Assembly: GCA_021805825.1 (NCBI GenBank)
Contig: JAJZEC010000009.1
Span: 1 to 64,000 of the forward strand
DNA from: Pseudomonadota bacterium
Lineage (GTDB): Bacteria > Pseudomonadota > Gammaproteobacteria > Burkholderiales > Burkholderiaceae_C
Length of the DNA stretch: 64,000 nt
Direction: 5' to 3'
In this document: positions 1 to 64,000 of the stretch, one piece after another
How the letters are laid out: each line of letters begins with the position of its first letter
How positions within the stretch are numbered: position 1 is the stretch's first letter
The notes under the pieces: model-generated
The model's database searches: none
What the model was told of the DNA's origin: nothing
What the model saw: the letters and a program-made list of their open reading frames with translations, nothing else
Position numbers and translations under genes: made by a program

Positions 1-76
1 CCCGAACAGGACCGTGAAACGCCTCAGCGCCGATGATAGTGCGCATGCGCGTGTGAAAGTAGGACATCGTCAGGCT
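1..76 (+). rRNA. rrf: 5S ribosomal RNA, 3' part (cut by window start)
   Basis: The first bases match the 3' half of a proteobacterial 5S rRNA: the stretch from CCCGAACAGG through GTGAAACGCCTCAGCGCC to the closing GTCATCGTCAGGC-like end. The 5' part lies outside the window. It is the last gene of an rRNA operon and is followed directly by a strong intrinsic terminator. The exact 3' end is estimated from the family pattern. Confidence 0.9.
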
Positions 77-84
77 TCCCTACC

Positions 85-119
85 AGCCCGGCTACGCAAG
101 TAGCCGGGCTTTTGTTTTT
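85..119 (+). terminator. Rho-independent terminator of the rRNA operon
   Basis: A perfect 10-bp stem (AGCCCGGCTA at 85-94 with TAGCCGGGCT at 101-110) closes a 6-base loop and is followed by TTTGTTTTT. It lies just after the 5S rRNA end, so it should stop the rRNA operon transcript. It also argues against starting the next gene inside this region. Confidence 0.93.
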
Positions 120-174
120 GGCCGTGCGGCGCAGCCGCGGGCCGTCGCAGCGCGCAAACTTCCGCTCTCCGAAC

Positions 175-1173
175 ATGTCCGTGCCCGATGCCAGTGCCTG
201 GCGCGTCTGCGTAGCGCCGATGCTCGATTGGACCGACAGGCACTGCCGCTATTTCCACCGGCAGCTGAGCCGGCGCGCCCGCCTGTACACCGAGATGGTC
301 ACGACCGGTGCGTTGCTGCACGGCGACCGCGCACGTCATCTGGATTTCGACGCCGCCGAGCAGCCTCTGGCGCTCCAGCTGGGCGGCTGTGAGCCAGCCG
401 AGCTCGCAAGCTGCGCGCGCCTGGCGCGCGACTGGGGCTATGCCGAGGTCAACCTCAACTGCGGCTGCCCCAGCGAGCGGGTGCAGCGCGGCGCCTTCGG
501 CGCCTGCCTGATGGCCGAGCCCCGGCTGGTGCGCGATGGAGTCGCGGCGATGCGCGATGCCGTCGGCGACACGCTGGAGGTGACGGTCAAGCACCGCACC
601 GGCATCGACCGCATCCAGGACTATGGCTTTGTGCGGGACTTCGTCGGGGTGGTGTCCGAGGCCGGCTGCCGGGTGTTCATCGTGCATGCACGCAACGCCT
701 GGCTGCAAGGGCTGAGCCCGAAGGACAACCGGGAGATTCCCCCGCTGCGCTACGACTTCGTCCATCGCCTGAAGGTGGACTTCCCGTTCCTGACCCTGGT
801 GCTCAACGGAGGCGTTCGTGACGACGCGACGCTGCAGCAGCAGTTGCTTCAGGTCGACGGGGTGATGGTCGGCCGCGAGGCCTACCAGCGCCCGTGGTGG
901 CTGGCGAGCTGGGATCGCACGGTGTTCGGGGATCCGTCGCCGGCGCCTTCGCGCGACGAGGTCGAACAGCGCATGCTCGCCTATCTGCTGCGCATGGCAG
1001 AGCAGGGGGTGGCTGCGCCCGCGGTGTTGCGCCACATGCTCAACCTGTGGAAGGGCGAGCCGGGCGCCCGGCTGTGGCGCCAGGTGCTCAGCGACCCGGC
1101 GCGCCGCGCGCTCGAGCCGGGGCAACTGCTGGCGCACGCGGCCAAGGCCCGCGCCGAAGCGCTCTCCGCCTGA
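175..1173 (+). CDS. dusA: tRNA-dihydrouridine(20/20a) synthase DusA
   Basis: This flavoenzyme reduces uridine to dihydrouridine at positions 20/20a of the tRNA D-loop, using FMN and NADPH. The 332-aa product starts with the DusA-type APMLDWTDRHCRYF motif (about residues 14-27) and carries TEMVTTGALLHGD, the catalytic-cysteine motif NCGCPSERVQ (Cys98) and the VTVKHRTGID stretch. These are DusA rather than DusB or DusC signatures. The ATG at 175 was chosen because a longer reading from 112 would begin inside the rRNA terminator. It is a single gene, convergent with the small regulator downstream. Confidence 0.93.
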   Translation: MSVPDASAWRVCVAPMLDWTDRHCRYFHRQLSRRARLYTEMVTTGALLHGDRARHLDFDAAEQPLALQLGGCEPAELASCARLARDWGYAEVNLNCGCPSERVQRGAFGACLMAEPRLVRDGVAAMRDAVGDTLEVTVKHRTGIDRIQDYGFVRDFVGVVSEAGCRVFIVHARNAWLQGLSPKDNREIPPLRYDFVHRLKVDFPFLTLVLNGGVRDDATLQQQLLQVDGVMVGREAYQRPWWLASWDRTVFGDPSPAPSRDEVEQRMLAYLLRMAEQGVAAPAVLRHMLNLWKGEPGARLWRQVLSDPARRALEPGQLLAHAAKARAEALSA

Positions 1174-1201
1174 TCTCCCGCGGGCGCGGCGCCGCCCGGC
1201 T

Positions 1202-1396
1202 TCAGCCCTGCTGCAGGGTTTCGTCCAGGCTCTCCCCGGGCTTCCACGGACGGCCCAGGCGCTCCTCGATGTACTCCCGGATCAGGCGACGCACGACCTG
1301 CGAGGGAGTCTGATCCTCCAGCGCGCACAGATGTTCGAACACCGTCTTCTTGCGCGGATCGATGAGGACCGTCAATCGGGTGGTGCGTTGTTCCAT
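1202..1396 (-). CDS. Ribbon-helix-helix (CopG-type) DNA-binding protein
   Basis: The 64-aa product has the ribbon-helix-helix layout. A short basic beta strand (TTRLTVLIDP, residues 5-14) is followed by helix A (15-28) and helix B beginning at TPSQVVRRLIREYIEERL (30-47). Such proteins bind DNA as dimers through the strand pair, often as repressors of a neighbour. It is divergent from the Hyf-like operon, whose first codon is 92 bases away, and a 7-bp inverted repeat lies in the gap. Control of that operon is therefore a reasonable inference, not shown. An antitoxin role is possible in this fold, but no toxin gene is adjacent. Confidence 0.75.
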   Translation of the reverse strand: MEQRTTRLTVLIDPRKKTVFEHLCALEDQTPSQVVRRLIREYIEERLGRPWKPGESLDETLQQG

Positions 1397-1445
1397 CGCT
1401 CAGCGTGCTCCCATTGCATACAAGTTCAAGGCGTTTTGGATTACC

Positions 1446-1468
1446 ATCACATGTGCATACTATGTGAT
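1446..1468. promoter_or_regulatory. Inverted repeat in the regulator/hyf intergenic region (possible operator)
   Basis: ATCACAT (1446-1452) and ATGTGAT (1462-1468) form a perfect 7-bp inverted repeat around a 9-base centre. TGCATAC occurs inside it (1454-1460) and again at 1415-1421. A possible promoter for the Hyf-like operon overlaps it: TTGGAT at 1436-1441 and TACTAT at 1458-1463, with a 16-base spacer. The position suits an operator for the adjacent ribbon-helix-helix protein. This is an inference from symmetry and location only. Confidence 0.45.
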
Positions 1469-1488
1469 TTCGTTGCGCACGCCAAACG

Positions 1489-3492
1489 ATGGAGCCGCCC
1501 GCACTGCTTTCGCTGGCCCTTGCCGTGGTCGCCGCCTGGCTGGTGCTGGGGGTGGCCGGTCTGGCGCGGCCACGAGCCACGCGCTGGATCGCCCACCGGC
1601 TGTTTCCGCTCGGTGCCGTGGGCTGCCTGCTCATAGCCTGGGTCGGCTTGCGCGCGCTGTTCGCGCCGGCCACCGACCTGCTGCTGCCGCTGGGGCTGCC
1701 GGGGCTGCCGGTTCACCTGCATCTGGATCCGCTGAGCGGTTTCTTCCTGCTGCTGCTGGGCCTGTCGAGCGCGGGAACCTCGGTGTTCGCCGCCGGCTAT
1801 TTCCGCGACGGCGAGGGCACCGCGCCCGGCTTGCTGGGCATGCAGTACCACCTGTTCCTGGCCGGCATGGTGATGGTGCTGCTGGCCGCCGACGCCTACA
1901 CCTTCATGCTGGCGTGGGAAGTCATGGCGCTGTCGTCGTACTTCCTGGTGCTGACCCAGCATCGGCTGGCCGAAATCCGCGCGGCCGGCTTCCTGTACCT
2001 GCTGCTGGCCCACCTGGGGGCGATCTCGTTGCTGCTGTGCTTCGGGGTGATGATGCGGGGCGGCGAGGCCGGCCTGAGTTTCGCCGCGATGCGCGCCGCC
2101 CACTTCAGCGTCGGCTGGGCCAGCCTGGGCTTCGCCTTGGCCGTGCTGGGCTTCGGCGCCAAGGCCGGCCTGGTTCCGCTGCACGTGTGGCTGCCGGAAG
2201 CCCACCCGGCGGCACCGTCGCCGGTCTCGGCATTGATGAGTGGGGTGATGCTGAAGACGGCCTTGTACGGACTGTTGCGCGTGGCCTTCGATCTGTTGCA
2301 CGCCCCTGCCTGGTGGTGGGGCCTGCCGTTGCTCGGCCTGGGGCTGTTCGGGGCGCTGTACGGGGTGCTGTTCGCCGCGGTGCAGAACGACATGAAACGC
2401 CTGCTCGCGTACTCCTCCATCGAAAACATGGGCATTGCCTTCGCCGCCCTCGGGCTGGCGCTGGTCTTCCACGGTACGGGCATGGCCGCACTGGCGGCGC
2501 TGGCGCTGGCGGCGATGCTCTACCACCTGTTGAACCACAGCATGTTCAAGAGCCTGCTGTTCTGCGCCACCGGTTCGGTGCTGCACGCCACCCGGCAACG
2601 CAGCCTGGGCAGCCTCGGCGGATTGCTGCGGCGCATGCCCTGGGTCGGATGGACGGCCTTGGTGGGCACGCTGGCGATCGCCGGGCTGCCGCCGCTCAAC
2701 GGCTTTGTCTCGGAATGGCTGCTGCTGCAGGCCTTCCTGTTCACGCCACGCCTGCCGCACCCCTTTTTCAACCTGTTGCTGCCGCTGGGCGCCGCGCTGC
2801 TGGCGCTGACCGCCGCGCTGGCCGGCTATGTGATGGTCAAGTTCTACGGCGTGGTGTTCCTCGGGCGGCACCGTGAACCGGGGCTCGAGCAGGCCAGGGA
2901 CTGCGGCCGCTTCGAGCGCGTCGCGCTGCTGTGGTTCGCCGCCGGCTGCGTGCTGCTCGGCGTGCTGCCGGGCCTGGTGCTGCGGGCCATCGATCCGGTC
3001 GCCTCCCTGCTGCTCGGGCAGGGGCTGTCGTTGTCGGCCGGCTGGCTTCGAGTGGTTCCGGTGAGCGCCGCACGCGCCGCCTACGACCCGCTGGTGTTGC
3101 TGCTGTTGCTGAGCGTCGTCATGCTGCTGACGACCTGGGTCGCGCACCGGGTGTACAGCGGGCGCACGCGGCGTGCCGATGCCTGGGATTGCGGCTATGC
3201 CGACGCCAGCCCGCGTTTGCAGGACACCGCCGAGGGCTTCGGGCAGCCGGTGCGGCGGCTGTTCGCGCCTTTCTTTCTGAGCCATGTCGAGTTGCCACGG
3301 CCGGACGACGACGCTCCGCGCTACCGCGTGGTCGTCGCCGACCGCTTCCGCGCCCAGGTCTACCAGCCGGCGGCGGATGCCGTGCTGTGGATGGCGCAGC
3401 AGGTCGGTCGGCTGCAGCATGGAAGGATTTCCATCTACCTGCTCTACAGCTTTGTGACCCTGCTGGTCATGCTGCTGTTCGTGTTGCGATGA
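1489..3492 (+). CDS. hyfB: HyfB-like proton-pumping membrane subunit (NuoL/M family)
   Basis: This 667-aa, strongly hydrophobic protein belongs to the Mrp antiporter / NuoL-NuoM-NuoN family and would form an ion-translocating module. Key polar residues of the family sit in the expected places: Glu144 in MLAWEVMALSS (TM5 glutamate) and Lys225 in FGAKAGLVPLHVWLPEAHPA (TM7 lysine and the following loop). Length and architecture fit HyfB/HycC. It is the first gene of a six-gene operon whose genes overlap or touch. The ATG at 1489 has no clear Shine-Dalgarno. It ends in an ATGA overlap with the next gene. Confidence 0.88.
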   Translation: MEPPALLSLALAVVAAWLVLGVAGLARPRATRWIAHRLFPLGAVGCLLIAWVGLRALFAPATDLLLPLGLPGLPVHLHLDPLSGFFLLLLGLSSAGTSVFAAGYFRDGEGTAPGLLGMQYHLFLAGMVMVLLAADAYTFMLAWEVMALSSYFLVLTQHRLAEIRAAGFLYLLLAHLGAISLLLCFGVMMRGGEAGLSFAAMRAAHFSVGWASLGFALAVLGFGAKAGLVPLHVWLPEAHPAAPSPVSALMSGVMLKTALYGLLRVAFDLLHAPAWWWGLPLLGLGLFGALYGVLFAAVQNDMKRLLAYSSIENMGIAFAALGLALVFHGTGMAALAALALAAMLYHLLNHSMFKSLLFCATGSVLHATRQRSLGSLGGLLRRMPWVGWTALVGTLAIAGLPPLNGFVSEWLLLQAFLFTPRLPHPFFNLLLPLGAALLALTAALAGYVMVKFYGVVFLGRHREPGLEQARDCGRFERVALLWFAAGCVLLGVLPGLVLRAIDPVASLLLGQGLSLSAGWLRVVPVSAARAAYDPLVLLLLLSVVMLLTTWVAHRVYSGRTRRADAWDCGYADASPRLQDTAEGFGQPVRRLFAPFFLSHVELPRPDDDAPRYRVVVADRFRAQVYQPAADAVLWMAQQVGRLQHGRISIYLLYSFVTLLVMLLFVLR

Positions 3493-4472
3493 TCGCCCTG
3501 CCTGCCTTGCCCCGCATCGAGTTGACCGCCTCGGGTCTGCTGACCCAGTGCGTGGTCGTCGCGCTTTCGGTTGCGCTGGCTCCGCTGTTCTCGGGCTGGC
3601 TGGCGCAATGCCGTGCCTGGTTGAGCAACCGCAGCGCGCCGCCCCTGTGGCAGCCGTACCTGCGGCTGCGCAAGCTGTTCGCCAAGGATGCCGTGCTGGC
3701 GCACGACGCCTCGCCGCTGTTCCGCATGGTTCCCTATCTGCTGTTCGGGCTCATGGCCGCGGCGGCGGCGATCATTCCCTCGCTGTCCACGGATCTGCCG
3801 CTGGCCGCGTCTGCCGATGCCATCGCGCTCGTCGGGGTGTTCGCATTGGCCAGGGTGTTCCTGGCCTTGGCGGGAATGGACATCGGGACGGCCTTCGGCA
3901 GCATGGGCTCGCGGCGGGAGATGCTGGTCGGATTCCTGGCCGAACCGGCGCTGCTGATGGTGCTGTTCACCTCGTCGCTGGTTTCCGGAAGCACCCTGCT
4001 GCCGACGATCGCCGAAAGCCTGCGCGCGCAGACCCTGGCCATCCATCCGGGTCTGGACTTCGCCGCGGTGGCCTTCGTGATGGTGCTGCTGGCGGAGAAC
4101 GCCCGCATCCCGGTGGACAACCCCAGCACCCACCTCGAGCTGACGATGATCCACGAGGCGATGCTGCTGGAATACTCGGCGCGCCATCTGGCGCTGGTGG
4201 AATGGGCCAACAGCCTGAAGCTGTTCAACTATGCCTGCATCGGCTTCGCGCTGTTCCTGCCCTGGGGCCTGGCGGGGCACGCGGACGGCCTGCTGTGGCT
4301 GCTGCCGGCGCTGCCGCCGCTGCTGCTCAAGCTCGCGCTGGCCGGGGCCGGCATCGCGCTGTTGGAGACGGTGAGCGCCAAGCTGCGCGTCTTCCGCGTT
4401 CCCGAGTTCCTGGCCACCGCCTTCCTGCTGGCGGTCATCGGGCTGCTGGTCTCCCTCGTGCTGGAGCATTGA
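3489..4472 (+). CDS. hyfC: HyfC-like membrane subunit (NuoH family)
   Basis: The 327-aa product is a multi-span membrane protein of the NuoH/HyfC/HycD family, which anchors the peripheral arm to the membrane. Family markers include LWQPYLRLRKLFAKD (about 54-70), a MDIGTAFGSMGSRREM loop and the acidic ENARIPVDNPSTHLELTMIHEAM segment, which carries the conserved acidic residues of NuoH-type subunits. The ATG at 3489 overlaps the hyfB stop codon (ATGA), which indicates translational coupling. The family assignment is secure; the function depends on the odd large subunit encoded downstream. Confidence 0.88.
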   Translation: MIALPALPRIELTASGLLTQCVVVALSVALAPLFSGWLAQCRAWLSNRSAPPLWQPYLRLRKLFAKDAVLAHDASPLFRMVPYLLFGLMAAAAAIIPSLSTDLPLAASADAIALVGVFALARVFLALAGMDIGTAFGSMGSRREMLVGFLAEPALLMVLFTSSLVSGSTLLPTIAESLRAQTLAIHPGLDFAAVAFVMVLLAENARIPVDNPSTHLELTMIHEAMLLEYSARHLALVEWANSLKLFNYACIGFALFLPWGLAGHADGLLWLLPALPPLLLKLALAGAGIALLETVSAKLRVFRVPEFLATAFLLAVIGLLVSLVLEH

Positions 4473-4473
4473 G

Positions 4474-5133
4474 GTGCTGCCGCTGACGACCCAGCTCATC
4501 CACCTGTGCGCGGCGCTGCTGCTGCTGCTGGCTTTCGCCATGCTGGCGCAGCGCCGCGTGGCCAACCTGGTCGGGCTGTTCGCCGCCCAGGGGCTGGTGC
4601 TCGCGGTGTGCGCGGCGGTCGTGGCCTATACCACGGGGCAGCGCGAACTCTACGGCTCGGCGGCGCTGACGGTGCTGCTCAAGGTGCTCGTGCTGCCCTG
4701 GGTGTTGCGCCACCTGATCGTGCGCCTGCATGCGCAGTGGGATACCGAGACCCTGCTGCGCATCCCCACGATGCAGATCCTGGGCATCCTGCTGGTGATG
4801 TTCGCCTTCGTGCTGGCGCAGCCGATCGCTCCCTTCGCCGGCGCGGCCACCCGCGGCACCCTGGGCATCGCGCTCGCGGTGGTGTTCCTGGCCTTGCTGA
4901 TGATGATCGTGCGGCGCACCGCGATCGCCCAGGTGATCGGCTTCCTGGCCATGGAAAACGGCCTGCTGTTCGCCGCCACCAGCGCGACCTACGGCATGCC
5001 CATGGTGGTCGAGCTGGGCATCGGGCTGGACGTGCTGGTCGGGGTGTTCGTGCTGGGCATCTTCTTCTTCCAGATCCGCGAGCAGTTCGACAGCCTCGAA
5101 CTGCGCCATCTGGAAAACCTGAAGGAAGAGTGA
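4474..5133 (+). CDS. hyfE: HyfE-like membrane subunit (NuoK-like)
   Basis: The 219-aa membrane protein matches HyfE of hydrogenase-4-type complexes, a NuoK-like subunit with extra helices. It has about six or seven hydrophobic spans. The late segment with MENGLLFAATSATYGMPMVVELGIGLDVLVGV carries the buried glutamates typical of NuoK-type proton paths. Translation starts at GTG 4474, one base after the hyfC stop. It ends directly before the next start (stop 5131-5133, GTG 5134), as expected for a coupled operon. Confidence 0.87.
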   Translation: MLPLTTQLIHLCAALLLLLAFAMLAQRRVANLVGLFAAQGLVLAVCAAVVAYTTGQRELYGSAALTVLLKVLVLPWVLRHLIVRLHAQWDTETLLRIPTMQILGILLVMFAFVLAQPIAPFAGAATRGTLGIALAVVFLALLMMIVRRTAIAQVIGFLAMENGLLFAATSATYGMPMVVELGIGLDVLVGVFVLGIFFFQIREQFDSLELRHLENLKEE

Positions 5134-6594
5134 GTGGAACTGGCTGCCGTCCTGCTGCTGCCGCTTCTGGCCTCTGCGCTGCTGGCGCTGTGGGGGCATC
5201 GCGATGCCGCCCCGCACCTGAACCTGGCGGCCAGCGCCGCCACCTTCGCCGCCAGTTGCGCGCTGACCCTGCGGGTGATCGCGCACGGCCCGTTCCAGGC
5301 CTTCGATGCGCAGTTCTTCATCGATCCCTTCAATGTGTTCCTGGTCGTGCTGACCGCCTTCATCGGCATGACCACCGCCGGCTTCTCGCGCCCGTACATG
5401 CGCATCGAGCAGGCGCATGGCCGGGTCAACGCGGCGCGGCTGCGGCTGTACCACAGCATGTACCAGCTGTTCATGTTCACCATGCTGCTGGCGCTGACCA
5501 CCAACAACATGGGGGTGCTGTGGGTCGCGATGGAGGCGGCCACGCTGTCGACCGTGCTGCTGGTGTCCCTCTACCGCACCAAGGCGAGCCTGGAGGCGGC
5601 CTGGAAGTACTTCATCGTCTGCGGCGTCGGCATCGCGCTGGCGCTGTTCGGCACCGTGCTGCTCTACCTGGCGGCCGAGCGCGTGCTCGGCGCCACCGGG
5701 ATGAGCGCGCTGCTGTGGACGCGGCTGGACGCGGCGCGCACGCGCCTGCAGCCAGGGATCATCGGCATCGCCTTTGTGTTCCTGCTCGTCGGCTACGGCA
5801 CCAAGGTCGGACTGGTGCCGCTGCACAGCTGGCTGCCCGACGCCCATGCCGAGGGCCCGACCCCGGTGTCGGCGGTGCTCAGCGGGTTGCTGCTGAACGT
5901 CGCGCTGTACGCGGTGGTGCGCGCGAAGGTGCTGGTCGAAGGCGCGGTGCAGGCCTCGTGGCCGGGGGACATGCTGATGGCCTTCGGGCTGCTGTCGGTG
6001 GTGGTTGCCTCCTTCCTGCTGTGGCGGCAGAAGGACATCAAGCGCCTGTTCGCCTACTCCTCCATCGAGCACATGGGCATCATCACCTTTGCCTTCGGCA
6101 TGGGCGGGGCGATGGCCAATTTCGCCGCGCTGCTGCACATGACCGGGCACGCGCTGACGAAGAGCGCGATCTTCTACAGCAGCGGCCACGCTGCGCAGAA
6201 GGCCGGAAGCCAGCGCATCGATGCCATCGAGGGCCTGCTTGAGCGCTCGCCGGCGCTGGGCTGGGCGCTGATGCTGGGGGCGCTGGCGATCATCGGCGTG
6301 CCGCCCTTCGGGGTGTTCGCCAGCGAATTCCTGATCCTGACCCAGGCCATGCAGGCGCAGCCCTGGGCCACGCCGATCCTGCTGCTGGCGCTCGGCGTGG
6401 CCTTCGGCGCGATCTTCCTGCGTGTGCAGGGCATGGTGTTCGGCGCCGATCGCCTGCGCCGCCTGCCGCACCAACCGTGGATGCTGCCGGCCTTCGTGCA
6501 CCTGGGACTGGTGCTGCTGCTGGGCATCTGGGTTCCGACCTTCCTGGCCTCGTGGTGGCATCTGGCCGCGCAGATGATCGGGGGGGCCGCGTGA
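5134..6594 (+). CDS. hyfF: HyfF-like proton-pumping membrane subunit (NuoL/M/N family)
   Basis: This 486-aa protein is the second antiporter-type subunit of the complex. It carries Glu134 in VAMEAATLST and Lys224 in GYGTKVGLVPLHSWLPDAHA, followed by EGPTPVSAVLSG, the core proton-path residues of this family. The DIKRLFAYSSIEHMGI motif is also present. Two antiporter-like subunits (this one and HyfB) suggest a complex able to move more than one ion per turnover. It starts with GTG immediately after the HyfE stop and overlaps the next gene by 4 bases (GTGA). Confidence 0.88.
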   Translation: MELAAVLLLPLLASALLALWGHRDAAPHLNLAASAATFAASCALTLRVIAHGPFQAFDAQFFIDPFNVFLVVLTAFIGMTTAGFSRPYMRIEQAHGRVNAARLRLYHSMYQLFMFTMLLALTTNNMGVLWVAMEAATLSTVLLVSLYRTKASLEAAWKYFIVCGVGIALALFGTVLLYLAAERVLGATGMSALLWTRLDAARTRLQPGIIGIAFVFLLVGYGTKVGLVPLHSWLPDAHAEGPTPVSAVLSGLLLNVALYAVVRAKVLVEGAVQASWPGDMLMAFGLLSVVVASFLLWRQKDIKRLFAYSSIEHMGIITFAFGMGGAMANFAALLHMTGHALTKSAIFYSSGHAAQKAGSQRIDAIEGLLERSPALGWALMLGALAIIGVPPFGVFASEFLILTQAMQAQPWATPILLLALGVAFGAIFLRVQGMVFGADRLRRLPHQPWMLPAFVHLGLVLLLGIWVPTFLASWWHLAAQMIGGAA

Positions 6595-8108
6595 GCCCGC
6601 TGCCGATGCCGCGCCTCGTGGGAGCGCCCCTTGCGCTGCAGGCGCGCGCCGTGGATGGCGCGGGCTGGCGCGCGCTGGCGCAGCAACTGCATGCGCGCGG
6701 CGCACTGCTGTTGTCGCTGTGGGGGCAGCCGGCCGGGCAGGGAAGTCGCCTGTGGGGCTGCTGGCTGGATGGCGAGGCCCTGGAACTCGCCTGCCTCGAT
6801 CTGCCCCCCGGGCAGCAGCAATACCCGGGGCTGCACGACCTGTTCCCGGTCGCCGGGCGGCTGCAGCGCGCCGTGCGCGACCTGCTCGGCGCGGTCGCCC
6901 AGGGCATGGATCCGCGGGGCTGGCTGCGGCATGGCGCCTGGGGCGCCGACTGGCATCCCCTGCGCGACCCCGGGCCGCCCGCGGCCGGATCCCCGCAGCC
7001 CTATGCCTTCGTTTCGGTGGACGGCGTGGGCGTGCATGAGATCGCGGTGGGGCCGGTGCATGCGGGGGTCATCGAGCCCGGTCAGTTCCGTTTTTCGGTG
7101 GTGGGCGAAAAGGTGCTGCGGCTCGAACAGCGCCTGGGCTTCACCCACAAGGGCGTGGCGCTGCGCTTCCAGCAGCTCGATGTGCGTGGCGGCCTGCGCC
7201 TGGCGGCCCGTCTCAGCGGGGACAGCGCAGTCGGCTTCGGCTGGGCCTACTGCATGGCCGCGGAGGCGCTGGGCGGGGTGCAGCCGCCGCCGCGCGCGCT
7301 GCATCTGCGGGCCCTGCTGCTCGAGCGTGAGCGCATCGCCAACCACCTGGGCGATCTCGGGGCCATTGTCAACGACGCCGGCTTCGGCTTCGCGCTGACC
7401 CAGTTCTCCCGCCTGAAGGAGGATCTGCTGCGCCTCAACCACCGCCTGTTCGGCGCGCGCTATCCGATGGACGCGCTGTGCCTGGGGGGCGTGGCCTTCG
7501 ATGTCGACGCCCAGGCGCTCGATGCCCTGCGGCGGCAGGGCGCGCAACTGCGCGAGCAGGCCCTGCGCCTGCGTTCCATTCTCGACGAGCACGAAGGCCT
7601 GCACGACCGTCTGCGCGGCACCGGGCGGGTCGATGCCGGGCGGGCATCGCAACTGGGCATGCTGGGGCTGGCGGCGCGCGCCAGCGGGCAGGGCATCGAC
7701 CTGCGCGCGCTGGCCGTCGCATGGGAGCCCTATGCGCAGCTGGGGGTGCAGCCGGTCGTGCAGCAGGCAGGCGATGTCGCGGCGCGCGTCGCGTTGCGTC
7801 ACGAAGAGTTGCTGGCCTCGCTGGAGCTGTGCGACCGCCTGCTGGACGGCCTTCCGCAGGGCCCGCTGCAGGTGGAACTGCGCACGCCGTCGCCCGGCCT
7901 GGGCATCGGCCTCGTCGAGGCCTGGCGCGGCCCCGTACTGCTGGCGCTCGAGGTCGGCGAGCAGGGGCGCATCGTGCGCTGCCATGCGCATGATCCCTCG
8001 TGGCAGAACTGGCCTGCGCTGGAATGGGCGGTGGTGCAGGATATCGTGGCCGACTTTCCGCTGATCAACAAATCCTTCAATCTGTCCTATTCGGGACACG
8101 ACGGCTGA
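6591..8108 (+). CDS. hyfG: HyfG-like large subunit lacking the Ni-Fe site
   Basis: The 505-aa protein fuses a NuoC-like N-terminal domain (about 1-140) to a NuoD / hydrogenase large-subunit domain, as in HycE and HyfG. The GPVHAG motif (154-159) follows the group 4 hydrogenase pattern. The nickel ligands are missing. The N-terminal CGIC position reads SGDS (209-212). The C-terminal CxxC position reads SYSG (499-502), inside the closing SFNLSYSGHDG. No C-terminal extension for maturation protease cleavage follows. It is therefore not a [NiFe] hydrogenase subunit; it resembles the Ehr (energy-converting hydrogenase-related) class. GTG 6591 overlaps the hyfF stop. Confidence 0.85.
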   Translation: MSPLPMPRLVGAPLALQARAVDGAGWRALAQQLHARGALLLSLWGQPAGQGSRLWGCWLDGEALELACLDLPPGQQQYPGLHDLFPVAGRLQRAVRDLLGAVAQGMDPRGWLRHGAWGADWHPLRDPGPPAAGSPQPYAFVSVDGVGVHEIAVGPVHAGVIEPGQFRFSVVGEKVLRLEQRLGFTHKGVALRFQQLDVRGGLRLAARLSGDSAVGFGWAYCMAAEALGGVQPPPRALHLRALLLERERIANHLGDLGAIVNDAGFGFALTQFSRLKEDLLRLNHRLFGARYPMDALCLGGVAFDVDAQALDALRRQGAQLREQALRLRSILDEHEGLHDRLRGTGRVDAGRASQLGMLGLAARASGQGIDLRALAVAWEPYAQLGVQPVVQQAGDVAARVALRHEELLASLELCDRLLDGLPQGPLQVELRTPSPGLGIGLVEAWRGPVLLALEVGEQGRIVRCHAHDPSWQNWPALEWAVVQDIVADFPLINKSFNLSYSGHDG

Positions 8109-8117
8109 GACCGCGCC

Positions 8118-8636
8118 ATGTGGCAGACCCTGAGACAGATCGCGCGCGTCGGCCGCATCAGCGAGCCGGCCCCGCAGAGCAGCAGCGCCTGCAGCGATGG
8201 CGACGCGCAGCCGCTGCAGGCGGAACTGGCCCGCCTGCTCGGGCGCGCGCTGGCGGTGCGGGTGGTCGATGCCGGCTCCTGCAACGGCTGTGAGCTGGAG
8301 ATCAACGCCCTCGGCAACCCCTATTACAACCTTGAGGGCCTGGGGGTGCACCTGGTGGCCAGCCCGCGGCACGCCGACCTGCTGCTGGTCAGCGGGCCGG
8401 TGAGCCGCAACATGGAGCAGGCGCTGCTGCGCGTCCATGAGGCGATGCCCGAGCCGCGCCTGGTGCTGGCCGTCGGCGACTGTGCGCGCGACGGCGGGGT
8501 GTTCGGCTGCAGCTATGCCTGCCGCGGCGGGCTGCAGGGCCTGCTGCCGGTGGACGTGTACGTCGCCGGCTGCCCGCCGGCACCGCGCGACCTGCTCGCC
8601 GGCATGCTGCGCGCGGTGCGCGCACGCGCGACGTAG
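8118..8636 (+). CDS. hyfI: HyfI-like small subunit (NuoB family, one [4Fe-4S] cluster)
   Basis: The 172-aa product has the NuoB / group 4 small-subunit pattern with four cysteine ligands: Cys55 and Cys58 in GSCNGCELEI, Cys122 in GDCARDGGVF and Cys152 in GCPPAP. It should bind the proximal (N2-type) [4Fe-4S] cluster at the interface with HyfG. The cluster site is intact although HyfG has no metal site. It is the last gene of the operon. No HyfA- or HyfH-type ferredoxin subunit follows, so the electron partner is unknown. Confidence 0.9.
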   Translation: MWQTLRQIARVGRISEPAPQSSSACSDGDAQPLQAELARLLGRALAVRVVDAGSCNGCELEINALGNPYYNLEGLGVHLVASPRHADLLLVSGPVSRNMEQALLRVHEAMPEPRLVLAVGDCARDGGVFGCSYACRGGLQGLLPVDVYVAGCPPAPRDLLAGMLRAVRARAT

Positions 8637-8657
8637 CGCGGATCTCGCGTCCGGCGG

Positions 8658-9704
8658 CTAGGCCAGCAGCCGTGCGGCGACCGCGTCGAAGGCGTCGGCG
8701 CTGTCGATGCACAGCCGCGGAGCATCGGCGAAGGCGGCGAAGTTGCGCTGCATCGAAGCCTCGTAGCTGGGGTCGTAGTGCTGCTCCAGCAGTTCGGCCA
8801 CGAGTGCGTCGAAGTGGTGCTGCGCGGCCATCGAGCACCAGCGTTCGACGCTTGCGTGGCCGCGCAGTTCGCGCAGCGCGCGCAAGCGCTCCTGCAGGCG
8901 GGGTACATCGGCGCTGAGTTCGGCGTAGTCCTCGCGCAGGATGCGCACCCGCACCTCCAGGCCGGCCTGCAGCCGCAGGCACGGTGCCGCGCGCATGCGC
9001 TCGAGCAGGGCTTGCGGAACCTGCAGGCGGCCGATCCTGCGGCTCTCGCTTTCGACAAAGACCGGCCGCTGCGCGTCGAAGGCGCGCAACTGCTGCCACA
9101 ACGCGGTCTCGAAAGCCTTCTGCGTCGGTTGCTCGACGCCGGCCAACGCGCCCAGCACCGAGCCGCGGTGGGCGGCGAGATCCTCGAGGTCGAGCACCTG
9201 GGCGCCCTGCCGGCGCAGCGCCTGCAGCAGGCGGCTCTTGCCGCAGCCGGTCGGCCCGCACAGCACGCGCAGTGGCTGGGTGGCCGCGCGCGCGGCCAGT
9301 TGTTGCACGATGGCCGCGCGCAGCGCCTTGTAGCCGCCTTGCACGACGTGCACGCGGAAGCCGATCTGCCCCAGCACATGGGCCATCGCAGCCGAGCGGC
9401 TGCCGCCGCGCCAGCAGTACGCCAGGATCCCGTGGTGCCGCGGCCACGACCCGGCACCCGCCTCGATGTGGCCGGCAATGTTGCGCGCCACCAGCACCGC
9501 GCCCAGGCGCTTGGCCTCGAACGAGCCCCGCTCCTTGTACAGCGTGCCCACCCTTGCACGTTCGGCGTCGTCAAGCACCCACCAGTTGGCGGCTTCCGGC
9601 AGATGGTCGAGGGCGTATTCGCCGGGGCTGCGCACGTCGAGCACGGCGTCGAAATCCTGCAGGCGCTCCAGCGCCTGCCCGGCCTCGATGGCTTGCGGAT
9701 TCAT
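8658..9704 (-). CDS. mnmH: tRNA 2-selenouridine/geranyl-2-thiouridine synthase MnmH
   Basis: MnmH replaces sulfur by selenium in 2-thiouridine at the wobble position of certain tRNAs, using selenophosphate. The 348-aa protein has an N-terminal rhodanese domain with the catalytic cysteine in AYCWRGGSRS (Cys97). A C-terminal P-loop domain contains GPTGCGKS (150-157). The length fits the family. It shares a 4-base start/stop overlap with tesA upstream and is convergent with the Hyf-like operon. No selD is present in the window, so the selenophosphate source must lie elsewhere. Confidence 0.92.
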   Translation of the reverse strand: MNPQAIEAGQALERLQDFDAVLDVRSPGEYALDHLPEAANWWVLDDAERARVGTLYKERGSFEAKRLGAVLVARNIAGHIEAGAGSWPRHHGILAYCWRGGSRSAAMAHVLGQIGFRVHVVQGGYKALRAAIVQQLAARAATQPLRVLCGPTGCGKSRLLQALRRQGAQVLDLEDLAAHRGSVLGALAGVEQPTQKAFETALWQQLRAFDAQRPVFVESESRRIGRLQVPQALLERMRAAPCLRLQAGLEVRVRILREDYAELSADVPRLQERLRALRELRGHASVERWCSMAAQHHFDALVAELLEQHYDPSYEASMQRNFAAFADAPRLCIDSADAFDAVAARLLA

Positions 9705-10366
9705 CGCCGGCGTTGTCGCGTGTGGCTCTGCGGCGGCTGCAGCAGGGGTTGCAGCTGCGGCCACACGGTGTCGAGGATCTCCGGCTGCGCCTGCGCGGTG
9801 GGGTGGATGTCGTCGTGCTGGAACCATCCCGGATGGCCGACGACCCCGGCGAGCAGGAAGGGCACCAGCGAGGCATGCTCCAGGCGCGCCACGCGCGGGA
9901 AGATCCGCGCGAAGGCGTCGGTGTAGCGCGGCCCGTAATTCGGCGGAATGCGCATGCCCAGCAGCAGCACGCGCGCCCCGAATTCCCGGCAGGCGCTGAC
10001 GATCGAACGCAGGTTCGATTCGGTGGCCGCGAGGGAGAGCCCGCGCAGGGCATCGTTGCCTCCGAGCTCGACCACGACCACCTGTGGCTTGTCGCGCCCG
10101 AGCAGGCCGGGTAGACGGCTGAGTCCGCCGGCCGTGGTTTCGCCGCTGACGCTGGCATTGACCACCCGCCACTGCGGGTCGCGCGTCTGCAGCCGGTGCT
10201 GCAGCAGAGCCACCCAACCGGCACCGGTCTCCAGCCCGTAGCCGGCCGACAGGCTGTCGCCGATGACCAGCAGCACCCGCGGCGCGGTCGTCGCGGCCGA
10301 TGCGTTGCCCAGGCTTGCCAGTACCAGCACGAGGATTCCTACAATCGTCGCCCAACCACGTCGCAT
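9701..10366 (-). CDS. tesA: Periplasmic acyl-CoA thioesterase / lysophospholipase / arylesterase TesA
   Basis: This is a 221-aa SGNH-family hydrolase. An N-terminal signal peptide (about 1-24, ending NASA) is followed by block I GDSLSAGYG with Ser38, block III GGNDAL and the C-terminal DDIHPT motif, which supplies the Asp and His of the triad. TesA of E. coli is periplasmic and hydrolyses thioesters and esters. As in E. coli, it is divergent from a YbbA-type ABC ATPase gene. Only 3 bases separate the two start codons. The protein ends in a short basic tail (HTRQRRR). Confidence 0.9.
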   Translation of the reverse strand: MRRGWATIVGILVLVLASLGNASAATTAPRVLLVIGDSLSAGYGLETGAGWVALLQHRLQTRDPQWRVVNASVSGETTAGGLSRLPGLLGRDKPQVVVVELGGNDALRGLSLAATESNLRSIVSACREFGARVLLLGMRIPPNYGPRYTDAFARIFPRVARLEHASLVPFLLAGVVGHPGWFQHDDIHPTAQAQPEILDTVWPQLQPLLQPPQSHTRQRRR

Positions 10367-10369
10367 GCC

Positions 10370-11101
10370 ATGTCCTCCTCAACGGTCGAAGACCTCATTG
10401 TCGCCCAGCACCTGTGCAAGACGGTGCGCGAGGGCGCCGGCGAGCTGGCGCTGCTCGACGACGTGAGCCTGCGCGTGCCGGCCGCCGGCAGCCTGGCCAT
10501 CGTAGGCCCCTCGGGCTCGGGCAAGTCGACCCTGCTCGGGTTGCTCGCCGGGCTGGATCTGCCGACCTCGGGCTCGGTGCGCATCGACGGCGTCGAGGTC
10601 TTCGATCTGGACGAGGATGCGCGGGCGGCCTTGCGGGCGCAGAAGCTCGGATTCGTCTTCCAGGATTTCCAGCTCATCGGGCACCTGGACGCCCTGCACA
10701 ACGTCGCCCTGGCGCTGGACATCGCCGGGCGCGGCGGCGACAGCCTGGGGCAGGCGCGGCTGATGCTGCAGCGCGTCGGGCTCGGTGGGCGCGAGCGGCG
10801 CCGGCCCGGGGTGCTGTCGGGCGGCGAGCAACAGCGGGTTGCGCTTGCGCGCGCCTTCGTCACCCGACCGAGACTGTTGCTGGCCGACGAGCCGACCGGC
10901 AACCTGGATGCGGCCACCGGACAGCGCGTCATCGATCTGATGTTCGCCTGGCAACGCGAGCAGGGGACGACGCTGGTGCTGGTCACCCACGACCCGCAAC
11001 TGGCCGCGCGCTGCGACGCCGTGCTGGAATTGCATGCCGGGCGCGTGGTGCATCCGGCACATCCGGCGCAGCCGGGTGCTACCAGGGAGGATGCAGCTTG
11101 A
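10370..11101 (+). CDS. ybbA: YbbA-type ABC transporter ATP-binding protein
   Basis: The 243-aa ABC ATPase has Walker A GPSGSGKST, the Q-loop VFQDFQL, the signature LSGGEQQRVALARA and Walker B LLLADEPTGNLD. It belongs to the LolD/MacB/YbbA group that works with FtsX-like permeases. Placement divergent from tesA matches the E. coli ybbA-tesA pair. The large permease YbbP that follows ybbA in E. coli is absent: the next gene is rlmB, started by a TTG overlapping the ybbA stop. The ATG at 10370 was chosen because it fits the N-terminal length of relatives. Confidence 0.85.
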   Translation: MSSSTVEDLIVAQHLCKTVREGAGELALLDDVSLRVPAAGSLAIVGPSGSGKSTLLGLLAGLDLPTSGSVRIDGVEVFDLDEDARAALRAQKLGFVFQDFQLIGHLDALHNVALALDIAGRGGDSLGQARLMLQRVGLGGRERRRPGVLSGGEQQRVALARAFVTRPRLLLADEPTGNLDAATGQRVIDLMFAWQREQGTTLVLVTHDPQLAARCDAVLELHAGRVVHPAHPAQPGATREDAA

Positions 11102-11841
11102 GCCTGCGACTGTTGTACGGATTCCATGCCGTGGCGGCGCGCCTGCGCGTGGCGCCGCAGACGGTGCGCGAACTGCTGGTCGACGCGTCGCGCCACGACG
11201 CCCGCATGCGCCAGTTGCTGGCGCGCGCGGAGCGGGCCGCGGTGGCCGCGCGCGCGGTCGACGGCGAGCGCCTGGATGCCCTGGTCGGCGATCGTCCCCA
11301 CCAGGGGGTGGTGGCCCGCGTGGAGGCGCTGCAGCAAGCGACCAGCCTTGATGCCGTGCTCGACGCGACCGATGGCGTGCCGCTGCTGCTCGGGCTGGAT
11401 GGGGTCACCGATCCGCACAATCTGGGCGCAATCCTGCGCAGCGCCGACGCGGCCGGCGCGCAGGCGGTGTTCGCACCGAAGGATCGCGCCGTCGGGCTGA
11501 CCCCGGTGGCGGCCAAGGCGGCCAGCGGTGCGGCCGACAACGTGGCCTACCTGATGGTGACCAACATGGCGCGCGCGCTGGCCGGGCTGCGCGAGCGCGG
11601 CATCCAGGTCGTGGGCGCCGCCGGCGAGGCCACGCACAGCGTGTTCGACGTCGACCTGCGCGGACCCTGCGCGCTGGTGCTCGGCGCCGAGGGCGCGGGA
11701 TTGCGGCGCCTGGTACGCGCATCCTGCGATCAGCTGGTGCGCATTCCGATGATGGGCAGCGTGGAAAGCCTGAACGTCTCGGTGGCCGCCGGGGTGCTGC
11801 TGTTCGAGGCGCTGCGCCAGCGGCAGGCGCCGCGGCCCTGA
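11098..11841 (+). CDS. rlmB: 23S rRNA (guanosine-2'-O)-methyltransferase RlmB
   Basis: RlmB methylates the 2'-OH of G2251 in 23S rRNA using S-adenosylmethionine. The 247-aa protein has an N-terminal L30e-like substrate domain and a C-terminal SPOUT knot domain with three motifs: DGVTDPHNLGAILRSADAAG, LVLGAEGAGL and IPMMGSVESLNVSVAAGVLL. The start is TTG 11098, inside the ATPase stop region, so the two genes are probably cotranscribed. A second SpoU-type paralogue lies at 27971-28774. Confidence 0.92.
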   Translation: MSLRLLYGFHAVAARLRVAPQTVRELLVDASRHDARMRQLLARAERAAVAARAVDGERLDALVGDRPHQGVVARVEALQQATSLDAVLDATDGVPLLLGLDGVTDPHNLGAILRSADAAGAQAVFAPKDRAVGLTPVAAKAASGAADNVAYLMVTNMARALAGLRERGIQVVGAAGEATHSVFDVDLRGPCALVLGAEGAGLRRLVRASCDQLVRIPMMGSVESLNVSVAAGVLLFEALRQRQAPRP

Positions 11842-11868
11842 TCGCCACCGGCGGCCCGGCGGCGACCT

Positions 11869-13158
11869 TCAGCCCTGCTCGACGCGCGCCAGCATCTGGT
11901 GCGCGCGCCGCAGCCCCAGCCAGACGAGCAGCCCGATGAAGGGGATCGAAACCCCTTGCGCGCGTTCGGGCCCGATGTGCAGCCAGGGCTGCGCCGCGCC
12001 GAACAGGTGGCCGACCAGCGAGGACGCGTAATAGGTGATCGCCGCCACCGACAGGCCTTCGACGGTCTGCTGCAGGCGCAGCTGCAGGTATTGGCGCCGG
12101 TTCATCGAGGCCAGCAACTCGCGGTTCTGCTGCTGCATCTGCACCTCCACCCTCGTGCGCAGCAGATTGGAGCAGCGCGAGATGCGCTCCGACAGTGCCT
12201 GCAGGCGGCGCGCGGTGTGGGCACAGGTCTGCATCGCCGGGCTGAGGCGGCGATCCATGAACTGCCCGATGGTCTGCAGTCCGCCGAAGGGCTGTTCATG
12301 CAGATCCTGGATGCGTCGCTCGACCAGGTCGTAGTAGGCAGCTGCGGCCGTGAAGCGCGCGTGGTGCTGCGCGTACAGACCCTCGACGGTGGCGGCGAGG
12401 CGCGAGAGCTGCTCCAGGGTCTGGCGGTCGCGCTCGCCGGTGCCGGCGCGCATGGCATCCATGATCTGCGCCAGTTCGGATTCGAAGCCGGCCAGTTGCG
12501 GTCCGATGGCACGCGCCACCGGCAGCGCCAGCAGGGCCAGCAGGCGGTAGGTCTCGATGTCCAGCAGGCGTTGCGCCATGCGCCCGCGCCGGCGCGCCGA
12601 GAGTTCGCGGCCGACCACGGCGAAGCGCCCGTGGCCGTCGGCATGGATGCGCAGATCCGTGTAGACGCGCGCCTGGCCGTCGGCCACCTCGGAGGCGACC
12701 AGGGCGTCGGCGTCGAGCACCGCGTCCAGATCCGGCTCGGGCCAGGGCGCGTCTTCGGCCACCTCCGGCAGCAGCGCCACGTGCAGCGCGCACAGCAGTT
12801 CGCCGGGAATCTGCGCGCGCCAGTCCTCGGGCAGGCCGTCGCCGGCGTTGGCGTCGAACCATGCCGCGGCGTTCGACGCGAGGCCGGGCCGGATGAAGGT
12901 ATAGGTCAGGAATTCGCCATGCCGCTCCCAGCGCAGCTGCAGCGTGGCGATGCGCACCGAGCAGAAGCTGCTGTCCGCGGCAGGCTGCGGCAGGTGGTGG
13001 TCGGCCAGCAGCCGGCACAGGTGGGCGTGGGCCTGCGCCTGCTGCGCGGCGTCGGCGCGCAGCGCGAGGTGGCTGATCAGGCAGGGCGCGGGCAGACGCT
13101 CGAAGGGCCTGGCGTGGATTTCGTTGTGCAACTGCCTGCGCAACCTGTGTTCGTGCAT
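11869..13158 (-). CDS. DUF3422 family membrane protein
   Basis: The 429-aa protein matches the DUF3422 family found in many betaproteobacteria; its function is not established. It begins with a basic MHEHRLRRQLHNEIHARPFE segment, as in other family members. It has a long predominantly helical middle part. Near the C-terminus are two hydrophobic segments (around ITYYASSLVGHLFGA and GVSIPFIGLLVWLGL), so it is probably membrane-anchored at its C-terminal end with a large cytoplasmic domain. It is convergent with rlmB and divergent from rpsB. The start at 13158 matches the conserved family N-terminus. Confidence 0.78.
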   Translation of the reverse strand: MHEHRLRRQLHNEIHARPFERLPAPCLISHLALRADAAQQAQAHAHLCRLLADHHLPQPAADSSFCSVRIATLQLRWERHGEFLTYTFIRPGLASNAAAWFDANAGDGLPEDWRAQIPGELLCALHVALLPEVAEDAPWPEPDLDAVLDADALVASEVADGQARVYTDLRIHADGHGRFAVVGRELSARRRGRMAQRLLDIETYRLLALLALPVARAIGPQLAGFESELAQIMDAMRAGTGERDRQTLEQLSRLAATVEGLYAQHHARFTAAAAYYDLVERRIQDLHEQPFGGLQTIGQFMDRRLSPAMQTCAHTARRLQALSERISRCSNLLRTRVEVQMQQQNRELLASMNRRQYLQLRLQQTVEGLSVAAITYYASSLVGHLFGAAQPWLHIGPERAQGVSIPFIGLLVWLGLRRAHQMLARVEQG

Positions 13159-13583
13159 CGTGGCGTGGCGCGCGCGGCGCGATCGGAGCCGGGGAACGCA
13201 GCAGCATAGCGTGCCTGATCCAAACCTGGTCGCTGCGGTGCAGCAGGCTTTCGTGACTATAATGGGTGGGTTTTGTCGAAGCTTTCCAGGGCCGCTCGAG
13301 GGGCGAAGCTGGGGGCCCGGCCAGGCCGCTGCGCGATGGCGCGGCGAAAAGCGCGAACCGGCCCGACCAGGTGCCCCGGGCGTGCAGCGATGTCGGATGG
13401 TGTCGGATGGCCCTGCCGTGGGGTGCGCACATGCGCTTGAGGAAGCGCACGTCGTACGAAGCGTCCGGCCATCGCGCCAGGATCCTTGCAGCTTCGCGCT
13501 GCAGGGCGCGCTGCCAGCTGCAACGGGGTGAGGGGCCGGTTCCAGACCCAACCTAGGAAGCAGGATTCAGCGAGGAATCAACG
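13159..13583 (+). promoter_or_regulatory. 425-base gene-free region: rpsB promoter and long leader
   Basis: No gene is credible in this stretch. TATAAT at 13258-13263 is a perfect sigma70 -10 box for the rpsB operon; the -35 is weak (around 13234-13240). The implied leader is over 300 bases and contains GC-rich hairpin-forming DNA. It also carries a perfect tandem 10-bp repeat (TGTCGGATGG at 13391-13400 and 13401-13410). In other bacteria rpsB leaders bind S2 for autoregulation; the same role here is an inference. The DUF3422 gene must also have its promoter in the left part of the region. Confidence 0.6.
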
Positions 13584-14342
13584 ATGTCAGTGTCGATGCG
13601 AGAAATGCTCGAAGCCGGTGTGCACTTCGGGCACCAGACCCGGTTCTGGAACCCGAAGATGGCCCCGTACATTTTCGGCCACCGCAACAAGATCCATATC
13701 GTCAACCTCGAGAAGACGTTGCCGATGTTCCAGGACGCCTGCAAGTACGCGCGCCAGATGGCCGCGCGCCGCGGCACCATCCTGTTCGTCGGTACCAAGC
13801 GCCAGGCCGGCGAGCTCGTGCAAGCCGAGGCGCAGCGCTGCGGCATGCCCTATGTGAACGCGCGCTGGCTGGGCGGCATGCTGACCAATTTCAAGACCGT
13901 CAAGGCCTCGATCAAGAAGCTCAAGGACATGAAGGCCCAGGCCGCCGAAGGCGCGCTGGAGCACATGACCAAGAAGGAACAGCTGATGTTCCAGCGCGAG
14001 CTCGCGAAGCTGGAGAAATCCATCGGCGGCATCGAGGAGATGAACGCGCTGCCGGACGCGATGTTCGTGATCGACGTCGGCTACCACAAGATCGCGGTCG
14101 AGGAAGCGCATATGCTGGGGATTCCGATCATCGGGGTGGTCGATACCAACCACTCCCCGGTGGGCATCGACCATGTCATTCCCGGCAATGACGACTCGGG
14201 CAAGGCCGTGGCCCTGTACTGCCGCGGCATCGCCGACGCCGTCCTCGAAGGACGCAACGATGCGTTGAGCGAGGTCGTGCAGGCCGAGGGCGGCGAAGGT
14301 GCCGAGTTCGTCGAAGTGCCCGACGAGTCGCCGGCGGCCTGA
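13584..14342 (+). CDS. rpsB: 30S ribosomal protein S2
   Basis: The 252-aa protein is a typical S2: [22 protein letters not shown] near the start, [27 protein letters not shown] and [25 protein letters not shown]2 binds the 30S head-body junction late in assembly. A Shine-Dalgarno-like AGGAA precedes the ATG by a suitable distance. It begins the long cluster rpsB-tsf-pyrH-frr and is separated from tsf by a hairpin that can act as an attenuator. Confidence 0.97.
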
Positions 14343-14376
14343 GGCCTCCGCGGCGGGCGCGCCGTGTGCTTTCATG

Positions 14377-14400
14377 GGGGGCTGTTCGCAGCCCCCTTGT
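14377..14400 (+). terminator. UUCG-loop hairpin between rpsB and tsf (partial terminator/attenuator)
   Basis: A perfect 8-bp stem, GGGGGCTG (14377-14384) with CAGCCCCC (14389-14396), closes a TTCG tetraloop and is followed by TTGT. The T-run is short, so partial termination or mRNA end stabilisation is more likely than a full stop. A similar intercistronic terminator between rpsB and tsf is known in E. coli, where it lowers tsf expression. Confidence 0.7.
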
Positions 14401-14429
14401 TCAATCCAGGATCGATTCAGGAGTGCAAT

Positions 14430-15338
14430 ATGGCGGCAATCACCGCATCCATGGTCGCGGAACTGCGCGCGAAGACCGATGCCCCGATGATGGAGTGCAA
14501 GAAGGCGCTGACCGAGGCCGAAGGCGACATGGCGCGCGCCGAGGAATTGCTGCGTGTCAAGCTGGGCAACAAGGCGAGCAAGGCCGCCGCCCGCATCACC
14601 GCGGAGGGCATCGTCGCGGCATGCATCCAGGATCGCGTCGGCGCGCTGGTGGAATTGAACTGCGAAACCGACTTTGTCGCCAAGAACGATGACTTCCTGG
14701 CCTTCGGCAACCTGCTCGCCCGGCTGGTGGCCGAGCGCAACCCGGCCGATGTCGCGGCGCTGTCGGCGCTGGAGGTCGACGGGGCCACGGTGGAGGCGCG
14801 CCGCTCGGCGCTGGTCGGCAAGATCGGCGAGAACATGAGCATCCGCCGCTTCCAGCGCTTCGATGCCGGGCATCAGCTGGCCAGCTACCTGCACGGCACG
14901 CGCATCGGCGTGGTCGTGGCCTACGAAGGCGATGCGACGGCGGCCAAGGACGTGGCCATGCACGTGGCCGCGATGAAGCCGGTCGCCCTGTCCGCGGCGC
15001 AAGTTCCGGCGGCGCTGATCGAATCCGAGCGCTCGATCGCCACCCAGAAGGCGGCCGAGGACGCCGACAAGGCGCGCGCCGAAGGGCGTGCCGTGCAGTC
15101 GCCGGAGATCGTCGCCCGGCGCGTCGAGGGCGCGGTGCAGAAGTACCTGAAGGAGGTCTCGCTGCTCAACCAGGCCTTCGTCAAGAACGAGAAGCAGACC
15201 GTCGAGCAGATGCTGAGCGCGGCCAAGACCCAGGTCGCCTCCTTCACGCTGTACGTGGTCGGCGAGGGTATCGAGCGCAAGTCGGAGAACTTCGCCGACG
15301 AGGTCGCCGCGCAGATGGCCGCCGCGCGCAGCGCCTGA
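14430..15338 (+). CDS. tsf: Elongation factor Ts
   Basis: EF-Ts exchanges GDP for GTP on EF-Tu. The 302-aa protein carries the N-terminal UBA-like region with [22 protein letters not shown] and the core motif [15 protein letters not shown]. It also has the dimerisation-domain pattern up to [20 protein letters not shown]. The ATG at 14430 follows CAGGAG by a good distance and removes a spurious upstream extension. The length fits the family. Confidence 0.97.
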
Positions 15339-15406
15339 AGCGGCTTGCGCCTACCGCCACGACCACGGATCCTGCACCGTCGATTCCCTCCCGCGGAGAC
15401 TTCCCG

Positions 15407-16117
15407 ATGAGCGTCCACAAGCGCGTACTGCTCAAACTCTCCGGAGAGGCGCTGATGGGCCCTGATCCCTATGGGATCAACCGCGCGGTGATCGTCAAGA
15501 TGGTCGAGGACATCGCGCAGGTCGTGCAGCGCGGGGTGCAACTGGCCATTGTCATCGGCGGGGGCAACATCTTCCGCGGCGTCGCCGGGGGCGCCGTCGG
15601 CATGGATCGCGCAACAGCCGACTACATGGGCATGCTGGCCACGGTCATGAACTCCCTGGCACTGGCCGACGCGATGCGCCACGCCGGGCTGGTGGCGCGG
15701 GTAATGTCGGCCATCAGCATCGACCAGGTCGTGGAATCCTACGTGCGTCCGAAGGCCCTGCAGTACCTGGAGGAGGGCAAGGCGGTGATCTTCGCCGGAG
15801 GCACAGGAAACCCCTTCTTCACCACCGACACCGCCGCTGCGCTGCGCGCCGCCGAGATCAGCGCCGAGGTCATGCTCAAGGCGACCAAGGTCGACGGAAT
15901 CTACACCGCCGACCCCGCGCGCGATCCGCAGGCCGAGCGCTTCGATCGCATCAGTTTCGACGAGGCCATGCTGCGCCGGCTGCAGGTGATGGATGCCACC
16001 GCCTTCGCGCTGTGCCGCGACCAGGGACTGCCGATCCGGGTGTTCAGCATCTTCAAGCCCGGCGCGCTGCTGCGCGTGGTGCAGGGCGAGCCCGAGGGCA
16101 CGCTGGTGCATCTGTGA
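15407..16117 (+). CDS. pyrH: Uridylate kinase
   Basis: PyrH phosphorylates UMP to UDP for pyrimidine nucleotide supply. The 236-aa product belongs to the amino acid kinase fold: [14 protein letters not shown] at the N-terminus, [12 protein letters not shown], the [13 protein letters not shown] helix and [29 protein letters not shown] motif completes the set. Its position after tsf is the standard order in proteobacteria. A CGCGGAGACTTCCCG stretch upstream provides a weak Shine-Dalgarno. Confidence 0.96.
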
Positions 16118-16157
16118 AGGGCTGTTTCCCAGTCTTCGTGTGAGCGAGTCCGCAACC

Positions 16158-16718
16158 ATGACCATTGCCGAGATCAAGAAGAGCTGCGAACAGCGCATGC
16201 TCAAGTCCCTCGAGGCCCTGCGCGCCGACCTGACGAAGGTGCGCACCGGGCGCGCCCATACCGGGCTGCTCGACCATGTCATGGTCGACTATTACGGCAG
16301 CCCGGTGCCCGTGCACCAGGTGGCCAACGTCAATCTGGTCGATGCGCGTACCATCAGCGTGCAGCCCTACGAGAAGAAGATGCTCCAGATCGTGGAGAAG
16401 GCCATCCGCGAATCCGACCTCGGGCTCAACCCCATGACCCAGGGCGAACTCATTCGCGTGCCCATGCCGGCGCTGACCGAGGAGCGCAGGCGCGATCTCG
16501 TGAAGGTGATCAAGCACGAGGGCGAGTCGGCCAAGGTCGCGGTGCGCAACCTGCGCCGGGACGCCAACCAGCAGGTCAAGGATCTGGTGAAGGCCAAGCA
16601 GGCTTCCGAGGACGACGAACGCCGCGCGCAGGACGAGATCCAGAAGACCACCGACCGTTTCATCGCCGAGGTCGACAAGCTGATCGCCAACAAGGAAGCG
16701 GAGATCATGGCTGTCTGA
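16158..16718 (+). CDS. frr: Ribosome recycling factor
   Basis: RRF splits post-termination ribosomes together with EF-G. The 186-aa protein has the family signatures [36 protein letters not shown], the central [21 protein letters not shown] motif and a C-terminal coiled-coil helix. The length is almost exactly that of other RRFs. The ATG at 16158 was chosen over in-frame upstream codons that lie within pyrH. Confidence 0.96.
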
Positions 16719-16734
16719 CCCAGCCCCACGCCCC

Positions 16735-17481
16735 GTGTCCAGCAAGACCCCTTCCAGCAAGGCAGCCGCAGTCGTTCCCCGCCACGTCGCCGTGGTCATG
16801 GACGGCAACGGTCGCTGGGCGACGCGCAGGCTGCTGCCGCGCAGCGCCGGCCACAAGCTCGGCGCCGACGCCCTGCAGCGCCTGGTACGTGGCTGCGTCC
16901 AGCAAGGCGTCGCCTACCTGACGGTGTTCGCCTTCTCGTCGGAGAACTGGAACCGCCCGGCCGAGGAGGTCTCGGCGTTGATGGAACTGTTCGTGCAGAC
17001 GCTGGGCAAGGAAACCCCGGGCCTGATGGCCCAGGGCGTCAGCCTGCGTTTCCTGGGCGACCCCGCGCCGCTGCCCGCGCAGGTGCAGCAGCTGATGCGG
17101 CAGGCCGAGTCCACCCCGGTGTCCGAACCGCGGCTGCGCCTGAACGTGGCGCTCAACTACGGGGGGCGCTGGGACATCGTGCAGGCCGCGCGCGCCGCGC
17201 AGGCGCAGGACGGGGAGATCAGCGAACAGAGCCTGGCGCGGCATCTCTGCCTGGCCGACATCCCCGAGCCCGACCTGCTGATCCGCACCGGGGGCGAGCA
17301 CCGGATCAGCAACTTCCTGCTCTGGCAACTGGCCTACACGGAGCTCTACTTCAGCAACGTGCTGTGGCCCGATTTCACCGAGGCCTCGCTGGCCGATGCC
17401 ATCGCGGATTTCGCACGGCGGGAACGCCGCTTCGGACGCGTGCCGTCCAAGGCATCGTCCAAGGGACTGCGGGCTGCCTGA
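16735..17481 (+). CDS. uppS: Undecaprenyl diphosphate synthase (ditrans,polycis)
   Basis: UppS makes the C55 lipid carrier precursor for peptidoglycan and O-antigen from farnesyl and isopentenyl diphosphate. The 248-aa product has VVMDGNGRWA with the catalytic Asp, FAFSSENWNRP, and the C-terminal DLLIRTGGEHRISNFLLWQ and AYTELYF motifs. The start is GTG 16735, 16 bases after frr. It begins the isoprenoid/lipid part of the cluster, followed by cdsA and dxr. Confidence 0.95.
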   Translation: MSSKTPSSKAAAVVPRHVAVVMDGNGRWATRRLLPRSAGHKLGADALQRLVRGCVQQGVAYLTVFAFSSENWNRPAEEVSALMELFVQTLGKETPGLMAQGVSLRFLGDPAPLPAQVQQLMRQAESTPVSEPRLRLNVALNYGGRWDIVQAARAAQAQDGEISEQSLARHLCLADIPEPDLLIRTGGEHRISNFLLWQLAYTELYFSNVLWPDFTEASLADAIADFARRERRFGRVPSKASSKGLRAA

Positions 17482-17500
17482 GGCAGCCGAGGCCGCGGCG

Positions 17501-18322
17501 ATGCTGCGCACCCGTCTGATCACCGCCGCGGCGCTGCTGGCCGTGCTGCTGCCGCTGCTGGCATGGGGCGGTGCGCGGCTGTTCGGCGCCTGCATGGCCC
17601 TGTTCACCAGCGTGGCGATGTGGGAGTGGGCAAGGCTGGCGGGCCTGCGCGGCGCGGCGCCGGTGGCCTGGGCCCTGCTCTGGCTGGCGACCGCCGTCTC
17701 GGTGCTGCTCGGCCTGCCGCCGGCCTTCGATTCGCACCTGGGATTCGCGCTGAGCACCGTGGCCTGGGCGGGCCTGCTGGCGGGGGCCCTGCCGCGCGCC
17801 GCGCTGCCTCGCTGGCTGGGGCACCCGCCGTTGCTGGGCGCGCTGGGCTTCTTGCTGCTGTTCGCCGCCTGGCTGGCACTGTGGCATGCGCGGGCGCAGG
17901 GGGTGGGCTTCCTGCTGTCGGTGCTGATGCTGGTGTGGATTGCCGACATCGCCGCCTATTTCGGCGGCCGCGCGCTGGGCGGATGGCGGCTGGCGCCGCG
18001 TATCAGTCCGGGCAAGACGGTCTCGGGTGCGGTGTGCGGGGTGCTGGCCGTCGTCGGCTATGTCGCGCTGTGCGCGCGCGTTCCGGAACTGCAGGATTCC
18101 CTGGGGGCTCGCCTGGCGCAGCGCTGGGGCCTGGGCCCGGCCTTGCTCGCCGGCGCGCTGCTGGCGGCCTGGAGCGTGGCCGGGGATCTGTTCGAGTCGC
18201 TGCTCAAGCGGCGTGTCGGGGTCAAGGACAGCAGCGGGCTGCTGCCCGGGCATGGCGGGGTGCTCGACCGCATCGATGCCCTGCTGCCGCTGCTGCCGCT
18301 GGTGATGTTGCTGGTGCCATGA
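17501..18322 (+). CDS. cdsA: Phosphatidate cytidylyltransferase
   Basis: CdsA makes CDP-diacylglycerol, the precursor of all phospholipids, at the inner membrane. The 273-aa protein is an integral membrane protein with about eight spans. Near its C-terminus is the CDS signature, seen here as [21 protein letters not shown] followed by [13 protein letters not shown] with the conserved acidic residues. Its stop overlaps the dxr start by 4 bases (ATGA). Confidence 0.94.
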
Positions 18323-19494
18323 AACGTGTGACCATTCTGGGCAGCACGGGATCGATCGGCCGCAGCACCCTGGAGGTGCTGCAACTGCATGCCGGGGCCT
18401 TCGAGGTCTTCGCGCTGGCCGCGGGGCGCAACGAGCAGCTGCTGCTGGAGCAATGCCTGCGTTTTGCCCCCAGCCTGGCGGCCATGCAGGATCCGCAGGC
18501 CGCCGAGCGCCTGCAGCATGCCTTGCGCCGGCACGGCAGCCGCACCGAGGTGCTGAGCGGGGCCGCGGCCATGGTGCAGCTTGCGCAGGCGCCGCAGACG
18601 GACATGGTGATGGCGGCCATCGTCGGTGCCGCGGGGCTGGAGTCGGCGTTGGCCGCGGCACGCGCGGGCAAGCGCGTGCTGCTGGCCAACAAGGAGTCGC
18701 TGGTCGTCGCCGGGGAGCTGTTCATGCAGGCCGTGCGCGCGGGCGGCGCCGAGCTGCTGCCCATCGACAGCGAGCACAGCGCGATCCTGCAGAGCCTGCC
18801 CGAGCAGCCTGAGCGCTGGGCGCAGGACGTGCGGGAAATCACCCTGACGGCATCCGGCGGCCCGTTCCGCAGCCTGCCCCCCGAAGCCTTGCATGCGATG
18901 ACCCCCGAGCAGGCCTGTGCGCATCCGAACTGGAGCATGGGGCGCAAGATCTCGGTGGACTCGGCGACCATGATGAACAAGGCGCTGGAGGTCGTCGAGG
19001 CGCATTACCTGTTCGGCATGCCCCCGGAGCGCATTGGAGTGCTGGTGCATCCGCAGAGCATCGTGCATTCGATGGTCACCTACCACGATGGCTCGGTGGT
19101 GGCGCAGCTCGGGGTGCCCGACATGCGTACCCCGATCGCCTACGGGCTGGCGTGGCCGCGTCGGGTCGCCTCGGGCAGCAGCTGGCTGGATCTGGCGCGC
19201 GTGGGGCGGCTCGATTTCGAGGCCCCGGATCTGCGGCGCTTTCCCGGCCTGCAGCTGGCCTATGCCGCGCTGGGCATGCCCGCAGGGGCCTGTGCGGTGC
19301 TCAACGCCGCCAACGAAGTCGCGGTGCAGTCCTTCCTCGACGGCGAACTGGGCTTCACCGACATCCACCGCGTCAATGAACATGTGCTGGAGCATCTGGG
19401 GACGCAGCGCGCGCAGGATCTGCCGACGCTGTTCGACCTGGACGCCCGCGCCCGCGCGCACGCGGCCGAGCAGGTGCGACGGCTGCGGCAGTGA
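18319..19494 (+). CDS. dxr: 1-deoxy-D-xylulose 5-phosphate reductoisomerase
   Basis: Dxr performs the committed step of the MEP isoprenoid pathway, giving 2-C-methylerythritol 4-phosphate. The 391-aa protein has the NADPH-binding [13 protein letters not shown] at its N-terminus, then [12 protein letters not shown]. The metal/substrate motif [10 protein letters not shown], the ASGGPFR flexible loop region and [23 protein letters not shown] follow. It starts inside the cdsA stop and shares the cluster with uppS, a user of the pathway product. Confidence 0.96.
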
Positions 19495-19518
19495 GGCCGG
19501 CAGCGCGGGCTCCCGACC

Positions 19519-20883
19519 ATGCTGACCCTGCTGGCCTTCCTGTTCGCGCTCGCGCTGCTCATCGCGGTGCATGAGTCTGGGCATTACCTGGCAGCGGTGG
19601 CCTGCGGCGTGCGGGTGCTGCGCTTTTCCATCGGATTCGGCAGACCAGTGCTGCGCCGACGCGTGGGCCGCGACGCCACCGAATGGGTGCTGGCGGCGAT
19701 CCCCCTCGGTGGCTATGTGCGCATGCTCGACGAGCGCGAGGGCGAAGTCGCCGCGCAGCAGCTGCACCGCGCCTTCAACCGCCAGAATCCGTGGAAGCGC
19801 GCGGTGATCGTGGCGGCCGGGCCGACGGCCAACCTGCTGCTGGCCGCGCTGCTCTTCGCCCTCGTGCAGATGATCGGGGTGCGCGAGCCGCTGCCTCTGC
19901 TGGGCGCGCCGCCGGCGGCCAGCCCGGCTGCGCAGGCCGGGGTACGCGCCGGCCTGCGGGTGCTGGCCACCCGCATCGACGGCCAGACCCGCTCCGTGCA
20001 CAGCTGGCCGCAGTTGCAGCTGCGCCTGCAGCAGGCCGCGCTGGATGGTCGCCCGGTGGATCTGCGGGTGCGCGATGGCGCGCGCTCGTTCGACCTTGTG
20101 CTGGATTTCCGCGGCGACGCCCTGCGCGCCTCGGAACCCGGCTTCCTGCGCTCCTGGGGCCTGCGGCTGGCGGGCGCGCCGGCGCGCATCGTGCGTGTGC
20201 TGCCCGGGGAGCCGGCGGCGCTGGCCGGGCTGCACGCCGGCGACCTCGTGCTGGCTGCCGGCGCCACGCCGCAGACGCTGCAGCCCGCCGACGCCGAGCG
20301 CCTGCTGCAACTCATCGCCTCCAGCAAGGGGCACCCGCTGAGCCTGCAGGTGCTGCGCTCCGGGCGCAAGCTCGACCTGGTGGTGCGCGCGCGGCGCGAA
20401 GCCGTGGCGCGGGGAGAGTCGCACTGGCGCATCGGCGCCTTGCTCGATGCCAGTCCGCCCAGCGTGCTGGTGCGCCATGCGCCGCTGGCGGCGTTGGGCA
20501 TCGGATTGCGTCGAACCTGGGACCTGAGCCTGCTCAGCCTGCGCAGCCTGGGGCGCATGGTGGTCGGCCGCGCATCGCTGCAGCAGATCAGCGGCCCGCT
20601 GACCATCGCCGACTACGCCGGACGCAGCGCGGCCCTGGGATGGGCGGCCTACCTGAGCTTCCTGGCCGTGGTCAGCCTCAGCCTGGGGGTGCTCAACCTG
20701 CTCCCCATACCGGTCTTGGACGGGGGGCATCTCCTGTATTATGCGATTGAGATTCTGACCCGCCGGGCAGTGCCGCAGCGCGTGCAGGAAAGGCTGCAGC
20801 AGGGCGGTCTGGCGCTGATCGCGTTGCTGGTCGCGCTTGCGCTGTACAACGATCTCGCCCGGTTGCTCGGAACATTCCACTAA
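19519..20883 (+). CDS. rseP: Site-2 membrane metalloprotease RseP
   Basis: RseP cleaves anti-sigma factors and remnant signal peptides within the inner membrane. The 454-aa protein has HESGH (His18, Glu19, His22) in its first membrane segment, two PDZ-like regions in the periplasmic middle and the C-terminal LNLLPIPVLDGGHLLYY. The last supplies the third zinc ligand (Asp). Position directly upstream of bamA is the usual arrangement and links it to envelope stress control. Confidence 0.95.
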   Translation: MLTLLAFLFALALLIAVHESGHYLAAVACGVRVLRFSIGFGRPVLRRRVGRDATEWVLAAIPLGGYVRMLDEREGEVAAQQLHRAFNRQNPWKRAVIVAAGPTANLLLAALLFALVQMIGVREPLPLLGAPPAASPAAQAGVRAGLRVLATRIDGQTRSVHSWPQLQLRLQQAALDGRPVDLRVRDGARSFDLVLDFRGDALRASEPGFLRSWGLRLAGAPARIVRVLPGEPAALAGLHAGDLVLAAGATPQTLQPADAERLLQLIASSKGHPLSLQVLRSGRKLDLVVRARREAVARGESHWRIGALLDASPPSVLVRHAPLAALGIGLRRTWDLSLLSLRSLGRMVVGRASLQQISGPLTIADYAGRSAALGWAAYLSFLAVVSLSLGVLNLLPIPVLDGGHLLYYAIEILTRRAVPQRVQERLQQGGLALIALLVALALYNDLARLLGTFH

Positions 20884-20897
20884 GAAACCACGCCGAG

Positions 20898-23189
20898 GTG
20901 AATTTGAGGCTTCGTCACGCATTGCAGGGTACTGTCGTGGCCGTCATGGCCGTGGCCTGCGCCCAGGCCCACGCCGCCGACACCTTCGTCATCAAGGACA
21001 TCCGGGTCGACGGCCTGCAGCGTACGCAGCCGGGAACGGTGTTCAGCTACCTGCCCTTCCGGGTGGGTGACAACTACAGCCCCGAGCTCGGGGCCGCGGC
21101 GATCCGCGCGCTGTTCGCCACCGGCCTGTTCAAGAACGTCAGCATCCGCACCGCCGGCGACGTGGTCACGGTGGTCGTCGAGGAACGGCCGGTGATCGCC
21201 AAGGTCGATTTCGTCGGTACCAAGGAATTTTCGAACAAGGATCTGGTGGCGTCGCTGAAGGAGGTCGGCCTTGGCGAGGCGCAGCCCTACAACCAGGCGC
21301 TGGTTGAACGCGCCGAGCAGGCGCTGAAGCAGCAATACCTGGCCAAGGGCTACTACGCGGCCACCGTGCAGTCGACCGTGACCCCGCTGCCGCGCAACCG
21401 CGTCGACGTGACCTTCACGGTCAGCGAGGGCGGGGTGGCCAAGATCCGTGCGTTGCGCATCGTGGGCAACCATGTGTTCGGCGAGAGCCGGTTGCTCGAC
21501 CTGTTCTCGCTGTCGACTCCGGGCTGGCTGACCTGGTACACGAAGGCCGACCAGTACTCCCGCGCGAAGCTCAACGCGGATCTCGAGACCTTGCGCTCGT
21601 ACTACGTCGATCGAGGCTACCTGGATTTCCGCATCGATTCGACCCAGGTCGCGCTGTCGCCCGACAAGGAGTCGCTGGGCATCACCATCAACATCCACGA
21701 GGGTGCCAAGTACAAGGTCTCCGGCTACCGCCTGGAGGGCAATTACCTCGGACTGGCCGACGAATTCCGTGCGCTGGTCGAACTCAAGCCCGGCGACACC
21801 TACAGCGCCCGCAAGCTGGATGAAAGCGTCAAGGCGATGGTCAACAAGTTCGGCGTCTACGGCTACGCCTTCGCCCGCGTGCAGCCCAGGCCCGAGATCG
21901 ACCGCGCCAACCACACGGTGTTCTTCACCATCCTCGTCGACCCTGGGCGCCGCATCTATGTGCGGCGCATCAACATCGGCGGAAACACCCGTACCAGCGA
22001 CACGGTGATCCGGCGTGAGTTCCGCCAGTTCGAGGACGCCTGGTACGACGCCGACCGCATCAAGCTGTCGCGCGATCGAGTCGACCGCCTGGGCTTCTTC
22101 AAGGACGTCCACATGAACACCGTCGAAGTGCCGGGCACCAGCGACGAGGTGGATCTGGACATGCAGGTGAAGGAAAAACCCACCGGCATGCTGGGGCTGG
22201 GGGTGGGCTTCTCGAGCGCCAACAGCATTTCCTTCAACGCCTCGATCAGCCAGGACAACATTTTCGGCAGCGGCAACAACGTCAGCCTGTCGCTGGATAC
22301 CTCGAGCTACTACCGCACCATCGCGCTCAGCAGCACGAACCCCTATTTCACCCGCGATGGCATCAGCCGGACGCTGGCCGTCTATTACCGCACCATCCGC
22401 CCCTACACGTCGCAGGGGAACAACTACAAGATCGTCACTCCCGGCGCGAGTGTGCAGTTCGGGGTGCCGTTCACTGAACTCGACCGCGTGTTCTTCGGCG
22501 TCGGCTTCGAGCAGTATTCGTTGACCCTTGCCCCTGGCGCGCCGGCCTCGTATATCTCCTACGTCAATGAGTTCGGTTCCAACTCCACCGGCTTTCCGCT
22601 GACCATCGGCTGGCAGCGCGACAGCCGCAACAGCGCGCTGGTTCCCACCGACGGGCGCTTCCAGGCGGTGAGCGTCGCCTACAGTCCCTTCGCCAGCCTG
22701 CGCTACGTGCGCGCGACCTATCAATACCAGCAGTTCTTCCCGGTCACCCGGCGCACCGACCTGGCCTTCAACGGCCTGCTCGGCTATGCGCACGGACTGA
22801 GCGGCCACCCGCTGCCGATCTTCAAGTACCTGTACGCCGGGGGCATCGGCACCGTGCGCGGATTCCAGCAAAGCTCCCTGGGGCCGCACGACGCGCAGGG
22901 ATTCGCGCTGGGCGGGGCCAAGCTGCTGGTCGGCGACTTCGAATACCAGTTCCCGTTCCCCGGAACCGGCGCCGACCGCAGCCTGCGCATGTCGACCTTC
23001 CTCGACAGCGGCTATGTCTGGGGCGAGAGCCAGCCGGTGCATCTGGCCGACATGCGTGCGTCGGTGGGCATCGGGGTGTCGTGGATTTCTCCCATCGGCC
23101 CGTTGAAGTTCAGTATCGCCAGGCCGATCCGCACCAAGCCCGGCGACCAGACACAGACCTTCCAGTTCACCGTCGGCACCGCGTTCTGA
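20898..23189 (+). CDS. bamA: Outer membrane protein assembly factor BamA
   Basis: BamA inserts beta-barrel proteins into the outer membrane. The 763-aa precursor has a signal peptide (about 1-23, ending AQAHA), five POTRA repeats to about residue 420 and a 16-strand barrel. The lid-loop motif is seen as GGIGTVRGFQ, and the protein closes with an aromatic TFQFTVGTAF end. The GTG at 20898 gives the best signal peptide; a TTG at 20904 is an alternative. It sits between rseP and ompH, as in most proteobacteria. Confidence 0.96.
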   Translation: MNLRLRHALQGTVVAVMAVACAQAHAADTFVIKDIRVDGLQRTQPGTVFSYLPFRVGDNYSPELGAAAIRALFATGLFKNVSIRTAGDVVTVVVEERPVIAKVDFVGTKEFSNKDLVASLKEVGLGEAQPYNQALVERAEQALKQQYLAKGYYAATVQSTVTPLPRNRVDVTFTVSEGGVAKIRALRIVGNHVFGESRLLDLFSLSTPGWLTWYTKADQYSRAKLNADLETLRSYYVDRGYLDFRIDSTQVALSPDKESLGITINIHEGAKYKVSGYRLEGNYLGLADEFRALVELKPGDTYSARKLDESVKAMVNKFGVYGYAFARVQPRPEIDRANHTVFFTILVDPGRRIYVRRINIGGNTRTSDTVIRREFRQFEDAWYDADRIKLSRDRVDRLGFFKDVHMNTVEVPGTSDEVDLDMQVKEKPTGMLGLGVGFSSANSISFNASISQDNIFGSGNNVSLSLDTSSYYRTIALSSTNPYFTRDGISRTLAVYYRTIRPYTSQGNNYKIVTPGASVQFGVPFTELDRVFFGVGFEQYSLTLAPGAPASYISYVNEFGSNSTGFPLTIGWQRDSRNSALVPTDGRFQAVSVAYSPFASLRYVRATYQYQQFFPVTRRTDLAFNGLLGYAHGLSGHPLPIFKYLYAGGIGTVRGFQQSSLGPHDAQGFALGGAKLLVGDFEYQFPFPGTGADRSLRMSTFLDSGYVWGESQPVHLADMRASVGIGVSWISPIGPLKFSIARPIRTKPGDQTQTFQFTVGTAF

Positions 23190-23196
23190 ACCCACC

Positions 23197-23793
23197 GTGA
23201 GCCACTTGCCGCAATCCCGTGCATGGCGTCGGCCGATCCTGGCGGCGGGCCTGGCCTTGTTCCTGATCGGCGCGCGCGCGTCCGCCCAGCCGGCTGCGGC
23301 CACGCCGCCGGGCGCGGGAGCGCAGGCCGCGGCGGGGCTGCCCTCGGGCCGCATCGGCTTCATCAATACCGAGCGCATCCTGAAGGAGTCGGCCCCGGCG
23401 CTGGCCGCGCAGCGCAAGCTGGAGGCCGAATTCCAGCCGCGCGACAAGCAGCTGCGCGACATGGCAGCCCAGATGCGCGCCCTCAACGAGAAGCTGCAGA
23501 AGGACGGCCCGGTGATGAATGCGGGCGATCGCGGCAAGCTGCAGCAGGAACTGTCCGACCTCAACCGCAGGTTCCAGCGCAAGCAGCGCGAATTCTCCGA
23601 GGATCTGAACGCTCGCCGCAATGCCGCCCTGGCCGCCGTGCTCGACCAGGCGAACCAAGTGGTCAAGCAGGTGGCCGAGCAGGGCAACTACGACATCATT
23701 TTCCAGGACGCGGTGTACGTCGATCCCCGGATCGACATCACCGACAAGGTGCTCAAGGCGCTGGACGCCCAGGCATCGCCCCCGGGGAAATGA
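23197..23793 (+). CDS. ompH: Periplasmic chaperone OmpH/Skp
   Basis: Skp-type chaperones carry unfolded outer-membrane proteins across the periplasm to BamA. The 198-aa product has an N-terminal signal sequence (hydrophobic core [17 protein letters not shown]) and an Ala/Pro-rich linker. [26 protein letters not shown] leads into a long charged coiled-coil arm. The C-terminal part returns to the body domain ([25 protein letters not shown]). The start is GTG 23197, 7 bases after bamA, and the stop overlaps the lpxD start. Confidence 0.93.
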
Positions 23794-24920
23794 ACTCCAC
23801 GCCTTCGCAGGCAGGCAAGGGCCTGCCGGTCGCCGACATCGTCGCGCAGCTGGGCGGGGTGCTGTGCGGCGACGGCTCCGTCACGGTGCTTCGCTTCGCA
23901 CCGCTGGAACGCGCGCAGTCCGGAGAGGTGGCCTTTCTCGCGCGGGCAGCGCAGGCGCGCCTGCTGCGTGACTGCCGTGCATCCTGCGTGATCGTCCCCG
24001 AGGGTTTCGACGAGGCGCAGGGTTTCGCCGCGGTGATCCAGACCGCCGACCCCTACCTGTACTATGCGAGGCTGTCGCAATGGCTGCAGCAGCTGCAGAC
24101 GCCGCCGTCGTCTCGCGGCCGTCATGCCAGCGCCTGCGTCGACGCGTCGGCGCGCGTGGCCGACGATGCCTGGATCGACGCCTTCGCGGTCATCGAGGCC
24201 GACGCCGTGGTCGGCCCCCGCGCGTCCATAGGCGCCGGCTGCTTCGTCGGCCGTGGGGCGGTGGTCGGCGCAGACAGCCGCATGCTTGCGCGCAGCGTGC
24301 TGATGCACGAGTGCATCCTCGGCCAGCGCTGTACTCTGCACCCTGGGGCGGTGGTCGGTGCCGACGGATTCGGCTACGCGCGCGATGCGCAGGGGGCCGG
24401 GGTGCGGATCGCCCAGACGGGGCGCGTGCTCATCGGCGATGACGTGGACATCGGCGCCAACACCACGGTGGATCGGGGCGCGCTGGACGATACGGTGATC
24501 GGCGACGGGGTGAAGATCGACAACCTGGTGCAGGTGGCGCACAACGTGCGCATCGGCCCGCACACGGCCCTGGCCGGCTGCGTGGGCATCGCCGGCAGCG
24601 CGCGCATCGGAGCCTACTGCTTCATCGGGGGCGGCGCGGGAATCGCCGGGCACCTGGAGATCGCCGATCACACGGTGATCGGAGGCATGTCCCTGGTTTC
24701 GCGCTCGGTGCGTCAGGCCGGGCACTACACCGGGGCCTTTCCGCTCGACCAGCACCAGAACTGGTCGGCCAACGCAGCCGCGTTGCGCCACCTGGCGCAA
24801 TTGCGCGAGCGCATCCGCCGGCTCGAGAGCCAACTCGGGCCCGCCGCGTCGCGCCAGGCCGATGCAGGCAAGGCCGGAGATCCGTCCGCTCGCAGTACTA
24901 CCGCCCACAACCAGCCATGA
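23790..24920 (+). CDS. lpxD: UDP-3-O-acylglucosamine N-acyltransferase LpxD
   Basis: LpxD adds the second acyl chain in lipid A synthesis. The 376-aa protein has the N-terminal uridine-binding domain (to about 110). A left-handed beta helix of hexapeptide repeats follows, with the active-site region [13 protein letters not shown] (catalytic His). A C-terminal helical tail completes the protein. The tail is somewhat longer than in E. coli and rich in Ala, Ser and Gln. It overlaps both neighbours by 4 bases. Confidence 0.95.
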
Positions 24921-25363
24921 TTGCGTTCGACATCCAACAGATCCAGAAGCTGCTGCCGCATCGCTATCCCTTCCTGCTCGTCGATCGCGTGACCGAGTTC
25001 GTCAAGGGTGAGCGCATCCTGGCCTGCAAGAACGTCAGCTTCAACGAACCGTACTTCACCGGGCACTTTCCCCAGAAGCCCATCATGCCGGGCGTGCTGA
25101 TTCTGGAGGCCCTGGCGCAGGCAGCGGGCATCCTGGCTTTCGGCACCCTCGACGCGCAGGCGGCCGAGGATTCGGTCTATTACCTGGTGGGTGTCGACCG
25201 CGCGCGTTTCAAGCGCCCGGTGGAGCCGGGCGACCAGTTGCTGCTGGACGTGCGCATGAGCCGCCATATGCGCAACATCTACAAATTCGACGCCGCAGCG
25301 CGGGTGGGCGACGAAGTCGTCGCCGAGGCCGAACTGATGTGCACCGAACGCATGATCGATTGA
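24917..25363 (+). CDS. fabZ: 3-hydroxyacyl-[acyl-carrier-protein] dehydratase FabZ
   Basis: FabZ dehydrates beta-hydroxyacyl-ACP in fatty acid elongation and competes with LpxA and LpxD for the same substrate. The 148-aa hot-dog protein has the active-site His50 in [14 protein letters not shown] and Glu64 in LILEALAQ, at family positions. Overlap with lpxD (ATGA) and close spacing to lpxA indicate coupled expression. Confidence 0.97.
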
Positions 25364-25385
25364 GCCGCGTGGCGGAGCCCAAGCC

Positions 25386-26180
25386 TTGAGCCGCATCCAT
25401 CCCACCGCCCTCGTCGACTCCGGCGCCGAAATCGCCGACGGCGTCGAGATCGGTCCCTACTGCACCATCGGATCGCAGGTGCGCATCGAAAGCGGCACGC
25501 GCCTGCTCGGGCATGTCACGATCCAGGGGCGCACCCGCATCGGCCGCGACAATGTCATCCATCCCTTCTGTTCGCTGGGCGCGGTGCCGCAGGACAAGAA
25601 GTACGGCGGCGAGCCCACCGAACTGCATATCGGGGCGCGCAATACCATCCGCGAATGCTGCACCCTGAACCTGGGAACCGCGCAGGACACGGGCATCACC
25701 CGAGTCGGCGACGACAACTGGATCATGGCCTACGTGCATGTGGCGCATGACTGCCAGGTCGGCAACCAGGTGGTGTTGGCCAACAGCACCCAGCTCGCCG
25801 GCCATGTGCACGTGGGCGACTGGGCCGTGCTCGGCGGTTTCACCGGAGTGCACCAGTTTGTTCACGTGGGTGCCCATGTGATGGCGGGCATCGCCTCGGT
25901 ACTGACCCAGGATGTGCCGCCGTTCCTGCTGCTCGCCGGGAGCCCTTCGCTACCCCATGGCATCAACGCCGAGGGGCTGCGTCGCCGCGGTTTCGATGCC
26001 GCGCGCATCGCCACGCTGCGGCGTGCCTACCGCCTGCTGTACCGCCAGGGCCTGAGTCTGGAGCAGGCCTGCCTGCGGTTGCGCGAGGAGCAGGCATCGC
26101 TGGACGGGGCGGCGGCCGCCGACCTCGGGGCGCTGCTGGATTTCATCGCCTCCAGCAGCCGGGGCATTGTCCGCCCCTGA
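25386..26180 (+). CDS. lpxA: Acyl-ACP--UDP-N-acetylglucosamine O-acyltransferase LpxA
   Basis: LpxA starts lipid A synthesis by acylating UDP-GlcNAc. The 264-aa product consists mainly of hexapeptide repeats from IHPTALVDSGAEIADG onward, with the conserved AYVHVAHDCQVGN segment (catalytic His region) and GFTGVHQFVHVG. A helical C-terminal domain of about 70 residues completes the fold. The start is TTG 25386, which leaves 22 bases after fabZ and gives the family N-terminus. Confidence 0.96.
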   Translation: MSRIHPTALVDSGAEIADGVEIGPYCTIGSQVRIESGTRLLGHVTIQGRTRIGRDNVIHPFCSLGAVPQDKKYGGEPTELHIGARNTIRECCTLNLGTAQDTGITRVGDDNWIMAYVHVAHDCQVGNQVVLANSTQLAGHVHVGDWAVLGGFTGVHQFVHVGAHVMAGIASVLTQDVPPFLLLAGSPSLPHGINAEGLRRRGFDAARIATLRRAYRLLYRQGLSLEQACLRLREEQASLDGAAAADLGALLDFIASSSRGIVRP

Positions 26181-26196
26181 GCCGCTGCGATCGGCG

Positions 26197-27369
26197 ATGG
26201 CCATGCCGCGCAGCGTCGCACTCGTCGCGGGGGAGCCATCGGGCGACCTGCTGGCTTCCCATCTGGTGGCCGAGCTGCACCGGCGCTTCGCGGGCTTGCG
26301 CTGCGTCGGCATCGGAGGCGAGCGTCTGCGCGCGGTGGGCTTCGACGCCTGGTGGGACAGCCAGCGGCTTGCCGTGAACGGCTTCGCCGCGGTGCTGCCG
26401 CGCCTGCCCGAGCTGCTGCGCATCCGACGCGCGCTGGAGCACAGACTGCTGCAGCAGCCGCCGGCGGTGTTCGTCGGCGTCGACGCGCCGGATTTCAATC
26501 TGGCGCTGGAGGCACGGCTGCGCGCACAGCGCATCCCCACGGTGCATGTGGTCAGCCCGTCGATCTGGGCCTGGCGTCGCGAGCGCATCCACGCCGTCGA
26601 GCGGGCCGTCGATCATCTGCTGTGTGTGTTTCCCTTCGAGCCCGAGCTGTATGCGGGTACGCGGGTGCGGGCCACCTACATCGGCCATCCGCTGGCCGAG
26701 GTCATTCCCCTGCACCCCGACGCGCAGCGCGCGCGCAGCAGGCTGGGCCTGCAGCCATCCGCGACCGCGCGCGGGGTGCTGGCGCTGCTGCCCGGCAGCC
26801 GCGAATCCGAGGTGCATTGCATCGCTCCCAGCTTTTTCGAGGCCGCTGCCCGGCTGCAGCGTGAACGCGGGCTGCGCGTGCTGCTGGCGCTGGCCCATCC
26901 CGGGCTGCGCGATGCGCTGCAGCGGCAGGCGGCGCGGCACCCGCAGCTGGAATTGCAGTGGGTGCAGGGCGATTCGCACAGCGTGCTCGAGGCCTGCGAC
27001 CTGGCGCTCGTGGCCAGCGGCACGGCCACCCTGGAATGCGCGCTGTTCAAGCGACCGATGGTCATCGGCTACCGCCTGCCGTGGCTGTCCTGGCAATGGA
27101 TGAAGGATCGCTCCTACCTGCCGTGGGTCGGCCTGCCCAACATCCTGGCCGGGGAGTCGCTGGTCGACGAGCTTCTGCAGCACGACTGCAGCGGCTTGGC
27201 GCTGGCGCGCAGCGCCTGCGCGCTGCTCGACGATCCGACGCGCTGCGATCGCCTGCGGCAGCGCTTTTCCGACCTGCACGACCAGTTGCTGCGCCCGACC
27301 GCGACGCTGGCCGCGCAGGCCATCGCCGAGGCCGGAGGTCTGCTCGAGGCCGGGGAGGGCGCGCGGTGA
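26197..27369 (+). CDS. lpxB: Lipid-A-disaccharide synthase LpxB
   Basis: LpxB condenses UDP-diacylglucosamine with lipid X. The 390-aa GT19 glycosyltransferase begins SVALVAGEPSGDLLASHLV and contains DAPDFNL, HVVSPSIWAWRRERI, LLPGSRESEV and the C-terminal VASGTATLECALFKRPMVI motif, all typical. The start is uncertain: ATG 26197 is given, ATG 26203 is equally possible, and a TTG at 26167 would overlap lpxA. Its stop overlaps the rnhB start (GTGA). Confidence 0.95.
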   Translation: MAMPRSVALVAGEPSGDLLASHLVAELHRRFAGLRCVGIGGERLRAVGFDAWWDSQRLAVNGFAAVLPRLPELLRIRRALEHRLLQQPPAVFVGVDAPDFNLALEARLRAQRIPTVHVVSPSIWAWRRERIHAVERAVDHLLCVFPFEPELYAGTRVRATYIGHPLAEVIPLHPDAQRARSRLGLQPSATARGVLALLPGSRESEVHCIAPSFFEAAARLQRERGLRVLLALAHPGLRDALQRQAARHPQLELQWVQGDSHSVLEACDLALVASGTATLECALFKRPMVIGYRLPWLSWQWMKDRSYLPWVGLPNILAGESLVDELLQHDCSGLALARSACALLDDPTRCDRLRQRFSDLHDQLLRPTATLAAQAIAEAGGLLEAGEGAR

Positions 27370-27974
27370 GCGGGGAGGCCTCCGTGCTGGTGGCGGGTTG
27401 CGACGAAGTCGGGCGTGGCACCTGGGCCGGGCCGGTGGTCAGCTGCGCCCTCATCCTCGATGCGCGCCGGGTTCCGGCCGGCATCGCCGACTCGAAGGTG
27501 CTTTCTCCGCGGCGGCGGGAGCAGCTCGATCGCGCGATCCGCGACTGCTGCGTCGATTGCTCGATCGGCCTGGCCAGCGCGCAGGAAATCGATCGCCTGA
27601 ACATCCTGCAGGCCACGCTGCTGTCGATGCAGCGCGCCATCGGCGGCCTGCGGCAGCGACCGCAGCTCGTGCTGGTCGACGGCAACCGAGCGCCGCTGGT
27701 GGACGTTCCGGTGCGAACCGTGGTTGGCGGCGACGCCAGCGAGCCGCTGATCGGCGCCGCGTCGATTGTCGCCAAGGTCTGGCGCGATGCCCATATGGGT
27801 GAACTCGCCCGGCGTCATCCAGGCTACGGGCTGGAGAAGCACTTCGGCTACGGTACCGCGCAGCATCTTCAGGCCCTGCAACGGCTGGGGCCCTGCGCCG
27901 AGCACCGCCACAGCTTCGCCCCGGTGCGCCGCGTGCTGCAGCAGCACGGGCCGGATCGGGGTGCGTCACCGTGA
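27366..27974 (+). CDS. rnhB: Ribonuclease HII
   Basis: RNase HII removes ribonucleotides from DNA and RNA primers. The 202-aa product has the first active-site motif GCDEVGRGTWAGPVV (Asp and Glu), DSKVLSPRRRE and a VDGN aspartate. The last motif is SIVAKVWRDAHM (Asp). Together these give the DEDD site. The start is GTG 27366, overlapping lpxB, and a GTG of the next gene overlaps its stop, so it is part of the lipid A cluster transcript. Confidence 0.95.
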   Translation: MSGEASVLVAGCDEVGRGTWAGPVVSCALILDARRVPAGIADSKVLSPRRREQLDRAIRDCCVDCSIGLASAQEIDRLNILQATLLSMQRAIGGLRQRPQLVLVDGNRAPLVDVPVRTVVGGDASEPLIGAASIVAKVWRDAHMGELARRHPGYGLEKHFGYGTAQHLQALQRLGPCAEHRHSFAPVRRVLQQHGPDRGASP

Positions 27975-28774
27975 AACAGGTCGCGTCGGCCGACAATGCG
28001 CTGTTTCGCAGCCTGCTGGCGCTGTCCCGGCAAGCGGCGGCGGTGCGCCGCCTCGACCAGGCCTGGCTCGAAGGGCTGCACCTGAGCGCCGCGGCGCTGG
28101 ACGCGGGGCTGCAGCCGCTGGCGCTGGTATGCACCGAGGCGGCGCTGGGCCAGCCGCAGATCGCCGCGCTCGCCGGGCGCGTACCGCGCCAGCAGTGGGT
28201 GCTGCTGAGCGAGGCGCTGTTCGGTAAATTGTCGCCCCTTCCCAGCGGCCCACGGGTCGGCCTGCTGGTGCGGCGGCCGCGGCCGCGGCCGCGGCCGGGC
28301 GTGGCGGTGGTGCTGGATCGCCTGCAGGACGCCGGCAACGTCGGCACGGTGCTGCGCACCGCGGCGGCCTCCGGCGCCGGCACGGTGTACTGCCTGCGCG
28401 GCTGCGCCGGCGCCTGGACACCCAAGGTGCTGCGCGCGGCCATGGGGGCCCATTTCGCCATTGCGGTGGTGGAGGATCTCGGCTGGGACGAGATCCGCGA
28501 GCAGCTGCCCAGACCGTGGATCACCACCGCAGCCGACGCCCGCAGCGACCTGTACGAGCTGGAATTGCCGCAGGCCTGTACCTGGGTGTTCGGCAATGAA
28601 GGGGCGGGCGTCGACGCGGCGATCGCCGCGGCCTGCGACCTGCGGGTGCGCATCCCGCAGCCTGGGGCGGTGGAGTCGCTGAATGTCGCGGCGGCCGCTG
28701 CGATCTGCCTGTACGAGGGGCTGCGCCAGCGCCGTCGCGGGCGCTTCGCCGATCAGGGCAGCGGCGGCAGGTAG
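27971..28774 (+). CDS. TrmH/SpoU family RNA 2'-O-methyltransferase
   Basis: The 267-aa protein has an N-terminal L30e-like substrate-binding part and a C-terminal SPOUT domain. The three motifs are LDRLQDAGNVGTVLRTAAASGAG, VFGNEGAGVD and IPQPGAVESLNVAAAAAICL. It should methylate a ribose 2'-OH in rRNA or tRNA; the target is not predictable. The linker between domains contains RRPRPRPRPG, encoded by a GGCCGC hexamer repeat. The GTG start overlaps rnhB, and its 3' end overlaps the minus-strand DegV-like gene by 22 bases. It is distinct from rlmB at 11098. Confidence 0.88.
   Translation: MKQVASADNALFRSLLALSRQAAAVRRLDQAWLEGLHLSAAALDAGLQPLALVCTEAALGQPQIAALAGRVPRQQWVLLSEALFGKLSPLPSGPRVGLLVRRPRPRPRPGVAVVLDRLQDAGNVGTVLRTAAASGAGTVYCLRGCAGAWTPKVLRAAMGAHFAIAVVEDLGWDEIREQLPRPWITTAADARSDLYELELPQACTWVFGNEGAGVDAAIAAACDLRVRIPQPGAVESLNVAAAAAICLYEGLRQRRRGRFADQGSGGR
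28275..28298 (+). repeat. GGCCGC hexanucleotide repeat inside the SpoU gene
   Basis: Three perfect GGCCGC units (28275-28292) and a fourth imperfect one lie in frame and encode alternating Arg-Pro. The repeat falls in the linker between the substrate-binding and catalytic domains. A hexamer change would keep the frame, so length variation could be tolerated. Confidence 0.8.
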
Positions 28775-29814
28775 AGGGCCGCGCTCAGCGATCCGGCCGA
28801 GGCCCAGACGCGCCCTGCCGCGCTCATGTGCGTCAGGTACAGGTTGGCGCGCGCAGCCATGGCCTGTTCGCGCAAGGCCTCGTACTCGGGCCACGACTGC
28901 AGGTCGCGCAGGCTGCCGTCGAGGCTGATCTGCAGCCACGGGGCCGGGCCGCGGTGCTCGCGCAGCGCCTGGCCGAGATCGGCGAACAAGGTGCTCACCG
29001 CGGCGCGCCAGTTCTTGGCCTTCTGGTCGCAGAACAGGCCACGCCCGTCGGCCTCGAGCAGCGGGCAGCGTTGCCACAGGCGGTGCAGCGGGCGCGAGCA
29101 GGCCTGCAGCCAGGGGCCCAGGCTGTCGTGCCCGATGCGCTGCAAGGCCTCGAAGGTGTCGACCGGATGCTGCGGCAGCAGCCACAGGCGGGTGTGCTCG
29201 CGCAGCCGGCGCGCGCGCGCCACCGCCTCCGAGGCAGGCACGCCCGCCTGCAACCAGTGCAGCAGCACGCGGGCCTGCAGCGCGGTTCCCGAGAGCAGGG
29301 AGCCGCTTTCGACCAGCACGAGGTGCAGATCCGGGTCGAGCCCGCGCTGCAGGCGCAAGTCGCGGATCTCCCCCGCGTGGGCCTCGAGCATCTGCTGCAG
29401 CGGTGGCGACACGTCGAGCAGCGCGTGCCGCGTGCCGAGGTGGATCAGCCAGTCGGCATTGATCGCCAGCGGCGGGTACAGCCGGTATTCCAGGGCATCG
29501 AGGGTCGGCGGCTGCAGCAGCGCCCCGCGCAGGCGCTCGCGGTTGAGGTGGCGCAGCTTGGATCCACTGCCTTTTTCCAGCAGGGTGCGTCCCGGCCAGC
29601 GAACCGCCAGCGGCAGCAGGCGCAGCCGCGGGTTGTCGGCCATCGACGACGACACGTCGGCGGAGGCATCGAGCAGCACGATGCCGAAGGGCGCCGTGTT
29701 GCGTGCCGGATCGACCGGCAGCAGGGATTCACGCTGCGCGCGCTGCTGCTGGGTCGAGGCGAAGCCCAGCAGGTACTCGTTCTTCTCGGCGGACTGCTCG
29801 TTCTCGGCTTGCAT
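28753..29814 (-). CDS. Divergent DegV-like protein
   Basis: The 353-aa product shows a weak but ordered match to the DegV fatty-acid-binding fold. IVLLDASADVSSS is comparable to the usual TDSTADL start. LLPLAVRWPGRTLL follows. ALQARVLLHWLQAGVPASEAVARARRLREHTRLWLLP resembles the DegV segment before its TLEYL motif, here seen as VDTFEALQRIG. DegV proteins bind fatty acids and feed lipid synthesis in some bacteria. The N-terminal 45 residues are polar and unconserved in type. It lies 37 bases downstream of ppsR on the same strand and overlaps the end of the SpoU gene. Confidence 0.55.
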   Translation of the reverse strand: MQAENEQSAEKNEYLLGFASTQQQRAQRESLLPVDPARNTAPFGIVLLDASADVSSSMADNPRLRLLPLAVRWPGRTLLEKGSGSKLRHLNRERLRGALLQPPTLDALEYRLYPPLAINADWLIHLGTRHALLDVSPPLQQMLEAHAGEIRDLRLQRGLDPDLHLVLVESGSLLSGTALQARVLLHWLQAGVPASEAVARARRLREHTRLWLLPQHPVDTFEALQRIGHDSLGPWLQACSRPLHRLWQRCPLLEADGRGLFCDQKAKNWRAAVSTLFADLGQALREHRGPAPWLQISLDGSLRDLQSWPEYEALREQAMAARANLYLTHMSAAGRVWASAGSLSAALYLPPLP

Positions 29815-29851
29815 CGTCGGAGGGGCGCTTGCGCCAGGGGTCGGGCCGTAT

Positions 29852-30670
29852 TCAGTATTCCAGCCGGTCGGGGCGGATTTCCTGCAGGATGGTGGTGGCG
29901 ATTTCCTCGATCGACTTGTTGGTCGACGACAGCCAGCGTATTCCCTCCCTGCGCATCAGGCGTTCGGCCTCGGCCACTTCCTCGATGCAGTTGCTCAGCG
30001 ACGCATACTGGCTTCCCGGTCGCCGCTCGTTGCGGATCTCGCTCAGCCGCTCGGCGGCGATGCTGAGGCCGAACAGCTTGCCACGATGGGGCAGCAGATC
30101 CTGCGGCAGCGCCATGCGGGAGAAATCCTCGGGAATCAGCGGATAGTTGGCCGCGCGCACCCCATGCTGCATCGCCAGGTACAGTGAGGTCGGGGTCTTG
30201 CCGCTGCGCGATACGCCGACCAGGATCACGTCGGCCAGCGACAGGTTGCGCGAGGACTGGCCGTCGTCATGCATCAGCGCGAAATTGATGGCGTCGATGC
30301 GGTTGTGGTAGCGCTCGCTGCGGGCAATGTCGGAGAACTGGCCGATGCGGTGGTTGGACTTGACCCCGAAAGCCACTTCCAGCGGTTCGATGAAGGTGGT
30401 GAACATGTCCAGCACGAGGCCCTGGCAGCCGCGGATCACGTCCAGCACCTCGGAATTCACCAGCGTGGTGAAGACCACCGGGGGCCGACCTTCCTGGCGC
30501 GCCGCCTGGTCGATGCGCTGCACCGCGTGGCGCGCCTTGTCCGTGTTGTCGACAAAGGGCAGGCGCACGCGGTGCGGCTGCAGGTCGAACTGCGCGAGGA
30601 TCGAATTGCCGAAGGTCTCGGAGGTGATGCCGGTACCGTCGGACACGAAGAATACGGATCGGTTGGCCAT
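29852..30670 (-). CDS. ppsR: PEP synthase regulatory protein (bifunctional kinase/phosphorylase) PpsR
   Basis: PpsR (DUF299 family) inactivates PEP synthase by ADP-dependent phosphorylation and reactivates it by phosphorolysis. The 272-aa protein has SVFFVSDGTGITSETFGNSIL at the N-terminus, a P-loop in VGVSRSGKTPTSLYLA and the closing SSTNKSIEEIATTIL. It is divergent from its target gene ppsA, the normal arrangement. The ATG at 30670 was preferred to the TTG at 30682 because the family begins at the SVFFVSDGTG strand. Confidence 0.95.
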   Translation of the reverse strand: MANRSVFFVSDGTGITSETFGNSILAQFDLQPHRVRLPFVDNTDKARHAVQRIDQAARQEGRPPVVFTTLVNSEVLDVIRGCQGLVLDMFTTFIEPLEVAFGVKSNHRIGQFSDIARSERYHNRIDAINFALMHDDGQSSRNLSLADVILVGVSRSGKTPTSLYLAMQHGVRAANYPLIPEDFSRMALPQDLLPHRGKLFGLSIAAERLSEIRNERRPGSQYASLSNCIEEVAEAERLMRREGIRWLSSTNKSIEEIATTILQEIRPDRLEY

Positions 30671-30793
30671 GTCGCATTGCAAAAGATCGGCACACTAGAA
30701 TCCCCGCCATCCTGCCTGTCGCGAGCCGGCTTCGCGCAAGGCGCCGCACCGTCCCATCCCAACAACCATTGCGGGCGGCGCTGCGCGAGGCCC

Positions 30794-30812
30794 CCGGTGC
30801 CTGGAGCACCGG
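30794..30812 (+). promoter_or_regulatory. Hairpin in the ppsA leader
   Basis: CCGGTGC (30794-30800) and GCACCGG (30806-30812) form a perfect 7-bp stem with a 5-base loop, about 76 bases before the ppsA start. There is no T-run. It may be a leader RNA structure; no role can be assigned. The rest of the 218-base ppsR-ppsA gap must hold both divergent promoters, but no convincing pair of boxes was found. Confidence 0.4.
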
Positions 30813-30888
30813 AGCGCCACGGCCGCTGCTGCCGCCGGGTGCCACGACAGGCGCACCGATTCTTCATTCATTCTATTGAGGGTATCCG

Positions 30889-33279
<2,391 letters not shown>

Positions 33280-33284
33280 GCGGA

Positions 33285-33316
33285 CCATGCGCCGCCCCGG
33301 CCGGAGCGGCGCATGG
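33285..33316 (+). terminator. Perfect hairpin after ppsA
   Basis: CCATGCGCCGC (33285-33295) and GCGGCGCATGG (33306-33316) form an 11-bp perfect stem around a 10-base loop, 6 bases after the ppsA stop. No T-run follows, so it is either a terminator without U-tract or an mRNA 3' end stabiliser. A possible -10 box for the S6 operon (TATACT, 33323-33328) begins 7 bases later. Confidence 0.6.
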
Positions 33317-33382
33317 TTGCGCTATACTTGAAGGTTCTTTGCCACACCAGGGCCTGCGCCGAGAAGCTGCGCGAAGCCGAGA

Positions 33383-33444
33383 ACGCCAAGGCGCAGCAGG
33401 TACGCCAAGGCGCAGAAGCAGGTACGCCAAGGCGCAGCAGCACC
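33383..33444 (+). repeat. Three tandem repeats in the rpsF leader
   Basis: ACGCCAAGGCGCAG-based units occur three times in a row: 33383-33401 (19 bases), 33402-33423 (22 bases) and 33424-33444 (21 bases). Unit lengths differ by a 3-base AAG/CAG insertion and are not multiples of three. A coding repeat is therefore unlikely and the repeat belongs to the untranslated leader of the S6 operon. ACGCC and GGCG in each unit can pair, giving small hairpins. Confidence 0.75.
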
Positions 33445-33508
33445 TGGGTGGCTGTCGATCCACAAGGAAGCCTCGCGCGGGTTCCATCCGCCGGGGTCGG
33501 GAGAAGTC

Positions 33509-33871
33509 ATGCGTCACTATGAGATCGTGCTGATCATCCATCCGGACCAGAGCGAACAGGTCGGGGCGATGGTCGAGCGGTACAAGAACGTGGTCACCGG
33601 CAAGGGCGGGGTCGTGCACCGCTTCGAGGACTGGGGCCGCCGCCAGATGGCCTACCAGATCCAGAAGCTGGCCAAGGCCCACTACGTGTGCCTGAACATC
33701 GAGGCCGACCAGGAAGTGCTGGCCGAACTCGAGCACGGCTTCAAGTTCAGCGATGCGGTGCTGCGCCACCTGGTGGTGCGCATGGACAAGGCCGAGACCC
33801 AGCCGTCGGTGATGATGCGCTCGGTCGAGCGCGACGAAGCCCGCAAGGCGCACGCGGAGCAACCGGCCTGA
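33509..33871 (+). CDS. rpsF: 30S ribosomal protein S6
   Basis: The 120-aa product is S6: [18 protein letters not shown], the [22 protein letters not shown] strand-helix segment and the C-terminal acidic-basic tail. S6 binds S18 in the platform of the 30S subunit. It is first in the operon rpsF-priB-rpsR-rplI. GGGAGA is located 6 bases before the ATG. Its stop codon overlaps the proposed priB start. Confidence 0.96.
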
Positions 33872-34191
33872 GCATCAACCGCGTCGAAATCCGCGGCGAG
33901 CTGCGCGAACGCGGTGCCTTGCGCTATACCCCGGCCGGGGTGGAGGCGCTGGACCTGAAGGTCGGGCACCAATCGACGCAGCCCGGGCCCGGCGGGGAGC
34001 GGCGCATCGAACTCGAACTGCAGTGCGTGGCCTTCGCCGACATGGCGCGCCGGCTGCAGCAGGCGCAAGCGGGGCAACCGCTGCACCTGGTCGGGTTCCT
34101 GATGCCCAGCCGCCGCGGCGCACGCCTGCTCAAGCTCAACATCATCGAATGGATCCAGGAGGGCGATCATGGCCTACTTCAAGAAAACTGA
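33868..34191 (+). CDS. priB: Primosomal replication protein N (PriB), probable CTG start
   Basis: PriB is a single-strand DNA-binding OB-fold protein of the replication restart primosome. The readable conserved part begins [35 protein letters not shown] and ends [22 protein letters not shown], matching PriB of betaproteobacteria. No ATG, GTG or TTG lies in frame near the conserved start. The nearest is CTG 33868, inside the rpsF stop (CTGA), so a CUG start with translational coupling is proposed (107 aa). The next in-frame TTG would remove the first strands. Its 3' end overlaps rpsR by 23 bases. Confidence 0.85.
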
Positions 34192-34450
34192 CCGCAAGAA
34201 CAAACCCAAGCGCAACCAGCAATCGTCGCTGTTCAAGCGCAAGCGTTTCTGCCGCTTCACCGTCGCCGGAGTCGAGCACATCGACTACAAGGATGTGGAC
34301 ACCCTGCGCGACTTCCTGGCCGAGAACGCCAAGATCATCCCTGCGCGCCTGACCGGCACGCGGGCGATCTACCAGCGCCAGCTCAACACCGCGATCAAGC
34401 GCGCGCGCTTCCTGGCGCTGCTGCCCTTCTCCGACCAGCACAAGAGCTGA
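34169..34450 (+). CDS. rpsR: 30S ribosomal protein S18
   Basis: The 93-aa protein is S18, the partner of S6. It has a basic N-terminus, [37 protein letters not shown] and the closing [22 protein letters not shown]. The ATG at 34169 lies inside the priB coding region, with GGAGGGCG upstream as ribosome-binding site. Coupling to priB ensures coordinated output from the S6 operon. Confidence 0.97.
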
Positions 34451-34479
34451 GCCGCCTCGAAGCTGCCAAGGACATTCCC

Positions 34480-34932
34480 ATGCAAGTCATTCTGCTCGAA
34501 AAAGTCGCGAACCTGGGCAACCTGGGCGACGTCGTCAAGGTGCGCGACGGCTATGGCCGCAACTACCTGATCCCCCAGCGCAAGGCGCGCACCGCGACGC
34601 CACAGGCGCTGGCCGAGTTCCAGGCGCGCCGCGCCGAACTCGAGAAGGCGGCCGCCGAGCGGCTCGCCGCAGCGCAGGACATGGCCTCCCGGCTCGATGG
34701 CCTGACGGTGCAACTGGTGCAGAAGGCCGGCGTCGACGGCAGGCTGTTCGGCTCGGTGACCACGCAGGACATCGTGGCCGGGTTGGCCAAGGCCGGCTTC
34801 GATCTGTCGCGTTCGATGGTGCGCCTGCCGCAGGGGCCGCTGAAGACCGTCGGTGACCACTCCGTGGAACTCGCGCTGGCCACCGACGTGTCGGTGCATG
34901 TCACGGTGTCGGTGCTGGGCGAGCAGGCCTGA
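34480..34932 (+). CDS. rplI: 50S ribosomal protein L9
   Basis: The 150-aa product is L9: [36 protein letters not shown] (N-terminal domain), a long connecting helix and the C-terminal rRNA-binding domain with [14 protein letters not shown]9 helps keep reading frame. It is the last gene of the operon and is followed by a strong terminator. Confidence 0.97.
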
Positions 34933-34975
34933 GCGTCCCGCCGGGGCCCGAACCCCGGCTTCGCAGCACCGAACG

Positions 34976-35010
34976 AACCCCGCGCGGCGATGAGCCCGCG
35001 GGGTTTTTTG
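34976..35010 (+). terminator. Rho-independent terminator of the S6 operon
   Basis: AACCCCGCG (34976-34984) pairs perfectly with CGCGGGGTT (34997-35005), followed by an uninterrupted T-run to 35009. It lies 44 bases after rplI and should stop the rpsF-priB-rpsR-rplI transcript. Confidence 0.93.
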
Positions 35011-35114
35011 CTGCCCGCCGTTTGCTGTGCGGCTCACACGCAATGCGTGCCGTGCTTCATGCGCCCAAACCTAGACTGCCACGCAGGTCATCCAGGCATG
35101 GACAGGGGGCGGTT

Positions 35115-36731
35115 ATGAGCCGGAGCATCCGTCGTGGCATCGCGTTGCTGGCCTGCATCGGGCTCGCCGCTGCGCTGAGCGCCTGCGGAGGCGGGGGCTC
35201 CTCGGGGCCGCCTGCGGGATCGTCGCAGCTGGTTTCGGTTCCCGCGACCGATGCCCTGTTGTCCCCCGACGGGCCGCTGAACGCCGAACAGGTCTATGCC
35301 CTGGATCCAGGCGCTGTCACCCAGGCCTTCGACCTCAGCCCCGACCCGACGGCCCAGCAGGAACTGGTCAAGCTGCAGGATTCCCTGTCCTCGCAGCCCA
35401 AGGCGCTGCAGGCGCGGGCCATGGTGCCGAGGCTGGAGCTGGCCGGGCCGGCGCAGACCTATACCTACCTGTATTGCTACGGAACCGCCTGGCTGCTTTC
35501 CGGCACGCAGCGCCTGCCGCTGAATACCGGCAGCGGGGACAACTTCTACCTCTCGGGCTGGGGCATGCAGCCTGGAGCGGGCGGCAAGCCGATCTACATC
35601 AAGGTGCCGGTGCAGGTTCCCTCGTCGAGCGCGCTGACCCCGGTCGACCGGCACCTGGTGTACTACTCGACCCAGTACAGCCCCGGGCAACTCGACGCGA
35701 TGTGCCAGAGCTCGCTGATGGCCGACGCCCGGCTGCTGAGCGCGCGCACCTACCCCTTCGTCAACGGTACCGTGCAGCTCAGCGACATCACGCCGCGCGG
35801 GCGCAACAACAGCCTGTCGGACGACCATCCCTTCCTGCCTGCCAACGGCAGCGTGGGCGACGGCCGCATCCACACCCTGGTCTCCTTCGGCGACAGCCTG
35901 AGCGATACCGATGCGACCAGCAACATGATGTTCCACATCCTTCCCAACCGCAAGACCTGGTTCGCCGGCGACTTCACCGACGGCTGGGTATGGGCCGAGT
36001 ACGCCGCCCAGGATCTGGGGATCACTCCCTACAACGAGGCCTGGGGCGCGGCCGGCGCGGCGCCCCAGGCGATCGTGCGCAGCTTTCCCGGCGCGGGCTG
36101 GCTGGCGCGCGCGGGCGTGGGCTTCTACTTCCCGTCGATCGTGCAGCAAGCCGGGCTGTACGACAAGCGGGTGGTGCAGATCCTGCCGCGCAACCCCGAC
36201 GAGACCCTCTACAGCGTGCTGATCGGCGGCAACGACTTTGTCAATTACGACGAGCCCGTGTCGACGGTGCTCAGCGGGATGGCCGCCACCCTGCAGGCGC
36301 TGATCCAGACCGACGGCGCGAAGAACATCGTGGTCATGAACCTGCCCGACGTGACCGCCGCGCCGGTGTTCCTGCAGACCAAGGCGGCGATCAAGGCGCA
36401 GGTGGAAGCCAAGCTGAACCAGTACGATGCCGCGCTGCCGGCGCTGGTGGCCCAGATCTCCGCCCAGTATCCGCAGGTGAACCTGCACCTGTTCGACACG
36501 CGGGCGGTCTTCGACCAGGTGCTGCAGAATCCGCAGGCCTACGGATTCATCGACAGCACCGATCCGTGCCTGGGCGCCGGCGCGTCGTCGTACTCGTCGA
36601 CGGTCGCGATGCGCCCGACCTGCAACGGCTACAACTACGTGTTCTGGGATACCCTGCACCCGACGACCGCGGTGCACAAGATCCTCGGCGACAGCTTCGC
36701 CGCCTTCGCTCGGCAGTACTACCGATTCTGA
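35115..36731 (+). CDS. GDSL-family esterase/lipase, predicted lipoprotein
   Basis: The 538-aa precursor has a lipoprotein signal ending in LSAC (Cys24), followed by a Gly/Ser-rich linker, so it should be anchored in the envelope. The N-terminal half (about 30-250) has no recognised domain. The C-terminal part is a GDSL/SGNH hydrolase: FGDSLSDTDAT with Ser261, the GGNDF block and WDTLHPTTAVH with the catalytic Asp and His. This resembles phospholipase/thermolabile-hemolysin-type GDSL lipases. The substrate is unknown. It stands alone between the S6 operon terminator and dnaB. Confidence 0.82.
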   Translation: MSRSIRRGIALLACIGLAAALSACGGGGSSGPPAGSSQLVSVPATDALLSPDGPLNAEQVYALDPGAVTQAFDLSPDPTAQQELVKLQDSLSSQPKALQARAMVPRLELAGPAQTYTYLYCYGTAWLLSGTQRLPLNTGSGDNFYLSGWGMQPGAGGKPIYIKVPVQVPSSSALTPVDRHLVYYSTQYSPGQLDAMCQSSLMADARLLSARTYPFVNGTVQLSDITPRGRNNSLSDDHPFLPANGSVGDGRIHTLVSFGDSLSDTDATSNMMFHILPNRKTWFAGDFTDGWVWAEYAAQDLGITPYNEAWGAAGAAPQAIVRSFPGAGWLARAGVGFYFPSIVQQAGLYDKRVVQILPRNPDETLYSVLIGGNDFVNYDEPVSTVLSGMAATLQALIQTDGAKNIVVMNLPDVTAAPVFLQTKAAIKAQVEAKLNQYDAALPALVAQISAQYPQVNLHLFDTRAVFDQVLQNPQAYGFIDSTDPCLGAGASSYSSTVAMRPTCNGYNYVFWDTLHPTTAVHKILGDSFAAFARQYYRF

Positions 36732-36789
36732 TCCGGGGTGCCGTCGTGGCGGCGCGGCCCCGGGCCCTGGCGCCTGCTACAGTGACGCC

Positions 36790-38154
36790 ATGTCAGCACT
36801 GATTCAGGATCCCGAGCTCGACGGCCTGCGCACGCCGCCGCATTCCGCGCAGGCCGAGCAGTCGGTGCTGGGGGGCCTGCTGCTGGACAACGAGGCCTTC
36901 GACCGCGTCGCCGACCTGTTGCATGTCCAGTCCTTCTACCGCCACGAGCACCGCCTGGTGTACCAGGCGATCGCCGAGCTGATCCAGGGCGGCAAGCCCG
37001 CCGACGTGGTGACCGTGCTCGAGGCGCTGCGCCTGCGTGGCGAGGAGCAGAGCTGTGGCGGGCTGGCCTACCTGAACGCGCTGGCGCAGAGCGTTCCCAG
37101 CGCGGCGAACATTCGCCGCTATGCCGAAATCGTTCGCGAGCGTTCGGTGTTGCGTAATCTGGTCTCCGTGAGCGACGAGATCGCGCAAAGCGCGCTTAGC
37201 CCGCAGGGGCGCGCGGTGCAGCAGATTCTCGACGAAGCCGAGTCGCGCATTTTTGCCATCGCCGAGGACGGAGCGCGTGGCAAGGCCGGCTTCCAGCCGA
37301 TGAAGCAGTTGCTCGGTCAGTTGCTCGACCGCGTGCAGGAGCTGTCGGAGCAGGGCGGCTCGGAGATCACCGGAGTGGCCAGCGGCTTTGCCGACCTCGA
37401 TCGCATGACCGCCGGCATGCAGCCCGGGGATCTGATCATCATCGCCGGGCGGCCGTCGATGGGCAAGACCTCCTTCGCGCTGAACATCGCCGAGCATGTC
37501 GCGCTGAACGAGCAGCTCCCGGTGGCGGTGTTCAGCATGGAAATGGGCGCCTCCCAACTGGTGCTGCGCATCGTCGGCTCCCTGGGCCGCATCGACCAGT
37601 CGCACCTGCGTACCGGGCAGCTCAGCGATGATGAATGGACGCGCCTGCCGGAGACCATCGAGCGACTGGACGACGTGCAGATCCACATCGACGAATCCCC
37701 CGCGCTCAACCCGCTGGAGGTGCGCGCGCGAGCGCGCCGGCTGGCCCGCCAGTGCGGCAAGCTCGGGCTGATCGTGGTCGACTACCTGCAGCTGATGACC
37801 TCGGCGCGCGACGGGGAGAACCGGGCGACCGAGATCTCCGAGATCTCGCGCTCGCTGAAGGCGCTGGCCAAGGAACTGCAGTGCCCGCTGGTGGCGCTGT
37901 CGCAGCTCAACCGCGACCTCGAGAAACGCGCCGACCGTCGGCCGGTGATGAGCGACCTGCGGGAGTCGGGCGCCATCGAGCAGGATGCCGACGTGATCCT
38001 GTTCATCTACCGCGACGAGGTCTACAACAAGGACAGCAAGGATCAGGGCGTGGCCGAGATCATCATCGCCAAGCAGCGCAACGGCCCGATCGGCACCGTC
38101 AACCTCGCCTTCCTGCGCCAGCTCACCCGCTTCGAAAACCTCATGCGCGCCTGA
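36790..38154 (+). CDS. dnaB: Replicative DNA helicase DnaB
   Basis: DnaB unwinds DNA at the replication fork. The 454-aa protein has the N-terminal primase-interacting domain (PPHSAQAEQSVLGGLLLDNEAFD) and a linker. The RecA-like motor contains Walker A AGRPSMGKTSFALN, the FSMEMGASQL motif, IVVDYLQLM and the arginine-finger region. Its position after the S6 operon is typical for the group. No intein or insertion is seen. Confidence 0.97.
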   Translation: MSALIQDPELDGLRTPPHSAQAEQSVLGGLLLDNEAFDRVADLLHVQSFYRHEHRLVYQAIAELIQGGKPADVVTVLEALRLRGEEQSCGGLAYLNALAQSVPSAANIRRYAEIVRERSVLRNLVSVSDEIAQSALSPQGRAVQQILDEAESRIFAIAEDGARGKAGFQPMKQLLGQLLDRVQELSEQGGSEITGVASGFADLDRMTAGMQPGDLIIIAGRPSMGKTSFALNIAEHVALNEQLPVAVFSMEMGASQLVLRIVGSLGRIDQSHLRTGQLSDDEWTRLPETIERLDDVQIHIDESPALNPLEVRARARRLARQCGKLGLIVVDYLQLMTSARDGENRATEISEISRSLKALAKELQCPLVALSQLNRDLEKRADRRPVMSDLRESGAIEQDADVILFIYRDEVYNKDSKDQGVAEIIIAKQRNGPIGTVNLAFLRQLTRFENLMRA

Positions 38155-38184
38155 TTCTTTTTCGCCCCCGCCTGACACCCTCTC

Positions 38185-38205
38185 GCCCCCCGCGACGGAG
38201 GGGGC
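38185..38205. terminator. Short hairpin between convergent dnaB and phoH genes
   Basis: GCCCCC (38185-38190) pairs with GGGGGC (38200-38205) across a 9-base loop, within the 50-base convergent gap. It could act on either strand. The following bases (TACAAAAT) give only a weak tract, so full termination is uncertain. Confidence 0.5.
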
Positions 38206-39869
38206 TACAAAATCTCCGTCGCGTAGTCTGCCAGGCGGCTGCGTTCGCCACGCGCCAGGGTGATGTGGCCGGAGTGCTTCCAGCCCTTGAAGCGATCCAC
38301 CGCGTAGGCCAGGCCGGAGCTGCCCTCGGTCAGGTAGGGGGTGTCGATCTGGGCCAGGTTGCCCATGCAGATGATCTTCGTGCCGGGGCCGGCACGGGTG
38401 ATCAGCGTCTTCATCTGCTTGGGCGTGAGGTTCTGCGCCTCGTCGATGATCACGTACTTGCTGAGGAAGGTTCTGCCCCGCATGAAGTTCATGCTCTTGA
38501 TCCTGACCTTCGAGCGGATCAGTTCCTGCGTCGCCGCGCGTCCCCACTCGCCGCCGTGGTTGCCGGATCCCGACTGGTTCAGCACTTCGAGGTTGTCGTC
38601 GAGCGCGCCCATCCAGGGAGACATCTTTTCCTCCTCGGTGCCGGGCAGGTAGCCGATGTCCTCGCCGACCGGAACCGTCACGCGGGTGATGATGATCTCG
38701 TTGTAGCGACGCTCCTCCAGCACCTGGTGCAGGCCGGCGGCCAGCGCCAGCAGCGTCTTGCCCGTTCCGGCCTGGCCGCTGAGGGTGACGAAGTCGATCT
38801 CCGGGTCGAGCAGCAGGTTCAGCGCGAAGTTCTGCTCGCGGTTGCGCGCGCACACCCCCCACACGCTGTTCTTCGGGTGGGTGTAGTCGCGCACGACCTG
38901 CAGCACCGCGGTGGAGGCACGAATCTCCTTGACCCTGGCGTACAGGGCCGTCGCGCTCGGCGCTTCCCAGTACACCGCCTGATTGACCAGCATGGCCGAC
39001 ACCAGCGGGCCCTGCAGCCGGTAGAAGGGCTGCCCGCCCTGTTGCCAGCTTTCCAGCGACTTGGCCTGCTTGTCCCAGAAATCGTCGGGCAGCGCCAGCA
39101 CCCCGGTATACAGCAGGTCGGCGTCGTCCAGGGTCTTGTCGTTGGCGTAATCCTCGGCGTGCAGGCCGAGCGCGCGCGCCTTCACGCGCATGTTGATGTC
39201 CTTCGACACCAGCACCACCGGGCGCTTGGCATGAATCTTGGTGAGCGCCTGCAGCACCCCCAGGATCTGGTTGTCCGCCTTGCCCTGGGGCAAGGCCTCG
39301 GGCAAACGCGCCTCGTGGCTGCGGGTCTGGAAGAACAGCCGGCCGCGGGCCTCGCGGTGCCCGCTGTGATCCAGGCGGATGCCCTGCTCGATTCCCCCCT
39401 CGACCCCGGCGACCAGCGCGTCGAGTTCGCGGCTGGCCTGGCGCGCGTTGCGCGCGACCTCGGACATGCCCTTCTTGTGGCCGTCGAGTTCCTCCAGGGT
39501 GACCATCGGCAGGTAGACGTCGTGCTCCTCGAAGCGGAACAGCGAGGTCGGGTCGTGCATCAGCACATTGGTGTCCAGCACGAACAGCTTGCTGGCCTCG
39601 GCGGCGGCCTTGGCGCGCCGACCGTCCGCCGCGGCGCGCGGCTCGGGAGAGGCCTGCGGGGCTGCCTGGCGGCGGGGCGGCTTGCTGGCCATCGGCGGCG
39701 TGGGCACCGCCGCGGGCTGCGGTGCAGCGGCCGTCTTGGGGCTGTCTGGCGCAGTGCCTGCAGCGGCCGCCGGGCTGCGCGGTTTGCGCGGAGCCGGCGG
39801 GGCGGCGGGTGCGCCGGCGGCGGACTGGAGCAGGGAGCCGAGTCGGGTAGGGGGCTTGGGCAGGGGCAT
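38205..39869 (-). CDS. PIN-domain and PhoH-like ATPase fusion
   Basis: The 554-aa protein joins an N-terminal PIN nuclease domain (LFVLDTNVLMHDP, Asp99, to about residue 250) to a C-terminal PhoH-type P-loop ATPase. The ATPase has LSGQAGTGKTLLALAAG, IIITRVTVPVGEDIGYLPG and VIIDEAQNLTPKQMKTLITRAG. This PIN-PhoH (YlaK-like) architecture is conserved in bacteria and has been linked to RNA unwinding and cleavage. The first 90 residues are Ala/Pro-rich and of low complexity; a start at MASKPP (residue 60) is also possible. The gene is alone on its strand, upstream of dnaB in a convergent arrangement. Confidence 0.87.
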   Translation of the reverse strand: MPLPKPPTRLGSLLQSAAGAPAAPPAPRKPRSPAAAAGTAPDSPKTAAAPQPAAVPTPPMASKPPRRQAAPQASPEPRAAADGRRAKAAAEASKLFVLDTNVLMHDPTSLFRFEEHDVYLPMVTLEELDGHKKGMSEVARNARQASRELDALVAGVEGGIEQGIRLDHSGHREARGRLFFQTRSHEARLPEALPQGKADNQILGVLQALTKIHAKRPVVLVSKDINMRVKARALGLHAEDYANDKTLDDADLLYTGVLALPDDFWDKQAKSLESWQQGGQPFYRLQGPLVSAMLVNQAVYWEAPSATALYARVKEIRASTAVLQVVRDYTHPKNSVWGVCARNREQNFALNLLLDPEIDFVTLSGQAGTGKTLLALAAGLHQVLEERRYNEIIITRVTVPVGEDIGYLPGTEEEKMSPWMGALDDNLEVLNQSGSGNHGGEWGRAATQELIRSKVRIKSMNFMRGRTFLSKYVIIDEAQNLTPKQMKTLITRAGPGTKIICMGNLAQIDTPYLTEGSSGLAYAVDRFKGWKHSGHITLARGERSRLADYATEIL

Positions 39870-40028
39870 CGCGCGGCGCTTGCAGGCTGGGGCGGTCAGC
39901 TGCGCCGCCCGGGGAGAACATGCGATCCGGGCCATACCCTTCCAGGGGTCGGCAGCCTGCAGCGCAGGCCGTCGCGGGCTGGGCGGTGGGCCGCGGACGA
40001 CAAGGGCAAAGGCGGGTCGGCGCAAGCC

Positions 40029-40493
40029 CTAGAGCCTGCGCACTGCCTCGAGGACTTCCTGCACGTGGCCGGCCACCTTCACCCCGCGCCACTCCTGGCG
40101 CAGCACGCCTTCGGCGTCGACGAGAAAGGTGCTGCGCTCGATACCCTTGACCTTCTTGCCGTACATGATCTTGTTCTTCACCACGCCGAACATGTGGCAG
40201 AGCTTTTCCTCGGTGTCGGCGATGAGGTCGAAGGGCAACTCGAGTTGGGTGCGGAACTTGTCGTGCGAGGCCAGGTTGTCGCGCGACACCCCGAAGATCA
40301 TCGCGCCGGCTGCTTCGAACTCGGCGTACAGGTCGCGAAACTGCTGGGCTTCTGTGGTGCAGCCCGGGGTCATGTCCTTGGGATAGAAGTACAGAACCAG
40401 CTTCTTGCCCAGATAGTCCTTGGGGCTGAATTTCAGATCACCAGTGGCGATTGCCTCGAAATCGGGAACCACCTTGTTCAGAACCAAAGCCAT
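40029..40493 (-). CDS. bcp: Bcp/PrxQ-type thioredoxin-dependent peroxiredoxin
   Basis: The 154-aa enzyme reduces hydroperoxides. The peroxidatic Cys45 lies in YFYPKDMTPGCTTEA, the signature of the Bcp subfamily. In E. coli Bcp a resolving cysteine stands five residues later; here that position is Gln50. The later Cys99 (EEKLCHMFGV), also present in E. coli, is kept. It may therefore work as a 1-Cys enzyme. The remaining core (GVSRDNLASHDKF, GIERSTFLVD) fits the family, and the length is normal. Confidence 0.93.
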   Translation of the reverse strand: MALVLNKVVPDFEAIATGDLKFSPKDYLGKKLVLYFYPKDMTPGCTTEAQQFRDLYAEFEAAGAMIFGVSRDNLASHDKFRTQLELPFDLIADTEEKLCHMFGVVKNKIMYGKKVKGIERSTFLVDAEGVLRQEWRGVKVAGHVQEVLEAVRRL

Positions 40494-40659
40494 GAAGTCT
40501 CCTGTTTGCGCCGACCCGGCCGACGCCTTCCACGACGCCCTCCGGAGCCAGGGGCAGCTGCCGCAGCCGCGGTCGAATGCCCCGTTCCAGGACCCATTTT
40601 AACAACTCAGGTTACAAGGCGGCCGTGGCGCGCGGCAGCGGCGGCGCCCGCGCACGCCG

Positions 40660-41046
40660 TCAACGCTGCGGCGCCGGATCGACCAGCAACGCGGCCAGCG
40701 CGCGCCGTCCTTCACCGACGAGGATGTTGTACGTGCGGCATGCCGCCGCGGTGCTCATGATCTCGAAGCCGATGCCGCGTTCGATCAGGGGTCGCAGAAG
40801 CGACGGGTGGGCAAAGCGCTGCGCGCCCCCTGTGCCGATGATCACCAGTTCGGGTTGTTGTTCAGCTAATTGCAGGAAATCCTGTTCAGCCAGGGCGGCG
40901 AATCCGTCGACCCCCCAGGCTTGCGGAGCGGTCTCGGCGCCCAAGCAGATGCCCTGCTCGTAGCGTACGCCCTGAACCTCGACGAAGCCCGGGCCGTGCG
41001 CGCCGACCGTGTAGGTTGCCTGGTTGCTTTCTGCCTGGAATTTCAT
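40660..41046 (-). CDS. Mth938/DUF498-type domain protein
   Basis: The 128-aa product matches the Mth938-like (DUF498) family: GPGFVEVQGVRYEQGICL at the N-terminus, PELVIIGTGGAQRFAHPSL in the middle and GFEIMSTAAACRTYNILVGEGRRALAALLV at the end. Human NDUFAF3 is a distant member involved in complex I assembly; the bacterial role is not known. It is divergent from alaA, with a good -10 box (TATAAT on the minus strand, 41073-41078) 27 bases before its ATG. Confidence 0.8.
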   Translation of the reverse strand: MKFQAESNQATYTVGAHGPGFVEVQGVRYEQGICLGAETAPQAWGVDGFAALAEQDFLQLAEQQPELVIIGTGGAQRFAHPSLLRPLIERGIGFEIMSTAAACRTYNILVGEGRRALAALLVDPAPQR

Positions 41047-41072
41047 CGCTGCCCGCAGTGCATAGCCACTAC

Positions 41073-41078
41073 ATTATA
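41073..41078 (-). promoter_or_regulatory. -10 box (TATAAT, minus strand) of the Mth938-like gene
   Basis: Read on the minus strand, the bases at 41078-41073 are TATAAT, the perfect sigma70 -10 hexamer, 26 bases upstream of the ATG at 41046. The matching -35 is weak. The 115-base gap to alaA also has to hold the alaA promoter, for which nothing clear was found. Confidence 0.5.
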
Positions 41079-41161
41079 GGGTTTGCTGCCTGCGCGAGCT
41101 GCCGGCAGCCTGGATCGGCGAACGGTGCGCCCGACGACGGGCGCGAAGGCGGGAAGACTTC

Positions 41162-42400
41162 ATGGCGACGCGGGAATTTCGCAAGTCGGACAAACTGGCC
41201 GATGTCTGCTACGACATCCGCGGTCCGGTGCTGGACAAGGCGCGGCAGATGGAAGAGGAGGGCCAGCGCATCATCAAGCTGAACATCGGCAACCTCGCGG
41301 TGTTCGGCTTCGACCCGCCCGACGAGATCGTGCAGGACATGATCCGCAACCTGCCGGGCGCCGCCGGCTACACCGACTCCAAGGGCCTGTTCGCGCCGCG
41401 CAAGGCGATCCAGCATTACACCCAGGAAAAAGGCATCGTGGGGGTCGAGATCGATGATGTGTTCATCGGCAACGGGGCTTCCGAACTGATCACCATGAGC
41501 CTCAACGCCCTGCTGAACAACGGCGACGAGGTGTTGCTGCCGGCGCCGGACTACCCGCTGTATACCGCGGGGGTCTCGCTGTCGGGCGGGCGGCCGGTGC
41601 ACTATCTGTGCGACGAGCAGAGCGACTGGCTGCCCGACCTGGACGACCTGCGGCGCAAGATCAGCCCGGCGACCAAGGCGCTGGTGGTCATCAACCCCAA
41701 CAACCCGACCGGCGCGCTGTATCCGCGGGAGTTCCTGCTCGAACTGGTGGACATCGCGCGCCGCCACCAGTTGGTCGTTCTCGCCGACGAAATCTACGAC
41801 AAGACCCTGTACGACGGCCATGTGCATACCAGCATGGCATCGCTGGCCGACGACGTGCTGTTCCTGACTTTCAATGGTCTGTCGAAGAACTACCGCTCCT
41901 GCGGCTACCGCGCAGGGTGGATGGTGGTGTCGGGGGACAAGCGCCATGCGCGGGATTTCATCGAGGGCCTGTCGATGCTGGCCTCGATGCGACTGTGCGC
42001 CAACACCCCGGGGCAGCTGGCGATCCAGACCGCCCTCGGCGGATACCAGAGCATCAAGGATCTGGTGGCCCCGGGCGGCCGGCTGGCGCGCCAGCGCGAC
42101 CTGGCCTACGAGTTGCTGACCCAGATTCCCGGCGTCAGCGTGGTCAAGCCCAAGGCCGCGCTGTACATGTTCCCCCGCCTCGATCCCAAGATGTATCCGG
42201 TGGTCGACGACCAGCAGCTCGCCTTCGACCTGCTGGCCGAGGAACGCGTGCTGATCGTGCAGGGCAGCGGCTTCAACTGGCCGCGACCCGACCACTTCCG
42301 CCTTGTCTTCCTGCCCAACGCGGACGATCTCACGGAGGCGATTTCGCGCATCGCGCGCTTTCTCGACCGCTACCGCCGCAGGCAGGTGGCGGCGGCCTGA
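41162..42400 (+). CDS. alaA: Alanine aminotransferase (AlaA-like, PLP-dependent)
   Basis: The 412-aa class I/II aminotransferase should form alanine from pyruvate and glutamate. It resembles E. coli AlaA closely along its whole length. Examples are KLADVCYDIRGPVLDKAR, KLNIGNLAVFGFDPPDEI, VINPNNPTGALYP, the PLP lysine in FNGLSKNYRSCGYRAGW (Lys242) and SMLASMRLCANTPGQLAIQ. It lies directly before hom and thrC, an order common in Burkholderiales, which ties it to aspartate-family amino acid supply. An AlaC-type role cannot be excluded. Confidence 0.88.
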   Translation: MATREFRKSDKLADVCYDIRGPVLDKARQMEEEGQRIIKLNIGNLAVFGFDPPDEIVQDMIRNLPGAAGYTDSKGLFAPRKAIQHYTQEKGIVGVEIDDVFIGNGASELITMSLNALLNNGDEVLLPAPDYPLYTAGVSLSGGRPVHYLCDEQSDWLPDLDDLRRKISPATKALVVINPNNPTGALYPREFLLELVDIARRHQLVVLADEIYDKTLYDGHVHTSMASLADDVLFLTFNGLSKNYRSCGYRAGWMVVSGDKRHARDFIEGLSMLASMRLCANTPGQLAIQTALGGYQSIKDLVAPGGRLARQRDLAYELLTQIPGVSVVKPKAALYMFPRLDPKMYPVVDDQQLAFDLLAEERVLIVQGSGFNWPRPDHFRLVFLPNADDLTEAISRIARFLDRYRRRQVAAA

Positions 42401-42492
42401 ACCCGAAGCCGGCGTGTCCCGCCGCGCCGGCACTTCCGCTGCACGACGGGCTGCACGCGCTGCCTGCCCGTGGCCCGAACCTTTCCTCTGCC

Positions 42493-43803
<1,311 letters not shown>

Positions 43804-45210
43804 ATGCACTACATCAGCACCCGCGGGCAGGCGCCCGCAGCAAGCTTTGCCGACATCGTGCTCGAGGGTCTGGCGCCCGACGGCGGCCTGTACCTGCCGC
43901 AGGAGTATCCGCAGCTGAGCCTGGCGCAGCTGCAGCGCATGAAGCCGTTGGCCTACGCCGACCTGGCCTTCGAGGTGCTGCGGCCGCTGGTCGCCCCGAT
44001 GCCCGAATCGGTGCTGCGGGACATGCTGCGCAGCACCTACACGGCCGAGACCTTCGGCAGCGAGCAGATCATCCGCCTGCAGCCGCTGCAGGGCGGGTTG
44101 TGCCTGCTGGGCGTCTCGCAGGGGCCCACGCTGGCCTTCAAGGACATGGCCATGCAGTGGCTGGGGCGCCTGTTCGAGCATGCGCTGGCGGCCAGTGGCG
44201 AGCAGCTCAACATCCTGGGCGCGACCTCCGGAGACACCGGCAGCGCGGCCGAATACGCGATGCGCGGGCGGCGCGGAGTCCGCGTGTTCATGCTCTCGCC
44301 CTTCGGCCGCATGAGCCCGTTCCAGACGGCGCAGATGTACAGCCTGGACGAGCCGAACATCCACAACATCGCGGTGCAGGATGTGTTCGACGCCTGCCAG
44401 GATCTGGTCAAGGCGGTGTCCGCGGATCTGGAGTTCAAGCGTCGCTGGCGGATCGGCACCATCAACTCCATCAACTGGGCACGCATCGCGGCGCAGGTGG
44501 TGTACTACTTCGCCGGCTACCTGCGCAGCGTGCGCACGCCGGGGGAGGCGCTGGACGTCACGGTTCCCTCGGGCAACTTCGGCAACATCCTGGCCGCCCA
44601 CGTGGCCCGCGCGATGGGCCTGCCGCTGCGTCGCCTGGTGCTGGCGACCAACGAGAACGACGTGCTCGACGAATTCCTGCGCACCGGGGTCTACCGTCCG
44701 CGCAGCACGGAGCAGACGCGCCAGACCTCGAGTCCGTCGATGGACATTTCCAAGGCCTCGAATTTCGAGCGCTTCGTGTTCGACATGCTGGGGCGCGACG
44801 CGGCGCGCACGCGCCAGCTGTTCGAGCAGGATCTGTCCGCCGCGGGCTCCTTCGACCTGTCGCGCGAGGCGGCCTTCGCGCGCATGCGCGACGGCATGGT
44901 CTCGGGCAGCAGCGACCATGCGCTGCGCCTGCGCACCATCCGCGAGGTGTGGGAGGGCAGCGGGGTGATCATCGATCCGCATACCGCCGACGGCGTCGCG
45001 GTGGGGCGTCGCCACGTGGAGCCCGGGGTGCCGATGCTGGTCGTGGAGACGGCGCTGCCGGCGAAATTCGACGCCACCATCCGCGAGGCCATCGGGCGTG
45101 CGGCGGAGCGCCCGCCGGCGGCGCGCGACCTCGAGAGCCGTGCGCAGCATTTCGTGGTCATGCCCCCCGACGTGCAGGCCCTCAAGGCCTACATCGCCGA
45201 GCATGCCTGA
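43804..45210 (+). CDS. thrC: Threonine synthase
   Basis: ThrC converts O-phosphohomoserine to threonine with PLP. The 468-aa enzyme is of the long (E. coli/yeast) type. It begins MHYISTRGQAPAASFADIVLEG and carries the PLP lysine in PTLAFKDMAMQW (Lys113). It also has GATSGDTGSAAEYAMRG and SGNFGNILAAHVA. It starts at the base after hom and its stop region overlaps the start of mobB, joining the threonine genes to the molybdenum cofactor genes. Confidence 0.97.
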   Translation: MHYISTRGQAPAASFADIVLEGLAPDGGLYLPQEYPQLSLAQLQRMKPLAYADLAFEVLRPLVAPMPESVLRDMLRSTYTAETFGSEQIIRLQPLQGGLCLLGVSQGPTLAFKDMAMQWLGRLFEHALAASGEQLNILGATSGDTGSAAEYAMRGRRGVRVFMLSPFGRMSPFQTAQMYSLDEPNIHNIAVQDVFDACQDLVKAVSADLEFKRRWRIGTINSINWARIAAQVVYYFAGYLRSVRTPGEALDVTVPSGNFGNILAAHVARAMGLPLRRLVLATNENDVLDEFLRTGVYRPRSTEQTRQTSSPSMDISKASNFERFVFDMLGRDAARTRQLFEQDLSAAGSFDLSREAAFARMRDGMVSGSSDHALRLRTIREVWEGSGVIIDPHTADGVAVGRRHVEPGVPMLVVETALPAKFDATIREAIGRAAERPPAARDLESRAQHFVVMPPDVQALKAYIAEHA

Positions 45211-45751
45211 GCGCGCGCACGCGATGCACGTGGCCGCGCTGGTCGGATCCTCCGGCAGCGGCAAGACGACCCTCATCGAGGCCTTGCTCGGGCAGTTCGC
45301 CGCCCGCGGTCTGCGTGCCTCGGTGATCAAGCATGCCCACCACGGCTTCGAGCTCGACCGCCCGGGCAAGGATTCGTGGCGCCACCGCAAGGCCGGCGCC
45401 TGCGAGGTGCTGGTGGCCTCGCCGCACCTGCTTGCGCTGCAGCGCGAGACCCGCGAGGCGCGGGAATACGACCCGGCCGAACTGCTGCCGCTGCTGCAGC
45501 CGGTCGACTGGGTGCTGGTGGAAGGCTACAAGCACGCGGCGCTGCCTAAAATCGAGGTCTGGCGCGCCGCCAACGCTCGCCCGACGATGCTCGACGGCGA
45601 CCCGCTGCGGCTGGCGCTGGCCTGCGACGGCCAGGCCCCGCCGGGCACCACGGTGCCCTTGCTGGATCTGCGCGAGCCGTCGCGGATCGCCGACTGGATG
45701 ATCGAACATGCCCGACTCTTCGCCTACGCCGATGCAACAAGCCGAAGCTGA
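45203..45751 (+). CDS. mobB: Molybdopterin-guanine dinucleotide biosynthesis adaptor MobB
   Basis: MobB is a GTP-binding accessory protein in the formation of molybdenum guanine dinucleotide cofactors. The 182-aa product has the P-loop VGSSGSGKTTLIEALL (residues 14-29), then SVIKHAHHGFELDRPGKDSWRHRKAGA and WVLVEGYKHAALPKIEVWR, all typical. It overlaps thrC by 8 bases and moeA by 44 bases. No mobA is present next to it. Confidence 0.93.
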   Translation: MPERAHAMHVAALVGSSGSGKTTLIEALLGQFAARGLRASVIKHAHHGFELDRPGKDSWRHRKAGACEVLVASPHLLALQRETREAREYDPAELLPLLQPVDWVLVEGYKHAALPKIEVWRAANARPTMLDGDPLRLALACDGQAPPGTTVPLLDLREPSRIADWMIEHARLFAYADATSRS

Positions 45752-46961
45752 CGCCCTCGATGTCGACAGCGCGCTGCAGCGGCTGCTGGCGCAGGCACGA
45801 CCCCTCGGCGGGCAGCAGCTCGTCGCCGTCGAGCAGGGTCTGGGGCGGGTGCTTGCGCAGGATCTGCGCAGCCCGATCGACGTGCCGGGCATGGACAACA
45901 GCCAGATGGACGGCTACGCCCTGCGCAGTGCCGACGTGCCGGCGCCGGGCACTGCGCTGCACGTCGCGCAACGCATCGCCGCGGGCCAGGTCGGACAGCC
46001 GCTGCTGCCCGGGCAGGCCGCGCGCATCTTCACCGGGGCGCCGATTCCTCCGGGCGCCGACGCGGTGGTCATGCAGGAGCAGTGCCGTGCCGATGGCGCG
46101 CAGGTGTTCGTCGATCAGCAGCCGCAGCCCGGGCAGTGGGTGCGCCCCCGCGGCTTCGACGTGCGCCAGGGCAGTGTGGTGCTGCAGCGCGGCCAGCGAC
46201 TGCGCCCGCAGGATCTGGGTCAGGCCGCCTCGGTCGGCGTGGCGCAGCTGCAGCTTGCACCGCGACCCCGGGTGGCGCTGCTGTGCACCGGGGACGAACT
46301 TGCCGCGCCCGGGCAGCCGCTGAAGCCCGGCGGGGTCTACAACAGCAACCGCTACATGCTGCGCGCACTGCTCGAGGCGCTGGGCTGCGAGGTCAGCGAC
46401 CTCGGCCAGGTGGCCGACACGCTGGAGGCTACGCGCCATGCGCTGGCCGAGGCGGCCCGCGGGCACGATCTGGTGCTGAGTTCGGGTGGCATGTCGGTCG
46501 GTGGCGAGGATCATGTGCGCCCGGCGGTGCAGGTGCAGGGACACCTGGCGCACTGGCGCATCGCGATCAAGCCCGGGCGTCCGCTGGCTTTCGGCGCCGT
46601 GCATCGCGGGGACGGCACGAGCGCGCATTTCATCGGCCTTCCGGGCAATCCGGTATCCAGTTTCGTGACCTTCGTGCTGTTCGTGCGCCCCTTCGTGCTG
46701 GCGCTGCAGGGCGCCTCGCGCCTGACGCCGCGCGCGCTGCTGCTGCCCAGCGCCAGCGACTGGCCGCGGGCCGACAAGCGGCGCGAATTCCTGCGCGCCC
46801 GCGTCGGCGACGACGGCCGGGTCGAGCTCCATCCGGAGCAGAATTCGGCGGTGCTCAGCTCCACCGTATGGGGCGACGGCTTGGTCGACAACCCGGCGGG
46901 GCGATCCTTCGCGGCCGGGGATATGGTGCGCTTCCTGGCGTTTTCCGAACTCCTGGGTTGA
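45708..46961 (+). CDS. moeA: Molybdopterin molybdenumtransferase MoeA
   Basis: MoeA inserts molybdate into molybdopterin-AMP. The 417-aa protein has PGMDNSQMDGYALRSAD, FTGAPIPPGADAVVMQE, LCTGDELAAPGQ, LSSGGMSVGGEDHV and FIGLPGNPVSSFVTFVLF, the full set of MoeA motifs. The ATG at 45708 overlaps mobB by 44 bases; an ATG at 45732 is an alternative that shortens the overlap. It is followed by moaD and moaE, so the operon serves the middle and last steps of cofactor assembly. Confidence 0.95.
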   Translation: MPDSSPTPMQQAEADALDVDSALQRLLAQARPLGGQQLVAVEQGLGRVLAQDLRSPIDVPGMDNSQMDGYALRSADVPAPGTALHVAQRIAAGQVGQPLLPGQAARIFTGAPIPPGADAVVMQEQCRADGAQVFVDQQPQPGQWVRPRGFDVRQGSVVLQRGQRLRPQDLGQAASVGVAQLQLAPRPRVALLCTGDELAAPGQPLKPGGVYNSNRYMLRALLEALGCEVSDLGQVADTLEATRHALAEAARGHDLVLSSGGMSVGGEDHVRPAVQVQGHLAHWRIAIKPGRPLAFGAVHRGDGTSAHFIGLPGNPVSSFVTFVLFVRPFVLALQGASRLTPRALLLPSASDWPRADKRREFLRARVGDDGRVELHPEQNSAVLSSTVWGDGLVDNPAGRSFAAGDMVRFLAFSELLG

Positions 46962-46969
46962 TATCCGCG

Positions 46970-47233
46970 ATGGCCGTGCTGACAACGATCCGCTATTTCG
47001 CCAGCGTGCGCGAAGCCGTGGGCTGCGCCAGCGAAAGCGTGCAGTTTCCTGCCGAAGTGCAGACCCTTGGCCAGGCGCGCGCCTGGCTGGCGGCGCGCAG
47101 CGCCCGCCATGCGGAGGCGCTGGGGCCGGAGCGCACCCTGCGCATGGCCTGCGACCACGTGATGGCGCCGCCCGAGGCCCAACTGCGGCAGGGCGGCGAA
47201 CTGGCCTTCTTCCCCCCGGTCACCGGGGGTTGA
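46970..47233 (+). CDS. moaD: Molybdopterin synthase sulfur carrier subunit MoaD
   Basis: MoaD is a ubiquitin-like carrier whose C-terminal thiocarboxylate supplies sulfur for molybdopterin. The 87-aa product ends in FFPPVTGG, the required Gly-Gly tail, and starts with the beta-grasp strand TTIRYFASVREAVG. It lies 8 bases after moeA and before moaE, the catalytic subunit. Confidence 0.95.
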   Translation: MAVLTTIRYFASVREAVGCASESVQFPAEVQTLGQARAWLAARSARHAEALGPERTLRMACDHVMAPPEAQLRQGGELAFFPPVTGG

Positions 47234-47271
47234 GCCCCTGGCGGGCGGCCACCAGACACAGGCAACCGAGC

Positions 47272-47763
47272 ATGTTCGAAGTCCGCATCCAGTCCGAGCC
47301 CCTGGACACCCATGGGGTCAGCGAGCAGCTGCGCGTCGGGCGCAGCGACGTCGGCGCGGTGGTGTCCTTCGAGGGCATCTGCCGCGACGATGCCGCCGCT
47401 GCCGGCGAGGGCGTATTGCAGGCGCTGGAACTCGAACACTACCCGGAAATGACCCGCGCCAGCATCGAGGCCATGGTCGAGCAGGCGCGCGCGCGCTGGC
47501 CCTTGCAGGGCGCGCTGGTCGTGCACCGCGTGGGGTTGTTGCATCCAGGCGATCCGATCGTGCTGGTCGCGGTGGCCAGCAGCCACCGCCGCGACGCCTT
47601 CGAGGCCTGCGCCTTCCTGATGGATTACCTGAAGACCCAGGCTCCGCTGTGGAAGAAGGAACGCACCGCCCAAGGTGGGCGCTGGGTCGACGCGCGTGCC
47701 AGCGACGACGCGGCCCTGGAGCGCTGGGGTGTGGCCGGAGGCAACGCCCGCCCGCTCGGCTGA
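47272..47763 (+). CDS. moaE: Molybdopterin synthase catalytic subunit MoaE
   Basis: MoaE converts precursor Z to molybdopterin using two MoaD thiocarboxylates. The 163-aa protein has GAVVSFEGICRDD, LELEHYPEMTRASIE, VVHRVGLLHPGDPIVLVAVASSHR and APLWKKE with the catalytic lysines. It is the last gene of this operon and is convergent with the small membrane-associated genes downstream. Confidence 0.95.
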   Translation: MFEVRIQSEPLDTHGVSEQLRVGRSDVGAVVSFEGICRDDAAAAGEGVLQALELEHYPEMTRASIEAMVEQARARWPLQGALVVHRVGLLHPGDPIVLVAVASSHRRDAFEACAFLMDYLKTQAPLWKKERTAQGGRWVDARASDDAALERWGVAGGNARPLG

Positions 47764-47782
47764 GCCTGTCGCGGCGCCCGCC

Positions 47783-48118
47783 TCAGGCGCGCGCCGCGCG
47801 CAGCAGCAGCCGCGCGAAGCTGTGCAGCAGCGGGCGGTGGCGTCGCCAGCCCAGCCACAGCAGCCAGCCCCGGCGCAGCCAGCGTCTGGTCGCGCGCGGG
47901 CGCAGCAACAGCAGCAAGGCCGCGGCCGGAATGCCCAGCAGCGCGGCATGTTCGCGCAGGATCGCACCCAGGCGCGCGCCCAGGGCCTGCCACTGCCGCA
48001 TGCCGCGGGCGACGCCTTCGGCCGCGCACAGCAGTTCGATGCACTGCGCGCGCTGCTGCTCGATGCGCAGTTGCAGGGCTTGCTTGCGCAGCAGCAGCTG
48101 CAGCTCTTCAGGGCGCAC
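47783..48118 (-). CDS. YqjK-like small protein
   Basis: The 111-aa product has an N-terminal Gln/Leu/Arg-rich helix (RPEELQLLLRKQALQLRIEQQRAQ) and a hydrophobic segment (HAALLGIPAAALLLLL) followed by a very basic, Trp/Arg-rich tail. The pattern and the neighbours fit YqjK-type proteins of the yqjD-yqjE-yqjK group. The function is not known. It overlaps the YqjE-like gene by 11 bases. Confidence 0.65.
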   Translation of the reverse strand: MRPEELQLLLRKQALQLRIEQQRAQCIELLCAAEGVARGMRQWQALGARLGAILREHAALLGIPAAALLLLLRPRATRRWLRRGWLLWLGWRRHRPLLHSFARLLLRAARA

Positions 48119-48518
48119 CGGATCGGCTCCGCGGGGCTTGCCCCTCCGATTCGCGCAGGGCCTGACGGTCGCGCTCGAGTTCCTCGAGGCTGGCGCGAAA
48201 CAGCTGGCTGCCCCCGCGCCACGCGCGTGCGGCCACCGCGGCGGCCGCCAGTCCAGCGAGCAGCGCGATGCCGGTGGCCAGCCCGAGCCCGAGCTGGGGG
48301 TGGCTGTTCCACAGCGCCACGCTGAGCCAGATCAGCGCGAACACCAGCGCGGAACCCAGCAGCAGTGCCGCCAGCAGGGTACCGAGCAGCAGGCGCGCAA
48401 GGCGCAGCTTTTCCTCCTGCAGTTCCAGCGCCAGCAGCTGCAGCCGCGACTGCGCGCTGTGCAGCAGCAGATCCAGGCGCTGGCGCAGGCCGTGCACGCC
48501 ACCGGACAGGGGATCCAT
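48108..48518 (-). CDS. YqjE-like membrane protein (phage holin superfamily fold)
   Basis: The 136-aa product has an amphipathic N-terminal helix (LRQRLDLLLHSAQSRLQLLALELQEEKLRLARLL). Two membrane spans follow (about LLGTLLAALLLGSALVFALIWLSVAL and GLGLATGIALLAGLAAAAVAA), then a charged tail. This is the YqjE / holin-X pattern. It lies between a DUF883 (YqjD/ElaB) gene and the YqjK-like gene on the same strand. In E. coli the homologous genes form a stress-induced cluster with a membrane-bound, ribosome-associated YqjD. Confidence 0.75.
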   Translation of the reverse strand: MDPLSGGVHGLRQRLDLLLHSAQSRLQLLALELQEEKLRLARLLLGTLLAALLLGSALVFALIWLSVALWNSHPQLGLGLATGIALLAGLAAAAVAARAWRGGSQLFRASLEELERDRQALRESEGQAPRSRSGAP

Positions 48519-48561
48519 GGGGCGGTGGGAACCAGGGAACGATGCGCGCGCTGCAGCGCGC

Positions 48562-48900
48562 TCAGCGGCGACCGACCAGCAGACCGAGCAGGAAGGCCAC
48601 ACCGGCGCTGACGCCGATCGACTTCCAGGGGTTGTCGTGCACGTAGTCGTCGGTGACCTGCGCCACCTGCTTGCCGCGCTCGAGCATGTCGGCCTCCAGC
48701 TCGCTGAGCTGCACCTTGAGCCCGCCCAGGCGTTCGCCCAAGCGAGCCCGCACGCTGGCGATGCGCTCGCCGGCCTGGCTGGCCGTAAGGTTCAGCAACT
48801 CCTCGGCGTCGGAGGCGACCTCGCGCAGATCGGCGACCAGCTTGTCGGCGCTCCGCTCGTCCCCGGCCGCCTCGGCCAGGGTGCTTGCAATTTTGGCCAT
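48562..48900 (-). CDS. DUF883 (ElaB/YqjD-type) membrane-anchored protein
   Basis: The 112-aa protein has a long polar helical part (ADKLVADLREVASDAEELLNLT) and a C-terminal hydrophobic anchor with the family signature DDYVHDNPWKSIGVSAGVAFLLGLLVGRR. ElaB/YqjD proteins are tail-anchored inner-membrane proteins of stationary phase; YqjD binds ribosomes in E. coli. GGAGG stands 7 bases before the second of two adjacent ATG codons (48900), which was therefore chosen over 48903. It is first of three genes on this strand. Confidence 0.85.
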   Translation of the reverse strand: MAKIASTLAEAAGDERSADKLVADLREVASDAEELLNLTASQAGERIASVRARLGERLGGLKVQLSELEADMLERGKQVAQVTDDYVHDNPWKSIGVSAGVAFLLGLLVGRR

Positions 48901-49075
48901 CATGGATCCTCCTGGTAGTGAATGCTCGACGGGAAGGCCTGCGCCCGGACTCCTGGTGCTAGCTTAGACCCTTGTGCGCGCGCAGCCCAGCAGCCCTCGC
49001 TGAAAACCCCGGCAATCATGCCACCTTCGGGGCTGGCGGGGCGCCGATCCAGATCAACTCCTGCTGCTGCAACAT

Positions 49076-49103
49076 CTTGAAAATCGTTCGGAGCCCCGCA
49101 TGT
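49076..49103 (+). promoter_or_regulatory. Heat-shock (sigma32-like) promoter of clpB
   Basis: CTTGAAA at 49076-49082 is the sigma32 -35 consensus. CCCCGCATGT at 49094-49103, 11 bases later, resembles the -10 consensus CCCCATNT with a two-base insertion. It lies 26 bases before the clpB ATG. Heat-shock control of clpB is general in proteobacteria, which supports the call; the spacing is at the short end. Confidence 0.65.
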
Positions 49104-49128
49104 GCTGCGGGTAACGACGGAGGATTCC

Positions 49129-51720
<2,592 letters not shown>

Positions 51721-51763
51721 GCAGCCGCAGGAGCCGGCGCGCCGCAGCTTCCTGCGGCGGGCG

Positions 51764-52627
51764 TCACGCGACGGGCTGCGCCAGTGAGGCCGCTGGCGCG
51801 GCCTTCGCGGCCAGCCTTTGCGCCTCGCCACGCGCCGACAGGCGCATCCAGTGCCGCAACGCCGACATCGCGGCCATCACGTTGACCGCCGAGGCCGGGA
51901 TCCACAGGATCAGCCCGCCCAGATGCTGATCGCTCATCGCGCTCAAGCCGGAGATCGCGCGCCCGCACAGGGTGTAGATGGGGTACCAGTCGGTGCTGTT
52001 GAGCGCCAGGATCGCCCCCAGCAGCATCTGCGGCAGCATGCCGATCACGGGCAGGAAGATGCGCAATCCGGCTCCGAGGTGTGCGGGCGGATGGGGACGA
52101 GGGTCGAGCACCAGCCACCAGAACAGCAGGCCGTCGATGACCATCGACCAGTTCATCGCCTGGTACAGCGTGGTGTTGAGCATCACCCCGACATGCACCG
52201 CTGGAACCAGCCAGACCACCACCAGCCCGGAGAACAGCACCACTGCGATCCAGGGGTTGAACAGGAGATTGCCCAGCGAGCGCAGCGGCGGCAGGCGCAG
52301 CAGGGGCAGCAGCCAGTCGCGCCGCCAGCGCGCCGGCAGGCCGCTGCGCCAGGTCGGCCCCGGCCAGGACGCGATCACCAGCATCGGAGCCAGGTCGTGC
52401 AGCACCATCTGCTGGCTCATGTGGACAAAGAACTCATGCTCGGCGACATAATCCCAGTGGGTCTGCAGGCCCTGCCAGAGCAGGGCCCAGCCGAGCCAGA
52501 ACAAGGCCTGGCGCCACCACGCGGTGGCGCGACGCAGGCTGCCGCGCAGGTACAGCAGCGCTCCCAGGCCGAGGAATGCCTGCATCGGCCAGGAGGGATA
52601 CCAGGGGACGAACCAGTTCCAGAACAT
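51764..52627 (-). CDS. CtaG (Caa3_CtaG) family membrane protein
   Basis: The 287-aa product is a multi-span membrane protein of the Caa3_CtaG family, named for a factor needed for caa3-type cytochrome c oxidase in Bacillus. It has about seven hydrophobic helices. Histidine/aromatic-rich motifs include AEHEFFVHMSQQMVLHDLAPMLVIAS and the closing DQHLGGLILWIPASAVNVMAAMS. These conserved His residues suggest copper or haem handling. No oxidase genes are nearby. The start at MFWNWFVPWYPSW matches the family; an upstream extension would add a non-conserved, soluble segment. Confidence 0.78.
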   Translation of the reverse strand: MFWNWFVPWYPSWPMQAFLGLGALLYLRGSLRRATAWWRQALFWLGWALLWQGLQTHWDYVAEHEFFVHMSQQMVLHDLAPMLVIASWPGPTWRSGLPARWRRDWLLPLLRLPPLRSLGNLLFNPWIAVVLFSGLVVVWLVPAVHVGVMLNTTLYQAMNWSMVIDGLLFWWLVLDPRPHPPAHLGAGLRIFLPVIGMLPQMLLGAILALNSTDWYPIYTLCGRAISGLSAMSDQHLGGLILWIPASAVNVMAAMSALRHWMRLSARGEAQRLAAKAAPAASLAQPVA

Positions 52628-52832
52628 GGGAAGGAGGGAGCGCGCACCGGACGCGCCCGGCCTGCGGCAGCGCAAGCATAAACCCCGCACCGGCACGGCA
52701 TCGGCCGCCGCGGCGGCCGATGGTCGCACTTTGACCTAAGGCAGGACACGCAAGCCGCAAATGGTTTGCAATTGGAAACAACGGGCAGGCCGCACGGACG
52801 GCTGGGCCCGCCGGCCTTCCTGGAGATCGTGC

Positions 52833-53387
52833 ATGGCGCTTTTGCATTCCGCGGCACTCAACCCCTTGAGCACCTGTGGTCTGTGCGACCAATACCCCGC
52901 GGAACTCGCCTGCGGCGACCTGCGCGTGCTGCCTCCGGTGTTCCGGCACTTCGGGCGGCAGCTGCATTTTCTCGGGCGTGTCGCGACCGTGCAGTGCCTC
53001 GAGGACGACGGCCTGGTGCGCGCCATGCTCGCCCAGGCGGGAATGGCGCGGGTGCTGGTGGTCGCCGGAGGCGGCTCGATGCGCCATGCCGTGTTCGGCG
53101 CCCCGCAGGCCGAGCAGGCCCTGCGCAATGGCTGGGCGGGCGTGGTGGTCGACGGCTGCGTGCGGGACGTGCAGGAGTTGCACGGTGCCGCCGTGGGCGT
53201 GCGCGCGCTGGGCTGCGTGCCCAGCGGGGCGCCGGCTACCGGCGCCGGCCTGCAGCAGGTCGCGGTGAGCGTGCAGGGAGTGATGGTGCGCCCCGACGAC
53301 TGGCTGTACGCCGACGCCGACGGCATGCTGCTCAGCCAGCGCGCGCTGCACGAGCCGGCGCAGCTGCCGGCGGGGCATGCGCACTGA
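52833..53387 (+). CDS. RraA family protein
   Basis: The 184-aa product has the RraA / 4-hydroxy-4-methyl-2-oxoglutarate aldolase fold. Visible are NPLSTCGLCDQYP, VLVVAGGGSMRHAVFGA, NGWAGVVVDGCVRDVQEL (substrate- and metal-binding motif around DGCVRD) and WLYADADGMLLSQRAL. RraA in E. coli inhibits RNase E, but proteins keeping the G-x20-R-D motif often act as HMG/CHA aldolases. The R-D pair (CVRDV) is present, so aldolase activity is possible. It is convergent with lexA. Confidence 0.82.
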   Translation: MALLHSAALNPLSTCGLCDQYPAELACGDLRVLPPVFRHFGRQLHFLGRVATVQCLEDDGLVRAMLAQAGMARVLVVAGGGSMRHAVFGAPQAEQALRNGWAGVVVDGCVRDVQELHGAAVGVRALGCVPSGAPATGAGLQQVAVSVQGVMVRPDDWLYADADGMLLSQRALHEPAQLPAGHAH

Positions 53388-53410
53388 GGATCAGGATCCC
53401 CGGTACAGCC

Positions 53411-53467
53411 CAGAATACTGGTGTCTACTCCTATCCTGTCCCGCTCTATGGCGGCACAGAATACTAG
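53411..53467. repeat. CAGAATACT direct repeats in the rraA-lexA gap
   Basis: CAGAATACTGG (from 53411) and CAGAATACTAG (from 53457) form a near-perfect 11-base direct repeat, 46 bases apart, in a short stretch of clearly lower GC than its surroundings. The second copy runs into the lexA stop region. No function can be assigned. The 76-base gap shows no terminator hairpin. Confidence 0.5.
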
Positions 53468-54138
53468 ATGGCGTCCCGCAGCAGGCCGACGGCTATGCCC
53501 TCGATCGCCAGCGCCTGCCCGGGGCGCACGACGATGGGCTGGAAGTCCGGGTTCTCCGGCAGCAGTTCGACCCCCGAGGCGGTTCGCCGCAGGCGCTTGA
53601 CCGTGACTTCGTCGTCCAGCCGGGCCACGACGATCTGCCCGTTCACGGCGTCGCGCGCCTGGCGCACGGCGAGCAGGTCGCCGTCGAGGATGCCGGCGCC
53701 CTGCATGCTGGAGCCACGAACCTTCAGCAGGTAGTCGGGGCGCGCGCGAAACAGGCCGGCGTCCACCCCGAGCGTGGCCTCCACATGCTCCTGGGCCAGG
53801 ATGGGGTGGCCGGCGGCCACGCGACCGATCAGCGGGAGCATCAGCTGTTCCATTCCGGGCAGCGAGCGCGGCGTGCCCGGCAGCAGGCCCGGTGCCGGGC
53901 GCAGCGCCTGCCGCGCCGCAGCCGTCAGGCGGATGCCGCGCGAGGTGCCCGAGGCCAGCTCCAGCATGCCCTTGCGCGCCAGCGCATGCAGATGATCCTC
54001 GGCGGCATTGGCCGAGCGGAAGCCGAGTTCGGAGGCGATCTCCGCCCGCGTCGGGGGATAGCCGCTGCGCTCGATGCTGTGGGCGATCAGGCGCAGAATC
54101 TCTTCCTGGCGGGGGGTAAGCTTCGTGAGGCTGGCCAT
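53464..54138 (-). CDS. lexA: SOS repressor LexA
   Basis: LexA represses DNA-damage genes and cleaves itself when RecA is activated. The 224-aa protein has an N-terminal winged helix ([34 protein letters not shown]) and the cleavage site Ala109-Gly110 in GRVAAGHP. The protease dyad is Ser144 (VRGSSMQ) and Lys181 (VTVKRL). An SOS box lies 39 bases upstream of the start, fitting autoregulation. The gene is divergent from an asparaginase gene. Confidence 0.96.
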
Positions 54139-54176
54139 GCTGCACGCGCTCCGGTTCCGATGCTGTACAAAATTCG

Positions 54177-54192
54177 CTGTATTTTTATCCAG
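54177..54192. promoter_or_regulatory. LexA-binding SOS box between lexA and the asparaginase gene
   Basis: CTG-TATTTTTATC-CAG at 54177-54192 matches the proteobacterial SOS box pattern CTG-N10-CAG with the usual AT-rich centre. It lies 39 bases before the lexA start codon and 8 bases before the asparaginase ATG at 54201. It should serve lexA autoregulation, and by position could also repress the asparaginase gene. Confidence 0.85.
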
Positions 54193-54200
54193 ATTCCGTC

Positions 54201-57351
<3,151 letters not shown>

Positions 57352-57358
57352 TCGGCTC

Positions 57359-58945
57359 ATGCACCAGAAGATCCTGATCCTGGACTTCGGCTCCCAGGTC
57401 ACGCAGCTCATCGCGCGCCGCGTGCGCGAGTCGCAGGTCTATTGCGAAATCCACCCCTTCGACGTGGACGACGGCTTCATCCGCAACTTCCCGGGGCTGA
57501 AGGGAATCATCCTTTCGGGAAGCCACGCCAGTACCTACGAGCAGCAGCAGATGCGCGCGCCGCAGGCGGTGTGGGATGCCGGCGTGCCGGTGCTGGGCAT
57601 CTGCTACGGCATGCAGACCATGGCGGCGCAGCTCGGCGGCCAGGTCGAATGGAGCGAACAGCGCGAATTCGGCTACGCCGAGGTGCGCGCGCGCGGCCAC
57701 ACGCGGTTGCTCGAGGGCATCGAGGATCTGCGCACCGCCGAAGGCCACGGCATGCTCAAGGTGTGGATGAGCCACGGCGACAAGGTCACGCGCATGCCTG
57801 CGGGCTTCACGCTGATGGCCAGCACCCCGAGCTGCCCGATCGCCGGCATGGCCGACGAGGCCAGGGGCTACTACGCAGTGCAATTCCACCCCGAGGTCAC
57901 CCACACCCTGCAGGGACGCACGCTGCTGCGGCGCTTCGTGCGCGACATCTGCGGCTGCCGCGGCGACTGGGTCATGGGCGACTACATCGCCGAGGCGACG
58001 CAGCGCATCCGCGAGCAGGTCGGCAGCGAGCAGGTCATCCTGGGCCTGTCGGGCGGAGTCGATTCCAGCGTCGCCGCGGCGCTGATCCACCGCGCCATCG
58101 GCGACCAGCTGAGCTGCGTGTTCGTCGACCACGGCCTGCTGCGCCAGGACGAGGCGCGGCTGGTGATGGACATGTTCGCGGGGCGGCTGCACGCGCGTGT
58201 CGTGCATGTCGATGCCAGCGAGGACTTCCTGCGCGCGCTGGCCGGGGTCAGCGACCCCGAGCAGAAGCGACGCATCATCGGCCGGGAGTTCGTCGAGGTG
58301 TTCCAGCGCGAGGCCGGCAAGCTCCGCGACGCGCGCTGGCTGGCGCAGGGAACGATCTATCCCGACGTCATCGAGTCCGGAGGCGCGGCGACGAAGAAGG
58401 CCAGCACCATCAAGAGCCACCACAATGTCGGCGGGCTGCCGCAGAGCCTGGGCCTGAAGCTGCTCGAGCCCTTGCGCGAATTGTTCAAGGACGAGGTGCG
58501 TGAGCTCGGACGCCAGCTCGGCCTGCCATCCGAAATGGTCGATCGCCATCCCTTCCCGGGCCCCGGGCTGGGGGTGCGCATCCTCGGCGAGGTGCGGCGC
58601 GAATATGCCGATCTGCTGCGGCGCGCCGATGCCATCTTCATCGAGGAACTGCGCAGCACCCGGGATCCGGCCAGCGGCCGCAGCTGGTACGAGCAGACCG
58701 CGCAGGCCTTCGCGGTGTTCCTGCCGGTGAAGAGCGTCGGCGTCATGGGCGATGGCCGCACCTACGACTACGTGGTCGCGCTGCGCGCGGTCGACACCAG
58801 CGATTTCATGACCGCCGACTGTTCCGAGCTGCCCTTCTCCCTGCTCAAGCGGGTGGCGGGCCGCATCATCAGCGAGGTGCGCGGAATCAACCGCGTGACC
58901 TACGACGTCTCCAGCAAGCCGCCGGCGACCATCGAGTGGGAGTAG
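57359..58945 (+). CDS. guaA: GMP synthase (glutamine-hydrolysing)
   Basis: GuaA aminates XMP to GMP. The 528-aa protein has the N-terminal glutamine amidotransferase domain with the nucleophile in [16 protein letters not shown] (Cys82) and the His/Glu pair in [11 protein letters not shown]. The ATP-pyrophosphatase domain follows with [16 protein letters not shown], and the C-terminal dimerisation domain ends PPATIEWE. The ATG at 57359 starts 7 bases after guaB; an in-frame ATG at 57299 lies inside guaB and was rejected. Confidence 0.97.
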
Positions 58946-58961
58946 TTCTTCCGCCAGAAAG

Positions 58962-58986
58962 AACAGCGACGTGGAACGTCGCTGTT
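58962..58986. terminator. Bidirectional hairpin between guaA and the outer-membrane protein gene
   Basis: AACAGCGACG (58962-58971) and CGTCGCTGTT (58977-58986) form a perfect 10-bp stem with a 5-base loop in the 67-base convergent gap. The stem ends give A-rich and T-rich flanks, so it can end transcription from both sides. This is the strongest terminator candidate in the second half of the window. Confidence 0.8.
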
Positions 58987-59012
58987 TCCCGGCGCGTTGC
59001 TGCCCGAGCCGC

Positions 59013-59666
59013 TCAGAACCTTCCGATCAGGTTGATACCGTACATGCCTGCGCGGGTGTCGCTGTCCCCGGCGATGCGCCCGTAGTGGCTGTATTCGGCG
59101 CGAATCGACAGATTGCTGCTGACGGGGTGCTCGTAGCCGATCCCGGCGAGCCACCCCGTTCCCTTCTCACTTGCGCGGACGGAGTAGCTGCTGTGCGTGC
59201 CGGCATGGACGGTGGCGCTCCTGTCGTCCTGGAGATAACTTCCGCCGAGTCTTCCGTAGAAGCGGTGCATTCCGCTTTCCTGGCTGGGTCGCAGAAGCAC
59301 CGAGTAATCGATCCCGCTGAGTTTGCGCGTGCCGCTTCCCGAGAAGCTGATTTGATGGGATTCGGTTCCAGTGAAGTTCGATCGCATGTTCTGCGTCTTG
59401 AGGAACCCGAGTTCCAGCGCCACCTGCTCATGCACGTTGTAGCCGGCGAAGATCCTCCCGCTTGCGGCGCTCGTCTTCATATCCAGGCTGAATGTCCCGC
59501 CAGCCGTGCTCATCATCTGCTCCGCGGTCGTGGCGAGTTGATCGGAAACCTTCGCATAGCTGATGCCGATCCCCGCGTAGACAGGGCCCGGGGTCTCCGC
59601 GCAGGCGGTACCAAGGGACAAGGCCCCCACGACGATGGCCGCGCAGGCCGATTGGATCTTCTTCAT
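59013..59666 (-). CDS. Predicted outer-membrane beta-barrel protein
   Basis: The 217-aa precursor has a signal peptide (MKKIQSACAAIVVGALSLGTACA). The mature part has alternating patterns and repeated short strands ending in aromatic residues. It starts GPVYAGIGISYAKVS, has FAGYNVHEQVALELGF, and closes RAGMYGINLIGRF with a terminal Phe. This is the pattern of small 8-strand barrels of the OmpA/OmpX type; the function is unknown. GC content is clearly lower than in neighbouring genes (about half G+C in parts), which suggests recent acquisition or weak expression selection. GGAGCAA precedes the ATG. Confidence 0.75.
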   Translation of the reverse strand: MKKIQSACAAIVVGALSLGTACAETPGPVYAGIGISYAKVSDQLATTAEQMMSTAGGTFSLDMKTSAASGRIFAGYNVHEQVALELGFLKTQNMRSNFTGTESHQISFSGSGTRKLSGIDYSVLLRPSQESGMHRFYGRLGGSYLQDDRSATVHAGTHSSYSVRASEKGTGWLAGIGYEHPVSSNLSIRAEYSHYGRIAGDSDTRAGMYGINLIGRF

Positions 59667-59827
59667 GAAACATTGCTCCTTTCTCGCACGATGGCCGGGG
59701 TGGCCGAAGTCCTGTACCGAATGTCGATCCGTCATCCACGATGCCGTCGATCCTGCATCATTTGGATACATCCGGGGCATTCTGCATGTTCCCCGAGCGC
59801 GGTGCGGCGCTTCCGGTTAGGAATAGG

Positions 59828-61627
59828 TTAAGTGCCCGAGAAAGGCTCTGGCGTGGCGGCCGCGCAGGCCCGGTCGTCGGGCGCGGCGCGGCGCTCGAAG
59901 TGCCGCATGGTGTAGTCGTAGGCGCTGTCGATCGAGCGCTGGTAGTCCTTCCAGCTGAGCAGCCCGACCTCGGCGTGCGGCGGGGTGAGCAATTCGGTGG
60001 CCAGCCCGCGGCGCAGTTCGCTGCTGGACTGCTCGTGCACCAGCGCCGAGCGCGCCAGGATGGCGAACAGGCTCGGCCATTGGCGGCCGTGCAGCCAGTT
60101 CCAGGTCAGGCGCGGCAGCGTGGGCAGCGCGGCGTCCTCGAAGTCGGCCGGCAGCGTGTCCTCGCCGCTGATGTCCACCGCCAGCAGCCTGCGCACCCCG
60201 GTGTCGTGCATGATGTCGGTCGGCAGGTTATTGAGTACCGCTCCGTCCACGTGCACCATGCCCTGGTCGAGCAGCGGAGGCAGGATGCCCGGGATCGCGG
60301 CGCCCGCGCGCAACCACTTCCACAGCACGCCGCGGGTATGCACGTCGACGCGGCCGGCAGTCAGGTTCGACGAGACGCAGAAGAAGGGAAGGGCCAGATC
60401 CTCGATGCGCCGGCTGCCGAAGGCCTCGCGCAGCAGGCGCGTGGCGCGCCCGCCGCGCGTCAGCGCGATCAGCGGCAGAGTGAGGTCGCGCAGCGGATGG
60501 CCGACGAGGAAGGCATCGCGCATGGTGCGCAGCAGGGTGTCGTCGTCCCATTCGCAGGCCACCGCCGCGCCCACGATCGCCCCGATGCTGGTGCCTCCGA
60601 TGGAATCGATGGGAATGCCCAGCTCGCGCAGCGCGCGCACCACCCCGAGATGGCTGAAGCCGCGCGCTCCGCCGCCGGAAAGCACCAGTCCGGTGGCCTC
60701 GCCGGCCAGCAGCCTGCCCAGGCGTGCCCAATCCGCCGAGCCGCGCAGGTGGTGCCAGTGCACGGAACCCTCGAAGCCGCCCAGCCATTGCATCGCGTTG
60801 CGCGCCTGCGGCGGCCCCTCGGGCCCGAGCAGCAGCAGGTGGCGGGCGCGATGCAACACGTCGGCGCCGCTGCGGCAGATGGCGTCGGGCCACGGCTGCG
60901 GCGTCGTGCCGGCCTCGGCGAGCAGCAGGAACTGGTCGGCCTGCCGCATGCAGCGGGCGCGCCAGGATGGGTCGCCGTCCGCGACGTAGACGATGAAGCG
61001 GTGCTCGCGCTCGCGCAGGTCGTGCCAGGCCGTGTCGCGCTCGCTCCCGAGGGCACTGTCCACCAGCAGCACCGAGCCGCGCGCGCGCAGTGCCTCTTCC
61101 AGCGCGCGCGCCGCGTCGCGCAGCGCCGGGCCGTCGGTGGCCGCCAGCAGGGCGAAGGTGCGCGGCGGGTTGAGCAGTTGCTCGTGCTCACGCCACTGCA
61201 CCCTCGCCAGCAGATCGGCGAGCGTGCGCGCCAGCGCCTCCGGGTGGGCGGCCATCAGCCGCAGCAGCCGCCGAGCGCCGCGCAGCCGCAACAGGCTGCA
61301 GTCGCGCAGCGCGCGCACCGTGGCGCCCCGCGGACGCTGGGTCAGCAGACCGAGCTCGCCCACCGTCTGGCCGGAGGAGACCAGGCCGAGCAGGCGTTCC
61401 TCGGCATCGCTGTGACCGCGACCGAAGACCCCCAGGCTGCCCGAGCACACCACGTACACGGCGTCGGCAGGCTCGCCGCGGCGACACAGGGTTTCGCCTC
61501 CGGCCAGCGCGATGGGCTCGAAGTGGGGCAGCAGGCTGGCCAGCACCTCGGCGCGCAGTCCGCCGAACAGCGCGGTGGCGCCGATCGCCTGCAGCATGGC
61601 CTGTGCGTGGGGGCCGTCGACGTCCAT
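59828..61627 (-). CDS. Patatin-like phospholipase with cyclic-nucleotide-binding domain (NTE family)
   Basis: The 599-aa protein has an N-terminal cNMP-binding domain (about 15-120, with GELGLLTQRPRGATVRAL) and a poorly conserved middle (150-310). The C-terminal patatin domain has the oxyanion motif SGGGARGFSHLG, the nucleophile in GGTSIGAIVG (Ser347) and the dyad Asp461 in VDGAVLNN. This is the layout of bacterial neuropathy-target-esterase-like phospholipases, which act on membrane lysophospholipids. Control by cyclic nucleotide is an inference. It is followed by the lower-GC barrel gene on the same strand after 161 bases. Confidence 0.9.
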   Translation of the reverse strand: MDVDGPHAQAMLQAIGATALFGGLRAEVLASLLPHFEPIALAGGETLCRRGEPADAVYVVCSGSLGVFGRGHSDAEERLLGLVSSGQTVGELGLLTQRPRGATVRALRDCSLLRLRGARRLLRLMAAHPEALARTLADLLARVQWREHEQLLNPPRTFALLAATDGPALRDAARALEEALRARGSVLLVDSALGSERDTAWHDLREREHRFIVYVADGDPSWRARCMRQADQFLLLAEAGTTPQPWPDAICRSGADVLHRARHLLLLGPEGPPQARNAMQWLGGFEGSVHWHHLRGSADWARLGRLLAGEATGLVLSGGGARGFSHLGVVRALRELGIPIDSIGGTSIGAIVGAAVACEWDDDTLLRTMRDAFLVGHPLRDLTLPLIALTRGGRATRLLREAFGSRRIEDLALPFFCVSSNLTAGRVDVHTRGVLWKWLRAGAAIPGILPPLLDQGMVHVDGAVLNNLPTDIMHDTGVRRLLAVDISGEDTLPADFEDAALPTLPRLTWNWLHGRQWPSLFAILARSALVHEQSSSELRRGLATELLTPPHAEVGLLSWKDYQRSIDSAYDYTMRHFERRAAPDDRACAAATPEPFSGT

Positions 61628-61687
61628 GATGGCCGCATTGTGCCCGAGGCCGGCGCGACCGCGGCTGGCGGGCGCGGGCCCACCCGT

Positions 61688-62413
61688 TCAGGCCGCGTGC
61701 GCGGCGCCGTGGCCGAGGTAGGTCGCCTGCACCTCGGGGGAGGCGAGAAGCTCGGCGGCTGATCCCTGCAGGCGGATGGTGCCGGTTTCCAGCACGTAGG
61801 CGCGGTCGGCCAGCTTGAGGGCCATGCGCGCGTTCTGCTCGACCAGCAGCACGGTCATGCCCTGTTCGCGGATCTGGCGCAGCGAGCGGAAAATGTCGCG
61901 CACGATGATCGGCGCCAGGCCCAGGCTCGGCTCGTCGAGCAGCAGCAGCCGGGGGCGCGCCACCAGCGCGCGCCCGATCACCAGCATCTGCTGTTCGCCC
62001 CCCGACAGGGTGCCGGCCAGTTGCTCGCGGCGCTCCAGCAGGCGCGGGAACATCTGCCAGACCTGCTGCAGGCTTTGCGCGACCTCGGCGCGGCCGCGGG
62101 TGTAGCCGCCCAGGCTCAGGTTCTCCCAGACGCTGAGCGTGGGAAACACCCGTCGCCCCTCGGGCACCTGGGAGATGCCCATGCGCACGATGGCGTCGGC
62201 CGCGGTGCGCTGGATCTCCTGCCCGCGCAACAGCACCTTGCCCGCATGCGCGCGCAGCAGCCCGCTGATGGTGCGCATCAGCGTTGTCTTGCCGGCGCCG
62301 TTGGCGCCGAGCAGGGCGACGATCTCGCCTTCGGCGACGTCGAGGCTGATGCCCTTGAGCGCCTGGATGTGGCCGTAGCGCACGTCGAGGTCGCGGATCT
62401 CCAGCATGTTCAT
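61688..62413 (-). CDS. livF: Branched-chain amino acid type ABC transporter ATP-binding protein LivF
   Basis: The 241-aa ABC ATPase has Walker A LLGANGAGKTTLMRTISG, ISQVPEGRRVFPTLSVWENL (LivF-type), the signature LSGGEQQMLVIGRALVARP and Walker B LLLLDEPSLGLAP. It works with LivG, the permeases LivM and LivH, and a periplasmic binding protein. Its start overlaps the livG stop (ATGA). The substrate could be branched-chain amino acids, but amide or urea transporters share this layout. Confidence 0.92.
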   Translation of the reverse strand: MNMLEIRDLDVRYGHIQALKGISLDVAEGEIVALLGANGAGKTTLMRTISGLLRAHAGKVLLRGQEIQRTAADAIVRMGISQVPEGRRVFPTLSVWENLSLGGYTRGRAEVAQSLQQVWQMFPRLLERREQLAGTLSGGEQQMLVIGRALVARPRLLLLDEPSLGLAPIIVRDIFRSLRQIREQGMTVLLVEQNARMALKLADRAYVLETGTIRLQGSAAELLASPEVQATYLGHGAAHAA

Positions 62414-63231
62414 GCGGCCTCCCCGGCGGTGGGCGTCACGGACTGCTGCGCTTCCTCGTCGTCGTCGTCCTTGCCCAGGTAGGCCTCGATGACGTCGGGA
62501 TGGTTGCGGATGTGCTCGGGCGCGCCCTCGGCGATCTTGCGCCCGAAGTTGATGCACACGATGTGGTCGGTGACGTTCATCACCACGTTCATGTCGTGTT
62601 CCACCAGCAGCACGCTGATGCCCTGTTCGCGCACGGCGAGGATGGTGCGGTTGAGCTCGGCCGACTCCTGGTCGTTCAGCCCGGCCGCAGGTTCGTCCAG
62701 GATCAGCAGGCTGGGCTCGGCGATCAGCGCGCGCGCCAGTTCGACGCGGCGCTGCACCCCGTAGGGCAGGGAGGCCACGTCGTGCTGCGCCACGTCGTCG
62801 AGCCGCAGGCGCCGCAGCAGCTGCAGCACCTGCTCGCGCAGCGCGCCTTCTTCGCGGCGTTGCGCAGGCGTGGCCAGCAGGCCCTGCCACCACTGCTGCC
62901 GGGTGCGCAGGTGCAGGCCGGCGAGGACATTGTTCAGCACGCTCTGGCCCTGAAAGAGGCGGATGGTCTGGAAGGTGCGGAAGATCCCCGCGCGTGCAAT
63001 GCGGTGCGGCGCCCAGCCGGTGATCTCCCGTCCGTCGAAGCGGATATGGCCCTCGGTCGGGCGGTAGACACCGGTGATCAGGTTGAATGCCGTGGTCTTG
63101 CCGGCGCCGTTCGGGCCGATCAGGCCCACCACCTGCGCCGGCGCCACCGAGAAGCTGAGCGCATCAACCGCCTTCAGGCCGCCGAAGCGCACGCCGACGC
63201 CTTGGAGTTCGAGCAGGGTCGGGGAACTCAT
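62410..63231 (-). CDS. livG: Branched-chain amino acid type ABC transporter ATP-binding protein LivG
   Basis: The 273-aa ATPase has Walker A LIGPNGAGKTTAFNLITG, FRTFQTIRLFQGQSVLNNVL, a signature-like LPYGVQRRVELARALIAEP and Walker B LLILDEPAAGLN. The signature is LPYGVQRR rather than the canonical LSGGQ; this variant is usual for LivG. It ends in an acidic DDDDEE tail and overlaps both neighbours by 4 bases (livM stop, livF start). Confidence 0.92.
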   Translation of the reverse strand: MSSPTLLELQGVGVRFGGLKAVDALSFSVAPAQVVGLIGPNGAGKTTAFNLITGVYRPTEGHIRFDGREITGWAPHRIARAGIFRTFQTIRLFQGQSVLNNVLAGLHLRTRQQWWQGLLATPAQRREEGALREQVLQLLRRLRLDDVAQHDVASLPYGVQRRVELARALIAEPSLLILDEPAAGLNDQESAELNRTILAVREQGISVLLVEHDMNVVMNVTDHIVCINFGRKIAEGAPEHIRNHPDVIEAYLGKDDDDEEAQQSVTPTAGEAA

Positions 63232-64000
63232 CGCGCGCTCCCGCTGCTGGTTCCCCGCGGCCAGATGCCCTGCGGGCGCAAGACCATGATGACCACCATT
63301 GCGATACCGAACACGAAATAGCGGTACTCGGCGAAGCCGCGGAAGACCTGGGGAACGACGAACATCAGCGCGGTGCCCAGCAGCACCCCGGGCAGCGAGC
63401 CCTGGCCACCGACGAGCACGATGGCGAACAGCGTCACCGACTCGGTGAACACGAAGGCCCCGGGGCTGACCGCGGCCATCAGGGTGGCGAACAGCGTGCC
63501 TCCGAAGCCGGCCAGCGCCGCCCCCAGCGCGAAGGCCAGCACGCGGTACTTGCGGGTGTCGACCCCCATCGTGGTGGCCGCCAGCTGGTCGTGCTTCAGG
63601 TAATAGAAGGTGCGCCCGAGGTGCGAACGATCGAGGTTGCGCATCAGCAGCAGCACCGCGGCGAAGGCGACCCAGTCGAGCCAGAACTGTGCGTTCTGGC
63701 TGGCCAGCTGCCAGCTTCCCAGCGCGGGCACGCCGATGCCGAATACCCCGTCGGCGCCTCCGGTCAGGTGGCCCACGTTGTTGTCCAGCGCGAGGATGAA
63801 AATCGCATTGAAGCCGATCGTGGCCACCAGCAGGTAGTCGCCGCGCAGCTTGACGATCGGCGCCGCCAGCAGCCCGCCGACGAGCGCCGCGACGAGCACC
63901 GCCAGCGGCCAGGTCAGCAGGATCGGCCAGCCGAAGGCGGTGTTGAGCACCGCGGTGACGTAGGCCCCGACGCCGAAGTACACCGCGTGGCCCATGTCGA
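63228..64000 (-). CDS. livM: Branched-chain amino acid type ABC transporter permease LivM (5' end outside window)
   Basis: This is the C-terminal part of a LivM-type permease, cut by the window end. Its readable part has the family features GHAVYFGVGAYVTAVL, KLRGDYLLVATIGFNAI and HLTGGADGVFGI. The EAA-like loop appears as VDTRKYRVLAFALGAALAGFGGTLFA, followed by VGGQGSLPGVLLGTALM. The reading frame runs on past base 64000, so the true start is outside. livH and the binding protein would be expected further along. Confidence 0.9.
   Translation of the reverse strand, partial: DMGHAVYFGVGAYVTAVLNTAFGWPILLTWPLAVLVAALVGGLLAAPIVKLRGDYLLVATIGFNAIFILALDNNVGHLTGGADGVFGIGVPALGSWQLASQNAQFWLDWVAFAAVLLLMRNLDRSHLGRTFYYLKHDQLAATTMGVDTRKYRVLAFALGAALAGFGGTLFATLMAAVSPGAFVFTESVTLFAIVLVGGQGSLPGVLLGTALMFVVPQVFRGFAEYRYFVFGIAMVVIMVLRPQGIWPRGTSSGSAR

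Follow-up and report, generated by a model that had tools for sequence, protein, structure and literature searches.

An Ehr-type operon of a Thiomonas-like bacterium encodes a predicted nickel-free relative of hydrogenase-4 and complex I

Organization of the operon

The window, a 64,000-nucleotide stretch of a Pseudomonadota genome (contig JAJZEC010000009.1), contains a six-gene operon, hyfBCEFGI, that is predicted to encode an Ehr complex whose large subunit is devoid of nickel ligands. On balance, we favor its being a nickel-free redox-coupled proton pump of six subunits, related to hydrogenase-3/4 and complex I. The operon is tight, as the earlier note had described, with the hyfC ATG at 3489 overlapping the hyfB stop, and a divergent ribbon-helix-helix regulator gene lies alongside:

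1202–1396, minus strand: divergent ribbon-helix-helix regulator, 64 aa (PF19839 RHH_9, 81 bits)
1397–1488, no strand: putative intergenic promoter/operator region, judged from its sequence, with the inverted repeat TCACATGTGCATACTATGTGA
1489–3492, plus strand: HyfB, NuoL/M-like antiporter-type subunit, 667 aa (NCBIfam PRK06521 hydrogenase 4 subunit B, 864 bits, cut-off 667)
3489–4472, plus strand: HyfC, NuoH-like membrane subunit, 327 aa (PF00146, 102 bits, scanned from 3495)
4474–5133, plus strand: HyfE, NuoK-like membrane subunit, 219 aa (PRK11492 hydrogenase 4 membrane subunit, 86 bits, under the cut-off of 136)
5134–6594, plus strand: HyfF, NuoM/N-like antiporter-type subunit, 486 aa (PRK06458.1-5 hydrogenase 4 subunit F, 823 bits, cut-off 543)
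6591–8108, plus strand: HyfG/EhrL, NuoC-NuoD-like large subunit without any nickel ligand, 505 aa
8118–8636, plus strand: HyfI/EhrS, NuoB-like small subunit, 172 aa (PF01058, 103 bits)

The RHH_9 gene adjoins hyfB in all 24 of the 28 loci of the genus that hold the upstream region, and its product is 76–95% identical to that of the window. The TCACATGTGCATACTATGTGA pattern recurs exactly in 4/24 of these loci; others show, by eye only, a related element of looser pattern. Low-oxygen (FNR-type) control was considered and dropped, because even the best box in the upstream region (1437–1450) deviates at two positions and the window contains 16 such two-mismatch matches against 4.8 expected. Universal stress protein genes are located near the operon, and because they adjoin it the Burkholderia low-oxygen-activated locus was also considered; neither "hydrogenase" nor "spermidine synthase" was found in the available excerpts of papers naming that locus. 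Neighbors conserved in at least eight of 87 loci (window included) are genes for spermidine-synthase-like (14), RHH (11), methionyl-tRNA-synthetase-like (11, named by eye) and HTH (8) proteins, with operon genes and wrong frames on them excluded; these counts are lower bounds, since the gene calling was approximate, included some wrong frames and ignored products under 70 residues.

The large subunit

HyfG/EhrL is related to the large subunits of group 4 hydrogenases and NuoD, and the earlier note had read it as a HycE/HyfG homologue with a NuoC-like domain; the fold is indeed shared with HycE over 485 residues. All four nickel ligands are substituted (S209, S212, S499 and G502), and the chain stops three residues past G502. 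Relatives were collected in two row sets that partly overlap (87 and 44 rows); no row has both cysteines of either CxxC motif (0/87 and 0/44) and none extends beyond the end of the window protein, whereas nine HycE proteins have 31–32 further residues. Replacement of both NiFe-binding motifs and loss of the maturation tail, each claimed previously, are thus borne out, and close relatives with a normal CxxC, which the earlier note had named as contrary evidence, are absent from both sets. The nickel-ligand positions are substituted in loci of Pseudomonadota and in bins labelled Nitrospirota and Acidobacteriota (binning errors are possible for the latter), and D211, N493, K494 and N497 are invariant or nearly so.

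The predicted fold (compared using VIA-align over Foldseek's top 1000) and the proton-relay residues of HycE are conserved, except that the canopy aspartate is Asn in the HyfG lineage, and Y500 and D504 are retained. The residue that corresponds to the quinone-protonating His of complex I is I161 (87/87 rows) and that corresponding to the Tyr is G210 (86/87), and a complex-I-like quinone site is therefore disfavored. The nearest solved homologues are redox enzymes.

The small subunit and electron input

HyfI has one intact set of [4Fe-4S] ligands, of which C55, C58 and C122 are present in 87/87 rows and C152 in 86, with one gap. The operon lacks a ferredoxin-type (HyfH/NuoI-like) subunit, a point absent from the earlier note, and carries no NADH module. 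Among the scanned rows, subunits C, E, F, G and I contain no ferredoxin-type motif, and the sole CxxCxxC among the HyfB rows is in locus L126.

Assignment to the Ehr complexes

Ehr complexes were reportedly defined by Marreiros and colleagues. Antiporter-like, NuoH-like and NuoB-like subunits are encoded in one cluster with a group-4-like large subunit that has no NiFe ligands, and since every Ehr feature looked for was found, the window complex is classed on its sequence as an Ehr complex, as the earlier note had proposed. Two hallmarks of a group 4 [NiFe] hydrogenase, the four cysteine ligands and the cleavable C-terminal extension, are missing, as are the NuoD quinone His/Tyr and NuoB tandem cysteines of complex I; the label "hydrogenase-4-like" must not be taken to mean a hydrogenase. 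A phylogenetic tree, suggested earlier as a check, places an Ehr-type clade (96/91) apart from the HycE clade of true hydrogenases (100/99), with the warning that long branches meet. The label Ehr1 does not mark a single clade, because two rows labelled f50 nest within it on a branch of 4.6.

The literature already describes Ehr complexes and their lack of NiFe ligands. In the available portions of PMC6349859, PMC10284858, PMC4378227 and PMC12342949 they are described as group-4-like, with antiporter-like subunits, no NiFe ligands and no function assigned, and the last notes the lack of NiFe sites and of an assigned function for Nitrospirales Ehr. No reaction assigned to an Ehr complex was found in the open-licence literature searched.

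Co-occurrence with HypD and RuBisCO

Within the genus, hypD is matched in 9/28 genomes and not in the other 19, some of which are incomplete. The window's own genome has HypD together with real hydrogenases that would explain it. The phylum sample includes at least 62 Ehr genomes, a lower bound because up to three candidates were scored per genome; HypD is present in 23/62 of them, some of the rest being incomplete. HypD thus appears not to be required across relatives. It is nevertheless enriched in Ehr genera (18/33 versus 38/180), a genus being counted as positive if any sampled species is. Genomes G171 (partial Ehr, E 4.7e-51) and G120 (HypD under the cut-off) were left out of the genome lists. 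RuBisCO is also associated with Ehr in the phylum sample, with relatedness as a confounder, once matches of ~250 bits or less (taken as RuBisCO-like form IV) had been removed by hand and four fragments kept. The association is a weak hint only, with genera not independent and one positive species enough to score a genus, and may simply mark lithotrophic lineages, because HypD is likewise enriched in Ehr genera.

Proposed mechanism and alternative readings

Conservation of the antiporter-type membrane subunits and of the single HyfI ligand set is consistent with redox-coupled pumping. Electrons would travel by way of the one HyfI cluster, either toward or away from a small substrate in the emptied NiFe pocket. 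Broadly as in complex I, their transfer would be coupled to the passage of protons through HyfBCEF. The substrate could be a quinone, a choice that we hold at somewhat less than even confidence and that would entail binding different from that in complex I, given the absence of both canonical quinone residues. Since no electron-input subunit is encoded in the operon, the opposite carrier may be a separate soluble protein, e.g. a ferredoxin or a dehydrogenase. In lithotrophs that fix CO2, the window genus among them, the complex may operate in reverse and spend the proton gradient on producing low-potential reductant. A bolder version, which we regard as unlikely, is that D211, N493, K494 and N497 beside Y500 and D504 form a third pocket chemistry within the complex I superfamily, distinct from both NiFe and a complex-I-type quinone site. 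The complex would then be a one-cluster minimal pump to which a soluble carrier docks directly, with no ferredoxin-like subunit in between, and would serve reverse electron flow in lithotrophs that fix CO2.

A decayed or mis-sequenced hydrogenase would account for a window protein without its ligands, but has next to no probability: hyfG is free of internal stops in 28/28 genomes of the genus (the G010 and G025 matches are partial), and because of these open genes and the absence of a complete CxxC pair from both row sets, the missing ligands are best read as neither sequencing error nor decay. With new invariant residues having arisen and the nickel positions replaced across phyla, that reading is refuted, and the note's suggestion of functional repurposing stands. 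A dedicated cytoplasmic formate dehydrogenase partner (FdsGBA type), making the complex a formate-driven proton pump with another acceptor in place of H2, is judged improbable. In G008, G009 and G016 the operon is followed directly by fdsG, fdsB and fdsA, and in G007 fdsG lies at a contig end, but these four species show similar identity to the window (71–72%) and may represent one event. Fdh-alpha is above the cut-off in 23/28 genus genomes and just below it in four more, G018 having only fragments and weaker relatives, yet no association is seen across the phylum sample by genome (22/62 Ehr versus 150/336 others, p 0.21; E ≤ 1e-190, two candidates scored per genome), by genus (17/33 versus 93/180, odds ratio 0.99) or by genus without families f39 and f59 (17/24 versus 93/172, p 0.13). 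No Fds proteins were found in the 86 loci L052–L137, apart from weak FdsA matches at L129 and L108. In the accessible text of the papers concerned, Geobacter Ehr subunits reach higher abundance on formate than under conditions that include hydrogen (PMC7894505), the partnership is proposed for Riflemargulisbacteria (PMC6349859), and NOB-type Nitrospira have a hyf-like operon together with formate dehydrogenase, whereas comammox Nitrospira have the operon yet appear unable to oxidize formate (PMC5596200). An obligate formate dehydrogenase partner is accordingly rejected as a family-wide rule.

Somewhat less probable again is a redox-gated ion antiporter or sensor, in which cluster and pocket would respond to a redox metabolite and thereby control cation/proton exchange, with no catalytic turnover. 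The single FeS site, the lack of an electron-input subunit, the two Mrp-type subunits and the alteration of both hydrogenase and quinone site chemistry agree with it, but invariant proton-relay residues and cluster ligands exceed the needs of a pure antiporter, and the closest solved matches catalyze redox reactions. Thiomonas is known for sulfur oxidation, and polysulfide or another sulfur species could be reduced or oxidized directly at the HyfI cluster, as in MBS, though we judge this very unlikely. The structure 6u8y_L, titled NADH dehydrogenase subunit D and presumably the MBS large subunit MbsL, matches HyfG at E 8.2e-16 and is outscored by far by HycE and MbhL. Homologues of the complex also occur in Rhizobium, Burkholderia and Azospirillum, lineages not known for sulfur metabolism. 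MBS itself, named in the available part of PMC9474812, is a precedent for a group-4 relative turning over sulfur.

Ehr complexes occur in many different lineages. For the window lineage this analysis records the loss of both complex I quinone residues, the canopy Asn, the one [4Fe-4S] site and the lack of a ferredoxin-like subunit. The residue map weakens the published ideas of a hydrogenase, a complex-I-like quinone site and an obligate formate dehydrogenase partner, and indicates the first targets for mutation. A genus with Ehr in 28/28 species genomes, an adjacent regulator and 19 genomes without a hypD match (some incomplete) offers a clean system for finding the reaction.

Comparison with known systems

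Hydrogenase-3/FHL (HycE, 7z0s) and hydrogenase-4 (HyfG) of Escherichia coli share with the window protein the large-subunit fold, the fused NuoC-like domain and the proton-relay Glu/His/Glu/Arg, and their small subunits share the hydrogenase-type CxxC of HyfI. The window complex differs in having no nickel ligands, maturation tail or HycB/HycF-type FeS subunits, and in the change of the canopy Asp to Asn. Relative to complex I (NuoCD, NuoB, NuoH, NuoL/M/N), the quinone His and Tyr are replaced by Ile and Gly, and HyfI has CNGC rather than the tandem CC present in the genome's own NuoB-like ORF. Ehr2 (5/28 genus genomes) and a second Variovorax operon likewise lack a complete CxxC and have subunits of the same kinds, but their NuoB-like subunit carries a fused ferredoxin-type [4Fe-4S] domain (seen in the Variovorax copy and the two Ehr2 copies scanned), and the Ehr2 large subunit is 32–34% identical to the window protein and carries GPVRAD. 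The closest counterparts are the hyfBCEFGI Ehr operons of Cupriavidus metallidurans CH34 (homologue 52% identical), Acidithiobacillus ferrooxidans and Nitrospira, which have the same six genes according to the available excerpts of PMC2864759, PMC7735108 and PMC5596200, in the same order wherever annotation was examined. Nothing fundamental separates the window operon from these, and the window genus has the divergent RHH_9 regulator in 24/28 loci, i.e. all that are readable.

Organization of the locus

The 505-aa HycE/HyfG homologue is encoded by the fifth gene of a six-gene operon, with the following features at the left end of the window:

112–1173: dusA, within the first 9 kb of the window
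1202–1396, minus strand: small ribbon-helix-helix (RHH) gene (PF19839), divergent from the operon
1489–3492: hyfB, first gene of the operon
3489–4472: hyfC
4474–5133: hyfE
5134–6594: hyfF
6591–8108: hyfG (large subunit)
8118–8636: hyfI, last gene of the operon
ending at 8658, minus strand: ORF after hyfI in the opposite direction, putatively selU-like by reading of the sequence

Loss of the nickel ligands

The large-subunit translation contains GPVHAG, SGDS (209–212) and SYSG (499–502), followed by three residues. Each of nine HycE-type sequences from the phylum sample (398 genomes) has CGIC, CYSC and a tail of 31–32 residues, and by comparison with these nine the window protein and its relatives lack all three. 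Among 87 aligned relatives at loci of energy-converting hydrogenase-related (Ehr) complexes, position 209 is S70, C9, A7 and V1; position 212 is S68, T17 and A2; position 499 is S71, A10 and N5 with one gap; and position 502 is G84 and A2 with one gap. No complete CxxC occurs in this set or in an overlapping set of 44 rows, which excludes chance or sequencing error as the cause of the loss. The earlier note's description of two replaced NiFe motifs and a missing maturation tail is thus borne out, as is its view of the gene as intact: a hyfG homologue without internal stops is present in 28/28 genomes of the Thiomonas-like genus (61–77% identity outside the window's own), with partial matches in G010 and G025.

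The note's proposed search for hyp maturation genes gave a mixed answer. As to INDEPENDENCE from hydrogenase, 9/28 genus genomes (8 of the 21 of good quality) and 23/62 Ehr genomes of the phylum sample have HypD, with no match in the other 19 and 39, some of them incomplete bins. The window genome has HypD together with true [NiFe] hydrogenases elsewhere, so its presence there is uninformative about Ehr.

The former active site

Hydrogenase residue roles were taken from the FHL structure paper (PMC9474812), with HycE numbering anchored on CYSC at 531 (that paper's numbering), which places CGIC at 241. Four residues are kept in all 87 rows: E162 (HycE E193, the beta1-beta2 loop Glu), H252 (H284), E406 (E437) and R446 (R478). 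R363 (R395) is Arg in 83 rows and Lys in four, and Y500 (Y532) and D504 (D536) are each retained in 86, the remaining row having a gap. In place of the canopy Asp (D529), which that paper describes as apparently strictly conserved, 85 of 86 gap-free rows have Asn 497. I243 corresponds to an invariant Asp 211, and S283 to Asn 251 in 85/87 rows, an Asn that is also found in the window genome's own NuoD. N493 and K494 are invariant in 58 rows, where HycE has Ile and Gly. The position of the complex I quinone His is I161 in 87/87 rows, and that of the quinone Tyr, which we take to be the position where the genome's own NuoD has Y, is G210 in 86/87. Judged from these kept and changed residues, the former NiFe pocket is neither hydrogenase-type nor complex I-type.

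The electron path

HyfI has C55, C58 and C122 in 87/87 rows, and C152 in all but one, which is gapped there (86 rows). This is a hydrogenase-type CxxC set, whereas the window genome's own NuoB-like ORF has a tandem CC. CxxCxxC motifs are absent from all rows of HyfC (73), HyfE (78), HyfF (85), HyfG (90) and HyfI (87), so the operon of the window lineage encodes no electron-input subunit; a single HyfB row of 84 (L126) contains one, possibly in a wrongly extended frame. C..C..C...C motifs occur at four places among the chosen ORFs of the 87 loci: the second Variovorax operon (L053), a doubtful frame (L088) and genes further away (L108 and L128). The window lineage differs in this respect from the second Variovorax operon and from Ehr2, a cysteine-less paralogue; both scanned Ehr2 copies (L166 and L168) encode a NuoB-like small subunit that carries a fused ferredoxin-type domain.

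A putative regulator

The genus loci number 28 from 27 genomes (G025 omitted, G006 with two), and 24 extend upstream of hyfB. The RHH gene is present in every one of these 24, with 76–95% identity to the window's. An intergenic element seen by eye, G(T/C)(G/A)CATnnnATG(T/C)G, recurs and is part of an inverted repeat in the window; the strict inverted repeat is matched in 4/24 loci. We infer that the RHH protein and this element constitute a repressor-operator pair. Several alphaproteobacterial loci (L055:6530–6826, L057, L129, L135, L136) instead have a helix-turn-helix regulator gene directly before hyfB, where the Thiomonas-like genomes have the divergent RHH gene.

Distribution and paralogues

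At least 62 genomes of the phylum sample have an Ehr large-subunit relative (E ≤ 3.5e-82). A contig scan gave at least 574 loci, of which the best 80 were kept; these include bins named Nitrospirae, Acidobacteriaceae and Granulicella. Matches at E ≤ 1e-40 also occur in 63 plasmid records. In a tree that carries long-branch warnings, the Ehr-type large subunits form one group (96/91), separate from HycE (100/99) and from NuoD.

Ehr2 is present in 5/28 genus genomes (L138–L142; L166:5243–12743; L168:4035–11611), with 32–34% identity to the window protein and GPVRAD rather than GPVHAG. A few kb from an ordinary hyfBCEFGI cluster, a Variovorax plasmid (L053:1–3455) encodes a third, divergent large subunit, whose motifs VGDS and SYCG include no complete CxxC; this subunit too is accompanied by a ferredoxin-NuoB fusion. 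Another cysteine-less relative in family f50 (L152 and L153, from G066 and G390; INAVDSIAH and INALDSVAH) lacks the GPxH motif and has a very long branch.

Genomic partners

The formate dehydrogenase genes fdsG, fdsB and fdsA follow the operon in G008, G009 and G016, and a minus-strand gene of ~360 residues, called at L158 and L159 only, separates them from it at those two loci; in G007 the contig ends inside fdsG beside the operon (L173/L012). These loci (L158, L159, L160 and L173) come from four species of the genus that resemble the window to about the same degree, and they are provisionally counted as one event. In the window genome, an enzyme of this kind is encoded on a different contig, accompanied by a molybdate-type regulator (L161).

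Associations in the phylum sample were counted from hand-compiled lists, uncorrected for relatedness. Fdh-alpha (E ≤ 1e-190) shows no association with Ehr by genome (22/62 vs 150/336, p 0.21), by genus (17/33 vs 93/180), or by genus without families f39 and f59 (17/24 vs 93/172, p 0.13). RuBisCO (19/33 vs 23/180 by genus; 11/24 vs 16/172 without f39 and f59) and HypD (18/33 vs 38/180; 14/24 vs 34/172) are associated, which suggests a lithoautotrophic setting and no more. Operon neighbours vary, since in one comammox Nitrospira the operon is reported beside a CO dehydrogenase (PMC5596200). In 14/87 loci a gene resembling spermidine synthase (PF01564; the L100 copy scores 55 bits) is near the operon, on either side (L100:11993–12832, L096, L102, L110, L113; Burkholderiales e.g. 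L053, L071, L073, L078, L083).

Possible mechanism and relation to known systems

The complex is characterized here by its predicted structure, ligand loss, cluster ligands and membrane subunits. By analogy with the superfamily, electrons would travel through a single cluster, a substrate occupying the former NiFe pocket would accept or supply them, and this transfer would be coupled to proton movement. More speculatively, the substrate could be quinone and the other partner ferredoxin or a dehydrogenase, with reversed operation in autotrophs. For Nitrospira, PMC6606698 discusses that reduced ferredoxin is needed during lithoautotrophy; the complex concerned there is a different one, the 2M complex I, and for Ehr this is an analogy only.

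Published accounts describe Ehr complexes that lack NiFe ligands from Riflemargulisbacteria, comammox and other Nitrospira, Sulfobacillus and ammonia-oxidising archaea; a Geobacter cluster also bears the name Ehr. The hyfBCEFGI cluster of C. metallidurans is reported as resembling an incomplete operon and that of A. ferrooxidans as non-hydrogenase, and a 2025 paper notes no rise in Ehr expression with H2 in N. moscoviensis and calls the function unknown. The window operon belongs to this known Ehr kind, and the residue map, the lack of a ferredoxin subunit and the regulator beside the operon add precision to a question that was already open instead of raising a new one.
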